This document shows, piece after piece, positions 1 to 64,000 of a DNA stretch of 64,000 nt. Source of the DNA: Novosphingobium sp. IK01. GTDB taxonomy: Bacteria > Pseudomonadota > Alphaproteobacteria > Sphingomonadales > Sphingomonadaceae. Each line of letters starts with the position of its first letter. The stretch's first letter is position 1. The notes under the pieces are model-generated. The model searched no databases. It saw only the letters and a program-made list of their open reading frames with translations, and had not been told where the DNA came from. The stretch is taken from NCBI RefSeq assembly GCF_033242265.1, contig NZ_BTFW01000001.1, forward strand, positions 868,001-932,000, in the 5' to 3' direction. The position numbers and the translations under genes were made by a program.

Positions 1-226
1 GCTGTTCGCGGGTCTGCTCGCTCGCATGGGGCAAGGCAGGCCCGGCCATGTCGCCCGGATCGGCACTGGGCAGCGCCTCGTCCGCCCCGTCATCGGGTGG
101 CGCTTCTGCCGAAGGCCCGGCGATCACCGGCGCAGTGGCCTGAACCGCCGCCTGCCCCTGCCACCAGAACACGCCAGCGGCCACCAGCAGCAAAGCCCCC
201 AGCCCGCCAAGCAAGATCCTGCTCAT
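1..226 (-). CDS. Hypothetical membrane-anchored protein, N-terminal part only
   Basis: The gene is cut by the left window edge; only about 75 N-terminal residues are present. It starts with ATG at 226 and begins MSRILLGGLGALLLVAAGVF, a single hydrophobic segment (residues 4-20) that is either a membrane anchor or an uncleaved signal. An Ala/Pro/Asp-rich stretch follows, typical of a periplasmic linker. It lies 102 bp downstream of the synthase-like gene on the same strand and could be the last gene of the pdh transcript. I do not recognise the family, and the functional domain is probably outside the window. Confidence refers to this being a real gene. Confidence 0.6.
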   Translation of the reverse strand, partial: MSRILLGGLGALLLVAAGVFWWQGQAAVQATAPVIAGPSAEAPPDDGADEALPSADPGDMAGPALPHASEQTREQ

Positions 227-328
227 CCCGCGCCACTCCCATAACGCCCGCCATGATGGTAGGCGCATGAGAGCCGCGAAAAAGAGGCAACCCCTGCCGA
301 ATTGGCAGGACCGATCAGAAAAGGGAGA

Positions 329-895
329 TCAGCGGCCCAGCAGGCCGAGGCGCAAGGCGGTCAGGAAGCGCAGGAACGGCGAACCGCCCTCGCCGCGCAG
401 CGCCAGCCCGCGCAAGAGCACCAGAGGCCGCATCGCGCGCGGCAAACGCGGCGCCGAACCGGGCGCAGGCTCCAGCCCCGTCCATTCGCGCGCCGCCCGC
501 TCGACAGCGCCCCCCCCGGCTCCGCCGGAAAAGCGCGCGAGCGCGGCCATGATCCCGACCCGCGCGACATCACGCTCAGCCGGGCCTTTCTCGCCCACAT
601 GAAGGGCTTCGATCCCGTCAACGAGCGCGACCAGCGCCGCCCGTTCGGGATTCCACGGGCCCAGCGCGGCGAGCAGAGGCTCGCCCTTGGGCCATTTGGC
701 GCTGTCCTCGCCCAGGCGGTCACGCCACCAGGCGAGGCGCAGTTGCACCATGATCGGATCGCGCCCGTCGCGCGCGGTATCGGCCAGGCGCTGTTCAAGC
801 GCGAAATACCCGATCCACAGCGGACGGGTTGCGGCAGGGGCATAACTTGCCGCCAGCCTTTCGAGCGGCGGCAAGGTATCAATCAGATCATGCAT
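329..895 (-). CDS. Squalene/phytoene synthase family protein
   Basis: Predicted protein of 188 residues. The N-terminal half carries the LRLAWWRDRL motif (about residues 52-61) and the preceding FALEQRLAD helix, characteristic of the trans-isoprenyl diphosphate synthase, head-to-head (squalene/phytoene) superfamily. It is much shorter than a full synthase (about 280-350 residues), and the two Asp-rich DxxxD metal-binding motifs of active enzymes are not evident. It therefore resembles the short NDUFAF6-like branch more than a carotenoid enzyme; a true crtB lies at 53.9 kb. It follows pdhB by 21 bp on the same strand, so it is probably cotranscribed with pyruvate dehydrogenase. The function is not established. 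Confidence 0.7.
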   Translation of the reverse strand: MHDLIDTLPPLERLAASYAPAATRPLWIGYFALEQRLADTARDGRDPIMVQLRLAWWRDRLGEDSAKWPKGEPLLAALGPWNPERAALVALVDGIEALHVGEKGPAERDVARVGIMAALARFSGGAGGGAVERAAREWTGLEPAPGSAPRLPRAMRPLVLLRGLALRGEGGSPFLRFLTALRLGLLGR

Positions 896-916
896 ATCAA
901 GAACGTCTCCAACCGC

Positions 917-2296
917 TTAGCGGTAGCAGACCTTCTTGACCGCCGCCACGATCTTGCCCGCGTCGATCAACGCGGCCTTTTCGAGGTTGGCGGCATAGGG
1001 CATCGGCACGTCCTCGTTGCACACGCGCAGAACCGGCGCGTCGAGGTTGTCGAAACCTTCTTCCATCGCGATGGCGATGATTTCCGAGGCGACCGAGCAG
1101 ACCGGGAAGCCTTCCTCGGCCACGACCATGCGGTTGGTCTTGGCGAGGCTGGCCAGCACGGTGTCCTTGTCGAGCGGGCGCAGCGTGCGCAGGTCGATCA
1201 CTTCGGCCTCGATGCCTTCGGCGGCGAGCTTTTCAGCCGCTTCGAGCGCAAAGCCGACGCCGATCGAGTACGACACGATCGTCACGTCCTTGCCCTCGCG
1301 CACCACGCGCGCCTTGCCGATCGGCAGGACGAAGTCGTCGAGCGCGGGCACGTCGAACGTGCGGCCATAGACGAGTTCGTTTTCGAGGAAGACCACCGGG
1401 TCAGGGCTGCGGATGGCGGCCTTGAGCAGGCCCTTGGCGTCCGCCGCGTCATAAGGCGCGATGACGATGAGGCCCGGCACGGCGGCGTACCACGGGCCAT
1501 AGTTCTGGCTGTGCTGCGCGCCCACGCGCGCCGCCGCCCCGTTGGGGCCACGGAACACGATCGGGCACCGCATCTGGCCGCCCGACATGTAGTTGGTCTT
1601 GGCCGCCGAGTTGATGATGTGGTCGATCGCCTGCATGGCGAAGTTGAACGTCATGAACTCGATCACGGGCTTGAGGCCACCCATGGCCGCGCCCGCGCCG
1701 ATCCCGGCAAAGCCATATTCGGTGATCGGGGTATCGATCACGCGGCGGGCGCCGAATTCGTCGAGCAGGCCCTGGGTCACCTTGTAGGCACCCTGATACT
1801 CGGCGACTTCCTCGCCCATCACGAAGACGGCGTCGTCGGCGCGCATTTCCTCGGCCATGGCGTCGCGCAGGGCGTCGCGCACGGTCGTCGGCACCATCGT
1901 CGTGCCGGCCGGGATTTCCGGGTCGGCAGCAGGCTTGGTGCTGGTCTTGGGCGCGATGGCCGCTGCGGCCTTGGCCTTGTGGTCAGTACCGTGGTCGGTT
2001 TCTTCGGCTGCCGGGGCAGGAGCAGGCGCCGCAGCGGGCGTTGCCGCCGGTTCGTCCTCGCCCTGAAGCGTGGCGATCACCGTGCCCACCTTCACGCCTT
2101 CGGTCCCGGCCGGGATCAGCAGTTCGCCCACGGTCCCTTCGTCGACCGCCTCGAATTCCATCGTGGCCTTGTCGGTCTCGATCTCGGCGAGAATGTCGCC
2201 CGACTTCACTTCGTCGCCCGGCTTGACCAGCCACTTGGCGAGCGTGCCCTCTTCCATCGTCGGCGAGAGGGCCGGCATCTTCAGTTCAATTGCCAT
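917..2296 (-). CDS. pdhB: Pyruvate dehydrogenase E1 component, beta subunit with lipoyl domain
   Basis: Protein of 459 residues. With the alpha subunit it carries out the thiamine-diphosphate-dependent decarboxylation of pyruvate and acetyl transfer to lipoate. Residues 1-80 are a biotinyl-lipoyl domain with the lipoylation motif ETDKATME. A Pro/Ala-rich hinge (about 85-130) follows, then the transketolase pyrimidine-binding and C-terminal domains ([13 protein letters not shown] to the end). The fused lipoyl domain is usual in alphaproteobacteria. I chose ATG at 2296 because [12 protein letters not shown] is the normal start of the lipoyl domain, although the frame is open further upstream. 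It begins 1 nt after the pdhA stop (TGA-G-ATG), indicating translational coupling. Confidence 0.96.
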
Positions 2297-2297
2297 C

Positions 2298-3455
2298 TCA
2301 GTAGGTCCCCACCAGCACGTCGGTATAAAGCTCTGCCATGTCCGGCTCGGGCGAGCTTTCGGCAAAGTCGGCGGCCTGGGCCACCTGCTGGCGAATCTGC
2401 TTGTCGATGTCCTTGATCGCGTCCTCGGTCACCCCGCGCTTGAGCAGTTCCTGCTTGGCGGCCTCGATCGGATCGTGCTTCTCGCGCATTTCCTGCACTT
2501 CCTCGCGGCTGCGATACTTGGCAGGGTCGGACATCGAGTGCCCGCGATAGCGATAGGTGTTGAGTTCGAGCAGGACCGGGCCATTGCCCGCGCGCACGAA
2601 TTCGAGCGCAACTTCGGCGCCCTGGCGCACTTCGAGCACATCCATGCCGTTGACCGGAATGCCCGGAATGCGGAAGGCCGTGCCACGACGATAGAAATGC
2701 GTCTCGGCCGAACCGCGCTTGACCGCCGTGCCCATGGCGTAGCCGTTGTTTTCGACCACGAACACGATCGGCAGCTTCCACAGCGCGGCCATGTTGAAGG
2801 TTTCGTAGACCTGCCCCTGGTTGGCCGCGCCATCGCCGAAGTAGGCCATGCACACGCCGCCATCGTTGCGATACTTGTGCGCGAAGGCAAGGCCCGCGCC
2901 CAGCGGCACTTGCGCGCCAACGATGCCGTGCCCGCCATAGAACTTGTGGTCGGTCGAGAACATGTGCATCGAACCGCCCTTGCCGTGCGAGATACCCGCA
3001 CCGCGACCGGTCAGTTCGGCCATGATCACCTTGGGATCGATACCATAGGCCAGCATGTGGCCATGGTCGCGATAGCCGGTGATCACGCTGTCGTGGCCCT
3101 CGTTGAGCGCCGACTGGAGACCCACCGCGACCGCTTCCTGGCCGATGTAGAGGTGGCAGAAGCCGCCGATCAGGCCCAGACCATAAAGCTGGCCGGCCTT
3201 TTCCTCGAAGCGGCGGATCAGGACCATCTGCTCGTAGAACTTGAGCAGCTCGGCGTCGGAAGCCTCGTAGCGGGTGTTGTTCGCGTGGCGCTGCTGAAGG
3301 CTGCGCAGGGCGAACGTCGCTTCATCCTCGACCGGGCTGTCGGATGCGGCCGACGCGTCGGGCGTTGCAGCCGGCGTCGGGGCCGCTTGCGCAGCGGGGG
3401 CCTGGGGAGCGGAAGATTGCGGAGTGGCGGCGCGCGGCCTGGCGGACTTGGCCAA
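2298..3455 (-). CDS. pdhA: Pyruvate dehydrogenase E1 component, alpha subunit
   Basis: Protein of 385 residues. It binds thiamine diphosphate through the [12 protein letters not shown]...NN motif and forms the E1 heterotetramer with PdhB. Residues 1-50 are an Ala/Pro-rich extension typical of alphaproteobacterial PdhA, and the catalytic domain starts near [15 protein letters not shown]. The best start is a TTG at 3455 ([10 protein letters not shown]), with an AAGGA Shine-Dalgarno-like sequence about 10 nt upstream; no ATG fits better. It is the first gene of a pdhA-pdhB transcript. The 500-bp upstream gap holds a perfect palindrome at 3600-3615 that could be an operator. Confidence 0.96.
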
Positions 3456-3962
3456 GTCTCAATATCCTTATTCTGGCAGCCTCAAAATCCTGCGAATTCG
3501 CAGGACCGCGCTTGTCTTGAACCACTCTCACGCATTGCGCAACGCCCCCCACGGGCGGTTTTCCGCCGAACGATCACGTTCGATAACGACAGCGCCCTTG
3601 TTATACTAGTATAACGAAAATGCTGGTCGGAAAGACCCTTGTTCGCACTTGCGCAAGCCCGGAGCGGCAAGCTGGGAGAGAGCCCGGACAAAGAAGCCGG
3701 CTACCGCCAAAATCACGGCACGCCCACCGCTTCGCAAGTGCAGCATGAGGCAGGGCCCATTGCGCAGACGCACCCTGCGCGCGCGGCAATCGCATGAACG
3801 AAGAAATATTTTGCGAAAGCGCCGCCGGGCACCCCGAAAGCGCCATGCCCGTGCGCACGCGGCCAGCAGGCCCAACGAGCGGACCAGACAAAGCGCCCCG
3901 ACCAGACGACAGGACGATACAGCGTTGATGGAGAGAAGATTGGCCTCTGGCCCAAAGGGCGG
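3456..3962. other. Intergenic region between pdhA and the tRNA cluster
   Basis: About 500 bp with no convincing gene. Small frames exist on both strands, but none has a domain or a good start. The stretch holds the pdhA promoter, the AT-rich palindrome at 3600-3615, and near 3750-3960 presumably the downstream (3') flank of the minus-strand tRNA genes. Confidence 0.6.
3600..3615. promoter_or_regulatory. Perfect 16-bp palindrome upstream of pdhA
   Basis: The sequence GTTATACTAGTATAAC is a perfect palindrome without spacer, conspicuously AT-rich in a GC-rich genome. It lies about 145 bp upstream of the pdhA start, where an operator for a dimeric repressor would fit. No matching regulator gene is adjacent. 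The regulatory role is inferred from symmetry, composition and position only. Confidence 0.5.
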
Positions 3963-4039
3963 TGGCGCACCCGGAACGATTCGAACGTCCGACCCTCAGA
4001 TTCGTAGTCTGATGCTCTATCCAGCTGAGCTACGGGTGC
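3963..4039 (-). tRNA. tRNA-Arg(ACG), copy 3 of 3 in transcription order
   Basis: A 77-nt cloverleaf with encoded CCA. The acceptor stem GCACCCG pairs with CGGGTGC, the discriminator base is G, the anticodon stem is TCAGA/TCTGA, and the loop CTACGAA gives anticodon ACG (read as ICG after deamination, decoding CGU/CGC/CGA). The sequence is identical to the two neighbouring copies. Confidence 0.97.
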
Positions 4040-4096
4040 ATACCGATGTGATCCGCCCTGCGCGCGCCCCAAAAGGCAAACGCGAAGGATGACATG

Positions 4097-4173
4097 TGGC
4101 GCACCCGGAACGATTCGAACGTCCGACCCTCAGATTCGTAGTCTGATGCTCTATCCAGCTGAGCTACGGGTGC
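4097..4173 (-). tRNA. tRNA-Arg(ACG), copy 2 of 3
   Basis: 77 nt including encoded CCA, identical to the flanking copies, with anticodon ACG. The spacer to the copy at 3963-4039 is 57 nt and unrelated in sequence to the other spacer, so the gene bodies are conserved while the spacers have diverged. Confidence 0.97.
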
Positions 4174-4243
4174 CTGCCAATGTCATCGCCCAAAACCTGC
4201 GAACAGGCCCTGAGCTGCTTCCCCTGCCCCACCCCTGGAAGGA

Positions 4244-4320
4244 TGGCGCACCCGGAACGATTCGAACGTCCGACCCTCAGATTCGTAGTCTGATGCTCTA
4301 TCCAGCTGAGCTACGGGTGC
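4244..4320 (-). tRNA. tRNA-Arg(ACG), copy 1 of 3
   Basis: 77 nt including encoded CCA, with the same body as the other two copies and anticodon ACG. As the most upstream copy on the minus strand it probably carries the promoter for a tandem precursor. The mutT-like gene ends 50 bp upstream at 4371 on the same strand. Confidence 0.97.
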
Positions 4321-4370
4321 CGGGGAGCCGCGCCTCTATGTCAGACTGGCGGGGTTGGCAAGCGCCTTGT

Positions 4371-4892
4371 TCAGGCCAAAAGCATTTTTTGGAAAGTTAT
4401 GCACAGCGCAATGTCGAGAGGGGGCATTTTGGCGGAAATCGCCCATTCCTTCATGTCTGCCAGAGCCACCCATTCGAGCGCGGCCCCATCCTCAACCCCT
4501 TCCATGGCAACGGGAATACCCTGCCAGCGACGGCACAGATAAAGCATGAGCACGAGGGCCCGCTGCCCTGTCCCCGGCCCTCCCCCCTGCCGCACATCGT
4601 CCACGGCAAAGGTCATCGGCACGAGATCGGCCTGATCGACCACGATGCCCAGTTCCTCGCCCAGTTCGCGCGCCAGCGCGGCAGCCGGGCTCTCCCCGTC
4701 CTCGACCTTGCCGCCGGGAAATTCCCACAACCCGCCATGATGCTTGGCCCTGGGGCGCCTTTGCAGCAGCACACGGGCCAGAGGTCCTTCTCCCTCGACC
4801 AGAGCCCCCGCCACCACCAGAAGCGGCCCCACAGGCCCCTGAGCGCCCGCAGCAGGGGTCGCAGGCTGATCGGCAGGCAAGATTGACGACAT
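4371..4892 (-). CDS. mutT: Nudix hydrolase, MutT-like (8-oxo-dGTP diphosphatase type)
   Basis: Protein of 173 residues with a complete Nudix box: GKVEDGES, then REL and EELGI, with spacing G-x5-E-x7-REL-x-EE-x-G-I. This loop binds the divalent metal and catalyses hydrolysis of nucleoside diphosphates linked to another moiety. The segment before the box (LLQRRPRAKHHGGLWEFPGG) is typical of MutT enzymes that remove oxidised dGTP. The protein is somewhat longer than E. coli MutT (about 130 residues) because of an Ala/Pro-rich N-terminus and a C-terminal tail. The substrate is inferred from family resemblance. Confidence 0.88.
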   Translation of the reverse strand: MSSILPADQPATPAAGAQGPVGPLLVVAGALVEGEGPLARVLLQRRPRAKHHGGLWEFPGGKVEDGESPAAALARELGEELGIVVDQADLVPMTFAVDDVRQGGGPGTGQRALVLMLYLCRRWQGIPVAMEGVEDGAALEWVALADMKEWAISAKMPPLDIALCITFQKMLLA

Positions 4893-5003
4893 CGATTAAC
4901 AGGCTCCCTGACAGGCTTGCGCAAGGCCGCGCAGGCCATGGCTACACTTTCTTAGCTGCGTTTGCGCTAGAGGCATCGGACAAGGTGGTGACGGGGCAAG
5001 CAA

Positions 5004-5174
5004 ATGATTCAATTCCTGCGCAAGGTGATGCGCGACAACAATGCCGTGACCCTCGTCGAGTACGGGCTGCTGGTCGGCCTCCTGGGCCTCGCGATGGTCT
5101 TTGGGCTGACCGCATTTACCAATCAGCTCTACGTTCTCTTCCAGGTCGTCAAAAACGCTACGCACAATCCCTGA
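5004..5174 (+). CDS. Flp/Fap-type pilin, short (56 aa)
   Basis: Translates to 56 residues: a basic leader (MIQFLRKVMRDNN), then VTLVEYGLLVGLLGLAMVF, a hydrophobic pilin helix with the conserved Glu-Tyr pair of type IVb Flp pilins. Such pilins are cleaved by a TadV/CpaA-type peptidase and polymerised by the Tad machine. The residue before the expected cut is Ala (NNA/VTLVE) instead of the usual Gly. A second pilin follows 121 bp downstream on the same strand. ATG at 5004 is preceded by GGGGCAAGC, a moderate ribosome site. Confidence 0.8.
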   Translation: MIQFLRKVMRDNNAVTLVEYGLLVGLLGLAMVFGLTAFTNQLYVLFQVVKNATHNP

Positions 5175-5295
5175 GGGGCGACTTAGACCGATATTCGGCT
5201 TTCCTGCGTAGTTCTCTGCCTGTCCGAGGAAATCCATTGGCGTCGGCCATTGGCGTTCCGGTCCGGGTCAGAAGCTCTCGCCAGGAGATTACGAC

Positions 5296-5505
5296 ATGAA
5301 TTTCATCCGCCGCCTCTCTCGCCGCCTTTCGCAAAGCGAACTCGTCCGGAACGAAGAAGGCGCCACCGCCATCGAGTATGGCCTGATTGCCGCGCTCATC
5401 GCCGTTGCCGCCATCACCGCGATGGGCGCCCTGGGCAACTCGATCTCGAACACCTTCAACCTGGTGTCGAACGACATGGACAACGCCCAGGATGGCCACC
5501 TCTAA
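5296..5505 (+). CDS. Flp family type IVb pilin (69 aa)
   Basis: The basic leader ends RNEEG and is followed by ATAIEYGLIAALIAVAAITA, the canonical Flp prepilin site (G/ATAIEYG) and hydrophobic helix, then a short polar tail. It should be a structural subunit of a Tad pilus, used for surface attachment. The preceding gene is a second, divergent pilin. The Tad ATPase gene lies 21 kb away at 26664, so pilin and motor genes are not adjacent here. The stop codon TAA ends exactly where a 166-bp palindromic element begins. An AGGAG-like site (CCAGGAGATTACGAC) precedes the ATG. Confidence 0.93.
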   Translation: MNFIRRLSRRLSQSELVRNEEGATAIEYGLIAALIAVAAITAMGALGNSISNTFNLVSNDMDNAQDGHL

Positions 5506-5670
5506 GAGCCCGACCCAAAAGTCTTTCGGGTCGGTTTGGCGGGTCTTTTGTGCCACCACGGCGTCGGCTGTTCGCCACGATGCCTCTAGCATCGCTGGGC
5601 TCTCAGCCTTCTTGTGGTGACCCAAAATCCCTCGCCAAACCTCCGCCGCCCGACTTTTGGGTCGGGCTCT
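5505..5670. repeat. MITE-like element with 19-bp perfect terminal inverted repeats
   Basis: The left end AGAGCCCGACCCAAAAGTC (5505-5523) and right end 5652-5670 are perfect inverted copies. Inside, the arms continue imperfectly: GGTTTGGCGGGTCTTTTG pairs with the complement of a similar stretch at about 5627-5645, TTTTGTGCCACCAC faces GTGGTGACCCAAAA, and the centre holds CGATGC-CTCTA-GCATCG. The whole 166 bp could fold into one long cruciform. There is no coding capacity. A miniature transposable element or REP-derived structure is the most likely identity; it may also end transcription of the pilin gene. Confidence 0.7.
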
Positions 5671-5673
5671 AAA

Positions 5674-5769
5674 GCGTTTTCAAGCCGGGTGGAATCACCC
5701 GGCGTTTCGGAAAACGCGGCAAAACAAAGACCTTGAGCGGTTGAACCGATACAATCGGATCAACCGCTC
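5674..5769. repeat. Two short intergenic palindromes
   Basis: The first (5674-5717) has outer arms GCGTTTTC/GAAAACGC around the hairpin GCCGGGTG-GAAT-CACCCGGC. The second (5735-5769) is GAGCGGTTGA ... TCAACCGCTC with an inner CCGAT/ATCGG. Similar palindromes are dispersed in many alphaproteobacterial genomes (family knowledge). Together with the 166-bp element they fill the 367-bp gap between the pilin gene and accA, where I see no coding sequence. Confidence 0.65.
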
Positions 5770-5810
5770 CGATCGGGAGCAGCCCCGGACCGGCCTGAAG
5801 CCCGGACACG

Positions 5811-5853
5811 AAAAGGGCCGCCGGACGTCAGACACGTCCAGCGGCCCTTTTTT
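5811..5853. terminator. Intrinsic terminator downstream of accA, usable from both sides
   Basis: A GC-rich stem (AAAGGGCCGC and CGGACGT facing ACGTCC and GCGGCCCTTT) closes a small loop and is followed by six T residues on the plus strand, with an A-run at the other end. It sits 20 bp beyond the accA stop codon and can terminate accA as well as rightward transcription. Confidence 0.8.
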
Positions 5854-5872
5854 CGGTCCCGAAGGTCCGGTA

Positions 5873-6820
5873 TCAGGCCCCGATGCGCAGGAACCGTTCG
5901 GCGCGCAGGGCGCGCAGGGAATCAGGCGTCTTGCCCGCCAGATGATCGAGTTCCTCGCCAATGGCCGTGGCCAGCGACGCACAGGTCGCGACCGGATCGC
6001 GATGGGCCCCGCCCACCGGCTCGGCCACGATGCGGTCGATCACGCCAAGGCCCAGCAGGTCCTGCGCGGTCACCTTCATCGCTTCGGCGGCATCGGGGGC
6101 CTTGGCCGCCGTACGCCACAGGATCGACGCGCAGCCTTCGGGCGAGATCACCGAATAGACCGCATGTTCGAGCATCAGCACGCGCTCGGCGCTCGCCAGC
6201 GCCACCGCGCCGCCCGAGCCGCCCTCGCCCACGATCGTGGCGACCATCGGCACGCCCAGTTCGAGGCAGGCCTGCGTCGAGCGGGCAATCGCCTCGGCCT
6301 GGCCGCGTTCTTCGGCTTCCACGCCCGGAAACGCGCCCGAAGTATCGACCAGCGTGACCACCGGCAGCCCGAATCGGCTGGCCATTTCCATCAGGCGCAC
6401 CGCCTTGCGGTAGCCTTCGGGCTTGCCCATGCCGAAATTGTGCTTGATCCGGCTCTGCGTGTCGTGGCCCTTTTCGTGGCCGATCAGCATGACCCGGCGG
6501 TCCCCAAGGCGCGCAAAGCCCCCGATGATGGCCTGGTCCTCGCCATAGAGACGGTCCCCGCCCAGCGGCATGAAGCCGGTGAACATGTTGGCCACATAGT
6601 CGCGGAAATGCGGGCGCGCGGGGTGGCGCGCCACTTGCGTCTTCTGCCAGGGCGAGAGCGCACGATAGGTGCTGGCCAGAAGTTCAGCCGACTTGTTTTC
6701 CAGGCGGCGGATCTCGGCGGCGATGTCCAGTTCGCCACTGGCAGCAGCCGTTTCGCGCAGTTCGGCGATACGGGCTTCGAGAGCGGCGACGGGCTTTTCG
6801 AATTCGAGGTACGAAATCAT
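5873..6820 (-). CDS. accA: Acetyl-CoA carboxylase carboxyltransferase subunit alpha
   Basis: Protein of 315 residues, the usual length for AccA. It forms the carboxyltransferase of acetyl-CoA carboxylase with AccD and moves the carboxyl group from biotin to acetyl-CoA, giving malonyl-CoA for fatty acid synthesis. Visible features are the N-terminal coiled helix (MISYLEFEKPVAALEARIAEL), the central crotonase-like fold with HEKGHDTQSRIKHNFGM and the GEGGSGGAVAL segment. ATG at 6820 is chosen because MISYLEFEKP is the family start; the longer open frame adds only Arg-rich residues. It lies downstream of xerD on the same strand with a 32-bp gap. Confidence 0.97.
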   Translation of the reverse strand: MISYLEFEKPVAALEARIAELRETAAASGELDIAAEIRRLENKSAELLASTYRALSPWQKTQVARHPARPHFRDYVANMFTGFMPLGGDRLYGEDQAIIGGFARLGDRRVMLIGHEKGHDTQSRIKHNFGMGKPEGYRKAVRLMEMASRFGLPVVTLVDTSGAFPGVEAEERGQAEAIARSTQACLELGVPMVATIVGEGGSGGAVALASAERVLMLEHAVYSVISPEGCASILWRTAAKAPDAAEAMKVTAQDLLGLGVIDRIVAEPVGGAHRDPVATCASLATAIGEELDHLAGKTPDSLRALRAERFLRIGA

Positions 6821-6852
6821 GGCGGCTTCGCTAGGGGCAGCTTCGCGTTTGG

Positions 6853-7935
6853 TCAATGGCCCCGCATGGAATGACCGTTTTGGGGATCGCCTTCGGGGGC
6901 GGCTTCCGGGGCGCCTTCGGGGTCGTTTTGCCGGGCACTCTGGCAATCGCTCAGGGGATGCCGGGCATTGACCAGTTCGACGAGCCGCGCGGAATCGACG
7001 TGGGTGTAGATTTCGGTGGTCGCGATGTCGGCATGGCCCAGCAGTGTCTGCAACACGCGCAAGTCCGCCCCGCCTTCGAGCAGATGCGTGGCAAAGGCAT
7101 GGCGCAGGACATGCGGACTGACCTTTTCGGGGTCGATCCCGGCCTTTACCGCCAGTTCGCGGACCAGCTGGAACAGCCGCACCCGGCTCAGATGCCCCCC
7201 GCGCGGCGAGGGGAACAGGAAGCGCGAGCCCCCGCCCTTCCCGCCCGCATTGCCTCCCCCCCCATTGCTTCCACCGGGACGAACCGCCAGCCAGCCCCGC
7301 AAGGCCGCCAGCGCGCGGGTCGAGACCGGCACCAGCCGCTGCTGTCCCCCCTTGCCCGTCACCGCCAGAAACGGCACGTCGCGCGGCAGCGCCGCAAGCG
7401 GCAGTCCCACCAGTTCGCTCGCCCGCAGGCCCGAACCATAGAGCAGCTCGACCAGCGCGAGTAGGCGCAGGCCCTCGGGCGTCCCGCCTGCGGCCTCGGC
7501 CTCGGCGGTGTCGAGAAACCGGTCGATCTCTTCATGGGTCAGCAGGCGTGGCAAAGGGCGCCGCGCGCGCGGACGGGCCAGCGTTGCCGCCGGGTTGTCC
7601 TCGCGCAGGCCCTCTTCCTGGGCAAAGGCCATGAACTGCCGCAAGGCCGAAAGCCGCCGTGCCACCGAGGAGGCAGCCAGATCGATCCACGCCTCGCCCA
7701 GCCCGGCAAGGTCGTCCTCGTCGGCGGCCAGAAGATCGCCGACCACAGCCTCTGCCGCCGCCAGATCGCGGGCATAGGCCGCCAGCGTGTTGGCCGCCGC
7801 CCCGCGCTCGGCCGCCATCATTTCCAGAAAAGCGGCAACCGGGCGCGAAGACCCTGCAAAAGCGGCGGATGCACCCGCCTGCCGTGCCCCATCCTGCGCC
7901 GTTTCGTCCTGCCGCCCGGCCAGCTTGCCGCTCAC
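6853..7935 (-). CDS. xerD: Tyrosine recombinase XerD
   Basis: Protein of 360 residues. It resolves chromosome dimers at dif together with XerC. The N-terminal SAM-like core-binding domain (about 30-125) is followed by the catalytic domain with Arg171 (GSGLRASEL), Lys195 (VTGKGGQQR), His275-x-x-Arg278 (SPHVLRHAF), His301 (LLGHADI) and nucleophile Tyr310 (TEIYTHV). A Gly/Asn-rich insertion (residues 221-236) sits between the Lys hairpin and the His-x-x-Arg helix, and the C-terminus has an extra acidic/Pro tail. The start is GTG at 7935, overlapping the upstream stop by 4 nt (GTGA), so it is translated as the third gene of an operon with two unknown genes. Confidence 0.94.
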   Translation of the reverse strand: MSGKLAGRQDETAQDGARQAGASAAFAGSSRPVAAFLEMMAAERGAAANTLAAYARDLAAAEAVVGDLLAADEDDLAGLGEAWIDLAASSVARRLSALRQFMAFAQEEGLREDNPAATLARPRARRPLPRLLTHEEIDRFLDTAEAEAAGGTPEGLRLLALVELLYGSGLRASELVGLPLAALPRDVPFLAVTGKGGQQRLVPVSTRALAALRGWLAVRPGGSNGGGGNAGGKGGGSRFLFPSPRGGHLSRVRLFQLVRELAVKAGIDPEKVSPHVLRHAFATHLLEGGADLRVLQTLLGHADIATTEIYTHVDSARLVELVNARHPLSDCQSARQNDPEGAPEAAPEGDPQNGHSMRGH

Positions 7936-9854
7936 ACCCGCGCCACGGCTTCGGCGGCGATCATCCGCGCCTCGCCCTCAAGCCCCACCCGGCGCAGCGC
8001 CGAAACGATGTGGTAGAGGTGGACTGCGGTCATCTTGTCCCAGCTGGCCGCCTGCATGCCGAACCCGGCGAGCAGCGCGACAAGCGCGGGGTTGTCCGAA
8101 GCGGCGGCATCGTCGATCGCACGGGTCCAGCGCGTCTCGCGCGCGAGGTTGAGCTTGAGCTTGCCCGCAAAGGCCTGCCCCGTCGCATCGTCGACACGGC
8201 CCAGGCCCATCAGGCCTGCCAGCAGGAACTGCGAGCGCAAGGCCCCGCTGCTGTCATCCTCGCTCTGGAAACTGTCGAGCACTTCGCCATTGATCACCGC
8301 GCTCTTGACCGGAGCGGCCAGCGCGACAAGGCCCCAGGCCCCGCTTCCGGCAGGCACCACCGCGCCCCAGCGCGCGGCATTGGCATCGAGCCCGGCGGTC
8401 AGCATCGAGGCGATCAGCGTGCGCGCATCGCCCGCCATGTCCTGGCTGGGCACCATCCGCGCGGCGGCATAGGCCGTGAGCACGAGACGCGAATAGGCCT
8501 TCTCGGGGTCGTCGGGCGAGCCCCACAGCGCCTTGATCGCGGCCAGACGGTCCCCGGCATCTGTCGCCACATAGGCCGTGCGCAACTGCGCGGCGAGCGG
8601 GCCCCAGGTCTTGTCCTGAACCGCCCCGTCCGCCGCATCGATGGCGGCAACCTGGCTGTAGAGATCGACCATGGCCGCGCTCGACAGGATGCCGCGCCCC
8701 CCGGCCACGTCGGCTGCGGCGCAGCGCGTGGCCAAGGGCAGCATCGGCGCGCGCACCGCCAGAACCGCATAATCGGCCCAGGCCTTCTCGCGCAGGTCTT
8801 GCGGCGGCTCGATCCCGGTCGCGAAGGCAAGGCCGGTGTTCCACGGCGTCAACCCGTCGACATCCTTCCAGTCTATCGTCACCGCGCGCCGGGTGGCGGT
8901 CGCCGCCCCGGCAAACTTCTCGGCCAGCAGAACATCGATCCGCGCGCCCCCGCCCCGCCGGATCAGGCGGTCGAGCTGGGCCATCGCGGGCGGCCCGTCG
9001 CCGGTATAGGCCGAGCAGATCGCACGGGCGAGATCCCAGTTCCAGCCCGGACGCCCCGAAGCGGTCAGCGCCGTCACCGGGCACAGCCCGATCGGATCGG
9101 CCGTGGCCATGAAGCTGCCCATGGCCGCATCTTCGAGGCCGGGGGTGAAGAACCCGCTGTCGACCGACTGCACCATGGCGCGCGCGGCATCGGCCTCGCC
9201 CATGCGCAACAGCAGCCCGGCGCGCAGCGCGGCCCAGTCGGCCCCGTTCATGCCCACCGGCGTATCGAGGCGGCTGGCCAGCGCGCGCCGCACCAGAATG
9301 TGCCCCCAGCGCGAAACCAGCGGCCCGTTCATCTGCGCGAGCAACGGCTCGACGAAAGCACCGTTGAGGTAATGCGTCGACGTGGCCGGAAAACCGCCAT
9401 CGACCTGATCGATCACCCCCACCCGCGCAAGGCTGCGCTGGGCACGCGGGGGAATGTCCTCTTTGGGCCGGGCCCTGGCGATCAGCGCATCGAGCGTGTT
9501 CGGGTCGATCGAATCGAGCGGATCGACCGGCCCGCGCGGGGCCGCCGTGCCTGCCACGTCGACACTTTCATCGAGCGGCAGGGGCTGGATCACCGGGGCA
9601 GCCGCCGGGGCAGGCACCGATGCGGCAGGGGCCTGCACTGCGGCGGCTCGCGCAGCAGCCGGGGCCGCCGCCGGATGGGGGGTGGGCCGGGGCGCAGGGC
9701 GCGCAGGCCGCGTCGCCGCGCTCGTCCCCGGCTTCTCGAAACCGGGTGGCAACAGCGATTCCTGCGCCAGCAAAGCCCCGGTCATCCCGCCAAGGCCGAC
9801 ACAGCCGAGCAAGGCATGGCGCCAGAGCGGCGAGCGCAACAGACGCGGCTTCAT
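7932..9854 (-). CDS. Exported protein of unknown function (640 aa)
   Basis: Not recognised. The N-terminus (MKPRLLRSPLWRHALLGCVG) contains a hydrophobic segment after a basic start, consistent with a signal or anchor. Residues about 35-110 form an Ala/Pro-rich linker. The remainder (about 110-640) is Ala-rich and looks all-helical, like TPR-type solenoids, without recognisable catalytic motifs; Cys pairs occur near LCPVTA and ATRCAAA. ATG at 9854 overlaps the preceding small membrane protein by 4 nt (ATGA), and its own stop overlaps xerD. A periplasmic scaffold is one possibility, but no function can be assigned. Confidence 0.8.
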   Translation of the reverse strand: MKPRLLRSPLWRHALLGCVGLGGMTGALLAQESLLPPGFEKPGTSAATRPARPAPRPTPHPAAAPAAARAAAVQAPAASVPAPAAAPVIQPLPLDESVDVAGTAAPRGPVDPLDSIDPNTLDALIARARPKEDIPPRAQRSLARVGVIDQVDGGFPATSTHYLNGAFVEPLLAQMNGPLVSRWGHILVRRALASRLDTPVGMNGADWAALRAGLLLRMGEADAARAMVQSVDSGFFTPGLEDAAMGSFMATADPIGLCPVTALTASGRPGWNWDLARAICSAYTGDGPPAMAQLDRLIRRGGGARIDVLLAEKFAGAATATRRAVTIDWKDVDGLTPWNTGLAFATGIEPPQDLREKAWADYAVLAVRAPMLPLATRCAAADVAGGRGILSSAAMVDLYSQVAAIDAADGAVQDKTWGPLAAQLRTAYVATDAGDRLAAIKALWGSPDDPEKAYSRLVLTAYAAARMVPSQDMAGDARTLIASMLTAGLDANAARWGAVVPAGSGAWGLVALAAPVKSAVINGEVLDSFQSEDDSSGALRSQFLLAGLMGLGRVDDATGQAFAGKLKLNLARETRWTRAIDDAAASDNPALVALLAGFGMQAASWDKMTAVHLYHIVSALRRVGLEGEARMIAAEAVARV

Positions 9855-10135
9855 GCGTGCGCTCCCGGCCCGGCAACAGGCCCGGACTTCTGCGCCGGAA
9901 CCGGACTGGCCGGAGCCACGGCGGGCATTGCCACGGGAACCTCGTGCCAGCTTTCCGGCCGGGGGCCGCCCATCGACCAGGCCAGCACCACAAGCCCCAC
10001 CACACCGGCCGCCACAAGGCCGGCCATCACCGCCAGCCCGAAGGCCCGGCGCCGGCCACGCGGCGCGAACGCCCCTGATCCGGCAGTGGAGGGGCCAGAA
10101 GTGGGGCGGGAAAGGGTCGAACTCTGCTTGATCAC
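9851..10135 (-). CDS. Small single-pass membrane protein, unknown function
   Basis: Protein of 94 residues: a Ser/Thr-rich N-terminus, a basic patch (RGRRR), one transmembrane helix (about residues 33-53, rich in Ala/Gly/Val/Leu), then a Pro/Ala-rich tail that would be periplasmic. The topology suggests cytoplasmic N-terminus and periplasmic C-terminus. It is the first gene of the operon that continues with the 640-residue exported protein and xerD, and is divergent from aroK with a 59-bp gap. The overlapping stop/start suggests that it works with the next gene. Confidence 0.75.
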   Translation of the reverse strand: MIKQSSTLSRPTSGPSTAGSGAFAPRGRRRAFGLAVMAGLVAAGVVGLVVLAWSMGGPRPESWHEVPVAMPAVAPASPVPAQKSGPVAGPGAHA

Positions 10136-10194
10136 GATGCCTCACTGCCTGCACGCTTGCGCTTGGCCCTAGCGCAAGTATAGGCGGCGCGGCA

Positions 10195-10785
10195 ATGGAC
10201 CACGAAAGCTCTCTCCTGACCTCGGCGGAAATCGCCCGGATCGCCCGCCGCATCGACCGGCCCGTGGTATTGGTCGGCATGATGGGCGTGGGCAAGACGA
10301 CCGTAGGCCGCAAGCTGGCCGCGATGCTCGACGTGCCCTTCGTCGATGCCGACGAGGAAATCGAACGCGCCGCACAGATGCCGATCCCGGAAATCTTCGC
10401 CGCCTATGGCGAACCCCATTTCCGCAGCGGCGAACGCCGGGTCATCGCCCGCCTGCTGGGCCATGAAAATCCCGATGCGCCGCGCAAGCGCAAGGTTCTG
10501 GCTACCGGCGGGGGCGCCTTCGTCGATCCCGACACCCGCGCGCTGATCCTCGACAAGGCGATTTCGGTCTGGCTCGACAGCGACATCGACACCCTCGTCG
10601 AACGCGTGGGCCGCAAGGACAACCGCCCCCTCCTGCGCGGCGGCAACCCGCGTGAGATCCTCACGCGCCTGCGCGAGGAACGCCGCCCGTTCTACCAGCA
10701 GGCCGCCATCCACATCACCAGCGGCAACCAGCCCCACACGGTGACCGCAGGCCGCATCCTGAAAGCGATTGACGCATGGCTGTAA
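10195..10785 (+). CDS. aroK: Shikimate kinase
   Basis: Protein of 196 residues that phosphorylates the 3-hydroxyl of shikimate in chorismate synthesis. Walker A is GMMGVGKTTVGRKLA (about 28-42); the shikimate-binding Asp is in FVDADEEIE, the Arg site in FRSGERRVI, the GGG loop in LATGGGAFV, and the lid Arg in NRPLL. It carries about 20 extra N-terminal residues compared with E. coli AroK, as common in alphaproteobacteria. The coding region overlaps aroB by 10 nt, so the two consecutive pathway enzymes are coupled. Confidence 0.96.
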   Translation: MDHESSLLTSAEIARIARRIDRPVVLVGMMGVGKTTVGRKLAAMLDVPFVDADEEIERAAQMPIPEIFAAYGEPHFRSGERRVIARLLGHENPDAPRKRKVLATGGGAFVDPDTRALILDKAISVWLDSDIDTLVERVGRKDNRPLLRGGNPREILTRLREERRPFYQQAAIHITSGNQPHTVTAGRILKAIDAWL

Positions 10786-11882
10786 TTCCCGTCGCCATTG
10801 CCGGCGCCCCCTATGACGTGGTGATCGAGCCGGGCGTGCTGGCCCGTGCGGGCGCCCATTGCCGCCCCTTCGTGCGCAAGGCCAGCGTGCCGGTGGTCAC
10901 CGACGAACACGTTGCCGCCGCCTGGCGCGAGACGGTCACCGCCGGGCTGGCGCAGGCGGGAATCGCAAGCGAATGGCTCGTGCTGCCCGCCGGCGAAGGC
11001 ACCAAGAGCTGGGAGAGCCTCGCGCGCGTCGTCGATTTCCTGCTGGGTCAGGAAGTCGAGCGCAAGGACAACGTGATCGCGCTGGGTGGCGGGGTGATCG
11101 GCGACCTCACCGGGTTTGCCGCCTCGATGGTCAAGCGCGGCTGCGGCTTCATCCAGATGCCCACCACGCTCCTCGCCCAGGTCGATTCCAGCGTGGGCGG
11201 CAAGACCGCGATCAACACGCCCATGGGCAAGAACCTGGTCGGTGCATTCCACCAGCCCAGCCTCGTGCTGGCCGATCCTTCCAGCCTCGACACGCTGCCC
11301 TTGCGCGATGTGCGCGCGGGCTATGCCGAAGTGGTCAAGTATGGCCTGATCGACGACCCCGCCTTCTTCGAATGGTGCGAGGCCAACGCGCAAAGCCTGC
11401 TGGCGGGCGACCCTGCCGCGCGCGAGACCGCGATTGCCCGCTCCGTCGCGGCCAAGGCGCGGATCGTGGCGCAGGACGAGAAGGAAACCACCGGCACGCG
11501 CGCGCTGCTCAACCTCGGGCACACGTTCGGCCATGCGCTGGAAGCCGAAACCGGCTTTGGCGCGCGCCTGCTCCATGGCGAGGGCGTGGCACTGGGCATG
11601 GTGCTGGCCGCGCGCTATTCGGCGCGTCTGGGCCTGATGAGCGGGCAGGACGCAGGGCGCATCAGTGCCCATATCGGCGCGGTGGGCCTGCCCGCCTCGC
11701 TCAAGGCGCTGGGCCTTTCGTGCGACGGCGAGCGCCTCAAGAACCACATGCTCCACGACAAGAAGATGGACGCGGGCACCCTGCCCTTCCTGCTCATGCG
11801 CGGGATCGGCCAGACGTTCCTGGCCAGGGATGTCGACCTGGCCGACATCGCCGCCTTCCTCGACAGCGAACTGGCCGCCTGA
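10776..11882 (+). CDS. aroB: 3-dehydroquinate synthase
   Basis: Protein of 368 residues, full length for AroB. It converts DAHP to 3-dehydroquinate using NAD+ and a divalent metal. Visible motifs are the NAD-binding ALGGGVIGDLTGFAAS, the substrate/metal segment VDSSVGGKTAINTPMGKN, and the metal ligands in LNLGHTFGHALE and LLHGEGVALGM. It overlaps aroK upstream and is followed by a strong hairpin before the convergent csaA gene. Confidence 0.97.
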   Translation: MAVIPVAIAGAPYDVVIEPGVLARAGAHCRPFVRKASVPVVTDEHVAAAWRETVTAGLAQAGIASEWLVLPAGEGTKSWESLARVVDFLLGQEVERKDNVIALGGGVIGDLTGFAASMVKRGCGFIQMPTTLLAQVDSSVGGKTAINTPMGKNLVGAFHQPSLVLADPSSLDTLPLRDVRAGYAEVVKYGLIDDPAFFEWCEANAQSLLAGDPAARETAIARSVAAKARIVAQDEKETTGTRALLNLGHTFGHALEAETGFGARLLHGEGVALGMVLAARYSARLGLMSGQDAGRISAHIGAVGLPASLKALGLSCDGERLKNHMLHDKKMDAGTLPFLLMRGIGQTFLARDVDLADIAAFLDSELAA

Positions 11883-11890
11883 GCCTAGAC

Positions 11891-11921
11891 GCGGTGCCCC
11901 GGAACAGATCCGGGGCGCCGC
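11891..11921. terminator. Hairpin between convergent aroB and csaA
   Basis: GCGGTGCCCCGGA and TCCGGGGCGCCGC pair almost perfectly around a five-base loop. There is no T-run, but the position in a 50-bp gap between two converging genes supports a terminator role. Confidence 0.6.
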
Positions 11922-11932
11922 GCAAAGCCATC

Positions 11933-12304
11933 CTAGAACAACCGCGTCCCGTCGGGCACGGGCCGCTCGGGCATGGCCAGAACCACGCGGTCCTGCGCAT
12001 CGGCAAACCCGAGCGTCAAGACCTCGGACATCGCCTTGCCCACCTGTCGGGGCGGGAAATTGACGACCGCGGCAATCTGCCGCCCGACGAGCCCCGCCGG
12101 GTCATAGAGCGCGGCCACTTGCGCGCAGCTCTTCTTCTGGCCGATCCCCGGCCCGAAATCGATCAGCAGCCGGATCGAAGGCTTGCGCGCGCCGACCAGT
12201 TCCTCGGCGGTGATCACCGTGCCGATGCGAATGTCGACCTTGAGGAAATCATCGAAACCGATGGTGTCCTGAGCGGGGGCGGCGGGGTCGTGAACAAGAT
12301 GCAT
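11933..12304 (-). CDS. csaA: tRNA-binding protein, CsaA type
   Basis: Protein of 123 residues forming an OB-fold tRNA-binding domain, as in CsaA and the C-terminus of methionyl-tRNA synthetase. Family landmarks are FDDFLKVDIRIGTV, IDFGPGIGQKKSCAQ, and the very conserved VVNFPPRQVGKAMSEVLTLG. CsaA dimers bind tRNA and have been linked to export-related chaperone activity (family knowledge). It stands alone between aroB (convergent) and glk (same strand, downstream end 60 bp away). Confidence 0.92.
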   Translation of the reverse strand: MHLVHDPAAPAQDTIGFDDFLKVDIRIGTVITAEELVGARKPSIRLLIDFGPGIGQKKSCAQVAALYDPAGLVGRQIAAVVNFPPRQVGKAMSEVLTLGFADAQDRVVLAMPERPVPDGTRLF

Positions 12305-12364
12305 GCCCCATCATGCGCTGCCCTTTCCGCCCGGGCAAGCCCTGGCGGAAAGGGGCCCCTCCGA

Positions 12365-13333
12365 TCAGTCGCGATGCGCCTGCGCAAAGGCTGCCGCCGC
12401 GCCAAACAGGCCCGGCTGGGGATGGGTGATCAGCTTGACCGGCATCTGGGCCATGATCTGCTCGAACCGCCCCTTGGCGCGAAACCGTTCGGCAAAGCCC
12501 GAGCGCACGAGCGTATCCTTGATGCGCAGGCCCAGCCCGCCGGCCATGACCACCCCGCAGGCGCCATGGGCCAGCGCCAGATCGCCCGCCACGCTGCCCA
12601 GCGACAGGCAGAAGCGGTCGATGGCCGCCGCGGCAAGGCCATCCTCGCCATTGGTGCCCAGCGTCCAGATCGCCTTGTCATCGCGCGGAATGAACGGCGC
12701 GCCCTCGATGGCGGCCAGCGTCTCGTAGATGTCGACGATGCCCGGCCCGGCCACCACACGCTCGACCGAAACCCGGCGATGGCGCTTGCGCAGGCGGGAA
12801 AGGATCGCATCCTCGATCCCGTCGAGCGGCGCATAGTCGACATGCCCGCCCTCGGTCGGCTGGACCTGATAGCCCGCGCCATGGCGCCAGAGCTGGGCCA
12901 CCCCCAGCCCGGTGCCCGGCCCGACGATGCTGAGCACGCCCTCGTCGGGCAGCGGCGTATCGGGGCCCGACAGGTGCAGGAAATGCTCAGGGCCTGCCTG
13001 CGCCACGGCATGGGCGACAGCGGCAAAATCGTTGACGACGACATATTCGTCGCATCCCAGCCGCTCGGGGATCAGCGCGGGGCGAATGATCCACGGGTTG
13101 TTGGTGAACTTGATCACCTCGCCCCCCACGGGCCCGGCCACCGCGATGGCACAGGACGTGGGCAGGCTTCCCCCGTTCTGGCGGCGAAATTCCTGCCAGG
13201 CGAGTTGCAGGCTGGCATGCTCGGCGGTCTTGAGCGTGACCGCCTCGCCCAGATGCACGACGCGCCCGCCCGCCACTTCGGCAAGGGCAAAACGCGCGTG
13301 GGTTCCGCCGATGTCGACGGTAACGAGTTCCAT
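12365..13333 (-). CDS. glk: Glucokinase
   Basis: Protein of 322 residues of the bacterial Glk family, distinct from ROK kinases. It phosphorylates glucose with ATP. Visible are the phosphate-binding N-terminal [12 protein letters not shown], the glucose site with NNPW and VVNDFAA, GPGTGLG, and the C-terminal GGLGLRIKD. The ATG at 13333 has a good GGGAGAG ribosome site 7 nt upstream and is preferred over a TTG 15 nt earlier. It is the last gene of the zwf-pgl-edd-glk operon (31-bp gap after edd) and supplies glucose 6-phosphate to it. Confidence 0.95.
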
Positions 13334-13364
13334 CAATCTCTCTCCCAAATCGTGCCGCAGGGGG

Positions 13365-15184
<1,820 letters not shown>

Positions 15185-15188
<4 letters not shown>

Positions 15189-15829
15189 TCGCTCCAGTAG
15201 ATGGTAACCGGCGGGCCATCGGCGCCGCGCAGGAATTCGGAAACCGGGTAATCGGCGTTGCCCGAAAGAACGTCCTCGATCAAAGCCTTCTTCGCGGCTC
15301 CTGTCACGACAAGGATGATCTCCCGCGTCGCTTTCAGGGCCCGCGCGGTCAGCGTCAGGCGGTCGAACGGGGCTTCGGGCGGCAAGGGGACCGGCGTCGT
15401 GGCGATCACCGTGGCGCCGGGACGGACCAGCGCCTGCATCGTCGGGAACAGCGAGGCGACATGGCCATCCTCGCCCATGCCCAGCCACACGAGATCGAAC
15501 GGGGCCACGCTCGCGCCTTCTTCCAGCCGCTCGAAACTGGCACCGCTGTCACCCAAGGCCGCAAAAAGCTTGCCGAAATTGCTCGCCGGATGGTCGTCGG
15601 GCACGCGGCGGTCGTCGGTCAGGGCCAGGGTCGTGCCGCGCCAGTCCAGCCCCCGCGTCTTGAGCAGGGCAAAGACCTTGAGCGGGGTCGATCCGCCGGT
15701 CATCGCCAGCCGCCTGGGGCCCGGCTTGGCCAGTTCGGCGGCGATCCGGTCGGCCACCGCCGCCGCATCGCCCGGCTGCGCCCAGCGCACGCGCGGATTG
15801 GCCGTCGCGATGACAGCAGGCTCAGTCAT
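15185..15829 (-). CDS. pgl: 6-phosphogluconolactonase
   Basis: Protein of 214 residues of the NagB-like DevB/SOL family. It hydrolyses 6-phosphogluconolactone, the product of Zwf. Motifs: [11 protein letters not shown] (phosphate binding), [16 protein letters not shown], and [13 protein letters not shown] with the catalytic Asp-Gly-His. It is somewhat shorter than typical (about 230-250). It overlaps zwf by 8 nt upstream and edd by 4 nt downstream, so three consecutive enzymes are translationally coupled. Confidence 0.95.
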
Positions 15830-17270
15830 TCCAGCTTCTCCCGTCGCGTTCGGTCAGCGCAATCGCGGCATTGGGGCCCCAGCTTCCGGCGGCATAGGGC
15901 TTGCATTCCAGATCGTCGCGCGCCCAGACGGCACGGATCGCATCGATCCACTTCCACTGCGCCTCGACCTCGTCGCGGCGCACGAACAGCGTCTGCTCGC
16001 CCTCGATCAGGTCAAGCAGCAGGCGTTCATAGGCGATGCGGCGGCGCGCCTTGGCAAAGGCGGTGGTGAGCGAAAGATCGAGGTTCACCTCGCGCAGGAC
16101 CACCCCGCCGCGGTCGAGGCCGGGTTCCTTGGCCATGACCTGAAGGCGCACGTATTCCTCGGGCTGGAGGCGGATCACCAGCCGGTTGGCGCGCAGCCTA
16201 GCGCCGCGTTCGGCAAAGATGTTGTGCGGCACCTGCTTGAACTGCACGACGATTTCCGAGCGACGCTCGCCCAGACGCTTGCCGGTGCGCAGATAGAAGG
16301 GCACCCCCTGCCAGCGCCAGTTCTCGATATGGGCCTTGATCGCCACGAACGTCTCGGTGTCCGAAGGCTGGCCCAGATCCTCGACATAGCCGGCCACGCT
16401 CTCGGCCCTGACCGCGCCCGAGCGATATTGCCCGCGCACCATCTCCTCGGCAGCCACGGGGCGCAGCGCGCGCAGGACCTTGACCTTCTCGTCGCGGATC
16501 GAGGTCGCGTCGAAATCGCGCGGCGGCTCCATCGCGGTGAGCGCGAGAAGCTGGAGCATGTGGTTCTGCACCATGTCGCGCAGCGCGCCGGTATCGTCGT
16601 AGAAGCCCTTGCGCCCTTCGAGGCCGACCGTCTCGCTGACCGTGATCTGCACATGGTCGATATTGCCCGCGTTCCACAGCGGCTCGAACATCATGTTGGC
16701 AAAGCGCAGCGCCATCAGGTTCTGGACGGTTTCCTTGCCCAGATAGTGGTCGATGCGGAAAATCTGGTTCTCGGCAAAACCGGCTGCCACCGCGTCGTTG
16801 ATGCGGCGGCTCGACGCCAGATCGTTGCCCAGCGGCTTTTCAAGGCCGATCCGCACATTGGCATGGGCCAGCCCCGCGCGGCGCAGGCCTTCAATGGTCG
16901 GCTCGAACAGCGCGGGCGCGGTCGACAGGAAAATCGAGAGCCCGCCGCTCGTATCGCCCAGCTTGTCGGCGAGCGCGGCAAAGCCGTCGATGTCCGAGGC
17001 ATCGAGCGTCTGGTATTCGAGGCGGTCGAGGAAACTGGCAAGCTTGGTCTCGTCCTTGCGGTCGGCGGGCAGGAACTCGTCGAGCGCCAGCCGGGCAAAT
17101 TCGCGGAATTCGGCATCGTCATGCGCCGAGCGCGCGGTCCCGACAAAGCGCAGACCCGGCGCGATCAGGCCATCCTCGTGCAGGGCATAGAGCGAGGGCA
17201 AGAGCATCCGGCGCGAAAGATCGCCGGTCGCGCCGAAAAGCAAAAGCGCAGAACAACTGCCGTCGGCCAT
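15822..17270 (-). CDS. zwf: Glucose-6-phosphate 1-dehydrogenase
   Basis: Protein of 482 residues. It oxidises glucose 6-phosphate to the lactone with NAD(P)+. The N-terminal Rossmann motif is LLFGATGDLSRRMLLPSLY, the active-site peptide is RIDHYLGKETVQNLM with catalytic His/Lys, and EKPLGND is also conserved. It heads the zwf-pgl-edd-glk operon, which contains glucose-catabolic genes in an order reminiscent of the Zymomonas zwf-edd-glk operon. A palindromic operator candidate lies 108 bp upstream. Confidence 0.97.
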   Translation of the reverse strand: MADGSCSALLLFGATGDLSRRMLLPSLYALHEDGLIAPGLRFVGTARSAHDDAEFREFARLALDEFLPADRKDETKLASFLDRLEYQTLDASDIDGFAALADKLGDTSGGLSIFLSTAPALFEPTIEGLRRAGLAHANVRIGLEKPLGNDLASSRRINDAVAAGFAENQIFRIDHYLGKETVQNLMALRFANMMFEPLWNAGNIDHVQITVSETVGLEGRKGFYDDTGALRDMVQNHMLQLLALTAMEPPRDFDATSIRDEKVKVLRALRPVAAEEMVRGQYRSGAVRAESVAGYVEDLGQPSDTETFVAIKAHIENWRWQGVPFYLRTGKRLGERRSEIVVQFKQVPHNIFAERGARLRANRLVIRLQPEEYVRLQVMAKEPGLDRGGVVLREVNLDLSLTTAFAKARRRIAYERLLLDLIEGEQTLFVRRDEVEAQWKWIDAIRAVWARDDLECKPYAAGSWGPNAAIALTERDGRSWND

Positions 17271-17377
17271 CCCGGATTCTCCTCAAGTTCTGTTGTTTCA
17301 CGTATCATCAACGCGCAAGACCGCAATGCGGCCCCGTCGGCGAGCAGCCCTAGAGCGGGATTGCGCGCGATGCACGC

Positions 17378-17391
17378 TGCATAAGTATGCA
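17378..17391. promoter_or_regulatory. Operator candidate upstream of the zwf operon
   Basis: TGCATA-AG-TATGCA is a perfect 14-bp palindrome 108 bp upstream of zwf. It fits the TGCA-N6-TGCA pattern of the sites flanking the LacI-family gene at 21422. It is the proposed link between sugar signal and Entner-Doudoroff expression; binding has not been shown. Confidence 0.5.
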
Positions 17392-17554
17392 AGACCGCCC
17401 CCAATTTTCAGGCCCGCCTTCCCCTTTTGCAAGCCTCTGCGCCCTGTCCGTCGAAACAGCCATCAAAACACGGAAAAACAGCCAGTTGTTTGCCACAGGT
17501 AATTCGTCTGCAAAGAGGTTGACCCACCGCGCCCACGCCGCCAGAAAATACGCC

Positions 17555-17568
17555 TGAAACCGATTGCA
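17555..17568. promoter_or_regulatory. Operator candidate upstream of fructokinase
   Basis: TGAAACCGATTGCA has one perfect TTGCA half-site and a near-match left half with the same 14-bp spacing as the sites at 21244 and 21276. It is 78 bp upstream of the fructokinase start. A further ATGCA half-site lies just downstream (17576-17580). The 375-bp gap 17271-17645 otherwise holds no gene. Confidence 0.4.
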
Positions 17569-17645
17569 TACCCCCATGCACCACCCCTGACGGGCTCCGG
17601 GGCATACCCATAAAAATCGTGCAAAAACAAGGATGGGAGAGACAT

Positions 17646-18578
17646 ATGACCCAAACCCCCTTATCCAGCGCCCCGCTGGTCGGCGCCATCGAGGCCGGTG
17701 GCACCAAGTTCATCGCGGCCCTGGCCACCGCGCAAGGCGAAGTGCTCGCCCGCGCCCGCATCCCGACCGAAACGCCCGAAACCTGCTTTCCCGCGCTCGC
17801 CGCCTTCTTTGGCGCCGCGCAGGAGCAGCACGGCAAGGCCAGCGCCTTTGGCGTCGCCAGCTTCGGCCCGATCGACATCGACCCGGCCTCGCCCGCCTAT
17901 GGCACCTTCACCACCACCCCCAAGCCGGGCTGGCAGGGCGCGCGCTTTCATGACGTGCTGGCCTCGTTCGGCGCCCCCATCGTCGTCGATACCGATGTCA
18001 ACGGCGCCTGCCTTGGCGAATGGATGAAGGGCGCCGGGCGCGAAAAGGACGGATCGCACTGCCGCACGCTGGCCTATACCACCATCGGCACGGGTATCGG
18101 CACCGGCGTGGTGCGCGACGGGCGTTCGCTGATGGGCATTTCGCACTTCGAGAGCGGCCACATCCCCTGCCCGCACGACCATGCGACCGACCCCTTCCCC
18201 GGCAACTGCCCGTTCCATGGCGATTGCCTCGAAGGGCTGACCTCGGGCCCGGCCATTGAGAAGCGCTGGGGCAAGAGCCTCGACCAGCTGGCCGACGATC
18301 CATCCGCCATCGACCTCATCGGCGGCTATATCGCCCATCTGGCGACAAGCCTCGTCCTGCTCCACATGCCCGACCGCCTGATCTTCGGGGGCGGGGTGAT
18401 GAAGGCGCCCGGCCTCGTGGAATCGGTCCGCCGCCAGACGCAGGCCCGCCTCGCCGGCTATGTCCGCCATCCCCGGCTCGACGCAGGCCTCGAAACCTAC
18501 ATCGTCACCCCCGGCCTTGGCGACGATGCCGGGATCACCGGGGCCATTGCGCTGGCCTGCCAGACCCTCCCCCAATAA
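17646..18578 (+). CDS. Fructokinase, ROK family
   Basis: Protein of 310 residues. ROK signatures are AIEAGGTKFIAALA (ATP phosphate loop), the catalytic Asp region VVDTDVNGACLGEW, TIGTGIGTGVV, and the zinc motif HIPCPHDHATDPFPGNCPFHGDCLEG. The Cys/His spacing is that of ROK fructokinases such as Zymomonas FrkA, so fructose is the likely substrate. The ATG at 17646 has a strong GGGAGAG ribosome site 7 nt away; a GTG 27 nt earlier is possible but poorer. It belongs to the sucrose island and would phosphorylate the fructose released by GH68. Confidence 0.92.
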   Translation: MTQTPLSSAPLVGAIEAGGTKFIAALATAQGEVLARARIPTETPETCFPALAAFFGAAQEQHGKASAFGVASFGPIDIDPASPAYGTFTTTPKPGWQGARFHDVLASFGAPIVVDTDVNGACLGEWMKGAGREKDGSHCRTLAYTTIGTGIGTGVVRDGRSLMGISHFESGHIPCPHDHATDPFPGNCPFHGDCLEGLTSGPAIEKRWGKSLDQLADDPSAIDLIGGYIAHLATSLVLLHMPDRLIFGGGVMKAPGLVESVRRQTQARLAGYVRHPRLDAGLETYIVTPGLGDDAGITGAIALACQTLPQ

Positions 18579-18608
18579 TCAGGCGCTCCCCCGATAAGGG
18601 GAAACATC

Positions 18609-18647
18609 AAAAAGGCCCCGGAAGCATCTGCTTCCGGGGCCTTTTTT
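18609..18647. terminator. Bidirectional terminator between fructokinase and the TonB receptor
   Basis: AAAAAGGCCCCGGAAGC and GCTTCCGGGGCCTTTTTT form a perfect stem with an ATCT loop and a T-run on each strand. It lies between the convergent fructokinase and receptor genes. Confidence 0.9.
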
Positions 18648-18665
18648 GAGCACATGGTCAGTGCG

Positions 18666-21173
18666 TCAGAAGCGATAGCGGACCGAAGCGGTCATCGTCC
18701 GGCCGAGCATGGCCGAATTGTCGAGGATCGCCTGGTTGGCCGCCAGCCCGGCGCTGCCCGGAGCAACGGTCAGCGAACCGTTGTTGGCGCGATAGCCCAG
18801 CGTGTTGAGCAGGTTGTTGACATTGAAGCTCACTTCGAGCCCATCGAGCGGACGCACCTTCACATACCCGTTGAGGAACGTGCTGCCCCGCACGCGATAG
18901 CCCCCGGCGATCTGGAAGTTCGACTGCCCGCTCGCCGAAAGCCCGAACGCGGCGATCCCGGCGTCATAGCTGGGCGAGGCCAGCCAGGTCCAGTCGGGCA
19001 TGGCCACCGGCGTTGCCCCGGTGCCCGCGTTGCGCGAATGGGTGTAGACGACATAGCCATCGAGCGAGAAGCGCCCGGCCGCCACCCCGCCCGATGCCTC
19101 GACGCCATAGGAATGATAGATGGCGTCGATGAAAGGATTTTCCCCGCGCGAGGGCGCCGTGAAGTCGTAGTTGCTCTCCTTGACTTGCGCACGGTAGAGC
19201 GTGACTTCGGCATGATAGCGCCCGCCCAGAAGGCCGCCGCGCTGCTTGATCCCCAGTTCCTGCTGGGTGACATAGTTGAGCGAAAGATGGCTGCCGCCCG
19301 CCGTCAGCTTGCCATCGGCGGTGAAGTTGGCGTTGTTGTAGAGCAGGCGGTCGGCGTTGAAACGCCCGCCCCGGCTCACCCGGACGAACACGCTGGTGCT
19401 CGGGCTCACCTCGTAGAGCGCCCCGAACGACCAGCTGACATAGCCCTTGGCATAATTGAGCACATTGGCCGGGGTCGCACTGGTGTTGTAGGCCGGGACC
19501 GAAGCCGAACCGAGCGCATCGCTCAGCGTGACATTGGCGACCTGCTCATTGGCATAGGCCACCCCGCCCGCCTTGACGGTATCATAGCGCACACTCGCGT
19601 CGAGGTTGAGGCGCCCGATCTGCCCTTCGAGCTGCCCGTAGAGCGCGTCGTTGGTATAGGTCACCGCATAGGACCGCCCGCCACAGCACGCGCCCCACTG
19701 GGTGTTGAGCCCGTTGACACCCATCGCCCCAAGCTGGTTGCCCGCCGCATCGAACAAGTCGAGCGGAACAGGATTGCCAGAACTGTCAAGCGTTTGCGTC
19801 ATGTTGTTGATGCGCCAGTCCATGTCGATCGTCTGGCGCATGTGGAACCAGCCGGCATGGGCATTGATCTTCGCGGTGTTGCCCAGCTCGAACTTTCCGT
19901 TGAGCGTCAGGTCGTTCACGAAGCTGCCCACGTCGCGCATGGTGACATAGGCCTGCGCACCGTTGCTGACGAAGCGCCCGCCATAGATCTCGCCCTGGTT
20001 GGGCCCGGTCGCATAGCGCAAGGTGCCGTCGCCAGCGACCGAACCGGTGGTGGCCTCGCCGGTCCACTGGTTGGCAAACGTGCCGCGCATCGCCGTCCAG
20101 CGCGCCTTGTCGGTCACGGTGAAGGCACGCGAGAATTCATAATGGAATTCGCCGCCGACCGAAGTCACGACCGGGTGGATGCCTTCCATGGGCACCGTGC
20201 GCAGCTGGCCATCGGCATCGAGCACGCGGAAGGTCTGGTTGTAGAGCCCGCTCGACGCATAGCGGCGCGCGTTCACCCCGTCGAACGTCGAGAAACCGGT
20301 GACCTTGTTGCCATCAACCGTTACCAGGCTGGGCATCGAGGTAAAGGTCGGCTCCTTGTCGTCCAGGCGCTTGAAATTGAGGCGGATATAGCCCTTTCCA
20401 TCAGCCAGTTCCTTGGTGATGTTGCCCTTGATCTGATAGCCGCTCTGGGCCTTGTAGGGCAGGTGCGTGGGGCCGTTGCCGTCGATGGCATAGCCCCCGA
20501 CGTGGAAGCGCACGCTGTCCGAGAGATGGCCGCCATAATCGAAATCGACGCGCGTTTCGCGATAGTTGATCGCCTGCGAAACGCCGATCTGGCCGCCGTC
20601 ATGCTCGCCGGTCTTCGAGACATAGTTGATCACCGCGCCCGGCGCCTGGCTCGAAAAGGTCGAGGCCGAACCGCCGCGCACCGCCTCGACCCGGTCGACA
20701 TTGTTGTCGAAGCGCACCCAGTAGTCGTTGTTGCCGAACATGATGTCGCCAAACAGCGTCACCGGCAGGCCGTCTTCCTGAAGGCCGACATATTCCGAAC
20801 CGCCCGTCGAGACCGGAATCCCGCGCACGCCGATGTTCGAGTTGCCGCCCGGCCCTGCGGTATCCTGCACATTGAGGCCGGGGATCGTGCGCAGGACTTC
20901 GGCCTGCGAGCGCGGGGTGAAGGCGATCACCGCATCCTGGTTGATCTGCGAGACGGAAATCGAGGAGAGCCGCGCCGATTTGCCGCTGGCCGCCGCCGTC
21001 ACCACGATCGGGCCGATGTCGGCCACACTGTCACCCGGCGCGCCCGCATCCGGTGCCGCATCCGTGGCCGATGCCGGAGCTTGTGCGGCATCCTGGGCAT
21101 GGATCGGGGTGGCGAAGAGGGCTCCGGCCAGCGCGACAAGCGACGCGCTCGCAAGATGAGCGAAAGGCTTCAT
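18666..21173 (-). CDS. TonB-dependent receptor, probable sucrose/oligosaccharide uptake
   Basis: Protein of 835 residues. The signal peptide is MKPFAHLASASLVALAGALF with cleavage after IHA-QDA. A TonB box-like PIVVTA is followed by the plug domain (about 50-165, with VLRTIPGLNVQDTAG and RVEAVRGGSASTF) and a 22-strand barrel ending in an aromatic residue (RYRF). It should take up a substrate across the outer membrane with energy from TonB. Its place beside a LacI regulator, GH68 sucrase, MFS carrier and fructokinase points to sucrose or fructo-oligosaccharides, as in the Xanthomonas sux locus. The ATG at 21173 is preferred over earlier frame codons because it begins the signal peptide. Confidence 0.92.
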   Translation of the reverse strand: MKPFAHLASASLVALAGALFATPIHAQDAAQAPASATDAAPDAGAPGDSVADIGPIVVTAAASGKSARLSSISVSQINQDAVIAFTPRSQAEVLRTIPGLNVQDTAGPGGNSNIGVRGIPVSTGGSEYVGLQEDGLPVTLFGDIMFGNNDYWVRFDNNVDRVEAVRGGSASTFSSQAPGAVINYVSKTGEHDGGQIGVSQAINYRETRVDFDYGGHLSDSVRFHVGGYAIDGNGPTHLPYKAQSGYQIKGNITKELADGKGYIRLNFKRLDDKEPTFTSMPSLVTVDGNKVTGFSTFDGVNARRYASSGLYNQTFRVLDADGQLRTVPMEGIHPVVTSVGGEFHYEFSRAFTVTDKARWTAMRGTFANQWTGEATTGSVAGDGTLRYATGPNQGEIYGGRFVSNGAQAYVTMRDVGSFVNDLTLNGKFELGNTAKINAHAGWFHMRQTIDMDWRINNMTQTLDSSGNPVPLDLFDAAGNQLGAMGVNGLNTQWGACCGGRSYAVTYTNDALYGQLEGQIGRLNLDASVRYDTVKAGGVAYANEQVANVTLSDALGSASVPAYNTSATPANVLNYAKGYVSWSFGALYEVSPSTSVFVRVSRGGRFNADRLLYNNANFTADGKLTAGGSHLSLNYVTQQELGIKQRGGLLGGRYHAEVTLYRAQVKESNYDFTAPSRGENPFIDAIYHSYGVEASGGVAAGRFSLDGYVVYTHSRNAGTGATPVAMPDWTWLASPSYDAGIAAFGLSASGQSNFQIAGGYRVRGSTFLNGYVKVRPLDGLEVSFNVNNLLNTLGYRANNGSLTVAPGSAGLAANQAILDNSAMLGRTMTASVRYRF

Positions 21174-21243
21174 GCAGGTACTCTCCCATGACATGTCCCC
21201 GCATCGTTCTGCGGGAATCGATATATTTTGTGATAGACACCGA

Positions 21244-21257
21244 TGCAATCGTTTGCA
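21244..21257. promoter_or_regulatory. LacI-type operator, proximal to the TonB receptor
   Basis: TGCAA-TCGT-TTGCA has perfect 5-bp arms. It lies 71 bp upstream of the receptor start and 165 bp upstream of the LacI gene, in their shared divergent promoter region. Its centre is 32 bp (about three helical turns) from that of the second site at 21276. Confidence 0.65.
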
Positions 21258-21275
21258 ACGCCGTTTTTCGCCTTA

Positions 21276-21289
21276 TGCAAAGGATTGCA
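21276..21289. promoter_or_regulatory. LacI-type operator, distal site
   Basis: TGCAAAGGATTGCA is the core of a longer 18-bp palindrome, TATGCAA-AGGA-TTGCATA (21274-21291), with perfect 7-bp arms. Together with the site at 21244 it lies between the divergent receptor and LacI genes and would allow autoregulation. Confidence 0.65.
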
Positions 21290-21421
21290 TAATACCTGTA
21301 CTCGCAAGCCGTGTGGCACCGGGAGATTGCAGCACGCCATCCCTTTCCGAAAAGCAAACGGGCCTTTAAGGAACGCTGCCATGCCCTTGCTTTCACAGGC
21401 CCTGAGGCTACAAGCAAAAGC

Positions 21422-22468
21422 ATGACCGACACGGCAGCCGACAAGAGCACGAGAGAGGGAAACAAGCCGCGCATCCGCAACATTGCGGAGCTGGCACGCA
21501 TGGCTGGCGTTTCAGCCGGGACGGTGTCGCGCGCACTGGCCGGCAAGAGCCTGGTCAACGCCGAGACCCGCGAGCGCATCCAGACCATCGCGCGCGAACA
21601 TGGCTTTCGCCCCAACCAGATGGCGCGGCGCCTGCGCACCCAGCGCACCGGGGTGATCGGCGTGGTGATCCCGCTCGGGCACGAGCGGCGCCAGCACATT
21701 TCCGACCCCTTCTTCATGACCCTGTTTGGCCACCTCGCCGATGCCCTGACCGAAAGCGGGCACGACCTGATGCTCAGCCGCGTGATCCCCGGCGACGATG
21801 AATGGCTCGACCGCATCGTCGATTCCGGCATGCTCGACGGCGCGCTGGTGATCGGCCAGTCCAACCAGATGGAAGCCATCGAGCGCGTGGCCGAACGCTA
21901 TCGCCCGCTCGTCGTCTGGGGCAGCCACCGCCCCGGCCAGATCCACTGCACGGTGGGCACCGACAACCGCGAGGGCGGGCGCCTGGCTGCCCAGCGCCTG
22001 ATGGACCAGGGCATGCACCACCTCGCCTTCTTCGGCGATACCGGGGCGCCAGAAATCGCCGACCGCCTCCACGGCGCGCGCGATGCAGTGACGAAGGGCG
22101 GCGGCAGCTACCGCATCGCCGCCTTCCCCACCCATCTTTCGAACGACGAAATCCCCGAGCAGGTCGCCGCCCACCTCGAAAAAATGGGCTCGGGTTTCGA
22201 CGGGATCGTCTGCGCGTCCGACGTGATTGCGATGACCACCTTGCGCCTGCTCCACGAGCGCGGCGTGCGCGTGCCGGTCGACATCGCGGTGACCGGCTTC
22301 GACGATGTGCCCCTCGCCACGCAGACCGTCCCGCGCCTGACCACGATCCGGCAGGACATCGCGAGCGGCGCGCGCGCCATGGTCGACCTCCTGATGCAGC
22401 GCATCGCCGGGGTCGATACGCCTTCGTGCGTGATGCCGCCCGAACTGGTCATCCGCGAAAGCGCCTGA
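21422..22468 (+). CDS. LacI-family transcriptional regulator of the sucrose island
   Basis: Protein of 348 residues. The N-terminal helix-turn-helix (RNIAELARMAGVSAGTVSRA, about residues 20-39) and hinge helix (NQMARRLRTQRTG) are classical. The remaining 280 residues are the periplasmic-binding-protein-like sugar domain, with FDGIVCASDVIAM and VTGFDDVPLA near the C-terminus. It is divergent from the TonB receptor and convergent with GH68. ATG at 21422 is chosen because the HTH then begins about 18 residues in, although the frame is open to 21311. It probably binds the TGCA-N6-TGCA sites; the effector may be sucrose, fructose or a phosphate derivative. Confidence 0.93.
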   Translation: MTDTAADKSTREGNKPRIRNIAELARMAGVSAGTVSRALAGKSLVNAETRERIQTIAREHGFRPNQMARRLRTQRTGVIGVVIPLGHERRQHISDPFFMTLFGHLADALTESGHDLMLSRVIPGDDEWLDRIVDSGMLDGALVIGQSNQMEAIERVAERYRPLVVWGSHRPGQIHCTVGTDNREGGRLAAQRLMDQGMHHLAFFGDTGAPEIADRLHGARDAVTKGGGSYRIAAFPTHLSNDEIPEQVAAHLEKMGSGFDGIVCASDVIAMTTLRLLHERGVRVPVDIAVTGFDDVPLATQTVPRLTTIRQDIASGARAMVDLLMQRIAGVDTPSCVMPPELVIRESA

Positions 22469-22505
22469 AAGAGGGGCCGCAAGCCCCTATTTCATCAAAA
22501 TTTTG

Positions 22506-23666
22506 TTATTGGACGATACTCACCCGGTCACCATCGAAGGCCAGCTGGAACACCGGCGCGGGCGCCCCGCCGAACTGCGCGCGCCGCAATTCGGGATGGT
22601 CGGCCAGCCCGCGCCCTTTCATGCCCCAATAGTCGATGAAGCTCCACACCGCGCCCTCGCCGGTCACCCACCAGCTATAGGTCTGCCCCGCCTCGCCCGC
22701 CGGGTTGGGCGCGACCAGTCCGCCCCCATTGAGCGCGCGCCACGGGCCGGTCAGGGCCGGCGCCACCATGCCATAGAGCCCGTTGGGCCCGGCCAGCGCA
22801 CCGGGGGCAAACGTATGCCGCTGGGTCGACCAGAACAGGTAATAGAGCCCGTCGCGCAGGACCACGCAGGGGCGCTCCATCTCGTTGTTGGTGCCGATCG
22901 CCTCGACCAGCGGATCATCGAGCACCCAGCCTTGCGGCGTTTTCGTGGCAAGGCCGACAAGGCCGTTGTGGCTGTCCTGCGTCCAGGCCGCGCTGCCGGT
23001 AAAGACGATATGGGCAAGGCCGGTCGCCGGATCACGAAACCACGCCGGATCGCGGAAGGCCTTGATCGAGCCGGGCACGGGGTTGGCGATCTCCTGCCGG
23101 TCGGCGACATAGCGCATCCCGTCGGCCACCACGATCTCGCGCGGCGTGCCCCAGTGCCCCGGCCCCTGTGCGCCCATCCGCCCCGGCACTTCGAACAGGC
23201 GCTGCTCGTAGGAAAAGACCCCGCCACGCCGCCCGGCCACGGTGTAGAACAGGCAGACGGAAACCCCGTCGTCCATCAGGACCGCGCTCCCCGCCCATTC
23301 ACGCGTGCCGGGGCTGAGCCCGTCGGGCAGGGCATTGCCATGATCCCGCCAATCCCCCGTCGCGCCTTGCGAGAGCAGGCGGATGCGCGCGACATCGTGG
23401 CGCTCGTGCGGATCATCGAAGCAGGGCGCGCTCAGGAAGAACCACCAGGTGCGCCCCTCGTGAACGACCGTGCGCCCGTCCTCGTGCGCCAGCGGCCAGC
23501 AGTCCCACACGTCGAACCCCGGCAGGATCGGCACGACATCGGCCGCCGTCACCAGCGGGATTTCGGGCACGGGGTCATAGCCATGAGGCTCCCAGCGCGA
23601 GGGCATGCGGGAAACAATCGTTTGCATCGACAGAGTCGGCGAAGCAGGCGTGAAATCGGCAGTCAT
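22506..23666 (-). CDS. Glycoside hydrolase family 68 enzyme (sucrase/levansucrase type)
   Basis: Protein of 386 residues. The three GH68 catalytic residues are visible: nucleophile Asp55 (VWDCWP), transition-state stabiliser Asp206 (AFRDP), and acid/base Glu264 (NEMERP). EWAGSA and the C-terminal NGLYGMV...LNGGGLV also match Zymomonas levansucrase/SacC. The enzyme transfers fructosyl units from sucrose to water or fructan. The length is close to the signal-less Zymomonas enzymes, and no signal peptide is seen. The start is 29 bp after the MFS carrier stop, so the two form an operon. An operator-like sequence lies inside the 5' coding region. Confidence 0.9.
   Translation of the reverse strand: MTADFTPASPTLSMQTIVSRMPSRWEPHGYDPVPEIPLVTAADVVPILPGFDVWDCWPLAHEDGRTVVHEGRTWWFFLSAPCFDDPHERHDVARIRLLSQGATGDWRDHGNALPDGLSPGTREWAGSAVLMDDGVSVCLFYTVAGRRGGVFSYEQRLFEVPGRMGAQGPGHWGTPREIVVADGMRYVADRQEIANPVPGSIKAFRDPAWFRDPATGLAHIVFTGSAAWTQDSHNGLVGLATKTPQGWVLDDPLVEAIGTNNEMERPCVVLRDGLYYLFWSTQRHTFAPGALAGPNGLYGMVAPALTGPWRALNGGGLVAPNPAGEAGQTYSWWVTGEGAVWSFIDYWGMKGRGLADHPELRRAQFGGAPAPVFQLAFDGDRVSIVQ
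23613..23626. promoter_or_regulatory. Intragenic operator-like site near the start of the GH68 gene
   Basis: AACAATCGTTTGCA has the same spacing, core (TCGT) and right half as the site at 21244. It falls 40-53 bp inside the GH68 coding region. Roadblock repression or a looping partner for the site at 25193 would fit, but the match could be by chance. Confidence 0.35.
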
Positions 23667-23695
23667 GCAGACCTCGTGAAGTAAAAAGGGACGCG

Positions 23696-25111
23696 TCAGA
23701 GCGCCGGAGAGGAAGACGGCCGCCCCTCGCGCACCCACAGCACGCTCAGGGCCGCCAGAACGAGGCTCGCGCCACAGGCCGAAAGCATCCGGCCCGGATC
23801 GCCGCCGAGCGCGCGCTCGTAGAGGCCCAGTCCAAGATGCAGGAAGCCCAGGTCCAGCTCGCTGGTCACCAGCGCAAAGAGCACCATCGGGATCACGATC
23901 ATCATGTTGAAGATGCCCATGTAGACCCCGGTGCGCTCGGGCGGGATCGAACTCGACAGGATCGCATAAGGGTTGCCCATGATGCTCCCCCAGGCCAGCC
24001 CGACGCCGACGGCGGGAACGAACAGCCAGGCCTTGTCGGTCACATGGGGCAGCGCCAGCATGCCAAGGCCGCCCGCCAGCAGGCACAGCGCATGGAGCGG
24101 CCCCGGCCCGATCCGGCGCACCAGCGGCACCATGGCAAAGGCCGCGACGAAGGCCACGCCATTGTAGAACGCCGCGATCTCGCCATTGGTCAGGACCGCG
24201 CTGTGAAACGCCGAACTGTGCGGATCGGCGGTGTGATAGACCCCCCGCCCGATCGCATACGTCACATAGAGCCAGTAGCCCCACATCCCCGACCACTGGA
24301 ACAGGCTCATCAGCCCGAGCTTGCGCATGGCGGCGGGCATCGTGGCAATCGCATCGACGATTTCGGCAAGGGCCGCCCCCAGCCCGCGGGGGGCCGCGGC
24401 GATCCGCGCACGCTCGGCGGGTGTCAGCGGCAGTTCGGGCACGCGGCGCACCGACCACACGATGGTCACCAGCGACAGCGCCGCCCCGACCATGAACACC
24501 ACCCGCACGGTATAGGGAATGCCATGGGCATCGACCCAGTCCCGGTTCATCCCCAGCGCCACCAGCAGCGACGGGGTAAGGAACGCCAGCATCTGGGCAA
24601 GGCCGGTAAACGCGCTCTGCGCGAGAAAGCCGACCTGCCGCTGCGCCGGGGCCAGACGGTCGGACACATAGGCGCGATAGGGCTCCATCGTGATGTTGTT
24701 GCCCGCATCGAGCAGCCAGAGCAGCGAGGTGGCCATCAGCAACGAGGACGAGAGCGGCATCGCCATCAGCCCGAGCGCGCAAAGCACCGCCCCGACAAGG
24801 AAATAGGGCGTGCGCCGCCCCCAGCGCCCGTCCGTCCGGTCCGACAGCGCGCCGATCAGCGGCTGGACCAGCAGCCCGGTCATCGGCCCGGCCAGCCAGA
24901 GCAGCGGCAGTTGCGCCTCGTTGGCGCCCAGATAGCTGTAGATCGGCCCCATGTTGCCCTGTTGCAGGCCGAAGCTGAATTGCAGCCCCAGGAAACCGAG
25001 ATTCATTTCGAGAATGCGGCCCAGCGAAAGATGCGGCCGCGCGGTGCCTTCCGCGGGGCACGATACGCTGCCCACCGCCTCTCCTGATGCCACATTGCGG
25101 GCACTGTCCAT
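23696..25111 (-). CDS. MFS sugar transporter, probable sucrose/H+ symporter
   Basis: Protein of 471 residues with about 12 hydrophobic segments. The loop SDRTDGRWGRRTPYFLVGA after TM2-3 is the signature of the glycoside-pentoside-hexuronide/sucrose symporter group, and MEPYRAYVSDRLAPAQR is also typical. It should import sucrose or an oligosaccharide with protons. The ATG at 25111 is preceded by GGGGAGAG; a GTG directly before it is less likely. It is the first gene of the carrier-GH68 operon, with an operator candidate 82 bp upstream. Confidence 0.9.
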   Translation of the reverse strand: MDSARNVASGEAVGSVSCPAEGTARPHLSLGRILEMNLGFLGLQFSFGLQQGNMGPIYSYLGANEAQLPLLWLAGPMTGLLVQPLIGALSDRTDGRWGRRTPYFLVGAVLCALGLMAMPLSSSLLMATSLLWLLDAGNNITMEPYRAYVSDRLAPAQRQVGFLAQSAFTGLAQMLAFLTPSLLVALGMNRDWVDAHGIPYTVRVVFMVGAALSLVTIVWSVRRVPELPLTPAERARIAAAPRGLGAALAEIVDAIATMPAAMRKLGLMSLFQWSGMWGYWLYVTYAIGRGVYHTADPHSSAFHSAVLTNGEIAAFYNGVAFVAAFAMVPLVRRIGPGPLHALCLLAGGLGMLALPHVTDKAWLFVPAVGVGLAWGSIMGNPYAILSSSIPPERTGVYMGIFNMMIVIPMVLFALVTSELDLGFLHLGLGLYERALGGDPGRMLSACGASLVLAALSVLWVREGRPSSSPAL

Positions 25112-25192
25112 CACGCTCTCCCCTCGGGCTCACCGGCCCTTCATGCCCTTTTTCGAGCAGATTCTTCCATGGCATATCAGAATGGCGCTGAC

Positions 25193-25206
25193 AACAATCG
25201 ATTGCA
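25193..25206. promoter_or_regulatory. Operator candidate upstream of the transporter-GH68 operon
   Basis: AACAATCGATTGCA contains the perfect 10-bp palindrome CAATCGATTG and the TTGCA half-site of the LacI operators. It lies 82 bp upstream of the MFS start, where it would overlap or flank the promoter. Confidence 0.5.
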
Positions 25207-25341
25207 TTCAGGTTCGATACATCCCGAAAGGCTTCTTAGCGCTCGCAGCAAAGAAAAGAAATTTGTCGCGAAGGGATTTGCCCACCGCCCCGTTGAAGGG
25301 GTGTCCCTCATCCCTCCCCTCCCAACGACGGACCTGACCGA

Positions 25342-26175
25342 ATGCCCCTTGCTCACCCCGAACTTCGCCCGAACCCGGCTGGTGCCATGCGCTTTGGCCG
25401 TACCGACGGACCGGTGGCGCCCCCCGCCCCCGCCAACACCCCTGCCACCGGCTTCGAGCCCTCGACGCGCCGGACCCACGACGCGCGCATCGCGCTGCTC
25501 GATGAAGACCAGCAGACCCGCGATCTGCTGCGCGAATATCTCGAAGGCCAGGGCATGCACGTCATTTCCGTGGCCAATGGCCAGGAACTGCGCCAGCTGA
25601 TCCACCACGAGCCGATCGACGCGGTGATCCTCGATGCGATGGCCCGCAGCGAAGACTCGCTGGCCCTGCTGCGCGAGATGGCCGAACAGCCCGGCACCCC
25701 GCCGGTCATGCTGCTCTCGGCGGTCGCCAGCGACATCGACCGCATCGTCGGCCTCGAACTGGGCGCCGACGACTACATGGCCAAGCCGTTCAACCCGCGT
25801 GAACTGCTCGCCCGCCTGCGCGTCGTGCTGCGCCGCAGCAATGCTGCCAGCGTGCGCGTGGCCGCCACCCCGGTGCTCAGCTTCGCCGGCTGGGTGCTCG
25901 ACCCCACGTTCTACGTCGTTCGCGATGCTGCCGGGCGCGATGTCGACCTGACCAGCGGCGAATTCAAGCTGCTCCACGCCCTTGCCGGCCATGCCGGGCA
26001 GGTCGTCAGCCGCGAAGCGCTGCTCAAGCTGGTTCATGGCGACGAAGCCGAAGCCTTCGACCGCGCCATCGACGTGGCCGTTTCGCGCCTGCGTGCCAAG
26101 CTCGTGCGCCACGGCGGCGGCGCGCTGATCCGCACCGTGCGCGGCGAAGGCTATCTGTTCGCGGCCCGCATCTGA
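25342..26175 (+). CDS. Response regulator, OmpR/PhoB family
   Basis: Protein of 277 residues. An N-terminal 45-residue tail is followed by a receiver domain (RIALLDEDQQTRD with the acidic pair, phospho-acceptor Asp in AVILDAMARS, Thr/Ser switch in LLSAV, Lys in MAKPFNP) and a winged-helix DNA-binding domain (VDLTSGEFKLLHALAGHAG to TVRGEGYLFAARI). No histidine kinase is adjacent, so it is an orphan here. The tail before the receiver is unusual; a shorter start at 25387 would remove only 15 residues. The regulon is unknown. Confidence 0.9.
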   Translation: MPLAHPELRPNPAGAMRFGRTDGPVAPPAPANTPATGFEPSTRRTHDARIALLDEDQQTRDLLREYLEGQGMHVISVANGQELRQLIHHEPIDAVILDAMARSEDSLALLREMAEQPGTPPVMLLSAVASDIDRIVGLELGADDYMAKPFNPRELLARLRVVLRRSNAASVRVAATPVLSFAGWVLDPTFYVVRDAAGRDVDLTSGEFKLLHALAGHAGQVVSREALLKLVHGDEAEAFDRAIDVAVSRLRAKLVRHGGGALIRTVRGEGYLFAARI

Positions 26176-26207
26176 TCAGGACGCCCGGCGCCACGCCTTC
26201 CCTCGGG

Positions 26208-26540
26208 CTAGCGCCGGGTCCTTGACCGCAATGAAATCCGCGACGCCGTCCGGGCATGGAAATCGGGCGGCTTGCTTGCGATCCACGCCACGAACCGGGC
26301 GAGCGCGGGATCTTCGACCAGCCTGGCCCTGTCCGCCCCGATCCGCGCCAGTCGCGCATTGTCGAAACAGGCATGGATCGTGCGATGGCAGATCGGATGC
26401 AGGGGGACGACATCACGCCCGCCCCGGCTTTTGGGCACCGGATGGTGCCACTCGCACCGCTGTCCGAGCGGACGGCAGCATAACCAGCACGGTACAGCGC
26501 CTTGCGTCCCGCTTTCGCCTTCAAAAGTCACACGCCCCAC
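26208..26540 (-). CDS. HNH endonuclease family protein (small)
   Basis: Protein of about 110 residues. It has a zinc-type Cys pair (CWLCCRPLG), the His-His of the beta-beta-alpha-metal site (EWHHPVPKSRGGRD), and VVPLHPICHRTIHA with a further Cys and the final His, the usual order of a small HNH nuclease. The C-terminal part is a helical region with RFVAWIASKPPDF. The start is uncertain: GTG codons at 26540 and 26531 both fit. It is convergent with the response regulator and divergent from the Tad ATPase. It may cut nucleic acid, but neither substrate nor role is known. Confidence 0.75.
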   Translation of the reverse strand: MGRVTFEGESGTQGAVPCWLCCRPLGQRCEWHHPVPKSRGGRDVVPLHPICHRTIHACFDNARLARIGADRARLVEDPALARFVAWIASKPPDFHARTASRISLRSRTRR

Positions 26541-26663
26541 TCCGTTCCTGCGCGTTTTTAGGGAATCCTGAAGGTTTACGGCTTATTGACGCCAGCGAGA
26601 ACACCCCGACAGGCCTAACCACCTTGAGGACGCCATCGGGGTAGAGCATACAGGGAAAGACGC

Positions 26664-28160
26664 ATGAGCGCTTTTGGCCGGAAGACAGGTATTGGCGGGG
26701 CAAGTGCCACCCGCCCTTCGTTCGGCGTTGCACGTCCGATGAAGGCTGGCGAACCTGCCGCTCCCCCGCCCGCGTCCGATCCCGGCGCCTTTTCTGCCCC
26801 GAGCGATGACCCGTTCACGAGCCGCAACGGCGATGCGCTCTCGCGTCTGGCTGAACGCGTCAATTCCGTGGTCGACAACACCTACCATGCCGAAGGTTTC
26901 GAGGCCTCGGTCCACAAGATCAAGGAACAGGTGCTCCCCCGCCTGCTCGAACGCGTCGACCCCGAAGCCGCCGCCACGCTCACCAAGGATGAACTGTCGG
27001 AAGAATTCCGCCCGATCATCATGGAAGTGCTGGCCGAGCTGAAGGTCACCCTCAACCGGCGCGAGCAGTTCGCGCTCGAAAAGGTGCTGATCGACGAGCT
27101 TCTCGGCTTCGGCCCGCTCGAAGAGCTGCTCAACGACCCCGATGTCTCGGACATCATGGTCAATGGCCCGGAGCAGACCTACATCGAAAAGAAGGGCAAG
27201 CTCCAGCTCGCCCCGATCCGCTTCCGCGACGAGAGCCACCTGTTCCAGATCGCCCAGCGCATCGTCAACCAGGTCGGCCGCCGTGTCGACCAGACGACCC
27301 CGCTGGCCGACGCCCGCCTCAAGGACGGCAGCCGCGTCAACGTCATCGTGCCCCCGCTCTCCTTGCGCGGCACGGCGATCTCGATCCGCAAATTCTCCGA
27401 AAAGCCGATCACGCTCGACATGCTGCGCGATTTCGGATCGATGAGCGACAAGATGTGTACGGCCCTGAAAATCGCCGGGGCCTGCCGGATGAACATCGTG
27501 ATCTCGGGCGGTACGGGCTCGGGCAAGACGACGATGCTCAATGCCCTTTCCAAGATGATCGATCCGGGCGAGCGCGTGCTGACCATCGAGGACGCGGCCG
27601 AACTGCGCCTGCAACAGCCGCACTGGCTCCCGCTCGAAACCCGCCCGCCCAACCTCGAAGGACAGGGCGCGATCACCATCGGCGACCTCGTGAAGAACGC
27701 CCTGCGCATGCGACCCGACCGCATCATCCTGGGCGAAATCCGTGGCGCGGAATGCTTCGACCTGCTGGCCGCGATGAACACCGGCCACGATGGCTCGATG
27801 TGTACGCTTCACGCCAACTCCCCGCGCGAATGCCTGGGGCGTATGGAAAACATGATCCTGATGGGCGACATCAAGATCCCCAAGGAAGCGATCAGCCGCC
27901 AGATCGCCGAATCGGTCGATCTCATCGTGCAGGTCAAGCGCCTGCGCGACGGGTCGCGCCGGACGACCAACATCACCGAAGTGATCGGCATGGAAGGCGA
28001 CGTGATCGTCACGCAGGAACTCTTCAAGTTCGAATATCTCGACGAGACCGAAGAGGGCAAGATCATCGGCGAATTCCGCCCTTCCGGCCTGCGCCCCTAT
28101 ACCCTTGAAAAGGCGCGTCAGTTCGGGTTCGATCAGGCCTTCCTCGAAGCCTGCCTCTAG
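26664..28160 (+). CDS. cpaF: Tad/Flp pilus secretion ATPase, CpaF/TadA family
   Basis: Protein of 498 residues. The first 60 residues are a disordered Pro/Ala-rich extension. The body is a type II/IV secretion ATPase: Walker A GGTGSGKTT, Asp box and Walker B region RPDRIILGEIRG, and His box MNTGHDGSMCTLHANSPRE. It would power assembly of Flp pilins at the inner membrane. The start ATG at 26664 has AGGGAAAG upstream. No other tad/cpa genes are adjacent, although two Flp pilin genes occur at 5.0-5.5 kb. Confidence 0.93.
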   Translation: MSAFGRKTGIGGASATRPSFGVARPMKAGEPAAPPPASDPGAFSAPSDDPFTSRNGDALSRLAERVNSVVDNTYHAEGFEASVHKIKEQVLPRLLERVDPEAAATLTKDELSEEFRPIIMEVLAELKVTLNRREQFALEKVLIDELLGFGPLEELLNDPDVSDIMVNGPEQTYIEKKGKLQLAPIRFRDESHLFQIAQRIVNQVGRRVDQTTPLADARLKDGSRVNVIVPPLSLRGTAISIRKFSEKPITLDMLRDFGSMSDKMCTALKIAGACRMNIVISGGTGSGKTTMLNALSKMIDPGERVLTIEDAAELRLQQPHWLPLETRPPNLEGQGAITIGDLVKNALRMRPDRIILGEIRGAECFDLLAAMNTGHDGSMCTLHANSPRECLGRMENMILMGDIKIPKEAISRQIAESVDLIVQVKRLRDGSRRTTNITEVIGMEGDVIVTQELFKFEYLDETEEGKIIGEFRPSGLRPYTLEKARQFGFDQAFLEACL

Positions 28161-28200
28161 GCAGTGTCTTCGTTCTGGCAGAAAAATAAGGATTTCATTC

Positions 28201-28289
28201 GTCATCCCCGCGCAGGCGGGGATCCAGTTCCGGAGGGCGAGCACGCAAGCAAAGCGTGGAATCTGGATTCCCGCCTGCGCGGGAATGAC
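28201..28289. repeat. Intergenic palindromic repeat (REP-like pair)
   Basis: GTCATCCCCGCGCAGGCGGG followed by ATCCAG occurs at the left end, and an inverted near-copy (CTGGATTCCCGCCTGCGCGG followed by GAATGAC) at the right end. Each half is itself a GCGCAGGC-type hairpin. Such elements are common and dispersed in proteobacterial genomes (family knowledge). This one follows the cpaF stop by 40 bp. Confidence 0.8.
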
Positions 28290-28338
28290 AGGAAATGAAA
28301 CCGGCCTCGCGCAACGCTTTCACCTGCCCTTGCCACTG

Positions 28339-28569
28339 TCAGTGGAGAGCGGTCTTCAGGGCCGTCCCCACCAGCATGATCCCCATGAAAAAGCTCAGGA
28401 CGTAGATCATCGTCCAGGGCATGCAGCCCACGCGGTCGAGATCGTGGCGGGCATGGCGCCGTCGCTCGGCCAGCAGCGCCGCCACGGCGAGGACCAGCAA
28501 CCCGCCCCCGCAGGCCGCCAAGGCCTGCCACGGCCCGTTCCAGTCGATCATCTGCCACCACCCCGTCAT
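28339..28569 (-). CDS. Small membrane protein with two transmembrane segments
   Basis: Protein of 76 residues. Two hydrophobic helices (about 15-34 and 52-72) are separated by a basic loop (AERRRHARHDLDR), giving a hairpin topology with the loop in the cytoplasm. The N-terminus is Trp-rich (MTGWWQMIDWNGPW). No family is recognised. It is convergent with cpaF and divergent from the entericidin-like gene. Confidence 0.6.
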   Translation of the reverse strand: MTGWWQMIDWNGPWQALAACGGGLLVLAVAALLAERRRHARHDLDRVGCMPWTMIYVLSFFMGIMLVGTALKTALH

Positions 28570-28714
28570 CGCGCCCCCATGGCCTGCTCTTGAGCGCGAA
28601 GCAATATGCCCGTGGCAGGCTGGAACCGGCCATGTCCATGCGCGTTAAGGCTGCGTTCGGGGGCTTGCGGCAATGCGGCTGGCCCCAAGCCATAATTTCA
28701 TGAGGACACAGACC

Positions 28715-28846
28715 ATGACCCGCAAGATCATCCTCGCCATGACCATGGGCGGCCTGCTGCTCGCAACGGCGGCCTGCAACACCGTCAAGGGTGCTGGCCG
28801 CGACATCCAGTCGATCGGCCAGGCCGGTTCGGACGCGATCCACTGA
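28715..28846 (+). CDS. Entericidin-like small lipoprotein (43 aa)
   Basis: The 43-residue product starts with MTRKIILAMTMGGLLLATAA and has a lipobox with Cys21 as the acylation site. The mature part (CNTVKGAGRDIQSIGQAG) matches entericidin A/B-type lipoproteins, small envelope proteins described as an antidote/toxin pair in E. coli; only one copy is present here. It is followed after 18 bp by a perfect terminator. Confidence 0.85.
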   Translation: MTRKIILAMTMGGLLLATAACNTVKGAGRDIQSIGQAGSDAIH

Positions 28847-28864
28847 GCGGACTGATCGCGTAAC

Positions 28865-28903
28865 AAAAAACGCCGCGATACCAGTGGTATCGCGGCGTTT
28901 TTT
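28865..28903. terminator. Perfect bidirectional terminator
   Basis: A six-A run, the stem CGCCGCGATACC / GGTATCGCGGCG with AGT loop, and a six-T run form a symmetrical terminator between the entericidin-like gene and the convergent glycine cleavage operon. Confidence 0.95.
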
Positions 28904-28925
28904 ATGCGCCTGCCGAAAAGGCCGG

Positions 28926-30488
28926 TCAGCCTTCGGTCGGCGTCCAGATCAGACGCGGCTTGCGCGCGGCGCGGGTTTCATCGACACGGCGACGCGGGGC
29001 GAAGTGCGGCGCGCTCTTGAGCGCGGCATCCCCGGCGCGGGCCCGCTGGCCCAGACTTTCCATCGCGGCGATGAACTGGTCGAGCCCGGCCTTGCTCTCC
29101 GTCTCGGTCGGTTCCACCAGCATCGCGCCATGGACGACGAGCGGGAAATAGACCGTCATCGGGTGGAAGCCCTCGTCGATCAGCCCCTTGGCGAGGTCGA
29201 GCGTCGAAAACCCTTCGGCAAAGCCATCATCGCTGAACAGCGCCTCGTGCATGCACGGCCCCGTCGCGCCAAACGGCGCGTGAAGGACGTGTTCGAGACG
29301 GCGCAACACGTAGTTGGCGTTGAGCACCGCATCGCCCGAGGCCTGGGCCAGACCATCGGCCCCGTGGCTCAGGATATAGGCCAGCGCGCGGGTGAACATG
29401 CCCATCTGGCCATGGAACGCGCACATCCGGCCAAAAGCGCCCGGTGCCTGCTCGGCCCCTTGCGCTTCCTCGATCAGGTGAAGCACGCCATCGGTGCCCG
29501 GCTTGACGAAAGGCAGCGGCGCGAACGGCGCCAGCGCTTCCGACAGGACCACCGGCCCTGCACCCGGCCCGCCCCCGCCATGCGGCGTCGAGAAGGTCTT
29601 GTGCAGGTTGATGTGCATCGCGTCGACGCCCAAATCGCCGGGGCGAACCCGCCCGACGATGGCGTTGAAGTTGGCGCCGTCGCAATAGACATAGCCGCCC
29701 GCCGCATGGACCGCGTCGGCAATGGTCTTGAGATCGCTCTCGAACAAGCCGCACGTATTGGGGTTGGTGATCATCACCCCGGCCACGTTCGGGCCGAGAC
29801 GGGCGATCAGTGCGGCGGTATCGACGCGGCCCGCAGCCGTTGCCGGAATGGCCTCGACCTTGAAGCCCGCGAAGGCGGCCGTGGCCGGGTTGGTGCCATG
29901 GGCGCTTTCGGGCACGAGGATGACCTCGCGCTTGTCCCCGCGCGCGTCGAGCGCGGCGCGGATCGCCAGAAGGCCGCACAGTTCGCCATGGGCGCCCGCC
30001 TTGGGCGTCATCGCGACCGAAGCCATGCCGGTCAGTTCGACCAGCCAGTGGGCCAGTTCGTCGATGACCTTGAGCGCGCCCTGCACCGTGCCTTCGGGCG
30101 CGAGCGGGTGAACATCAGCAAAGCCGGGCATCCGCGCGACCTTTTCATCGAGGCGCGGGTTGTGCTTCATCGTGCAGCTGCCGAGCGGGAACAGGCCAAG
30201 GTCGATGGCATAGTTCTGGCGCGACAGGCGCGTGTAGTGGCGCACCGCTTCCGGTTCGCTCAGGCCCGGCAGATCAACCGGGGCCGCGCGCAGGGCCAGC
30301 CCGGCCAGCGGCGAACCGGCCACCTCGTCGAAATCGACGCCGCAATGGTCGGCGCGGCCAATTTCAAAGAGCAGCGGCTCTTCGAGGTGCAGCGCGCGAT
30401 TGCCGGTGAAGGTCGCGCCCGCGCCTTCGGGTGCGCAAGCGGCATCACCCATTTCCGGGCGCCAGCCCGAAGGATTGAGAGCGGTCAT
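28926..30488 (-). CDS. gcvPB: Glycine dehydrogenase (decarboxylating) subunit 2
   Basis: Protein of 520 residues, the C-terminal half of the P-protein. It carries the pyridoxal-phosphate lysine in [20 protein letters not shown]. The preceding segments [10 protein letters not shown] and [10 protein letters not shown] are also typical. With GcvPA it decarboxylates glycine and passes the aminomethyl group to the lipoyl arm of GcvH. It is the last gene of gcvT-gcvH-gcvPA-gcvPB and overlaps gcvPA by 4 nt. Confidence 0.97.
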
Positions 30489-31843
30489 GCCAGCACCTCC
30501 CCAAGCGTGGCGACAAGGGTGGCGATATCCTCGTCGGTGGTCAGTTCGCTGGTGGCGACCAGCAGGACGTTGGCGAGGTCGCTCGCGCCGGGCAGCAGGC
30601 GCGAAAGCGCGACACCGCCCAGAACGCGGCGCTGCGCCAGCGCCTCGACGACATCGGCCGCCGGGCGCGGCAGGGTCACCGCGAACTCGTTGACATAGGT
30701 CTCGTTGACGAGGGCCACGCCGGGCACCCGGGCCAGGGCCTGCGCCGTCTGGACCGCGCGCAAGTGGCTGGCGCGGGCCATGCGGGCCAGGCCTTCACCG
30801 CCCAGAAGGCTCATGTGAATGCTGAAGGCCAGCGCACAAAGACCTGAATTGGTGCAAATATTGCTGGTGGCCTTCTCGCGCCGGATGTGCTGCTCGCGGG
30901 TCGAAAGGGTCAGCACGAACGAACGCTGGCCATCGGCATCGACGGTTTCACCGCAAAGGCGACCGGGCATCTGGCGCACGTACTTTTCGCGGCAGCCGAA
31001 CAGGCCCAGATAGGGCCCGCCGAATTGCAGGCCGACGCCCAGCGACTGGCCCTCGCCCACAACGATGTCCGCGCCCAGCGCACCGGGGCTTTCGATGAGG
31101 CCGAGCGCGACCGGCTCGGTCACGACCGCCACCAGCAGCGCGCCCTTGGCCTGCGCGGCAGCCGCCACGCGGGCCAGATCGGGCACGCGGCCCAAAACGT
31201 CCGGGTACTGGACGAGAACACACGAGGTTTCCCCGTCGATGGCCGCGATCAGCGCGTCTTCATCGGCATGGGCGCCCAGCGTCGGCAAGGCCGTGACCAG
31301 ACGGTCGCCGGTGAAGCGCGCCATCGTCTGCGCCGTGCCGACATAGTGGGGGTGCAGCCCGCCCGAGAGCACCGCGCGGTTGCGCCGCGTGATGCGCCCG
31401 GCCATGGCGATGGCTTCCCAGCACGCGGTCGAACCGTCGTAGAGCGAGGCATTGGCCACGTCGGTTCCGAACAGGCGCGCGACCTGCGTCTGGAACTCGA
31501 AGAGAACCTGAAGCGTGCCTTGCGCGATTTCGGGCTGGTAGGGGGTATAGGCGGTGAGGAATTCGCCGCGCTGGATCAGGTGGTCAACCGAGGCGGGAAC
31601 ATGGTGGCGATAGGCCCCGGCGCCGAGGAAAAAGGGTACCTCGCCCGCCGTCAGGCTCTGCGCCGAAAGGCGGGCCATGTGGCGTTCGACAGCCATTTCG
31701 CTGGCGTGGCCGGGCAGCCCGGCGATGGGCCCGGACAGGCGCGCGGCCTCGGGCACATCGACGAACAGGGCGCCCACGTCGGGAACCCCGACCGCAGCGA
31801 GCATCTCGCCACGGTCGTGTTCACTCAAAGGGAGATAGCGCAT
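30485..31843 (-). CDS. gcvPA: Glycine dehydrogenase (decarboxylating) subunit 1
   Basis: Protein of 452 residues, the N-terminal half of the split P-protein, beginning [20 protein letters not shown]. It includes [18 protein letters not shown] and [16 protein letters not shown], hallmarks of GcvPA. It forms an (alpha-beta)2 enzyme with GcvPB. It lies 6 nt after gcvH and overlaps gcvPB. Confidence 0.97.
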
Positions 31844-31849
31844 CGGCGA

Positions 31850-32221
31850 TCAGAGCTCCGCGACATGGGCGGCATAGGCCGCCTCGTCCATCAGGCCGTC
31901 GAGCTGGGCGGCGTCGGACAGCGTCATCTTCCAGAGCCAGCCTTCGCCTTCGGGGGCCGAGTTGACCAGTTCGGGGGCGTCTTCGAGCGCAGTGTTGAGC
32001 GCGCTCACCGTGCCCGAGACAGGCGCGTAGACGTCCGAGGCGGCCTTGACCGAATCGACCACCGAGGCGCTGTCGCCCTTGGTCAGAACCGCGCCTTCGG
32101 CGGGCAGTTCGACGAACGTGATGTCGCCAAGCTGCCCTTGCGCATAATCGGTGATGCCGACAGTGGCAGTGTCACCTTCAACCGCGATCCATTCGTGGTC
32201 AGCCGTGAAATAGCGGGTCAT
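31850..32221 (-). CDS. gcvH: Glycine cleavage system H protein
   Basis: Protein of 123 residues. The lipoylated Lys59 lies in [17 protein letters not shown]. The protein shuttles the aminomethyl group between P, T and L proteins. ATG at 32221 overlaps the last base of the gcvT stop codon (TGATG). Length and motif are standard. Confidence 0.97.
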
Positions 32222-33393
32222 CAGGCGATTCCTTTGCGCACATAGCGATGGGGGATGAAGGGAAGCGAAGTGATCGTGGCGGGGATCGTCTTGCCCCGCA
32301 CGGAAAGCGAAAGTTCGGTGCCGGGAGCGGCCAGCGCGGTCTCGACGAAGGCCATCGCGATCGGACGCCCGAGCGTGGGGGCAAAGCCGCCCGAGGTGAC
32401 GGTGCCCACGACACGATTGTCGGCGAGAACCTGCGCGCCCTCGCGCGCGGCCATGCGGCCTTCGAGCAGCAGGCCCACGCGGCGACGCGCCGGGCCCTGT
32501 TCGAGCGCGGCGACAATGCGCGCGGCGCCGGGGAAATCGGCGGCGGCGCGGCGGCGCGCGGGAATGGCAAACGCCAGATCGGCCTCGACCGGGTCGGTTT
32601 CGACCGAAAGATCATGGCCATAGAGCGGCAGGCCCGCTTCGAGGCGCAGCGAATCGCGCGCGCCAAGGCCGATCGGGCGAACTGCCTCGTGGGCAAGCAG
32701 GGCATCGGCCAGCGCCTCGACATGGTCGGCGCGAACCGAGATCTCGAAGCCGTCCTCGCCGGTGTAGCCCGAGCGGCTCACGCCCAGTTCGACCTCGCCC
32801 CACAGGAAAGGCGCGGCCTCCATGAAGACCAGGCTTTCGAGCGTGCGGGCCGGATCGTGCGCGGGCACGAGGTCGAGCGTGGCGAGCGCGCGGGCCGCCT
32901 CGGGGCCTTGCAGCGCCAGCAGGGCATGGCCGGTCAGGTGTTCGAGGGTGACGCCTTCGGGCAGGCGGGCGGCGATATGGGCGATGTCGCCATGCTTGGT
33001 CGCGCCGTTGACGACGATGTAGAAATCCTCGCCGCGATTGGTAACGATGAGGTCGTCGAGAATGCCGCCATCGTCGGCCAGCAGCAGCGAATAGCGCAGC
33101 TTGCCCGGCTTGAGGCCGAGGAAGGCCCCCGGCAGCAGGCTTTCGAGCGCCTGGGCGGCATTGGCGCCGCGCAGCACGAGTTGCCCCATGTGCGAGACGT
33201 CGAACAGCCCGGCCTGGGAACGGGTCCATGCGTGTTCGGCCATGATGCCCTCGTACTGGACGGGCATGTGGTAGCCGGCAAACTCGACCATGCGGCCACC
33301 GTGGGCACGGTGCCAGCCATCGAGAGGCAGCGCAAGAACGGGATGCGACGGATCAGCGCCCGCCGGGGCAGCGGGATTGTATGTATCACTCAC
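32221..33393 (-). CDS. gcvT: Aminomethyltransferase (glycine cleavage T protein)
   Basis: Protein of about 390 residues. It transfers the methylene group to tetrahydrofolate and releases ammonia. Motifs: [20 protein letters not shown] and [11 protein letters not shown] at the N-terminus, [14 protein letters not shown] in the middle. The favoured start is GTG at 33393 ([10 protein letters not shown]) with GGAG ten nt upstream; another GTG at 33420 would add nine residues and cannot be excluded. It is the first gene after the glycine riboswitch. Confidence 0.95.
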
Positions 33394-33423
33394 AAGAATC
33401 AACTCCGCACAGAGCAGCACCCA

Positions 33424-33668
33424 ATGGTGCCCCCTCTGTCACGGAAACCTGAGAGCTTTCCCCCATGACGGGCCCGAAGACGCGTCGCGGAGTTACCCCT
33501 TCGGCGGCTTCCCCGCCAACAGGCGCGGAAACACTTTCCAGAGTGTCGCTATAGACCCCGTGCGGTCCTTTGGCCTGAGAGATTCCGGGGCGGTTGCTCC
33601 TTCGGCGCCGCTTGCCTTTCCGCCCTGAAGCGAATCAACAAACGAACTCTCCCGCGCGGGTCAGCGAC
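33424..33668 (-). promoter_or_regulatory. Tandem glycine riboswitch upstream of gcvT
   Basis: Two similar aptamers are visible on the minus strand. The first (about 33553-33668) has GGGAGAG near its 5' end, GCCGAAGGAGCAA in the middle and AATCTCTCAGGCCAAAGGAC at its 3' part. The second (about 33426-33550) has CTCTGGAAAGTG, GCCGAAGGGGTAA and AGCTCTCAGGTTTCCGTGAC. This is the classical tandem layout of the gcvT RNA element. It ends about 35-60 nt before the start codon and should switch the gcv operon on when glycine is abundant. Confidence 0.93.
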
Positions 33669-33789
33669 AGGAGGCCCCTTTCGCGCAAGGCACCCTGTCA
33701 AGTCAATAGCGACTCAAACCCGCTTATGGAGATCATCAAAAAAATGAATGGACAGACGGGCACCGTTCTCTGCAAGCAGGCTTAACCCG

Positions 33790-34968
33790 TCAGACATTCC
33801 TAAGGCCTTCAGGGACTTGTCCGGTGATCTTGCGATAGCATTCGATGGCGTAACGGTCGGTCATCCCGGCGATGAAGTCGGCAATGGCGCGCGAGCGGGC
33901 GGGCTCGGTTTCGGGCAGTCGGCCATGCCAGTCCGGCGAGATCAGCGCGGGATCGGCGCGGTAGGCGGCAAACAGGGTCTCGACGACGGCCCGCGCACGA
34001 TCAGCGGCGGCGACCTGCTCGGGATGGAGGTAGAGCCGGGCATACATGAACTGCTTGAGCGCGCGCTCCTCGCGGCGCATGTCCTCGGAAAAGCCGCAAA
34101 GCGTGCGCCCGGCGGCGCGGACATCGGCCACGCTGGCAACGCCGGCCTCCCTCACCCGGCGCCCGGTTTCGGCGATCACGTCGTTGACCATCCGCCCGAT
34201 CTGCCCGCGCACCAGTTCGCGCAAGAGCCGCTCGCGCGGGGCCTGGGGGAAGCGCGCCTCGATGACATACCACTGCTGGGCCAGCGAGGGCAGTTCGAGC
34301 AGGTCGTCGAGCGTGAGGAAGCCGCCGCGCAGGCCATCGTCGATGTCGTGGTTGTCATAGGCGATGTCGTCGGAAATGGCCGCAATCTGCGCTTCGAGCG
34401 AGGCATGGCTGGCCAGATCGAGCGGAAAGGCCGCGTCGAGTTCGGCCAGGGCCCAGGGCGCCTTGCGAATGGGGCCATTGTGCTTGGCAAGGCCTTCGAG
34501 CGTCTCCCACGTCAGGTTGAGGCCATCATGCTCGACATAGGGGCTTTCGAGCCGCATCAGCACGCGCAGGGTATTGGCGTTGTGGTCGAACCCGCCTGCA
34601 TGGGAGAGCGCGGCTTCGAGCGCGCTTTCGCCCGCATGGCCAAACGGGGGATGGCCGATGTCGTGGGCGAGGCACAGCGCCTCGGTCAGATCCTCGTCCA
34701 CGGCCAGCGTGCGGGCGATCACCCGCCCGATCTGGGCCACTTCGAGGCTGTGGGTGAGCCGGACGCGATAGTGATCGCCATCGGGCGCGATGAACACCTG
34801 CGTCTTGTGACGCAGGCGCCGGAACGCGATCGAGTGGATGATCCGGTCGCGGTCGCGCTGGAATTCGCTGCGCGGGCCGCGCACGCCGCCCTTGTCGGTG
34901 GCAAATTCGCGCCCGCGCGAGGCGGCCGGATCGCTGGCGAAAGGAGCCCTGATCGGCGCGTCCGTCAT
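33790..34968 (-). CDS. dgt: Deoxyguanosinetriphosphate triphosphohydrolase-like protein
   Basis: Protein of 392 residues of the HD superfamily. The metal ligands appear as RLTHSLEVAQI and CLAHDIGHPPFGHAGE (His and His-Asp), with a further Asp in ISDDIAYDNHDIDDG. The family hydrolyses dNTPs to nucleoside and tripolyphosphate. ATG at 34968 (MTDAPIRAPF) is preferred over an ATG 12 nt upstream because only it has a G-rich ribosome site. It stands alone, 30 bp downstream of the racemase gene on the same strand. Confidence 0.93.
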   Translation of the reverse strand: MTDAPIRAPFASDPAASRGREFATDKGGVRGPRSEFQRDRDRIIHSIAFRRLRHKTQVFIAPDGDHYRVRLTHSLEVAQIGRVIARTLAVDEDLTEALCLAHDIGHPPFGHAGESALEAALSHAGGFDHNANTLRVLMRLESPYVEHDGLNLTWETLEGLAKHNGPIRKAPWALAELDAAFPLDLASHASLEAQIAAISDDIAYDNHDIDDGLRGGFLTLDDLLELPSLAQQWYVIEARFPQAPRERLLRELVRGQIGRMVNDVIAETGRRVREAGVASVADVRAAGRTLCGFSEDMRREERALKQFMYARLYLHPEQVAAADRARAVVETLFAAYRADPALISPDWHGRLPETEPARSRAIADFIAGMTDRYAIECYRKITGQVPEGLRNV

Positions 34969-34998
34969 GCAGCCCCCCATCGGTTCAGGCCCATCGGC

Positions 34999-35694
34999 TC
35001 ATGAATCGCCCATGATCCAGCCCACCGCCGCTTCGGCGTGGATGCGGGCGCCGTCGTAGATCGGCAGGACATTGGCGTCGACGTCGATCACCGTGTCGAG
35101 TTCGGTGCAGCCGAGCACGACGGCCTGCGCGCCAGCCTGATCCATCGAGGTGATCATCGTCTTGAACGTGCGCTCGGCGGCGCGGGTGACGCGGCCCTGC
35201 ATCAGTTCCTCGTAGATGATGCGGTCGATTTCCTCGACATTGTCCATCACCGGGGGCAGCAGCGTCACCCCGTGGGCGACCAGCCGCTTGCGATAGAAGC
35301 TCTCGACCATGACATTGCGCGAGCCGATCAGCGCGGCGGTCGTCACGCCGTCGGCCTGCATCCGCGCGCCCACGGCGTCGGCAATGTGGATCACCGGCAC
35401 ATCGACCGCAGCGGCGACCTTGTCATAGACCTTGTGCATCGAATTGGCGCCGATCAGGATCGCACTGGCACCGGCCTGGGCGAGGCGCTGGGCGCTTTCG
35501 ACCAGAACCAGCGCGGCGCGCGCCCATTCTTCCGCGCTCGACAGCCGGGCGAGCGGCGCGAAATCGAGGCTCTCGATGATCAGCGGCGCGCTCGACAGCG
35601 TGCTCGTGCGTCCCTGGACCAGCTTGTTGATATGGTCATAATACGTGCGGGTCGAAACCCAGCTCATCCCGCCGATAAGGCCAATCTTGCGCAA
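34999..35694 (-). CDS. Aspartate/glutamate racemase family protein (YgeA-like)
   Basis: Protein of 231 residues of the two-domain racemase fold. The C-terminal catalytic Cys196 (VLGCTELD) is present. In the N-terminal motif, where the family has Cys or Thr (GTNTMH in YgeA), this protein has Ala83 (IGANSMHKV). Substrate and even racemase activity are therefore uncertain. The start is TTG at 35694, preceded by AGGAG at 8 nt; there is no ATG alternative that keeps MRKIGLIGGMSW, the usual N-terminus. Confidence 0.85.
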   Translation of the reverse strand: MRKIGLIGGMSWVSTRTYYDHINKLVQGRTSTLSSAPLIIESLDFAPLARLSSAEEWARAALVLVESAQRLAQAGASAILIGANSMHKVYDKVAAAVDVPVIHIADAVGARMQADGVTTAALIGSRNVMVESFYRKRLVAHGVTLLPPVMDNVEEIDRIIYEELMQGRVTRAAERTFKTMITSMDQAGAQAVVLGCTELDTVIDVDANVLPIYDGARIHAEAAVGWIMGDS

Positions 35695-35803
35695 ACGTGT
35701 ATCTCCTGCCGGTGTCCCGTCCGGTCATCTGGCAAGGCTTACGCAAGCAGGACTGCAAGGTCCAGCCCTGCAAGGGAAGTTCCCCCTCGGAAGGGGGACG
35801 CGC

Positions 35804-36124
35804 TCAATGGCGCTCGGGCGCGAGGCCGGAGGCGCACAGGGCCGCCGACGACAGGGTCACCTGCAAGAGTTCGGGATCTTCGAGGCGGCGCACCGTCCAG
35901 ACATAGTCGGCCAGGGTGCGCTTGGGGCCGCGCAGGGATTCCAGACGGCGAAGCTGGCTGATCGAGAGGCGGTCGGTCATCCGCTCGGCCATGCAGGCGG
36001 CAGTGGGCCGGGAGAGCCCTGCATCGACCAGCGCCGAGCGCACGCGGCCTTCGGCAAGCTTGGAGACGCAGCCACCCGTCAGGATCGACAGGGCAGCGAC
36101 AGCGGCGATGAGGGGAGCCTTCAT
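35804..36124 (-). CDS. Putative lipoprotein of unknown function (106 aa)
   Basis: The signal sequence MKAPLIAAVAALSILTGGC ends in a lipobox (LTGG-C) with Cys19. The mature part is about 88 residues, basic and helical, with two further Cys (ACMAERM and ALCASG) that might form a disulphide. ATG at 36124 is favoured over a TTG 6 nt earlier. It is divergent from the thiC riboswitch. No family is recognised. Confidence 0.7.
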   Translation of the reverse strand: MKAPLIAAVAALSILTGGCVSKLAEGRVRSALVDAGLSRPTAACMAERMTDRLSISQLRRLESLRGPKRTLADYVWTVRRLEDPELLQVTLSSAALCASGLAPERH

Positions 36125-36252
36125 GGGCAAGGCCCCTCCTCCTTCATCCTCTTGCTGTCAATCGACATTCTCGCGCCGGGGAAGGCCCGGGGCCGTCGAG
36201 CATCGTGATCGCCCCCTCTGGACGGCGCGGCAGACAAGGCTTACACACGGTT

Positions 36253-38308
<2,056 letters not shown>

Positions 38309-38316
38309 AGCGGGTG

Positions 38317-38352
38317 CCGACCGGAAGGAGCAGCATCGCTCCTTCCGGTCGG
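38317..38352. terminator. 15-bp perfect hairpin between thiC and pntB
   Basis: CCGACCGGAAGGAGC and GCTCCTTCCGGTCGG pair perfectly around a six-base loop, in the 57-bp gap between two converging genes. It lacks a T-run but is positioned as a bidirectional terminator. Confidence 0.7.
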
Positions 38353-38365
38353 GCGCATGGCCTGG

Positions 38366-39778
38366 TCAGTCCTGAAGGGCCTTGTTGATGTCCTCGACCA
38401 TCTTCTTGGCGTCGGACAGGAGCATCATCGTCTGGTCCATGTAGAACACGTCGTTGTCGACGCCCGAATAGCCCACGCCATTCATCGAGCGCTTGACGAA
38501 GAGGATCGTCTTGGCCTTCTCGACATCAAAGACCGGCATGCCATAGATCGGGCTGGACTTGTCGGTCTTGGCCGCCGGGTTCACGACGTCGTTGGCGCCG
38601 ATGATGAAGACCACGTCGCACTGGGCGAAATCGCCCTGGATGTCCTCAAGCTCGTAGACTTCGTCGTAGGGCACATTGGCTTCGGCGAGCAGCACGTTCA
38701 TGTGGCCGGGCATGCGCCCTGCCACCGGGTGGATCGCGTACTTCACCTTGACGCCGTGCGCCTTGAGGTTGTCGGCCATCTCGCGCAGCGCGTGCTGCGC
38801 CTGGCTGACGGCCATGCCGTAGCCCGGAATGATGATGACGTTCTCGGCTTCCTTCATCAGGAAGGCCGCGTCCTCGGCGCTGCCGCGCTTCCAAGGGCGC
38901 TGTTCCTTGGCCGCGCCACCGCCGCTGGCCGCTTCGGCGCCAAAGCCCCCGGCAATCACCGACAGGAACGAGCGGTTCATGGCCTTGCACATGATGTAGG
39001 ACAGAATCGCGCCCGACGAGCCGACGAGCGCGCCCGTGATGATCATCGCGGTGTTGTGGAGCGTGAAGCCCATCGCCGCAGCCGCCCAGCCCGAATAGGA
39101 ATTGAGCATCGAGACGACCACCGGCATGTCCGCGCCGCCGATGGGGATGATCAGCAGGAAGCCGATCAGGAAGGCAAGCCCGGTGATCGCCACGATCACC
39201 CAGCCGCTTTCGTCCTGGGTGAACCAGGCGACGAGGCCGACAATCGCCGCCAGCGTGCCCAGATTGATCACATGGCGCCCCGGCAGCAGGATCGCCGCGC
39301 CGCTCATCTTGCCTGCCAGCTTGAGGAAGGCGATGATCGAGCCCGAGAACGTGATCGCACCGATGGCAATGCCCAGCCCCATCTCGATGCGGCTGTCGGG
39401 ATTGATCACGCCCGAGGGCAGCAGGATGCCGAAGGCCGCCGGATTGGCATAGGCCGAAAGGCCGACCAGCACGGCGGCAAGGCCCACCAGCGAGTGGAAC
39501 GCGGCGACCAGTTGGGGCATCGCCGTCATCTGGATGCGGCGCGCGATGAAAAAGCCGATGCCGCCGCCCAGCGCGATCGCCACGGCGATCTCGGGCAGGC
39601 TGGCAATGCCGTGGGTGACCAGCGTGGTCGCCACGGCAATGACCATGCCGATCACGCCATAGCGGTTGCCCGCGCGGCTCGTCGCCGGGCTCGACAGCCC
39701 GCGCAGCGCGAGGATGAACAGCACCCCCGCGACCAGATAGGCCAGGCCCACAAAGGGTGAGGAAGCGAGGCCGCCCAT
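38366..39778 (-). CDS. pntB: NAD(P) transhydrogenase subunit beta
   Basis: Protein of 470 residues. The N-terminal 270 residues contain about eight to nine transmembrane helices of the proton channel. The C-terminal domain III binds NADP(H) (VIIIPGYGMAVSQAQHALRE, HPVAGRMPGHMNVLLAEA, GANDVVNPAA). It couples proton influx to NADPH formation. ATG at 39778 shares one base with the pntAb stop (TGATG); a longer in-frame opening upstream is only the overlap with pntAb. Confidence 0.96.
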   Translation of the reverse strand: MGGLASSPFVGLAYLVAGVLFILALRGLSSPATSRAGNRYGVIGMVIAVATTLVTHGIASLPEIAVAIALGGGIGFFIARRIQMTAMPQLVAAFHSLVGLAAVLVGLSAYANPAAFGILLPSGVINPDSRIEMGLGIAIGAITFSGSIIAFLKLAGKMSGAAILLPGRHVINLGTLAAIVGLVAWFTQDESGWVIVAITGLAFLIGFLLIIPIGGADMPVVVSMLNSYSGWAAAAMGFTLHNTAMIITGALVGSSGAILSYIMCKAMNRSFLSVIAGGFGAEAASGGGAAKEQRPWKRGSAEDAAFLMKEAENVIIIPGYGMAVSQAQHALREMADNLKAHGVKVKYAIHPVAGRMPGHMNVLLAEANVPYDEVYELEDIQGDFAQCDVVFIIGANDVVNPAAKTDKSSPIYGMPVFDVEKAKTILFVKRSMNGVGYSGVDNDVFYMDQTMMLLSDAKKMVEDINKALQD

Positions 39779-40062
39779 CACTTCTTGTCCTTCTTCTTGT
39801 ACATCGCGAGCATGCGCTCCGTGACGGCAAAGCCGCCGAAAATGTTGATCGAGGCGAGCACCACCGCGCCCAGCCCCAGCCACTTGGCCAGCGGCGAACC
39901 CGCCGCCGCCGAAGCCACCAGCGCCCCCACGATGATCACCGAGGAAATGGCGTTGGTCACCGCCATGAGCGGCGTGTGGAGGGCGGGCGTGACCGACCAG
40001 ACCACGTAATAGCCCACAAAGCAGGCGAGCACGAAAATGCTCAGGATCGAAATGAAGTCCAT
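39778..40062 (-). CDS. pntAb: NAD(P) transhydrogenase subunit alpha, part 2 (membrane)
   Basis: Protein of 94 residues with three hydrophobic helices (MDFISILSIFVLACFVGYYV, the ALHTPLMAVTNAISSV region, GLGAVVLASINIFGGF) and a basic C-terminus (YKKKDKK). It is the membrane half of the split alpha subunit found in alphaproteobacteria. ATG at 40062 begins the first helix; the longer frame has no good start. It lies between pntAa and pntB. Confidence 0.93.
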   Translation of the reverse strand: MDFISILSIFVLACFVGYYVVWSVTPALHTPLMAVTNAISSVIIVGALVASAAAGSPLAKWLGLGAVVLASINIFGGFAVTERMLAMYKKKDKK

Positions 40063-40183
40063 GACACACTTACCTTCATGATCGCCCGCGCGCGGGAGAG
40101 GGGCATTGGCCTTGGCTCTCCCTTTCGCCGGATCACGGCGTCGCACGCGGGCGCCCCTCCCCGCATGCAGGGAGGGTGTCCGT

Positions 40184-41320
40184 TCAGCCCAGCAACCGCT
40201 GGTTCACGATTTTGCCGCCTTGCGTGAGGCGGATGGCCGTGCCGATTTCCTCGTCGAGCACCGGGCGCCCCTGTTCCTTGTCCCAGAACGCGGACAGGAA
40301 ATTGAACAGGTTGCGCGCGAACAGCGCCGAGGCATCGGCCGGCAGGTGTGCAGGCGTGTTGGAATAGCCGACGATCTTGACCCCGTGGCGCTCGACCACC
40401 TGGTCGGCCACGCTGCCCTCGACATTGCCGCCCTGGGCCACGGCAAGGTCGTAGATGACCGAACCGGGGCGCATCGTGGCGATCTGGGTGTCGGTGATCA
40501 GGCGCGGCGCGGCCCGGCCCGGAATGAGCGCCGTGGTGATCACGATGTCCTGCTTGGCGATGTGGCTGGAAACCAGTTCGGCCTGGGCCTTCTGGTATTC
40601 CGGGCTCATCTCGGTGGCATAGCCGCCAGACCCTTCACCCTCGATGCCCGCCACGCTTTCCACGAAGATCGGCTTGGCGCCGAGCGAGAGGATCTGCTCC
40701 TTGGTCGCCGAGCGGACGTCGGTGGCCGAAACCTGCGCGCCAAGGCGGCGCGCGGTGGCGATGGCCTGAAGCCCGGCCACGCCCACGCCCATGACGAAGG
40801 CCTTGGCCGCGCTGACCGTGCCAGCGGCCGTCATCATCATCGGGAAGGCCCGGCCATAGAGGTTGGCGGCCACGAGCACGGCCTTGTAGCCGGCAAGGTT
40901 GGCCTGCGAGGAGAGGATGTCCATCGACTGGGCGCGGGTGATGCGCGGCATGAACTCCATGGCCAGCGCTTCGAGCCCGGCAGCGGCATAGGCCTCCACC
41001 CGCGGGCGCTGCCCGAACGGATCGAGCCCGGCCACGACCCAGGCACCGGGCGCAACGCCCGCCAGCAGGGCTGGATCGGGGCCCTGAATGCCCAGCACGA
41101 TGCCCGCGCCTGCCAGAGCCGCGCTCGCATCGGGCGCGATGCGCGCGCCAACGGCCTGATAATCAGCATCGGCAATGCCGGCGGTCGTTCCTGCACCGCT
41201 TTCCACGGCAACAGCAGCGCCAAGCCCGACCAGCTTGCGCACGGTTTCGGGCGTGACCGCCACGCGGGTCTCGCCCGGTGCGCGTTCACGCAGGGCGGCG
41301 ATAACAAGGTTCTGCGTCAT
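40184..41320 (-). CDS. pntAa: NAD(P) transhydrogenase subunit alpha, part 1 (NAD-binding)
   Basis: Protein of 378 residues, the soluble domain I that binds NAD(H). It shows ERAPGETRVAVTPETVRKL at the N-terminus, the alanine-dehydrogenase-like fold, the Rossmann motif VMGVGVAGLQAIATARRLGA, and RLITDTQIATMRPGSVIYDLA. The Arg-Gln loop that contacts domain III can be recognised in EFMPRITRAQSMD. ATG at 41320 lies 4 nt after the coxIV-like gene, so they share a transcript. Confidence 0.95.
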   Translation of the reverse strand: MTQNLVIAALRERAPGETRVAVTPETVRKLVGLGAAVAVESGAGTTAGIADADYQAVGARIAPDASAALAGAGIVLGIQGPDPALLAGVAPGAWVVAGLDPFGQRPRVEAYAAAGLEALAMEFMPRITRAQSMDILSSQANLAGYKAVLVAANLYGRAFPMMMTAAGTVSAAKAFVMGVGVAGLQAIATARRLGAQVSATDVRSATKEQILSLGAKPIFVESVAGIEGEGSGGYATEMSPEYQKAQAELVSSHIAKQDIVITTALIPGRAAPRLITDTQIATMRPGSVIYDLAVAQGGNVEGSVADQVVERHGVKIVGYSNTPAHLPADASALFARNLFNFLSAFWDKEQGRPVLDEEIGTAIRLTQGGKIVNQRLLG

Positions 41321-41324
41321 CGGC

Positions 41325-41447
41325 TTACTGGATGACCGCAATCACGAATGCCACGATCAGCGCGATCACCGGAACGGCGATCTTGATCACCGTGAGAAAT
41401 CCGTCATAGGTCTCGCGCGCAGCCTTCATGTCAACAGCTGACGTCAT
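41325..41447 (-). CDS. aa3-type cytochrome c oxidase subunit IV-like protein (40 aa)
   Basis: The 40-residue product contains MKAARETYDGFLTVIKIAVP followed by a hydrophobic helix rich in Val/Ile/Ala that runs to the C-terminus. This matches the tiny bacterial aa3 oxidase subunit IV, a single-helix accessory subunit. It lies directly upstream of pntAa with a 4-nt gap and away from other oxidase genes. It would be easily missed because of its length. Confidence 0.85.
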   Translation of the reverse strand: MTSAVDMKAARETYDGFLTVIKIAVPVIALIVAFVIAVIQ

Positions 41448-41513
41448 GGGGTTTCGCCTTCATTTTCTGATCGCATCCGGCAGCCTATCGCGCGCGCCCT
41501 CCCGGCTCAAGCG

Positions 41514-41543
41514 GGAAGCTGTACCTGTAGACAGGAAGCTGTA
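41514..41543. promoter_or_regulatory. Direct repeat GGAAGCTGTA, two copies 20 bp apart
   Basis: The decamer occurs at 41514-41523 and 41534-41543, two helical turns apart, in the divergent gap between the coxIV-pnt operon and the NtrC-like gene. CTGTAGAC is also repeated inside. Such spacing fits cooperative binding of a regulator on one DNA face. The function is inferred. Confidence 0.4.
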
Positions 41544-41610
41544 GACTGGGGTTTAATCCGGTCTTTACCCGATGGTGTCACATCCACCCTGTTCAACCGA
41601 CGGGAAAACC

Positions 41611-43029
41611 ATGGCCGACCCCGACGACCGCCTGCTGATGCTGATTGATGACGAGCCGGCCCAGTGCCGCCTCATCACCGCGCTCGCCGCGCGCGAGGGC
41701 TGGCGCACGGTGATCGCGCGCGATTCGGAAACCGCCATTGCCACGCTGGGCACGCGCCAGGGCATGCAGCTTGGCGCGATCATCCTCGACCAGTGGGTGC
41801 CCGGCGAGGATGCCTGCGCGCTCATCGCCGAACTCAAGGCCCGCCGCCCTGCCCTGCCGATCCTGATGCTCACCACCAGCGCCTCGCCGCTGCTGGCGGT
41901 CGAGGCGATGCGCGCGGGCGCGACGGACTATCTGATCAAGCCGGTCGCACCCGACCGGCTGCTTCAGGCCCTGCGCAGCGCCACCACGCGCGAGGCCCCC
42001 GCAGCCGAACTCCAGCCGCTGACCGAAAAGATCGGCACGACGCTCGATTTCGATTCCATGATCGGTGCCGCACCCGCCTTTCGCGCGGCGCTGGCGGTCG
42101 CGGCCAAGGCCGCGCGCACCCAGCAATCGGTGCTGATCGAGGGCGAGAGCGGCACCGGCAAGGAAATGCTGGTGCGCGCGATGCATGCGGCAAGCCCGCG
42201 CGCCAAGACCCCGCTGCGCATCGTCAACGCCGGGGGCATCCCGGCCAACCAGATCGAAAGCGTGCTGTTCGGGCACGAGAAAGGCGCCTTTCCCGGCGCC
42301 TTCGACCGCCATGTCGGCGCGCTGCAACATGCCGATGGCGGCACTTTGGTGATCGATGAGATCGACCGCCTGCCCGCGCCCGTGCAGGAGCGCCTTGTCC
42401 AGTTCCTTGCCAAGGGCGATGTCCAGCCGATCGGCGCGCGCCATTCGTTCCGCATCGACGTGCGGCTGATCGCGTGCAGCAACGCGCCCTTGCGCGAACT
42501 GGCCGATGCCGGGCTCTACCGCGCCGATCTGGTCGAGGCCCTGAGCGCGGTTCATGTCCACCTGCCCGCGCTGCGCCAGCGCGTGGGCGACATTCCGGCC
42601 CTTGCCCGCTATTTCCTCGCCCGCATCGGCGAACAGCCGGGCCTGCGCCCGCTGGGGATCACCGACGGCGCCCTTGCGCTGCTCTCGGCCTACGACTGGC
42701 CGGGCAATGTCCGCCAGTTGCAGGCCACGCTGTTTCGCGCGGCGGTGTTCTGCGACGCCGAAACGCTCACCGCGCAGGATTTTCCCAACCTCTCGACCAT
42801 GGTGGGCGAGGCGCCGCGCGCGTCAGCGCCCATCAGCGACGGGGCCGGGGTCATGCTGTTCACGCCCGACGGCAACTTGCGCCCGCTCGAAGAGATCGAG
42901 GCCGATGTGATCCGCCTCGCCATCGGGCACTATCGCGGGCGGATGACCGAAGTGGCCCGGCGGCTGGGGATCGGGCGCTCGACGCTCTATCGCAAGCTTT
43001 CCGAACTGGGGATCGACAACGCGGCCTGA
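41611..43029 (+). CDS. NtrC-like response regulator with degenerate AAA+ domain
   Basis: Protein of 472 residues: receiver domain (about 5-125, Asp60 phospho-acceptor in IILDQWV, Lys110), AAA+ domain (about 145-385) and Fis-type HTH (RMTEVARRLGIGRSTLYRKL) at the C-terminus. Walker A (GESGTGKE, 178-185) and Walker B (VIDE, 247-250) are intact. The sigma-54 contact loop is GAFPGA (225-230) in place of GAFTGA, and of the two Arg fingers only Arg304 (YRADL) is kept; position 310 is Ala. It may not act with sigma-54. ATG at 41611 is used because the receiver starts directly there. Confidence 0.88.
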   Translation: MADPDDRLLMLIDDEPAQCRLITALAAREGWRTVIARDSETAIATLGTRQGMQLGAIILDQWVPGEDACALIAELKARRPALPILMLTTSASPLLAVEAMRAGATDYLIKPVAPDRLLQALRSATTREAPAAELQPLTEKIGTTLDFDSMIGAAPAFRAALAVAAKAARTQQSVLIEGESGTGKEMLVRAMHAASPRAKTPLRIVNAGGIPANQIESVLFGHEKGAFPGAFDRHVGALQHADGGTLVIDEIDRLPAPVQERLVQFLAKGDVQPIGARHSFRIDVRLIACSNAPLRELADAGLYRADLVEALSAVHVHLPALRQRVGDIPALARYFLARIGEQPGLRPLGITDGALALLSAYDWPGNVRQLQATLFRAAVFCDAETLTAQDFPNLSTMVGEAPRASAPISDGAGVMLFTPDGNLRPLEEIEADVIRLAIGHYRGRMTEVARRLGIGRSTLYRKLSELGIDNAA

Positions 43030-43052
43030 GAGGGCTGCATCCCCTTCCAGCC

Positions 43053-44168
43053 TCAGTCTTCGCCCACCAGCGAAAAATCGGTCAGCGCCGCATCGCGCAG
43101 GCCGCGCCAGACGCGCATGGCCTGAACCGTTTCAGCCACGTCGTGGACACGCACCATCTGGCACCCGGCCTCGAACGCGCGGATCGCAAGCAGGAGCGAG
43201 CCGCCCAGCCGCTGATGCGCGGGCGCCTCGCTGGACAGCGCGCCGATCATCCGCTTGCGGCTGGCGGCAAACAGCACCGGCTGGCCCAGCGCATGGAGCA
43301 AGGGCAGCGCGTTGACCAGCGCGAGGTTGTCGGCCAGCGACTTGCCAAAACCGATGCCCGGATCGATCATGATCTTCTCGCGCGCGATCCCGGCGGCAAG
43401 GCAGGCATCGCGGCGTGCGCGCAAATCGTCGAACACGTCGAGCACGACATCGGTGTAGTGGCCATCGGCGTGAAGGTTGTCCGCCCCGCCCGGCGCGTGC
43501 ATGAGGACCACCGGCGCGCCACTGGCGGCGACGATTTCCATGCTGCGCGGATCGTGGCGCAGCGCGGACACGTCGTTGACGATATGCGCGCCAGCGGCCA
43601 GCGCGGCGGCGATCACGCTCGACCGGCGGCTGTCGATGGAAATGGCAGCGCCCATGGCCGACAGGCGCTCGATCACCGGGACGACGCGCTTGATCTCGTC
43701 GCCTTCCCAGACGGCAGCGGCGCCCGGACGGGTCGATTCCCCGCCCACGTCGATCACGCCCACGCCCGCCGCGATCATCGCGGCGGCATGGTCGATGGCC
43801 GCATCGGGCTTGTCGAGGAAGCGCCCGCCATCCGAAAAACTGTCGGGCGTGACGTTGAGAATGCCCATGACGCCGGGCTGGTCCATGCGCAGCAGGCGCT
43901 CGCCACAGCCGATGGGGGCATGGACCTTGCGCAGCGCCGCCCACTGGGCGCCCGCCTCCAGGGCGAGCGCGTCGGGAAGCATGGCGATGGCCTCGGGCAG
44001 GGCCTGCGCCGAGAGCACGCGCTGCGACGTGATACGCCCGCCCTCGCGCACCAGCAGCGCGAAGCGGCTGGCACAGGCGAGCCCTCCGGCAATGCGAACG
44101 GCCTCGCCCGGATCGCTCTGCGGGCTATGCGAAAGGGACAGCGGGCGGATATAAACGGAGGCGCTCAT
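43053..44168 (-). CDS. folP: Dihydropteroate synthase
   Basis: Protein of 371 residues. The TIM-barrel core starts near residue 98 (GVMGILNVTPDSFSDGG), followed by VIDVGGESTRPGA, ISIDSRRSSV, IVNDVSALRHD, DPGIGFGK, and ASRKRMIG, all DHPS hallmarks. It joins p-aminobenzoate to pterin diphosphate. The 98-residue N-terminal extension is absent from E. coli FolP but has a helical look and continues in frame. It is convergent with the NtrC-like gene and lies upstream of nothing obvious; ccrM ends 22 bp before its start on the same strand. Confidence 0.95.
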   Translation of the reverse strand: MSASVYIRPLSLSHSPQSDPGEAVRIAGGLACASRFALLVREGGRITSQRVLSAQALPEAIAMLPDALALEAGAQWAALRKVHAPIGCGERLLRMDQPGVMGILNVTPDSFSDGGRFLDKPDAAIDHAAAMIAAGVGVIDVGGESTRPGAAAVWEGDEIKRVVPVIERLSAMGAAISIDSRRSSVIAAALAAGAHIVNDVSALRHDPRSMEIVAASGAPVVLMHAPGGADNLHADGHYTDVVLDVFDDLRARRDACLAAGIAREKIMIDPGIGFGKSLADNLALVNALPLLHALGQPVLFAASRKRMIGALSSEAPAHQRLGGSLLLAIRAFEAGCQMVRVHDVAETVQAMRVWRGLRDAALTDFSLVGED

Positions 44169-44189
44169 GGGACAGCGCCCCTAGCCTGA

Positions 44190-45590
<1,401 letters not shown>

Positions 45591-45625
45591 GCGCAGGGTT
45601 TCGCAACGTTGCGAAGGACCACAGA

Positions 45626-46270
45626 TCACGTCTGGAACAGCACCAGTTGCGCAACCGGCGCGAAACTGCGGCGATGGAGCGGGGTGGGCCCATGGGCGCG
45701 CAGGGCCGCCAGATGCTGCGCCGTGCCATAGCCCGCGTTGCGCTCCCAGCCATAGTGCGGGTAGCGCTGGGCGGCCTCCTTCATCAGGCGGTCGCGGTGT
45801 TCCTTGGCGATGATCGAGGCTGCCGAGATGCACGGTTCGATCGCATCGCCCCCGACGATCGCGCGCGCGGGCCACAGCCATTGCGCGCACCGCCCCTGCG
45901 GGGTGAGATTGCCATCGACCCGCACCTCGCGCACCGGCTTTTCCTCTCCGATCCGGGCCAGCAGCGCCTCGACCGCCAGCGTCATGGCCAGCATCGTCGC
46001 GCCGAAGATATTGAGCCGGTCGATCTCCTCGGGGTCCACCACGCCGACCGCCCAGTGGCAGCGGTCCTTGATCTCGGCTTCGAGCAGGGCGCGGCGGCGG
46101 GCGGTCAGCTTCTTTGAATCGTCGAGCCCCTCGATCCGCCGCCGCCCGAGCACGACCGCGCCGGCCACCACGGGCCCTGCCAGCGGCCCGCGCCCGGCCT
46201 CGTCCACCCCGATGATCAGCCCGCGCGGACGGAAGGCAGGCGAAGCGGAAGGAATGGGCGTTTCGGGCAT
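45626..46270 (-). CDS. rnhB: Ribonuclease HII
   Basis: Protein of 214 residues. It cleaves RNA in RNA-DNA hybrids and at misincorporated ribonucleotides. The active-site acidic residues lie in [20 protein letters not shown] (Asp-Glu), LDDSKKLT, and VRVDGNLTP; the C-terminal HRRSF is typical. ATG at 46270 gives a normal length; the open frame further upstream is not supported. It lies upstream of ccrM in the same direction, an arrangement that places both genes in one locus. Confidence 0.96.
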
Positions 46271-46496
46271 GGGGTCCAGTCTTCGGGGCGAAATGCGCGT
46301 GGGCTTGCGCTCTTGCCCTGCCCCGCGCGCCCAAGCAAGACCTCGCAAATGCCGCCACCACGCCACTTCCGGGCTTGCCCCGCGCCCGATTTGCGGGCAG
46401 GCGCCCGGAGACTTGCATTCTTCCCTCCCAAGCCGATCATGCGCCCGCTGATCTTGCGTATCGGGTCGCCCTTGCGGCCCGCCCCAAGGATACCTG

Positions 46497-47189
46497 ATGC
46501 CGTTTGACCCTTCGCGCGTGGATTGCTGGATCTTCGATCTGGACAACACGCTCTACCCCGCCTCGACATGCCTGTTCGACCAGATCGACTTGCGCATGGG
46601 CATGTATATCGCCGACCTGCTGGGCTGCGATCATGCCGAGGCGCGCCGGGTGCAGAAGATGTATTTCCACGACCACGGCACCACGCTGGCCGGGCTCATG
46701 CACTTCCACGGGGTCGACCCTTACGAGTTCCTCGGCTTCGTCCACGATATCGATATGGCCCCGCTTGCCCGCGCGCCGCGCCTGCGCGAGCGGCTGATGC
46801 GCCTGCCGGGCCGCCGCCTCGTCTTCACCAATGGCGACGCGCCCTATGCGGCGCGCGTGCTCGAAGCGCTGGACATCACCGACTGCTTCGAGGGGCTCTA
46901 CGACATCCACGCGATGGACTATCGCCCCAAGCCCGAGCCTTCGGCCTATCGCGGCTTTGTCTCGACCTTCGATGTCGACCCCGCGCGCGCGGTCTTCTTC
47001 GAGGACAGCGCCCGCAACCTCACCCCGGCCAAGACCATGGGCATGCAGACCGTCTGGCTCGACTTCGGGACCGACTGGGGCGCGCGCGCCATGGTCGAAG
47101 GCGCCATCGACGACACCATCGACGCCACCGCCGGACAGGACCTGCCCGGCTGGCTCGACGCGCTTGCCGCCACCGGCCGCCTCGGCTAG
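46497..47189 (+). CDS. HAD-family pyrimidine 5'-nucleotidase
   Basis: Protein of 230 residues. HAD motif I is [14 protein letters not shown] (nucleophile Asp and acid Asp), motif II is LVFTNGD, motif III includes Lys in [11 protein letters not shown], and motif IV is [11 protein letters not shown]. The YPAS/N insertion and overall length match the SDT1-like pyrimidine 5'-nucleotidases that dephosphorylate UMP/CMP. ATG at 46497 has AAGGAT upstream. It is divergent from rnhB and precedes dapD by 57 bp. Confidence 0.9.
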
Positions 47190-47246
47190 TCGCCCAAACG
47201 ATCCATTCCTGCCTGATACAGCATATTTTGTCGGAGAAATTGACGC

Positions 47247-48083
<837 letters not shown>

Positions 48084-48091
48084 TCGATACC

Positions 48092-48123
48092 CCTGCCCGC
48101 CCGGCCTTCGCGCCGGGCGGGCA
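48092..48123 (+). terminator. Hairpin after dapD
   Basis: CTGCCCGCCCGGC and GCCGGGCGGGCAG form a perfect 13-bp stem just after the dapD stop. There is no T-run. Confidence 0.6.
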
Positions 48124-48255
48124 GATACGAAGACATGATTTGGGCGCAAACCGCAGGGTTGGCCGGAACCCGATACACTCTCCGGGCGTAAGTTGGAACT
48201 GAGCGCGAGCCACACGACCGTGGCCCGTCCCCGACCCGCCAAGGAGAGCGCCCCC

Positions 48256-48615
48256 GTGTATCGCGACGACCCGCGCGACGCCGAAAGACAGGACAGGCAA
48301 CAGCAGGACGGGCCCCGGCCTGCCCCCGCCCAGCTTGCCTCCGCCCAGCCTGCCCCAGCCATGTCCCGGCCCAATGGCCAGGCCAATGGTCATCAGGACC
48401 GCGACAGCATCGGCCTTGCCCTGGTGCGCTGGGGCCTGCTGATCAGCCTGTCGCTGGCCATCCTGGCCCTTGGCGCGATATGGATCACCGGCGCCCTGAT
48501 CACGCCGGGCCATGCCAGCGCCGCCATGGCCGAAGCAGGCCTGAATGATGTTGGCCCAACCAAAAACGGCGCAAGCCGGGCCATGCACGAAACAGAACAC
48601 CAGCCTTCCCCGTGA
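48256..48615 (+). CDS. Small membrane protein of unknown function (119 aa)
   Basis: The best start is GTG at 48256, with AAGGAG nine nt upstream. The first 50 residues are polar and rich in Gln/Arg/Pro, then one transmembrane helix (about 58-80; LLISLSLAILALGAIWITGA) and a short tail that would be periplasmic. Not recognised. It precedes the PhnA-domain gene by 69 bp on the same strand. An upstream TTG would extend the protein by 21 residues without a ribosome site. Confidence 0.6.
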   Translation: MYRDDPRDAERQDRQQQDGPRPAPAQLASAQPAPAMSRPNGQANGHQDRDSIGLALVRWGLLISLSLAILALGAIWITGALITPGHASAAMAEAGLNDVGPTKNGASRAMHETEHQPSP

Positions 48616-48684
48616 GCGGGGCCGTCCTTTCGCATGGGCGGGCCCGCCCGCAACCGGGGCAGGCCCCAACCCGAAAGGACAACG

Positions 48685-48987
48685 ATGAGCGACGAAGACT
48701 ACGTCTACGACGAAGACACCGGCGAATGGATGACCGCTTCCGAACTGGCGGCCAAGCAGGCTGCGGCCAACACCGTGGAAGTGCGCGACGCCGTGGGCAA
48801 TCTGCTGGCCGACGGGGACCAGGTCACCCTGATCAAGGATCTCGACGTGAAGGGCGCCGGACAGACGCTCAAGCGCGGCACCCTGATCAAGTCGATCCGC
48901 CTGACCGGCGACGCGCAGGAAATCGACTGCAAGTTCGACGGGATCAAGGGCCTCGTGCTGCGCGCCGAGTTCGTGCGCAAGCGCTGA
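48685..48987 (+). CDS. PhnA-domain protein (YjdM-like C-terminal domain)
   Basis: Protein of 100 residues. The acidic N-terminus is followed by a domain matching the C-terminal part of PhnA/YjdM (VRDAVGNLLADGDQVTLIKD, then DVKGAGQTLKRGTLIKSIRL and VLRAEFVRK). The N-terminal zinc ribbon of full-length YjdM is replaced by a short YDEDTGEW segment. YjdM was first linked to alkylphosphonate use, but the domain's role is unclear. ATG at 48685 has AAAGGAC upstream. Confidence 0.85.
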   Translation: MSDEDYVYDEDTGEWMTASELAAKQAAANTVEVRDAVGNLLADGDQVTLIKDLDVKGAGQTLKRGTLIKSIRLTGDAQEIDCKFDGIKGLVLRAEFVRKR

Positions 48988-49391
48988 TCCGCAAGGGCGC
49001 CTGAAAGCACCTGTCGGCCTATCGATCTGCCCCCTGTCCGCCTGCCTGCGCCCGAGCGCGCCGGGCAGGCGGCGTCGGGCCGGAACGCCCCCGCCTCGCG
49101 CCGCCTCGACGGCGCAATGTCCCTCGAAAGCACCTTCCAAAGCTGAGGACTTTCGCCACTCGGGGTATTTTGTGCGGCAGGGTGCGCGCCCTGCAAAAAA
49201 ACGGCGATCCTGCCGCTGTCTTGAAAACGAAGATTTTTCCGCGCGGGACGCAATTGAGTTGCACGTTACGCAATCATGCAGGCGGGCTAATCAATTGCTC
49301 GCAAGTGCAGCATGGGCAAAACGGATCGCAACAAGAACACAACAGACGGGTGTCCGAAGGCAATCTCACCTTCTTGCCAAGGGAAATTGCC
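48988..49391. other. Intergenic region without recognised gene
   Basis: A 404-bp stretch. The left half is GC-rich with a partial hairpin (GCGCGCCGGGCAGGCGGCG region) just after the PhnA-like gene. The right half (about 49150-49390) is relatively AT-rich and probably holds the promoter of the secreted protein at 49392. No coding frame with a domain was found. Confidence 0.55.
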
Positions 49392-49724
49392 ATGCTTCCT
49401 TCTTCGTTCCCGATCGCTCCCAAGTTCGTCCGTGGGGCTTTCGCCGTCGTTCTTCTCGCTGGCGCGCCCGTCGCAGCGCATGCCGAAGCCATCACGACCA
49501 CGCCGGGCGCTGCCGACAGCTTTGCCTACAAGGGCGTGAACTATTCCTACACCACCGAGACCAAGGGCGCCGAAAAGATCGTGCGCGGCACGGCCTATGC
49601 CGGCAAGATGCCCTTCGAACTGCATATCCGCAAGAAGTCGGTCGAAGGCACCTTCAACGATCGTCCGGTCAGCTTCTCGCTGAACGACGTGAAGAAGATG
49701 GGCATCACCGTCGAGGAAAAGTGA
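49392..49724 (+). CDS. Secreted protein of unknown function (110 aa)
   Basis: The signal peptide has a hydrophobic core FAVVLLAGAPVAA with cleavage after AHA-EA, giving a mature protein of about 78 residues. The mature part is basic and beta-rich (FAYKGVNYSYTTETKGAEKI, ... MPFELHIRKKSVEGTF). No Cys, no known motif. ATG at 49392 begins the signal sequence; the frame is open further upstream but that part is not protein-like. It is probably a small periplasmic protein. Confidence 0.75.
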   Translation: MLPSSFPIAPKFVRGAFAVVLLAGAPVAAHAEAITTTPGAADSFAYKGVNYSYTTETKGAEKIVRGTAYAGKMPFELHIRKKSVEGTFNDRPVSFSLNDVKKMGITVEEK

Positions 49725-49830
49725 CCCGAGGGCGGGCGCGGCGCCTGATGGCCTGATCGGTCACGACGCCCGAGCTCCCCGCCTCCCGGTGGCCTGCCCC
49801 ATGCATGGCAGGCCCCAATCCGATCCCCGG

Positions 49831-49867
49831 AAGGCCCTTTTGCCGCAAACCGGCAGAAGGGCCTTTT
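49831..49867. terminator. Hairpin terminator between convergent genes
   Basis: AAGGCCCTTTTGCCG and CGGCAGAAGGGCCTT form a 15-bp stem with one G-T pair around a CAAAC loop, followed by further T residues. It lies between the secreted protein gene and the convergent glycine-zipper gene. Confidence 0.8.
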
Positions 49868-49891
49868 CCGTGGGACTCCCTCGGGCAGGGA

Positions 49892-50392
49892 TCAGCGGCA
49901 GCGCACGTTGTTGCTGTCGATGGCCGCGCCAGCCGCCGCGCCGCCGATGCCCCCGATAATCGCCCCCAGGGGCCGCGAATCCCCTTGCGCGATCATCGAG
50001 CCGAGCGCCGCACCGGCAAGGCCGCCCACGATCAGCCCGGTCGTGCCATCCGAACGGCGGCAGTAATAGCGCCCGTCGCCACCGCGATAGACCCGGTCGT
50101 TCATGCTCAGCCGCCGTTCGCCATAGCGCGGGTCGGCGCGGTAATAGCGTTCGGCATAATAGCCGTTGTAGCGCGGATCGGGGCGGTCATAGTCATAGCC
50201 GCCGTACTGGCTGTAGTAGCCGCGATCATAATAGCCCCAATCCCCGCCCCGGCCATAACCGCCATCATAGCCCCGGTGGTGGCCTGCATAGCCCGGACGC
50301 CCGCCATAGCCCCCGCCATAGCCATAGTCGTCGGTGCAGGCAGCCGTCAGGCCCGAGGCGGCCAGGGCGAGCACCATGAGTGCCTTTTTCAT
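49892..50392 (-). CDS. Gly/Tyr-rich lipoprotein with glycine-zipper domain
   Basis: Protein of 166 residues. The lipoprotein signal MKKALMVLALAASGLTAAC has the lipid-bearing Cys19. Residues 20-90 are extraordinarily rich in Gly and Tyr (GYGGGYGGRPGYAGHHRGY). The C-terminal 50 residues (GLIVGGLAGAALGSMIAQGD and IIGGIGGAAAGAAID) are a glycine-zipper hairpin of the SmpA/Rick_17kDa type, known from outer-membrane lipoproteins. The function is probably structural in the envelope. Confidence 0.85.
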   Translation of the reverse strand: MKKALMVLALAASGLTAACTDDYGYGGGYGGRPGYAGHHRGYDGGYGRGGDWGYYDRGYYSQYGGYDYDRPDPRYNGYYAERYYRADPRYGERRLSMNDRVYRGGDGRYYCRRSDGTTGLIVGGLAGAALGSMIAQGDSRPLGAIIGGIGGAAAGAAIDSNNVRCR

Positions 50393-50571
50393 CGGCGTAT
50401 CTCCGTTGGGGTAACCTGGGCATGCGCAAGCCCGTCATGGCCTGGCGTCCCATTCCCTCGCCAAACGTTTACCATGCCCTCCCGGTTCCAGCCTGTCATC
50501 CCTCCTTCCCGTCACCTGTCCTGTTTGCGCGCGCCTGTTGCCAGCCCCCCTCGCCTGCCGTAACGCTGGAC

Positions 50572-51786
50572 ATGATGAGTTTGCGTCACGCCGACATCGC
50601 GATCCTGGGAGGGGGGCTTTCCGGGGGACTGATCGCCCTGGCCCTGCGCAAGGCGCGGCCCGAATGCTCGCTGCTGCTGATCGAACAGGAGCAGACGCTG
50701 GGCGGCCATCACCGCTGGTCGTTCTTCGGAACCGATGTGGGCAAGGCCGGACGCGACCTGATCGCGCCGATGGTCGAGCAGGCCTGGCCCGGTTATGGCG
50801 TGCGCTTTCCGCGCTATCGCCGCGATCTTTCGACCAGCTACTACACGATCACCTCGGCGCGTTTCGATGCGGTCGTGCGCGCCGCGCTCCCGCCCGAAGC
50901 CGTATTGACGGGCGCGCGCGTGCTGGCAGCGGGCACTGGCGCTGTCACGCTGGCCGATGGCACGCGGGTCGAATGCGGGGCGGTGATCGATGCCCGCGGG
51001 ATGCGCCACCACGGGCACCTGACCGGCGGCTGGCAGAAATTCGTGGGCCAGCGCCTGCGCCTTGCCCATCCCCACGGCCTTGCCCGGCCCATCGTCATGG
51101 ATGCCGGGGTCGAGCAGATCGACGGTTTCCGCTTTGTCTATTGCCTGCCGCTCGCCCCCGAAGAGATCTTCATCGAGGACACCTACTATTCCGACAGCCC
51201 GACCATCGACCAGCCCGCGCTGGCCTTGCGCATCGCGGCCTATGCCCGTGCGCAGGGGTGGATGATCGAGGCCGTGCTCGACGAGGAGCGCGGCGTCCTG
51301 CCAGTCGTCGCCGGGGGAGACTGGGAGGGCTTCTGGCGGTCGAGCGGCGGCCATGGCGCGCGGGCGGGCACGCGCGCGGGGCTGTTCCATCCGGTCACCG
51401 GCTACAGCCTGCCCGAGGCCCTGCGCCAGGCCCTGGCCCTTGCCCGGCAGGACGACCTCTCGCACGAGGCCCTTGCCGATTTCTCCCGGAACTGGGCCGA
51501 GCAGCACTGGCGCAAGGGGCGCTTTGCGCGCACGCTCTCGGCCATGCTGTTCCTCGCCGCGCCGCCGATGGACCGCTATCGGATGCTCGAACATTTCTAT
51601 GGGCTCGACAGCGGGTTGATCGAACGCTTCTATGCGGGCAAGAGCACGCGTCTCGACCGTCTGCGCGTGTTTGCCGGACGGCCACCCGTGCCCGTGACAC
51701 GCGCGCTGCCGGTTCTGGCGGCCTCGCTGTTCAAGCGGCGCGGTCCGGGCGCAAAGCCCCTCACTCTGGCTGGGATACGCAAGTAA
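50572..51786 (+). CDS. crtY: Lycopene beta-cyclase
   Basis: Protein of 404 residues. The N-terminal flavin motif is DIAILGGGLSGGLIALAL; the sequence GGHHRWSFF, DARGM, and the C-terminal LFHPVTGYSLPEALRQA belong to bacterial CrtY. It cyclises both ends of lycopene to beta-carotene. The start is ATG at 50572 (MMSLRHADIA), with only a weak ribosome site; the upstream in-frame opening overlaps the divergent lipoprotein gene and is not favoured. It is the first gene of crtY-crtI-LOG-crtB, 1 nt before crtI. Confidence 0.94.
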   Translation: MMSLRHADIAILGGGLSGGLIALALRKARPECSLLLIEQEQTLGGHHRWSFFGTDVGKAGRDLIAPMVEQAWPGYGVRFPRYRRDLSTSYYTITSARFDAVVRAALPPEAVLTGARVLAAGTGAVTLADGTRVECGAVIDARGMRHHGHLTGGWQKFVGQRLRLAHPHGLARPIVMDAGVEQIDGFRFVYCLPLAPEEIFIEDTYYSDSPTIDQPALALRIAAYARAQGWMIEAVLDEERGVLPVVAGGDWEGFWRSSGGHGARAGTRAGLFHPVTGYSLPEALRQALALARQDDLSHEALADFSRNWAEQHWRKGRFARTLSAMLFLAAPPMDRYRMLEHFYGLDSGLIERFYAGKSTRLDRLRVFAGRPPVPVTRALPVLAASLFKRRGPGAKPLTLAGIRK

Positions 51787-51787
51787 A

Positions 51788-53296
51788 ATGAAACGCGCAT
51801 GCGTCATCGGTGCCGGATTTGGCGGCCTTGCCCTGGCGATCCGCCTTCAGGCAGGCGGCGTGCAGACCACGCTGGTCGAGGCGCGCGACAAGCCGGGCGG
51901 GCGCGCCTATGTCTGGGAGCGCGACGGCTTCACGTTCGACGCCGGCCCCACGGTGATCACCGATCCGGCCTGCCTTGAGGAACTCTGGGCGCTCTCTGCC
52001 CACCGCATGGCCGATGACGTGGAGTTGCTGCCCGTCATGCCGTTCTACCGGCTTAACTGGCCCGACGGGACGACGTTCGACTATTCCAACGACGAAGTGG
52101 CCCTGCGCGCCGAAATCGCGCGGATTTCCCCGCGCGACATCGCCGGTTACGAGGAATTCCTGCTCTATGCGGGCGGGGTCTACCAGGAAGGCTATGTCAA
52201 GCTGGGCTCCGTGCCCTTCCTCGACTTTGCCAGCATGGTCAGGGCCGCGCCTGCCCTCGCCCGCTATCAGGCCTGGCGCTCGGTCTATTCGGTCGTCTCG
52301 AAGTTCCTCGAAAGCGAGAAACTGCGCGAGGCGTTCAGTTTCCACACCCTGCTCGTGGGCGGCAACCCGATGACCACCAGCGCAATCTATGCGCTGATCC
52401 ACAAGCTGGAAAAGGACAGCGGCGTGTGGTGGGCGCGCGGAGGCACCAACCAACTGGTGGCGGCCATGGTCCGCCAGTTCGAGCGGATCGGCGGCGAAGT
52501 GCGGCTGGGCGACAAGGTCGAGCGGATCGAGACACTGGGCAACCGCGTGACCGGCATCCACACCGCGAGCGGCTGGCACGGCAATTTCGATGCGGTCGCC
52601 TCGAACGGCGACATCATGCACACCTATCGTGACCTGCTGGGCGAGAGCCCGGTGGGCCGCCGCCGCGCCGCCGCGCTCAAGCGCAAGCGGTTCTCGCCCA
52701 GCCTGTTCGTCGTCCATTTCGGCATCGAGGGCACCTGGCCGGGCATCCCGCACCATTCGATCCTGTTCGGGCCGCGCTACAAGGGCCTGCTCGACGACAT
52801 CTTCCAGCATGGCGTGCTGCCGCAGGATTTCTCGATCTACCTCCACCATCCGACCGTGACCGATCCTTCGGTGGCGCCGCCGGGGATGAGCACGTTCTAC
52901 GCGCTGGTGCCGGTGGCCAATCTGGGCAAGCTGCCGCTCGACTGGGACGAAATCGGGCCGATCCTCGAAAAGCGCGTGCTCGACGAGATCGGGCGCCGCC
53001 TGATCCCCGACATCCACAGCCGGATTGTCACCAAATTCCACTATACCCCGACCGACTTTTCCGATGACCTCGCCGCGTTTCAGGGCTCCGCGTTCAGCCT
53101 CGAACCGATCCTGACGCAAAGCGCCTGGTTCCGGGGGCACAATCGCGACGACGACATCGCCAATTTCTATCTGGTGGGCGCCGGCACGCATCCGGGCGCG
53201 GGGATTCCCGGCGTCGTGGGCAGTGCCAAGGCCACCGCCAGTCTCATGCTGGACGATCTCATGTCGGGCGATCTCATGCTGGAGAATCTCAAGTGA
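51788..53296 (+). CDS. crtI: Phytoene desaturase
   Basis: Protein of 502 residues. The FAD-binding N-terminus is CVIGAGFGGLALAIRLQAGG with VEARDKPGGRAYVWE and FDAGPTVITDP. The C-terminal flavin signature is YLVGAGTHPGAGIPGVVGSA. It introduces the double bonds that turn phytoene into lycopene. The start is 1 nt after crtY; the stop overlaps the GTG of the LOG gene. Confidence 0.97.
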   Translation: MKRACVIGAGFGGLALAIRLQAGGVQTTLVEARDKPGGRAYVWERDGFTFDAGPTVITDPACLEELWALSAHRMADDVELLPVMPFYRLNWPDGTTFDYSNDEVALRAEIARISPRDIAGYEEFLLYAGGVYQEGYVKLGSVPFLDFASMVRAAPALARYQAWRSVYSVVSKFLESEKLREAFSFHTLLVGGNPMTTSAIYALIHKLEKDSGVWWARGGTNQLVAAMVRQFERIGGEVRLGDKVERIETLGNRVTGIHTASGWHGNFDAVASNGDIMHTYRDLLGESPVGRRRAAALKRKRFSPSLFVVHFGIEGTWPGIPHHSILFGPRYKGLLDDIFQHGVLPQDFSIYLHHPTVTDPSVAPPGMSTFYALVPVANLGKLPLDWDEIGPILEKRVLDEIGRRLIPDIHSRIVTKFHYTPTDFSDDLAAFQGSAFSLEPILTQSAWFRGHNRDDDIANFYLVGAGTHPGAGIPGVVGSAKATASLMLDDLMSGDLMLENLK

Positions 53297-53874
53297 AGCG
53301 CATCGCGGTCTATTGCGGATCGGCCAGCCCGGCCGACACCCGGTATGTCGAACTGGCAGCCCAGGTCGGCCGCCAACTGGCCGAACGGGGCATCGGCGTC
53401 GTCTATGGCGGCGGCAGGCTGGGCCTGATGGGGGCGGTTGCCGATGGCGCGCTGGAGGCCGGGGGCGAAGTGATCGGGGTGATCCCCGAGGCACTGGTGA
53501 GCGCCGAAGTGGCGCATACCGGCCTCACCCGGCTCGACATCGTGCGCGGCATGCACGAGCGCAAGCAGGCCTTCGTCGAGCTGTCCGACGGCTTCCTCAC
53601 CCTGCCGGGCGGGGTGGGCACCATGGACGAGTTGTGGGAAGCGATCAGCTGGGCCCAGCTGGGCTATCACGCCAAGCCGGTGGGCGTGCTCAATGCCTTC
53701 GGGTTCTATGACCACCTGCTCGCGTTCAATGCCCGCATGATCGAGACCGGCTTCATCCGGCAGGTCCACGCCGGGATCATGATCGCCGAGCATGAACTCG
53801 ATCTCCTGCTCACCCGCATGGCCGCGCACGAACCGCACAAGCCGATCTTCGCGATGAACGCGGCGGACCTCTGA
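53293..53874 (+). CDS. LOG-family protein (cytokinin riboside 5'-monophosphate phosphoribohydrolase type)
   Basis: Protein of 193 residues with the lysine decarboxylase-like Rossmann fold. Motifs: VYCGSASP, VYGGGRLGLMGAVADGAL, and the diagnostic PGGVGTMDELWEAISWAQLG. These enzymes release the base from nucleoside monophosphates and are best known for activating cytokinins. It starts with GTG overlapping the crtI stop (GTGA), and its own stop overlaps the presumed crtB start, so it is embedded in the carotenoid operon. The role there is not obvious. Confidence 0.92.
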   Translation: MKRIAVYCGSASPADTRYVELAAQVGRQLAERGIGVVYGGGRLGLMGAVADGALEAGGEVIGVIPEALVSAEVAHTGLTRLDIVRGMHERKQAFVELSDGFLTLPGGVGTMDELWEAISWAQLGYHAKPVGVLNAFGFYDHLLAFNARMIETGFIRQVHAGIMIAEHELDLLLTRMAAHEPHKPIFAMNAADL

Positions 53875-54827
53875 ACACGGCTTCTTCCTTTTCGCGGGAC
53901 GCTCTCGTCGCCCATGCGCGCGAGACGATTGCCAAGGGCTCGAAAAGCTTCGCGGCGGCCTCGCGCCTGTTCGACGCCGTCACGCGCGAGCGGGTCTGGT
54001 TGCTCTATGCCTGGGCGCGGGCCTGCGACGACCTGATCGATGCGCAGGATCTGGGCGGGGCGCTGGGCGATCAGGCAGGCGCCCCGGCCCGCCTCGCGCA
54101 CGTGCGCGCGCTCACCGCACAGGCCTTTGCCGGAACGCCGACCGGCACCCCTGCCTTCGACGCGCTGGGCGTGGTCGCCCGCGAAACCGGGCTGACCCCG
54201 GCCATGGCCGAAGACGTGATCGCCGGTTTCGCCCTCGACGTGACCGACTGGCACCCGCGCGAGGAGGCCGACCTCATGCGCTATTGCTGGCATGTGGCCG
54301 GCGCGGTCGGGGTGATGATGGCCGTGGTCATGGGCGTTTCTCCTCGGGACGAAGACACGCTCGACCGCGCCGCCGATCTGGGGCTGGCCTTCCAGCTTGC
54401 CAATATTGCGCGCGATCTGGCCGAGGATGACGCCGCCGGGCGCTGCTACCTGCCCGCGCAGTGGCTGGCCGATGCCGATATTCCCCCCGGCGAGCAGCTC
54501 AAGCCGCCTTATCGGCCCGTTCTGGCCGGGCTCACCGCAAGGCTGTGCGATCTGGCACGGCCGCACGAGGATTCCGCGCGGATCGGCGCGGCCCGGCTGC
54601 GCTTTCGCCAGCGCTGGGCCATTCTGGCCGCAGCCGGGATCTATGGCGCGATAGCCCGGCAAGTGGCGGCGCGGGGAACGCGCGCCTGGGACAGCCGGAC
54701 GCGGGTTTCGCGCGGAGCCAAATTGGTCTGGATCGGGCGGGCTCTGGTTCAGGCCCTGCTGCCGGTGCCGGGCCGGTGCCGCACGGGGGCCTTGCGGCGG
54801 CGGTTTACCCGGCGTTCTTTTGTGTGA
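53871..54827 (+). CDS. crtB: Phytoene synthase
   Basis: Protein of about 318 residues. It condenses two geranylgeranyl diphosphates to phytoene. The two Asp-rich motifs are WARACDDLID and NIARDLAEDD, and the N-terminal block HARETIAKGSKSFAAASRLF is typical of CrtB. No ATG, GTG or TTG lies in frame upstream of this block until well after it (TTG at 54000), so the start must be non-standard. CTG at 53871, overlapping the LOG stop as CTGA, gives the expected length. The last gene of the crt operon, convergent with gor. Confidence 0.9.
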   Translation: MNTASSFSRDALVAHARETIAKGSKSFAAASRLFDAVTRERVWLLYAWARACDDLIDAQDLGGALGDQAGAPARLAHVRALTAQAFAGTPTGTPAFDALGVVARETGLTPAMAEDVIAGFALDVTDWHPREEADLMRYCWHVAGAVGVMMAVVMGVSPRDEDTLDRAADLGLAFQLANIARDLAEDDAAGRCYLPAQWLADADIPPGEQLKPPYRPVLAGLTARLCDLARPHEDSARIGAARLRFRQRWAILAAAGIYGAIARQVAARGTRAWDSRTRVSRGAKLVWIGRALVQALLPVPGRCRTGALRRRFTRRSFV

Positions 54828-54872
54828 GGGCCCCGACCTTGAGCCGGGCCCTTCCGCCCCATCCGCGCAATT

Positions 54873-56243
54873 TCAGCGCATCAGCACCAGTTCCTCGGCC
54901 ATCGAGGGATGCAGCGCCACGGTCGCATCGAAATCGGCCTTGGTCAGCCCGGCCTTGACCGCGATGGCCGCGCCCTGAAGCACTTCGGGCGCTTCCGGGC
55001 CGATCAGGTGGACCCCCAGAACCTTGTCGCTCTGCGCATCGACGACCAGCTTGTAGAGGCCGCGCTCGGGACGGTGGCCGAAGATGTTCTTCATCGGGCG
55101 GAAGTCCGAGGTGAAGATCTTGACCGCATTGCCCAGCTTCTCGCGCGCCTGCGCCTCGGTCAGGCCCACGCTGGCAATCGGAGGCTGCGAAAACACCGCG
55201 CTGGGCACGCAATCGTAGGCAACGCGGGTGTCCTTGCCGCCGAACACGCGGTCGGCAAAAGCATGACCCTCGCGGATGGCGACGGGCGTGAGCTGGATGC
55301 GGTTGGTCACGTCGCCCACGGCATAGATGCTCGGGCACGCGGTCTGCGCCAGATCGTTTACCACGATCTCGCCATGGCTGCCCGGCACGATCCCTGCATT
55401 TTCAAGGCCCAGCCCGTCGGTCTTGGGGCGGCGCCCGGTCGCCACCAGCACGACATCGGCGGGCAGCGGGTCGCTCTGGCCCTTGAGGTGGGTGAGCAGC
55501 GTGCCATCGGCCTGCTTCTCGATGCGCTCGATCCCGCAGTTGAAGCGATACTGGATGCCGCGCGCCATGGTGATCTGGAGCAGGCGATCGCGCAGGCTCG
55601 CGTCATAGCCGCGCAGGATCGTCTCGCTGCGGTTGACCACCGTGACCTGACAGCCCAGCGCGTTGAAGATCCCGGCAAATTCCATCGCGATATAGCCCGC
55701 GCCGGAAATCACCACACGCTTGGGCAAGGCTTCGAGGTGGAAGACCTCGTTCGAGCTGATGGCGTGTTCGGCGCCCTCGAACGTGGGCATGACCGGCCAG
55801 CCGCCCGTCGCCACGAGGATGACCTTCGCCGTGATTTCGCGCCCGCTGGCGAGCTTTACCGTGTGGGGGCCGGCAATCGTCGCGCGTTCGAGGAAGTGCT
55901 CGACCTTGTTGTTGTCGAGCGTGTTCGTATAGGCCGCATTGAGGCGGTCGACATCCCTGAGCACCGCATCGCGCAAGGTCGCCCAGTCGAACTTGAGGTT
56001 CTCCACGCTCCAGCCATAGTTGGCCGCGTCCTGAAGTTCCTCGGCAAAATGCGATCCGTAGACCAGCAGCTTCTTGGGCACGCAGCCGCGGATCACGCAG
56101 GTTCCGCCCACGCGATATTCCTCGGCCACGGCGACCCGCGCGCCATAGCCGGCGGCAATCCGGCTGGCGCGCACGCCCCCCGAACCGGCCCCGATCACGA
56201 ACAGGTCATAGTCGTAAGTCGGCTGGGGGGCTGGGTCGGTCAT
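54873..56243 (-). CDS. gor: Glutathione-disulfide reductase
   Basis: Protein of 456 residues. FAD motif DLFVIGAGSGGVRASRIAA, redox-active disulphide GGTCVIRGCVPKK, NADP site VVISGAGYIAMEFAGIF with the basic NRSETILRGYD, and the C-terminal dimer His in TVALHPSMAEELV. It reduces glutathione disulphide with NADPH. ATG at 56243 (MTDPAPQ) is preferred to upstream codons. Single gene, 97 bp after pgi on the same strand. Confidence 0.96.
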   Translation of the reverse strand: MTDPAPQPTYDYDLFVIGAGSGGVRASRIAAGYGARVAVAEEYRVGGTCVIRGCVPKKLLVYGSHFAEELQDAANYGWSVENLKFDWATLRDAVLRDVDRLNAAYTNTLDNNKVEHFLERATIAGPHTVKLASGREITAKVILVATGGWPVMPTFEGAEHAISSNEVFHLEALPKRVVISGAGYIAMEFAGIFNALGCQVTVVNRSETILRGYDASLRDRLLQITMARGIQYRFNCGIERIEKQADGTLLTHLKGQSDPLPADVVLVATGRRPKTDGLGLENAGIVPGSHGEIVVNDLAQTACPSIYAVGDVTNRIQLTPVAIREGHAFADRVFGGKDTRVAYDCVPSAVFSQPPIASVGLTEAQAREKLGNAVKIFTSDFRPMKNIFGHRPERGLYKLVVDAQSDKVLGVHLIGPEAPEVLQGAAIAVKAGLTKADFDATVALHPSMAEELVLMR

Positions 56244-56340
56244 GGCAATCCTCGGCATGGGCAGACAAAAAACTGGCGCCGGATATGGCAATCAAGCCCC
56301 TCCGGCGCCAGCCCTCTTCGGCGAATTTTGAATCAGGCGC

Positions 56341-57873
56341 TTATTCGACGCCGATGCCAGAAAGCGCGAGCAGCGCCTCGGTGCTGGGGTCGAAGCCCCC
56401 GCCGCCGCCTGCGTCGATCTGCTTGGCAATCGCCTTGCCCAGTTCGACGCCGAACTGGTCGAACGGGTTGATCCCCAGCAGCATCGCCGAAACGAACGTG
56501 CGGTGTTCGTGGAAGGCGATCAGCGCGCCCAGCGTCGCCGCGTTCAGGTCGTCGCACAGGATCGTGGCCGAAGGGCGGTTGCCCGGATAGGCACGCGCGC
56601 CGTCCTCGCTGGCCTTGCCCGCCATGAGCGCGGCGCCTTGCGCGAAGCAGTTCGACAGCAGGATCTTGTGGTGCGCCGGGTCGAGATCGTGGCCGGGCAC
56701 CTTGACAGCGAGGAAATCGACCGGGATCAGGTGCGTGCCCTGATGGAGCAACTGGAACACCGCATGCTGGGCATCGGTGCCAACGCCGCCCCAGGTGATC
56801 GGCGCGCTGGGCCGGGAAAGCGGCGTGCCATCGGCGTGGACGCGCTTGCCGTTCGATTCCATTTCCAGTTGCTGGAGATAGTCGGGCAGCAGGGCGAGGC
56901 GTTCGTCATAGGCGAAGACCGCGCGCGTCTGGCAGCCGAGCGCCTGCGTGTAATAGAGGTCGGCAAAGGCGGCGCGCACGACGACGTTTTCCCCGATGGG
57001 CGCATCGCGGAAATGTTCGTCGATGGCCTTCGCGCCTTCGAGGAATTCGGCGAAGGCGACCGAGCCGAGCGCGAGCGCGACCGGGAAGCCGATCGACGAC
57101 CACAGCGAATAGCGCCCGCCCACGGTTTCCGAGAACGGCAGGATGCGCGTTTCATCGACGCCCCATTCGACCGCCTTTTCCGGCGCCGCCGTCAGCGCGA
57201 TGACCCGGCCATAGGGATCGGCCACGCCGCCCTCGCGCAGCCATTCGAGCGCGCTGGCCGCATTGACCATGGTTTCGGTGGTGGTGAACGTCTTGGACGC
57301 GAGCGCGATCAGCGTGGTGGCCGGATCGCACTGCTTCATCGCCGCTTCGAGCGCGCAACCATCGATGTTGGAGACGACATGGACGGCGACTTTGGCGTCC
57401 TCGCGGGCGAGCGCGTCGATGGCCAGCGCCGGGCCGAGCGCGGACCCGCCGATGCCGATGTGGATCAGGCTCTTCACCTCGCCCAGCAGGCCTTCGTGGA
57501 TCGCATCGACCAGCAGCGCCATGCGTGCGTGGAGCGCATCGGCTTCCTCGACGCTGGCTTCCGCGCCCACGCCGCGCTGGGCGGTGTGTTCGGCGGCGCG
57601 GCCTTCGGTGTTGTTGATCTTCGCGCCCGAGAGCAATTCCGCGCGCTTGCCGGCAAAGTCCGTGGCCTGCGCCAGATCGGCCAGCACGGCTTCGACGGCA
57701 GGAGAAAGATGGGTCTTGGACCAGTCGAAGCGAATCGGGCCGCCGGGCAGGTCGAGCGTGGCGGCATAGGCATCGAGCCGGGCCGGATCGGCAAAGAGCG
57801 TGGCAAGGGTGGGCTGGTCCAGCGCCTCAAGCGCGCTCCACAGCGCGGTCTGGTCCTGTGCTGCCATTGTCAT
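56341..57873 (-). CDS. pgi: Glucose-6-phosphate isomerase
   Basis: Protein of 510 residues. It interconverts fructose 6-phosphate and glucose 6-phosphate. Motifs: HIGIGGSALGPALAID, SKTFTTTETMVNA, GGRYSLWSSIGFPVAL, and catalytic GRR-equivalent AHHKILLSNCFAQG with the Lys near the C-terminus (GVELGKAIAKQI). ATG at 57873 has GGACAGG directly upstream; a second ATG 6 nt later is possible. For this organism it links fructose from sucrose to the Entner-Doudoroff operon. Confidence 0.96.
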   Translation of the reverse strand: MTMAAQDQTALWSALEALDQPTLATLFADPARLDAYAATLDLPGGPIRFDWSKTHLSPAVEAVLADLAQATDFAGKRAELLSGAKINNTEGRAAEHTAQRGVGAEASVEEADALHARMALLVDAIHEGLLGEVKSLIHIGIGGSALGPALAIDALAREDAKVAVHVVSNIDGCALEAAMKQCDPATTLIALASKTFTTTETMVNAASALEWLREGGVADPYGRVIALTAAPEKAVEWGVDETRILPFSETVGGRYSLWSSIGFPVALALGSVAFAEFLEGAKAIDEHFRDAPIGENVVVRAAFADLYYTQALGCQTRAVFAYDERLALLPDYLQQLEMESNGKRVHADGTPLSRPSAPITWGGVGTDAQHAVFQLLHQGTHLIPVDFLAVKVPGHDLDPAHHKILLSNCFAQGAALMAGKASEDGARAYPGNRPSATILCDDLNAATLGALIAFHEHRTFVSAMLLGINPFDQFGVELGKAIAKQIDAGGGGGFDPSTEALLALSGIGVE

Positions 57874-58029
57874 CCTGTCCTTTATTGGGAATTGCGTGTA
57901 TTTCCCCTCATGCCCGCTTGACGCCGATCTTCCAAGCATACGTTCGCCTCGACGAACGGCGCGTGCAAACGTATTTGCCAGAGGCTATGGGCGTTGCATT
58001 CCTTCTTGACGGATGCACGCGCCCTCCAC

Positions 58030-58911
58030 ATGACCCCGACGATGAATGAAACGCCCGAACCCGCGAACCCCGCGGTCGAAACATCTGCGGCCCCCGCGCC
58101 CGGCAAGCCGGCGCAGGGCACCCGCAAGCCCCGGAAGGAAGACAGCTTCCCGGTCTTCGTGATCAAGCTGGTGCTGATCGTGGCCATCTTCCGCAGCTTC
58201 TTCTTCTCGCCGTTCAACATTCCCTCGGAATCCATGCTGCCGAGGCTGGAGGATGGCGACTATCTGCTCGCGGCCAAGTGGCCCTATGGCTTCTCGCGCT
58301 ATTCGCTGCCCTACAGCCTGCCGTTGCTGCCCGCCAAGCGCATCTTCGCCGGGCAGCCCGAGCGGGGCGACGTGGTGATCTTCAAGGCCCCTCCGGGCAA
58401 TGATGTCGACTATATCAAGCGGGTGATCGGCCTTCCGGGCGATACCGTGCAGATGATCGGCGGCGTGCTGCACCTCAACGGCAAGACCGTGCCCAAGGTC
58501 AAGATCGAGGACTTCGTGATCCCCGTCTCGGCCAATACCGACTGCATCTCGCCCGACTTCGCCGTGACCGAAGCCGACGGCAAGCAGACCTGCCACTATC
58601 CGCAGTTCCGCGAAACGCTGCCCAGCGGCAAGAGCTACAACGTGCTCGACCTCGGCTATCGCCCGCAGGACGATACGCCCCCGGTGGTCGTGCCCGAAGG
58701 CAAGCTGTTCCTGATGGGCGACAACCGCGACAACTCGATGGACAGCCGTTTCCCGGCCGTCGAAGGCGGCGGCATCGGCCTTGTCCCGCAGGACAACCTC
58801 GTGGGCCGCGCGACGATCGTGATGTGGTCGACCGACGGTTCGGCCAACTGGTTCCTGCCCTGGACCTGGTTCACGGCACTGCGCTGGAAGCGTATCGGGG
58901 GGATGTTCTGA
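58030..58911 (+). CDS. lepB: Signal peptidase I
   Basis: Protein of about 293 residues. It removes signal peptides at the outer face of the inner membrane. One transmembrane helix (about 41-58) precedes catalytic Ser68 (IPSESMLP); the general base Lys130 is in DYIKRVIGLPGD, and box E is GDNRDNSMDSR. A 60-residue insertion (about 150-205) with two Cys is typical of sphingomonads. Starts at 58030 and 58042 are both possible because neither has a clear ribosome site. The stop overlaps the probable rnc start. Confidence 0.95.
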   Translation: MTPTMNETPEPANPAVETSAAPAPGKPAQGTRKPRKEDSFPVFVIKLVLIVAIFRSFFFSPFNIPSESMLPRLEDGDYLLAAKWPYGFSRYSLPYSLPLLPAKRIFAGQPERGDVVIFKAPPGNDVDYIKRVIGLPGDTVQMIGGVLHLNGKTVPKVKIEDFVIPVSANTDCISPDFAVTEADGKQTCHYPQFRETLPSGKSYNVLDLGYRPQDDTPPVVVPEGKLFLMGDNRDNSMDSRFPAVEGGGIGLVPQDNLVGRATIVMWSTDGSANWFLPWTWFTALRWKRIGGMF

Positions 58912-59585
58912 GCACGCCCCTCACCCCCGAAACCGCCGCGTTCCTCGCCCAGTTGACCGGTTTTCCGGTCAAGCAGGGCGCGCTCTGGCACGAGGCCCTG
59001 ACCCACGGTTCGATGGGCGAGGCGCGCGATTACCAGCGCCTCGAATTCCTCGGCGACCGCGTGCTGGGCCTGGCCGTGGCCGACTGGCTCCATGGCTTGA
59101 GCGATGCGGCCGAAGGCAAGCTTTCGCAGCGCCTCAACGCGCTCGTCAGCCGCGAGACCTGCGCCGATGTCGCGCGCGCGCTGGGCGTTCCGGCCCACAT
59201 TCGCCTGGGCAAGCAGGCCCGCGACGATGGCGGCGCAGACAGCGACAACATCCTGGGCGACGTGATGGAGGCGCTGATCGGCGCGCTGTTCCTCGAACGC
59301 GGCTTTCCCGCCGCGCGCGATTTCATCCGCAAGGCCTGGGACAAGCCGATGCGCGCAGGCGCCGGGCAGCGCAAGCACCCCAAGGCCGCGCTTCAGGAAT
59401 GGGCGGCGGGCAATCGCCGCAAGCCGCCGGTCTATGCCCTGATCGACCGCTCCGGCCCCGACCATGCCGCCACGTTCACCGTGCAAGTGAGCGTCAACGG
59501 CGTGGGCGAGACGCAGGCCCGCGGATCGAGCAAGCAGGAAGCCGAGACCGCCGCCGCGCGCGATTTCCTCAAGCAGTTCGCCTGA
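58908..59585 (+). CDS. rnc: Ribonuclease III
   Basis: Protein of 225 residues. It cuts double-stranded RNA in rRNA and mRNA processing. The signature RLEFLGDRVLGLAVADWL contains the catalytic acidic residues, with further Asp/Glu in ILGDVMEALIGALFLE; the dsRNA-binding domain runs from about 150 (HPKAALQEWAAGN) to the end. A CTG at 58908 forms CTGA with the lepB stop and has GGGGGG five to ten nt upstream. It gives the usual length; a GTG at 58824 would overlap lepB by 88 nt. Confidence 0.94.
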   Translation: MSTPLTPETAAFLAQLTGFPVKQGALWHEALTHGSMGEARDYQRLEFLGDRVLGLAVADWLHGLSDAAEGKLSQRLNALVSRETCADVARALGVPAHIRLGKQARDDGGADSDNILGDVMEALIGALFLERGFPAARDFIRKAWDKPMRAGAGQRKHPKAALQEWAAGNRRKPPVYALIDRSGPDHAATFTVQVSVNGVGETQARGSSKQEAETAAARDFLKQFA

Positions 59586-59667
59586 GCCCTCCGGGCCCGG
59601 CATTTTCGCCATTTTTTGCAAAAGCCCCCGGCTTGCCGAAGGGCGCCATCAGGTTCATCTTTCTTTC

Positions 59668-60642
59668 ATGACAGACTCCACCCCAAATACCCCCGAAACC
59701 AGCATGCCCGATACCTGCGGCCCCGATACCTGCGGCCCCGATACCTGCGGCCCCGATACCTGCGGCCTGGTTGCCGTGATCGGCGCGCCCAATGCGGGCA
59801 AGTCCACGCTGGTCAACGCGCTGGTCGGCCAGAAGGTCGCCATCGTCTCGGCCAAGGCCCAGACCACCCGCGCGCGCCTGATGGGCATCGCCCTCGAAGG
59901 GCGCGCCCAGATCATTCTGGCCGATACCCCCGGCCTGTTCGAACCGCGCCGCCGCCTGGACCGCGCAATGGTCAGCGCCGCCTGGGAAGGCGCGCAGGAA
60001 GCCGACGCGATCCTGCTGGTGGTCGATGCACGCAAGAAGAAGCGCGAATACCTCGAACCGATCCTCGCCTCGCTGGCCGAGCGCAAGGAGCGCAAGTTCC
60101 TCGTGCTCAACAAGGTCGACGCCACGCCCAAGGAACCCCTGCTGGTCATGGCCGAGGAACTGAGCGCGCAAGGCCAGTTCGACGAAGTGTTCTTCGTCTC
60201 GGCGCTGACCGGCGACGGCGTGCCCGAATTGAAGACGCGCCTTGCCGCCCTGATGCCCGAAGGCCCGTGGCACTATCCCGAAGATCAGGTGTCCGACGCC
60301 TCGGAACGCCTGCTCGCCGCCGAGATCACCCGCGAGCAGATCTACCGCCAGCTTCACGACGAACTGCCCTATGACAGCGCGGTGCGCCCGGAAAGCTACC
60401 AGTACCGCAAGGACGGCTCGGTCGAAATCCACCAGCAAATCGTGATCGCGCGCGACAGCCAGCGCGGGATCGTGCTGGGCAAGGCCGGCTCGAAGCTGAA
60501 GGCCATCGGCGAAGCCTCGCGCAAGGAACTGGCCGAACTGCTGGGGATCAAGGTCCACCTCTTCCTCCATGTGAAGGTCGAGGAAAACTGGGCCGAGAGC
60601 CGCGAAATCTATGAAGAAATCGGGCTCGACTGGGTGAAGTAA
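59668..60642 (+). CDS. era: GTPase Era
   Basis: Protein of 324 residues. It assists 30S subunit assembly. G1 GAPNAGKST, G3 DTPG, G4 NKVD, G5 VSALTG, and the C-terminal KH domain with GIVLGKAGSKLKAIGEASRK. The N-terminus carries about 34 residues not found in E. coli Era, including four copies of Pro-Asp-Thr-Cys-Gly. It follows rnc by 82 bp, the classical lepB-rnc-era order. Confidence 0.96.
   Translation: MTDSTPNTPETSMPDTCGPDTCGPDTCGPDTCGLVAVIGAPNAGKSTLVNALVGQKVAIVSAKAQTTRARLMGIALEGRAQIILADTPGLFEPRRRLDRAMVSAAWEGAQEADAILLVVDARKKKREYLEPILASLAERKERKFLVLNKVDATPKEPLLVMAEELSAQGQFDEVFFVSALTGDGVPELKTRLAALMPEGPWHYPEDQVSDASERLLAAEITREQIYRQLHDELPYDSAVRPESYQYRKDGSVEIHQQIVIARDSQRGIVLGKAGSKLKAIGEASRKELAELLGIKVHLFLHVKVEENWAESREIYEEIGLDWVK
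59707..59766 (+). repeat. Four perfect tandem copies of a 15-bp unit in the era gene
   Basis: The unit CCCGATACCTGCGGC is repeated four times without a mismatch, in frame, and encodes PDTCG each time. It places four Cys at 5-residue intervals directly before the G1 loop. Confidence 0.95.
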
Positions 60643-60649
60643 GCCGCCG

Positions 60650-60977
60650 CCCCTCCGTCGGGCCTTGCGGCCCGCCACCTCCCCGCCAAGCGGGGAGGAT
60701 GCTTTCCGATCCTCCCCACACCGTGGGGAGGGGGACCGCGCGGAACGCGGGGTGAAGGGGATCTGCGCTGCGCCCTCAAAACCCCTCCGTCAGGCCTTGC
60801 GGCCTGCCACCTCCCCGCCAAGCGGGGAGGATCGGCGCGGATGAGGCTTCCCGATCCTCTCCACACCTTGGGGAGGGGGACCGCCCGGAACGCGGGGTGG
60901 AGGGGAACTGCGCTGCGCTTTCAAAACCCCTCCGTCAGGCCTTGCGGCCTGCCACCTCCCCGCCGAGCGGGGAGGAT
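60650..60977. repeat. Array of GC-rich palindromic repeats between era and topA
   Basis: Three direct copies of a unit of about 50 bp (at about 60651, 60781 and 60927; core CTTGCGGCCTGCCACCTCCC and CCAAGCGGGGAGGAT) alternate with two inverted-type units (about 60705-60760 and 60854-60905; core GGGGAGGGGGACCG and GGAACGCGGGGTG). The period is roughly 130-147 bp. They are presumably REP/BIME-like elements and fill the 342-bp gap; no gene is present. Confidence 0.85.
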
Positions 60978-60984
60978 CAGGGTT

Positions 60985-63594
60985 TCAGGCCTCTGCCTTC
61001 TTGGCGGGGGCTTTTTTCTTGGGTGCGGCGGCTTTCTTGGCCGGAGCCTTCTTGGCTGCCGGTTCCTTCTTGGCAGCAGCGTCCTTCTTGGGTGCCGCCT
61101 TCTTGGCCGGGGCCTTCTTCTTGCCCTTGGCCGGGCCCTTGGCGGCGCGTTCGTCGATCAGGGTGATCGCTTCCTGCTCGGTCAGGGTTTCGGGCTGCTT
61201 GTCGCGCGGGAGCGTGGCATTGGTGGTGCCGTCGGTCACATAAGGACCATAGCGCCCGGCCATGAGCTTGATTTCGCCGCCCGACGTCGGGTGCACACCA
61301 AAGGTCTTGAGCGGTTCGGCGGCGGTGCGCGCGCCGCGACGCCCTGCCCCGCTGGCCGCTTCCGCCAGCAGCACGACCGCCGCGTTCATACCCGTCTCGA
61401 AGACCTCGGCGGTCGACTTGAGCCGTGCATACTTGCCGTCATGAGCCAGATAGGGACCATAGCGCCCGATCGAGGCGGTGATCATGTTGCCCGTTTCCGG
61501 ATGCGGCCCCAGTTCGCGCGGCAGATGCAGCAACTTGAGCGCCCATTCCAGATCGAGTTCGGGAATGTCCTTGGGGATCGAGGCGCGCTTGGCCTCCTTG
61601 CCCTCGCCAAGCTGGATATAGGGCCCGAAACGGCCCGTGCGGCGGGTGACCTCAAGGTCCGTCGCCGGATCCTTGCCCAGCGGGGTATCGTCGCCACCCT
61701 CGCCTTCCGCGCCGCCGGGCTGGGCGAACTTGCGGGTGAACTTGCACTCGGGATAGTTCGAGCAGGCGATGAATGCGCCATAGCGGCCACCGCGCAGCGA
61801 CAGGCGGCCTTCGCCGCACTTGGGGCATTCGCGCGGATCGTGGCCATCGGCGCGCGGGGGGAACAGGTAGTCCCCCAGAAACACGTCGAGTTCGGCGGTC
61901 ACCTCGCTCGGCTTCTTCTCCATGACCTCGTCGGCCTTGGGCTTGAAGTCGCGCCAGAATTCGGCAAGCACCTGCTTCCACGCGGCGCGGCCACCCGACA
62001 CGTCGTCGAGTTCGTCTTCCATGCCCGCCGTGAATTCATAGGCGACATAGCGGTCGAAGAAGCGTTCGAGGAAGGCGGTGAGCATGCGCCCGCTTTCCTC
62101 GGCAAAGAAGCGGTTCTTCTCGGTACGCACATAGGCGCGATCTTTCAGAACCTGAAGCGTTGCCGCATACGTCGAAGGGCGCCCGATGCCCAGTTCCTCC
62201 AGCCGCTTGACGAGGCTGGCTTCCGAATAGCGCGGCGGCGGCTGGGTGAAGTGCTGCGTGGCGTCGACGCCCTGCTTGGCCGGGCAATCGCCCTTGTTGA
62301 GCATGGGCAGGAGGTTGGCGTCCTCGTCGTCGCCATCGGCCTTCTGGTCGCGGCCTTCTTCATAGACGGCCAGAAAGCCGGGGAACTTCACGACCTGGCC
62401 CGTCGCGCGCAAGTCGTGCTGGCCGGTGCCTTCGCGCAGGGTCACGGTCGTGCGCTCGATGGCCGCCGAAGCCATCTGGCTGGCCAGCGCGCGCTTCCAG
62501 ACAAGATCATAGAGCCGCGCCTCGTCGCCGCTGCCATAATGGTCGCGGGTAAAGTCGGTCGGGCGGATCGCTTCGTGGGCTTCCTGCGCGTTCTTGGCCT
62601 TGGTTTCGTAGACGCGCGGCTTTTCGGGCAGGAAGTGGCCGTTGTAGCGGTCGGAAATGGCGCGGCGTGCGGCATCGATGGCGCTCGGGTCCATCTGCAC
62701 GCCGTCGGTACGCATGTAGGTGATCGCGCCTGCTTCGTAGAGCGTCTGGGCCACGCGCATCGTGTGGCTGGCCGAAAAGCCCAGCTTGCGCGCGGCTTCC
62801 TGTTGCAGGGTCGAGGTGGTGAACGGGGGCGAGGGATTGCGGCGCGTGGGGCGCACGTCGACATCCTCGACGCGGAACGTGCCCGCCTCGACGACAGCCT
62901 TGGCGCGCATCGCCACGCCTTCCTCGCCCAGCGACAGGCGGTCGAGCTTCTGGCCCTCGAACTTGACGAGGCGCGCGACGAACGGCGTGCCATCGTGCTC
63001 CATGCGCGCGGCAACCGACCAGTATTCCTGCGCCTTGAACGTCTCGATCTCGCGCTCGCGCTCGACAATCAGGCGCAGCGCGACAGACTGCACGCGGCCC
63101 GCCGACTTGGCGCCGGGCAGCTTGCGCCAGAGCACCGGCGAGAGCGTGAAACCGAACAGGTAGTCGAGCGCACGGCGCGCCAGATAGGCGTCGATCAGGT
63201 CCTGATCCAGCTCGCGCGGGGCGGCCATGGCAGTCGTGACCGCCTGCTTGGTGATCGCGTTGAACGTCACCCGGCTGACCGCCTTGGGCAGCGCGCGGCG
63301 CTTGGACAGCAGTTCGCGCACATGCCATGAAATCGCCTCGCCCTCGCGATCAGGGTCAGTCGCGAGGATCAGGCTGTCGGCTTCCTTGGCGGCGTCGGCA
63401 ATGGCCTTCACGCGCGACTGCTTGTCGCCATAAAGCTCCCAGTCCATGGCGAAATCCTCGTCCGGGCGGACCGAGCCGTCCTTGACCGGAAGGTCGCGGA
63501 CATGGCCATAGGATGCCAGAACCTTGTAGCCGGGGCCCAGGTACTTCTCGATGGTCTTGGCCTTGGCCGGGGATTCTACGATGACAAGCTTCAT
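60985..63594 (-). CDS. topA: DNA topoisomerase I
   Basis: Protein of 869 residues. It relaxes negative supercoils. Toprim domain MKLVIVESPAKAKTIEKYLG with ATDPDREGEAISWH, the active-site Tyr293 in AITYMRTDGVQ, and one clear C-terminal zinc finger (ECPKCGEGRL...CSNYPEC). Further repeats with GRYGPY/GRFGPY follow. The last 55 residues are Lys/Ala/Pro-rich, resembling a histone H1 tail, common in high-GC bacteria. It lies downstream of dprA on the same strand. Confidence 0.96.
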   Translation of the reverse strand: MKLVIVESPAKAKTIEKYLGPGYKVLASYGHVRDLPVKDGSVRPDEDFAMDWELYGDKQSRVKAIADAAKEADSLILATDPDREGEAISWHVRELLSKRRALPKAVSRVTFNAITKQAVTTAMAAPRELDQDLIDAYLARRALDYLFGFTLSPVLWRKLPGAKSAGRVQSVALRLIVEREREIETFKAQEYWSVAARMEHDGTPFVARLVKFEGQKLDRLSLGEEGVAMRAKAVVEAGTFRVEDVDVRPTRRNPSPPFTTSTLQQEAARKLGFSASHTMRVAQTLYEAGAITYMRTDGVQMDPSAIDAARRAISDRYNGHFLPEKPRVYETKAKNAQEAHEAIRPTDFTRDHYGSGDEARLYDLVWKRALASQMASAAIERTTVTLREGTGQHDLRATGQVVKFPGFLAVYEEGRDQKADGDDEDANLLPMLNKGDCPAKQGVDATQHFTQPPPRYSEASLVKRLEELGIGRPSTYAATLQVLKDRAYVRTEKNRFFAEESGRMLTAFLERFFDRYVAYEFTAGMEDELDDVSGGRAAWKQVLAEFWRDFKPKADEVMEKKPSEVTAELDVFLGDYLFPPRADGHDPRECPKCGEGRLSLRGGRYGAFIACSNYPECKFTRKFAQPGGAEGEGGDDTPLGKDPATDLEVTRRTGRFGPYIQLGEGKEAKRASIPKDIPELDLEWALKLLHLPRELGPHPETGNMITASIGRYGPYLAHDGKYARLKSTAEVFETGMNAAVVLLAEAASGAGRRGARTAAEPLKTFGVHPTSGGEIKLMAGRYGPYVTDGTTNATLPRDKQPETLTEQEAITLIDERAAKGPAKGKKKAPAKKAAPKKDAAAKKEPAAKKAPAKKAAAPKKKAPAKKAEA

Positions 63595-63723
63595 GGCGAG
63601 GGTCGAAATGTCCTTACGCGTATACGTGCGTGTGAGGGTGACGAAGGGAAGACCACCCCGTCAAGAGGCGAGTCGGACGCATCACCGTGCCACACGCGTG
63701 TCCCCCTGAACGAATGTGCGCGA

Positions 63724-64000
63724 TCAGCCAAGCGATACCCGCCCCCCGGCATGACGGATCAGCCGCCCGGCCAGTTCGAGTTCGAGCAGGGCGAGTTGCA
63801 CCGCGCCCGGCGAAGCCCCGCTCTGGCGCACGAGTTCATCGACCGCAATCGGCGCCACGCCGAGCAGGGGCTCGATGTCCGCCGGGCCTTCATCGGTGGG
63901 CGGCACGAAGACCGGGGACAGGCCGTGGGCCGGTTCGCGGAAAGTCGAGCGCGGGGTGCCGGTGAAACTTTCGATCAGTTCGATCACGTCGGAAGGGGTC
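63724..64000 (-). CDS. dprA: DNA-processing protein DprA, C-terminal part (partial)
   Basis: The coding frame enters from the right window edge. The visible end contains [17 protein letters not shown], a Pro-rich linker, and a winged-helix domain ([20 protein letters not shown] to [10 protein letters not shown]) like the DprA C-terminal DML1-like domain. DprA loads RecA on incoming single-stranded DNA during transformation. The gene order dprA-topA is common in alphaproteobacteria and supports the call. The Rossmann core is outside the window. Confidence 0.8.

Follow-up and report, generated by a model that had tools for sequence, protein, structure and literature searches.

A sucrose-island operator and an Entner-Doudoroff promoter box differ in motif and point to two regulons meeting at one sphingomonad locus

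Genes of the Entner-Doudoroff (ED) pathway have been linked to several LacI-family regulators in Alphaproteobacteria. In excerpts of PMC4052901, the LacI-family proteins GluR, GapR and PckR are predicted to regulate zwf/edd genes in three alphaproteobacterial lineages, and in excerpts of PMC11323563 proteomics shows CceR to control ED genes in Paracoccus. With these precedents, LacI-type control of the ED pathway is not unusual for Alphaproteobacteria, contrary to a first-pass annotation of the DNA analysed here. GluR of Caulobacter acts through a palindrome on zwf-pgl-edd-glk as well as pykA, gnl-gfo, ppdK and sucABCD (PMC4052901, in part), and our locus has the same zwf-pgl-edd-glk layout and a palindrome. 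However, the gluR gene is described there as lying just downstream of glk, and the GluR palindrome as 20 bp long, whereas our palindrome has a 12-bp core and no LacI gene is found at that position in our locus. A second likeness, in target genes, is to GapR/CceR of Rhodobacteraceae, a LacI-family regulator of zwf, edd, fba, pckA and other central genes whose own gene usually lies away from its targets (excerpts of PMC4052901 and PMC11323563), and to PckR of Rhizobiales, also of the LacI family, with zwf-pgl-edd, fba, pckA and mdh-sucCDAB as predicted targets. PckR differs in that it is described as restricted to Rhizobiales (PMC4052901, in part). PhaR/AniA of Sinorhizobium, according to excerpts of PMC12542648, weakly binds immediately upstream of the zwf −35 box. 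The neighbouring sucrose genes resemble the systems of ScrR, CscR and SuxR, in which a LacI-family gene stands beside those for a transporter, a kinase and a sucrose enzyme, but the island here has a GH68 enzyme and a TonB receptor, unlike those systems as given in the same part of PMC4052901. In the open-licence literature, a scope outside which RegPrecise and most subscription papers lie, we found no description of the sphingomonad box regulon or of the sucrose-LacI shift in Blastomonas presented below; both would, if so, be new.

The window, that is, the whole stretch of 64,000 nucleotides analysed here (G000:C1:868001-932000), comes from a 3.77-Mb genome of the Novosphingobium clade, and its Zwf and LacI proteins are 100% identical to those of locus L001 (Novosphingobium capsulatum). 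The operon zwf-pgl-edd-glk lies on the minus strand and is followed by a sucrose-type island of ROK kinase, TonB receptor, LacI, GH68 and MFS transporter genes:

12368..13348, minus strand: glk, glucokinase (PF02685)
13368..15224, minus strand: edd, phosphogluconate dehydratase (TIGR01196 over cut-off)
15188..15829, minus strand: pgl, 6-phosphogluconolactonase (TIGR01198 over cut-off)
15825..17270, minus strand: zwf, glucose-6-phosphate dehydrogenase (TIGR00871 over cut-off)
17646..18578, plus strand: ROK-family kinase, fructokinase-like (PF00480; ScrK model NF045550 below cut-off)
18666..21173, minus strand: TonB-dependent receptor (PF00593, PF07715)
21422..22468, plus strand: LacI-family regulator with helix AGVSAGTVSRAL (helix-turn-helix and sugar-binding domain, PF00356 and PF13377, over cut-off)
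22503..23666, minus strand: GH68 levansucrase/invertase-type enzyme (PF02435)
23696..25114, minus strand: MFS transporter resembling sucrose/proton symporters (PF07690; TIGR01301 below cut-off)

The genome has five LacI genes, and only the one at 21422 is inside the window; against its product, curated models of known regulators all scored below cut-off. Levansucrases are usually secreted. By eye, the GH68 protein (22503-23666, start MTADFTPASP) has no evident signal peptide, and the transporter gene adjoins its own, so that sucrose cleavage may be intracellular.

The first-pass annotation had placed five sites, at 17378 (zwf), 17555 (fructokinase), 21244 and 21276 (receptor/LacI) and 25193 (transporter), under a single pattern, TGCA-N6-TGCA. 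All five sequences are where it had put them, with the pattern exact at 17378, 21244 and 21276, one mismatch at 17555 and two at 25193 (AACAATCGATTGCA). They represent two motifs, however, not one; the site at 17555 is weak (8.1 bits), and a fourth strong sucrose-type site, in the 5' end of the GH68 gene, had been missed. Counting the loose pattern proved uninformative and was dropped as evidence: with at most one mismatch it is found 15 times in the window versus 28.9 ± 5.2 times in shuffled sequence, and is thus rarer than in shuffles, and such matches are common, with 32 exact places in the genome versus 8 for the reversed control. We used two matrices instead. Matrix A was built from 29 sites in those loci of orthologous sucrose LacI genes where a site could be seen, excluding the window's own genome and L001, and matrix B from 35 zwf boxes, excluding L001. 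Their sites in the window, with the presumed promoter element of zwf, are:

17350..17353, minus strand: CTAG, presumably belonging to the −10 region, 25 bp beyond the end of the zwf box (TA in 36/36 loci, following G in 32/36)
17379..17390, minus strand: zwf box, motif B, GCATACTTATGC (25.7 bits by matrix B versus −3.3 by matrix A; invariant in 36/36 aligned loci)
17555..17568, plus strand: weak motif A-like site before the fructokinase gene (8.1 bits)
21244..21257, plus strand: predicted motif A operator of the receptor/LacI pair (25.2 bits; kept in L002, L005 and L010)
21276..21289, plus strand: predicted motif A operator with a GG centre, 32 bp from the first of the pair (23.5 bits; kept in L002, L005 and L010)
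23613..23626, plus strand: motif A site within the GH68 5' end (21.5 bits; counterparts in L001, L002, L005, L010, L025 and L028)
25193..25206, plus strand: predicted motif A operator before the transporter gene (26.6 bits; counterparts in L001, L010, L025 and L028)

Across the 64-kb window, matrix A ranked the sites at 25193, 21244, 21276 and 23613 highest, followed by the fructokinase site and the next background place (5.7 bits), and gave the zwf site its negative score. Matrix B singled out the zwf site, with 2.7 bits for the next place and negative scores for every sucrose site. Because the two matrices do not cross-match, the window holds two motifs, motif A (TTGCAAnCGnTTGCAA), which marks the sucrose island, and motif B at zwf, which had been merged into one. 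As GCAW half-sites are common to both, weak cross-binding may occur in the cell. The sites had also been described as CG-centred palindromes, a description that fails at two of them: the zwf site reads GCATA-CT-TATGC on the minus strand, with a centre of CT or CA in 36/36 loci and not the CG of a LacI-type operator, and the centre at 21276 is GG.

For the sucrose genes, the proposal of a local LacI regulon stands, without its extension to zwf. A mostly CG-centred LacI-type regulon covering the island is supported by the four sites of 21.5–26.6 bits, with only 8.1 bits at the fructokinase gene, and by the recurrence of operator pairs in relatives. In L001, L002, L005 and L010, which have the same gene order, both LacI/receptor operators are kept 32 bp apart although the flanks have diverged, and pairs 21–23 bp apart are present in seven other loci (L087, L088, L089, L091, L092, L097 and L106); both spacings are near whole helical turns. 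The fructokinase site has no counterpart in the three compared relatives of the same gene order (L002, L005 and L010), and conservation at 23613-23626 may be owed to the GH68 protein sequence. Under the thresholds used, 12 of 29 LacI loci from other genomes (L087-L115), mostly more distant ones, showed no motif A site. TGCAANCGNTTGCA has four further exact places in the genome, each marked inside a predicted ORF, the ORF call being doubtful for at least one (L192), and no recognisable sucrose gene lies beside any of the four. We propose that the local LacI would bind motif A at its own gene and the receptor gene, before the transporter gene and perhaps in the GH68 gene, with the pair 32 bp apart presented on one face of the helix. 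In the absence of a releasing sugar, which is presumably sucrose or a product, it would hold sucrose uptake and cleavage repressed; we assume repression, ligand and occupancy from the family. Motif A-like sites of 18–21 bits were also seen ∼2.4–3.3 kb upstream of zwf in L007, L008, L014, L015, L016, L018, L020 and L031, near glycoside hydrolases that we take to be GH97 and GH13, and the surroundings of zwf look like a hotspot of sugar-use genes.

Conservation of the zwf box was followed in the best 80 of 133 loci encoding Zwf relatives, of which 38 carry an exact GCATACWTATGC in the 400 bp ahead of zwf: L048, L051 (Sphingorhabdus) and 36 loci of the Novosphingobium clade. The 36 loci, picked by closeness of Zwf, comprise 33 so named and 3 metagenome-assembled genomes (MAGs) with broader names, and L021 and L026 come from one MAG. 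Although the flanks have diverged, the box is invariant in 36/36, and the TG after it (positions 16–17) is nearly so (T in 36/36, G in 35/36). If the CTAG belongs to the −10 region, the centre of the box lies near −42, a common position for activators. L048, L051 and L052 share this box/TG/TA layout, with one change in the box of L052. Among 297 genomes of the order, the combined box, TG and TA pattern was found at 12 places, 11 of them before zwf, and the control gave 0. As the strict promoter pattern matched only 8 of the 20 same-genus genomes in this order-wide scan, the box is not genus-wide.

Beyond zwf, GCATANNTATGC occurs before other central-carbon genes. In the window's own genome it is found four times (control, 0): before zwf, before a class I fba next to pgk, before sucC, and upstream of an oprB-type porin gene at a distance of 0.55 kb. 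Among the matches listed for the genus (G004, G008, G010, G012, G013, G019, G026, G033, G088, G089, G090 and part of G084 left out), it precedes a class I fba in at least seven more genomes, the class being checked by family model for L127 and recognised by sequence for the others; in G030 it also precedes tpi and an aldolase of another type, and in G080 and G024 it precedes pckA. The sucC site was seen in the window's own genome only. Among these matches, one candidate operator is thus shared by ED and other central-carbon genes: it stands at zwf and at a class I fba in several genomes, at pckA in two and at tpi in one. Many further genus matches lie inside predicted genes, called in fetched stretches by a GC-skew heuristic, and are presumably due to chance. 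With one mismatch allowed, motif B has 38 places in the genome, exact ones included, versus 15 for the reversed control. Annotation of 30 places (the one on contig C4 left out) puts 18 within predicted genes and shows no prominent regulator gene. In G024 and G080 (L123 and L129), a motif B site lies between pckA and the divergent gene of an OmpR-type response regulator, presumably ChvI-like. The sequence GCATACGTTTGC stands before both ATP synthase operons of the window's genome (L222, C1:1159131; L224, C1:1358528), ahead of genes that we take to be atpH and atpI. We discarded these operons as further motif B targets: exact GCATACGTTTGC is present in 8/49 genus genomes, with neighbours seen in the window's genome only.

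From the motifs, their conservation and the adjoining genes, we infer a start site for zwf-pgl-edd-glk and, for its regulator, binding, sign and ligands. The promoter would carry an invariant 12-bp box, GCATAC[T/A]TATGC, with its centre near −42 relative to the presumed start and read by a regulator other than the sucrose LacI within a central-carbon regulon like those of GluR, CceR/GapR or PckR. Fructose-bisphosphate aldolase would belong to this regulon too, joined in some genomes by PEP carboxykinase and triose-phosphate isomerase. Two separate regulons very probably meet at this locus, one of the LacI with motif A at the sucrose island, and one of a different regulator with the zwf box in central carbon metabolism. 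The original reading, in which the sucrose LacI also binds at 17378 and controls zwf-pgl-edd-glk in its own genome, draws on the TGCA ends and spacing that make the zwf site resemble motif A, on the zwf operon and the island being neighbours, and on a motif A site before zwf in Blastomonas. We regard it as very improbable for the window, as the zwf site scores −3.3 bits with the sucrose matrix and its box belongs to the other motif, kept with or without a sucrose cluster: the LacI-GH68-MFS cluster is in the fetched flank of 6/36 box loci, and the complete cluster is absent there in 30/36 (upstream flanks being short for L011, L024 and L032). L051, too, keeps the box in a genome with two LacI proteins, neither of which has the sucrose-type recognition helix. 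A chance palindrome, for which one could cite how common loose TGCA-N6-TGCA matches are, is scarcely conceivable given the 36/36 conservation amid diverged flanks and an order-wide pattern with 11/12 places at zwf and none in the control.

Two kinds of protein come into question as the reader of the zwf box in a regulon separate from that of the sucrose LacI. A non-LacI activator, perhaps of a class acting from about −42, is a serious possibility, if slightly short of probable: the box is fixed near −42 ahead of poor −35 and −10 sequences, and the same layout recurs in Sphingorhabdus-group loci without the LacI considered next, but we found no candidate protein, and the other alphaproteobacterial regulators of the ED pathway given in excerpts of PMC4052901 are of the LacI family. 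As a LacI-family reader, we considered the unlinked LacI encoded at G000:C1:3328074-3329093 (L084; helix SQSTVSRAL). The neighbour of its gene is, we assume, gloB-like. Homologues of at least 59% are present in 32 of the 34 box-bearing Novosphingobium-clade genomes searched, and in a hand tally a site at zwf, fba, pckA or tpi accompanies the gloB-linked LacI in 12 of 14 fully listed genomes, versus 0 of 15 without it, where one site (L180) has no clear neighbour. In its sister group (helix SQPTVSRAL), GCATACGTATGC-like palindromes with at most one mismatch are present in 20/20 fetched upstream regions, versus 1/1000 mononucleotide shuffles, and in three of four further loci of the group (none at L282); they suggest half-sites related to the zwf box, no more. 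However, box-bearing L051 and the MAGs of L018 and L021 lack the gloB-linked LacI, and L048 has only a 37% homologue; of 26 orthologue loci scanned, 25 have no box ahead of the LacI gene itself; the centre of the box is not CG; and the co-occurrence is confounded by descent. Overall, we consider this LacI a doubtful reader.

Two other proteins were rejected as readers. A LacI type widespread in sphingomonads has the helix SLQTVSRV, which none of the five LacI proteins of the window's genome has, and PhaR has a core motif, YGCRNYGCR, that differs from GCATANNTATGC (excerpts of PMC12542648). The SQPTVSRAL-helix LacI genes with an upstream GCATACGTATGC-like palindrome (L343-L362, L278, L280 and L281) form a side observation; the palindrome is probably the autoregulatory operator of a separate sugar regulon.

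The idea of a sucrose LacI acting on zwf may nonetheless hold in the sister genus Blastomonas, where it has computational support. Among the best 80 of 133 Zwf-relative loci, six (L040, L041, L043, L047, L049 and L061; named Blastomonas, or Sphingomonas for L041 and L043) have TGCAATCG[AT]TTGCA starting 120–133 bp before zwf, with 20.9–30.6 bits by matrix A and the exact site in 6/6; no other locus among these 80 has a motif A site of at least 14 bits within 400 bp upstream of zwf. An orthologous LacI is encoded in 5/5 Blastomonas genomes followed (that of L047 left out), so that operator and regulator coincide at the level of sequence. In G138 and G139, the LacI gene (product 50–51% to the window's) stands together with transporter, receptor and GH68 genes, and paired operators lie 23 bp apart (28.4 and 13.6 bits; 23.8 and 15.6 bits). 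In G127, G128 and G129, it lies near spoT with no sucrose gene within 11 kb; sucrose genes may be present elsewhere in these genomes. The five Blastomonas LacI proteins fall into a single supported group next to the Novosphingobium sucrose LacI proteins, and the three orphans group inside it. With dN/dS values between orphans of 0.06–0.08 (simple Nei-Gojobori count) at synonymous differences of 0.42–0.45, the orphan LacI genes are kept under purifying selection. Near these three genes no motif A site of at least 14 bits was found, and thus no sign of autoregulation.

We lean, by a little, towards a model where in Blastomonas the sucrose-type LacI took over the ED operon and, in three genomes, outlived the adjoining sucrose genes for a central-carbon role, its founding targets having been lost. 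The window's lineage would represent the other state, with zwf under an independent invariant box read by another central-carbon regulator. The analysis tells apart two probable regulons that share half-sites and a locus, and it gives for sphingomonads a candidate central-carbon operator that can be tested, along with a list of predicted targets; the two lineages would show a local sugar regulator before and after its move to the central pathway. In L040, L041, L043 and L047, a motif B-like sequence, GCATAGCTATAC, is seen just downstream of the motif A site and is degraded in L049 and L061; motif A and motif B boxes may therefore stand side by side before zwf in these four loci.
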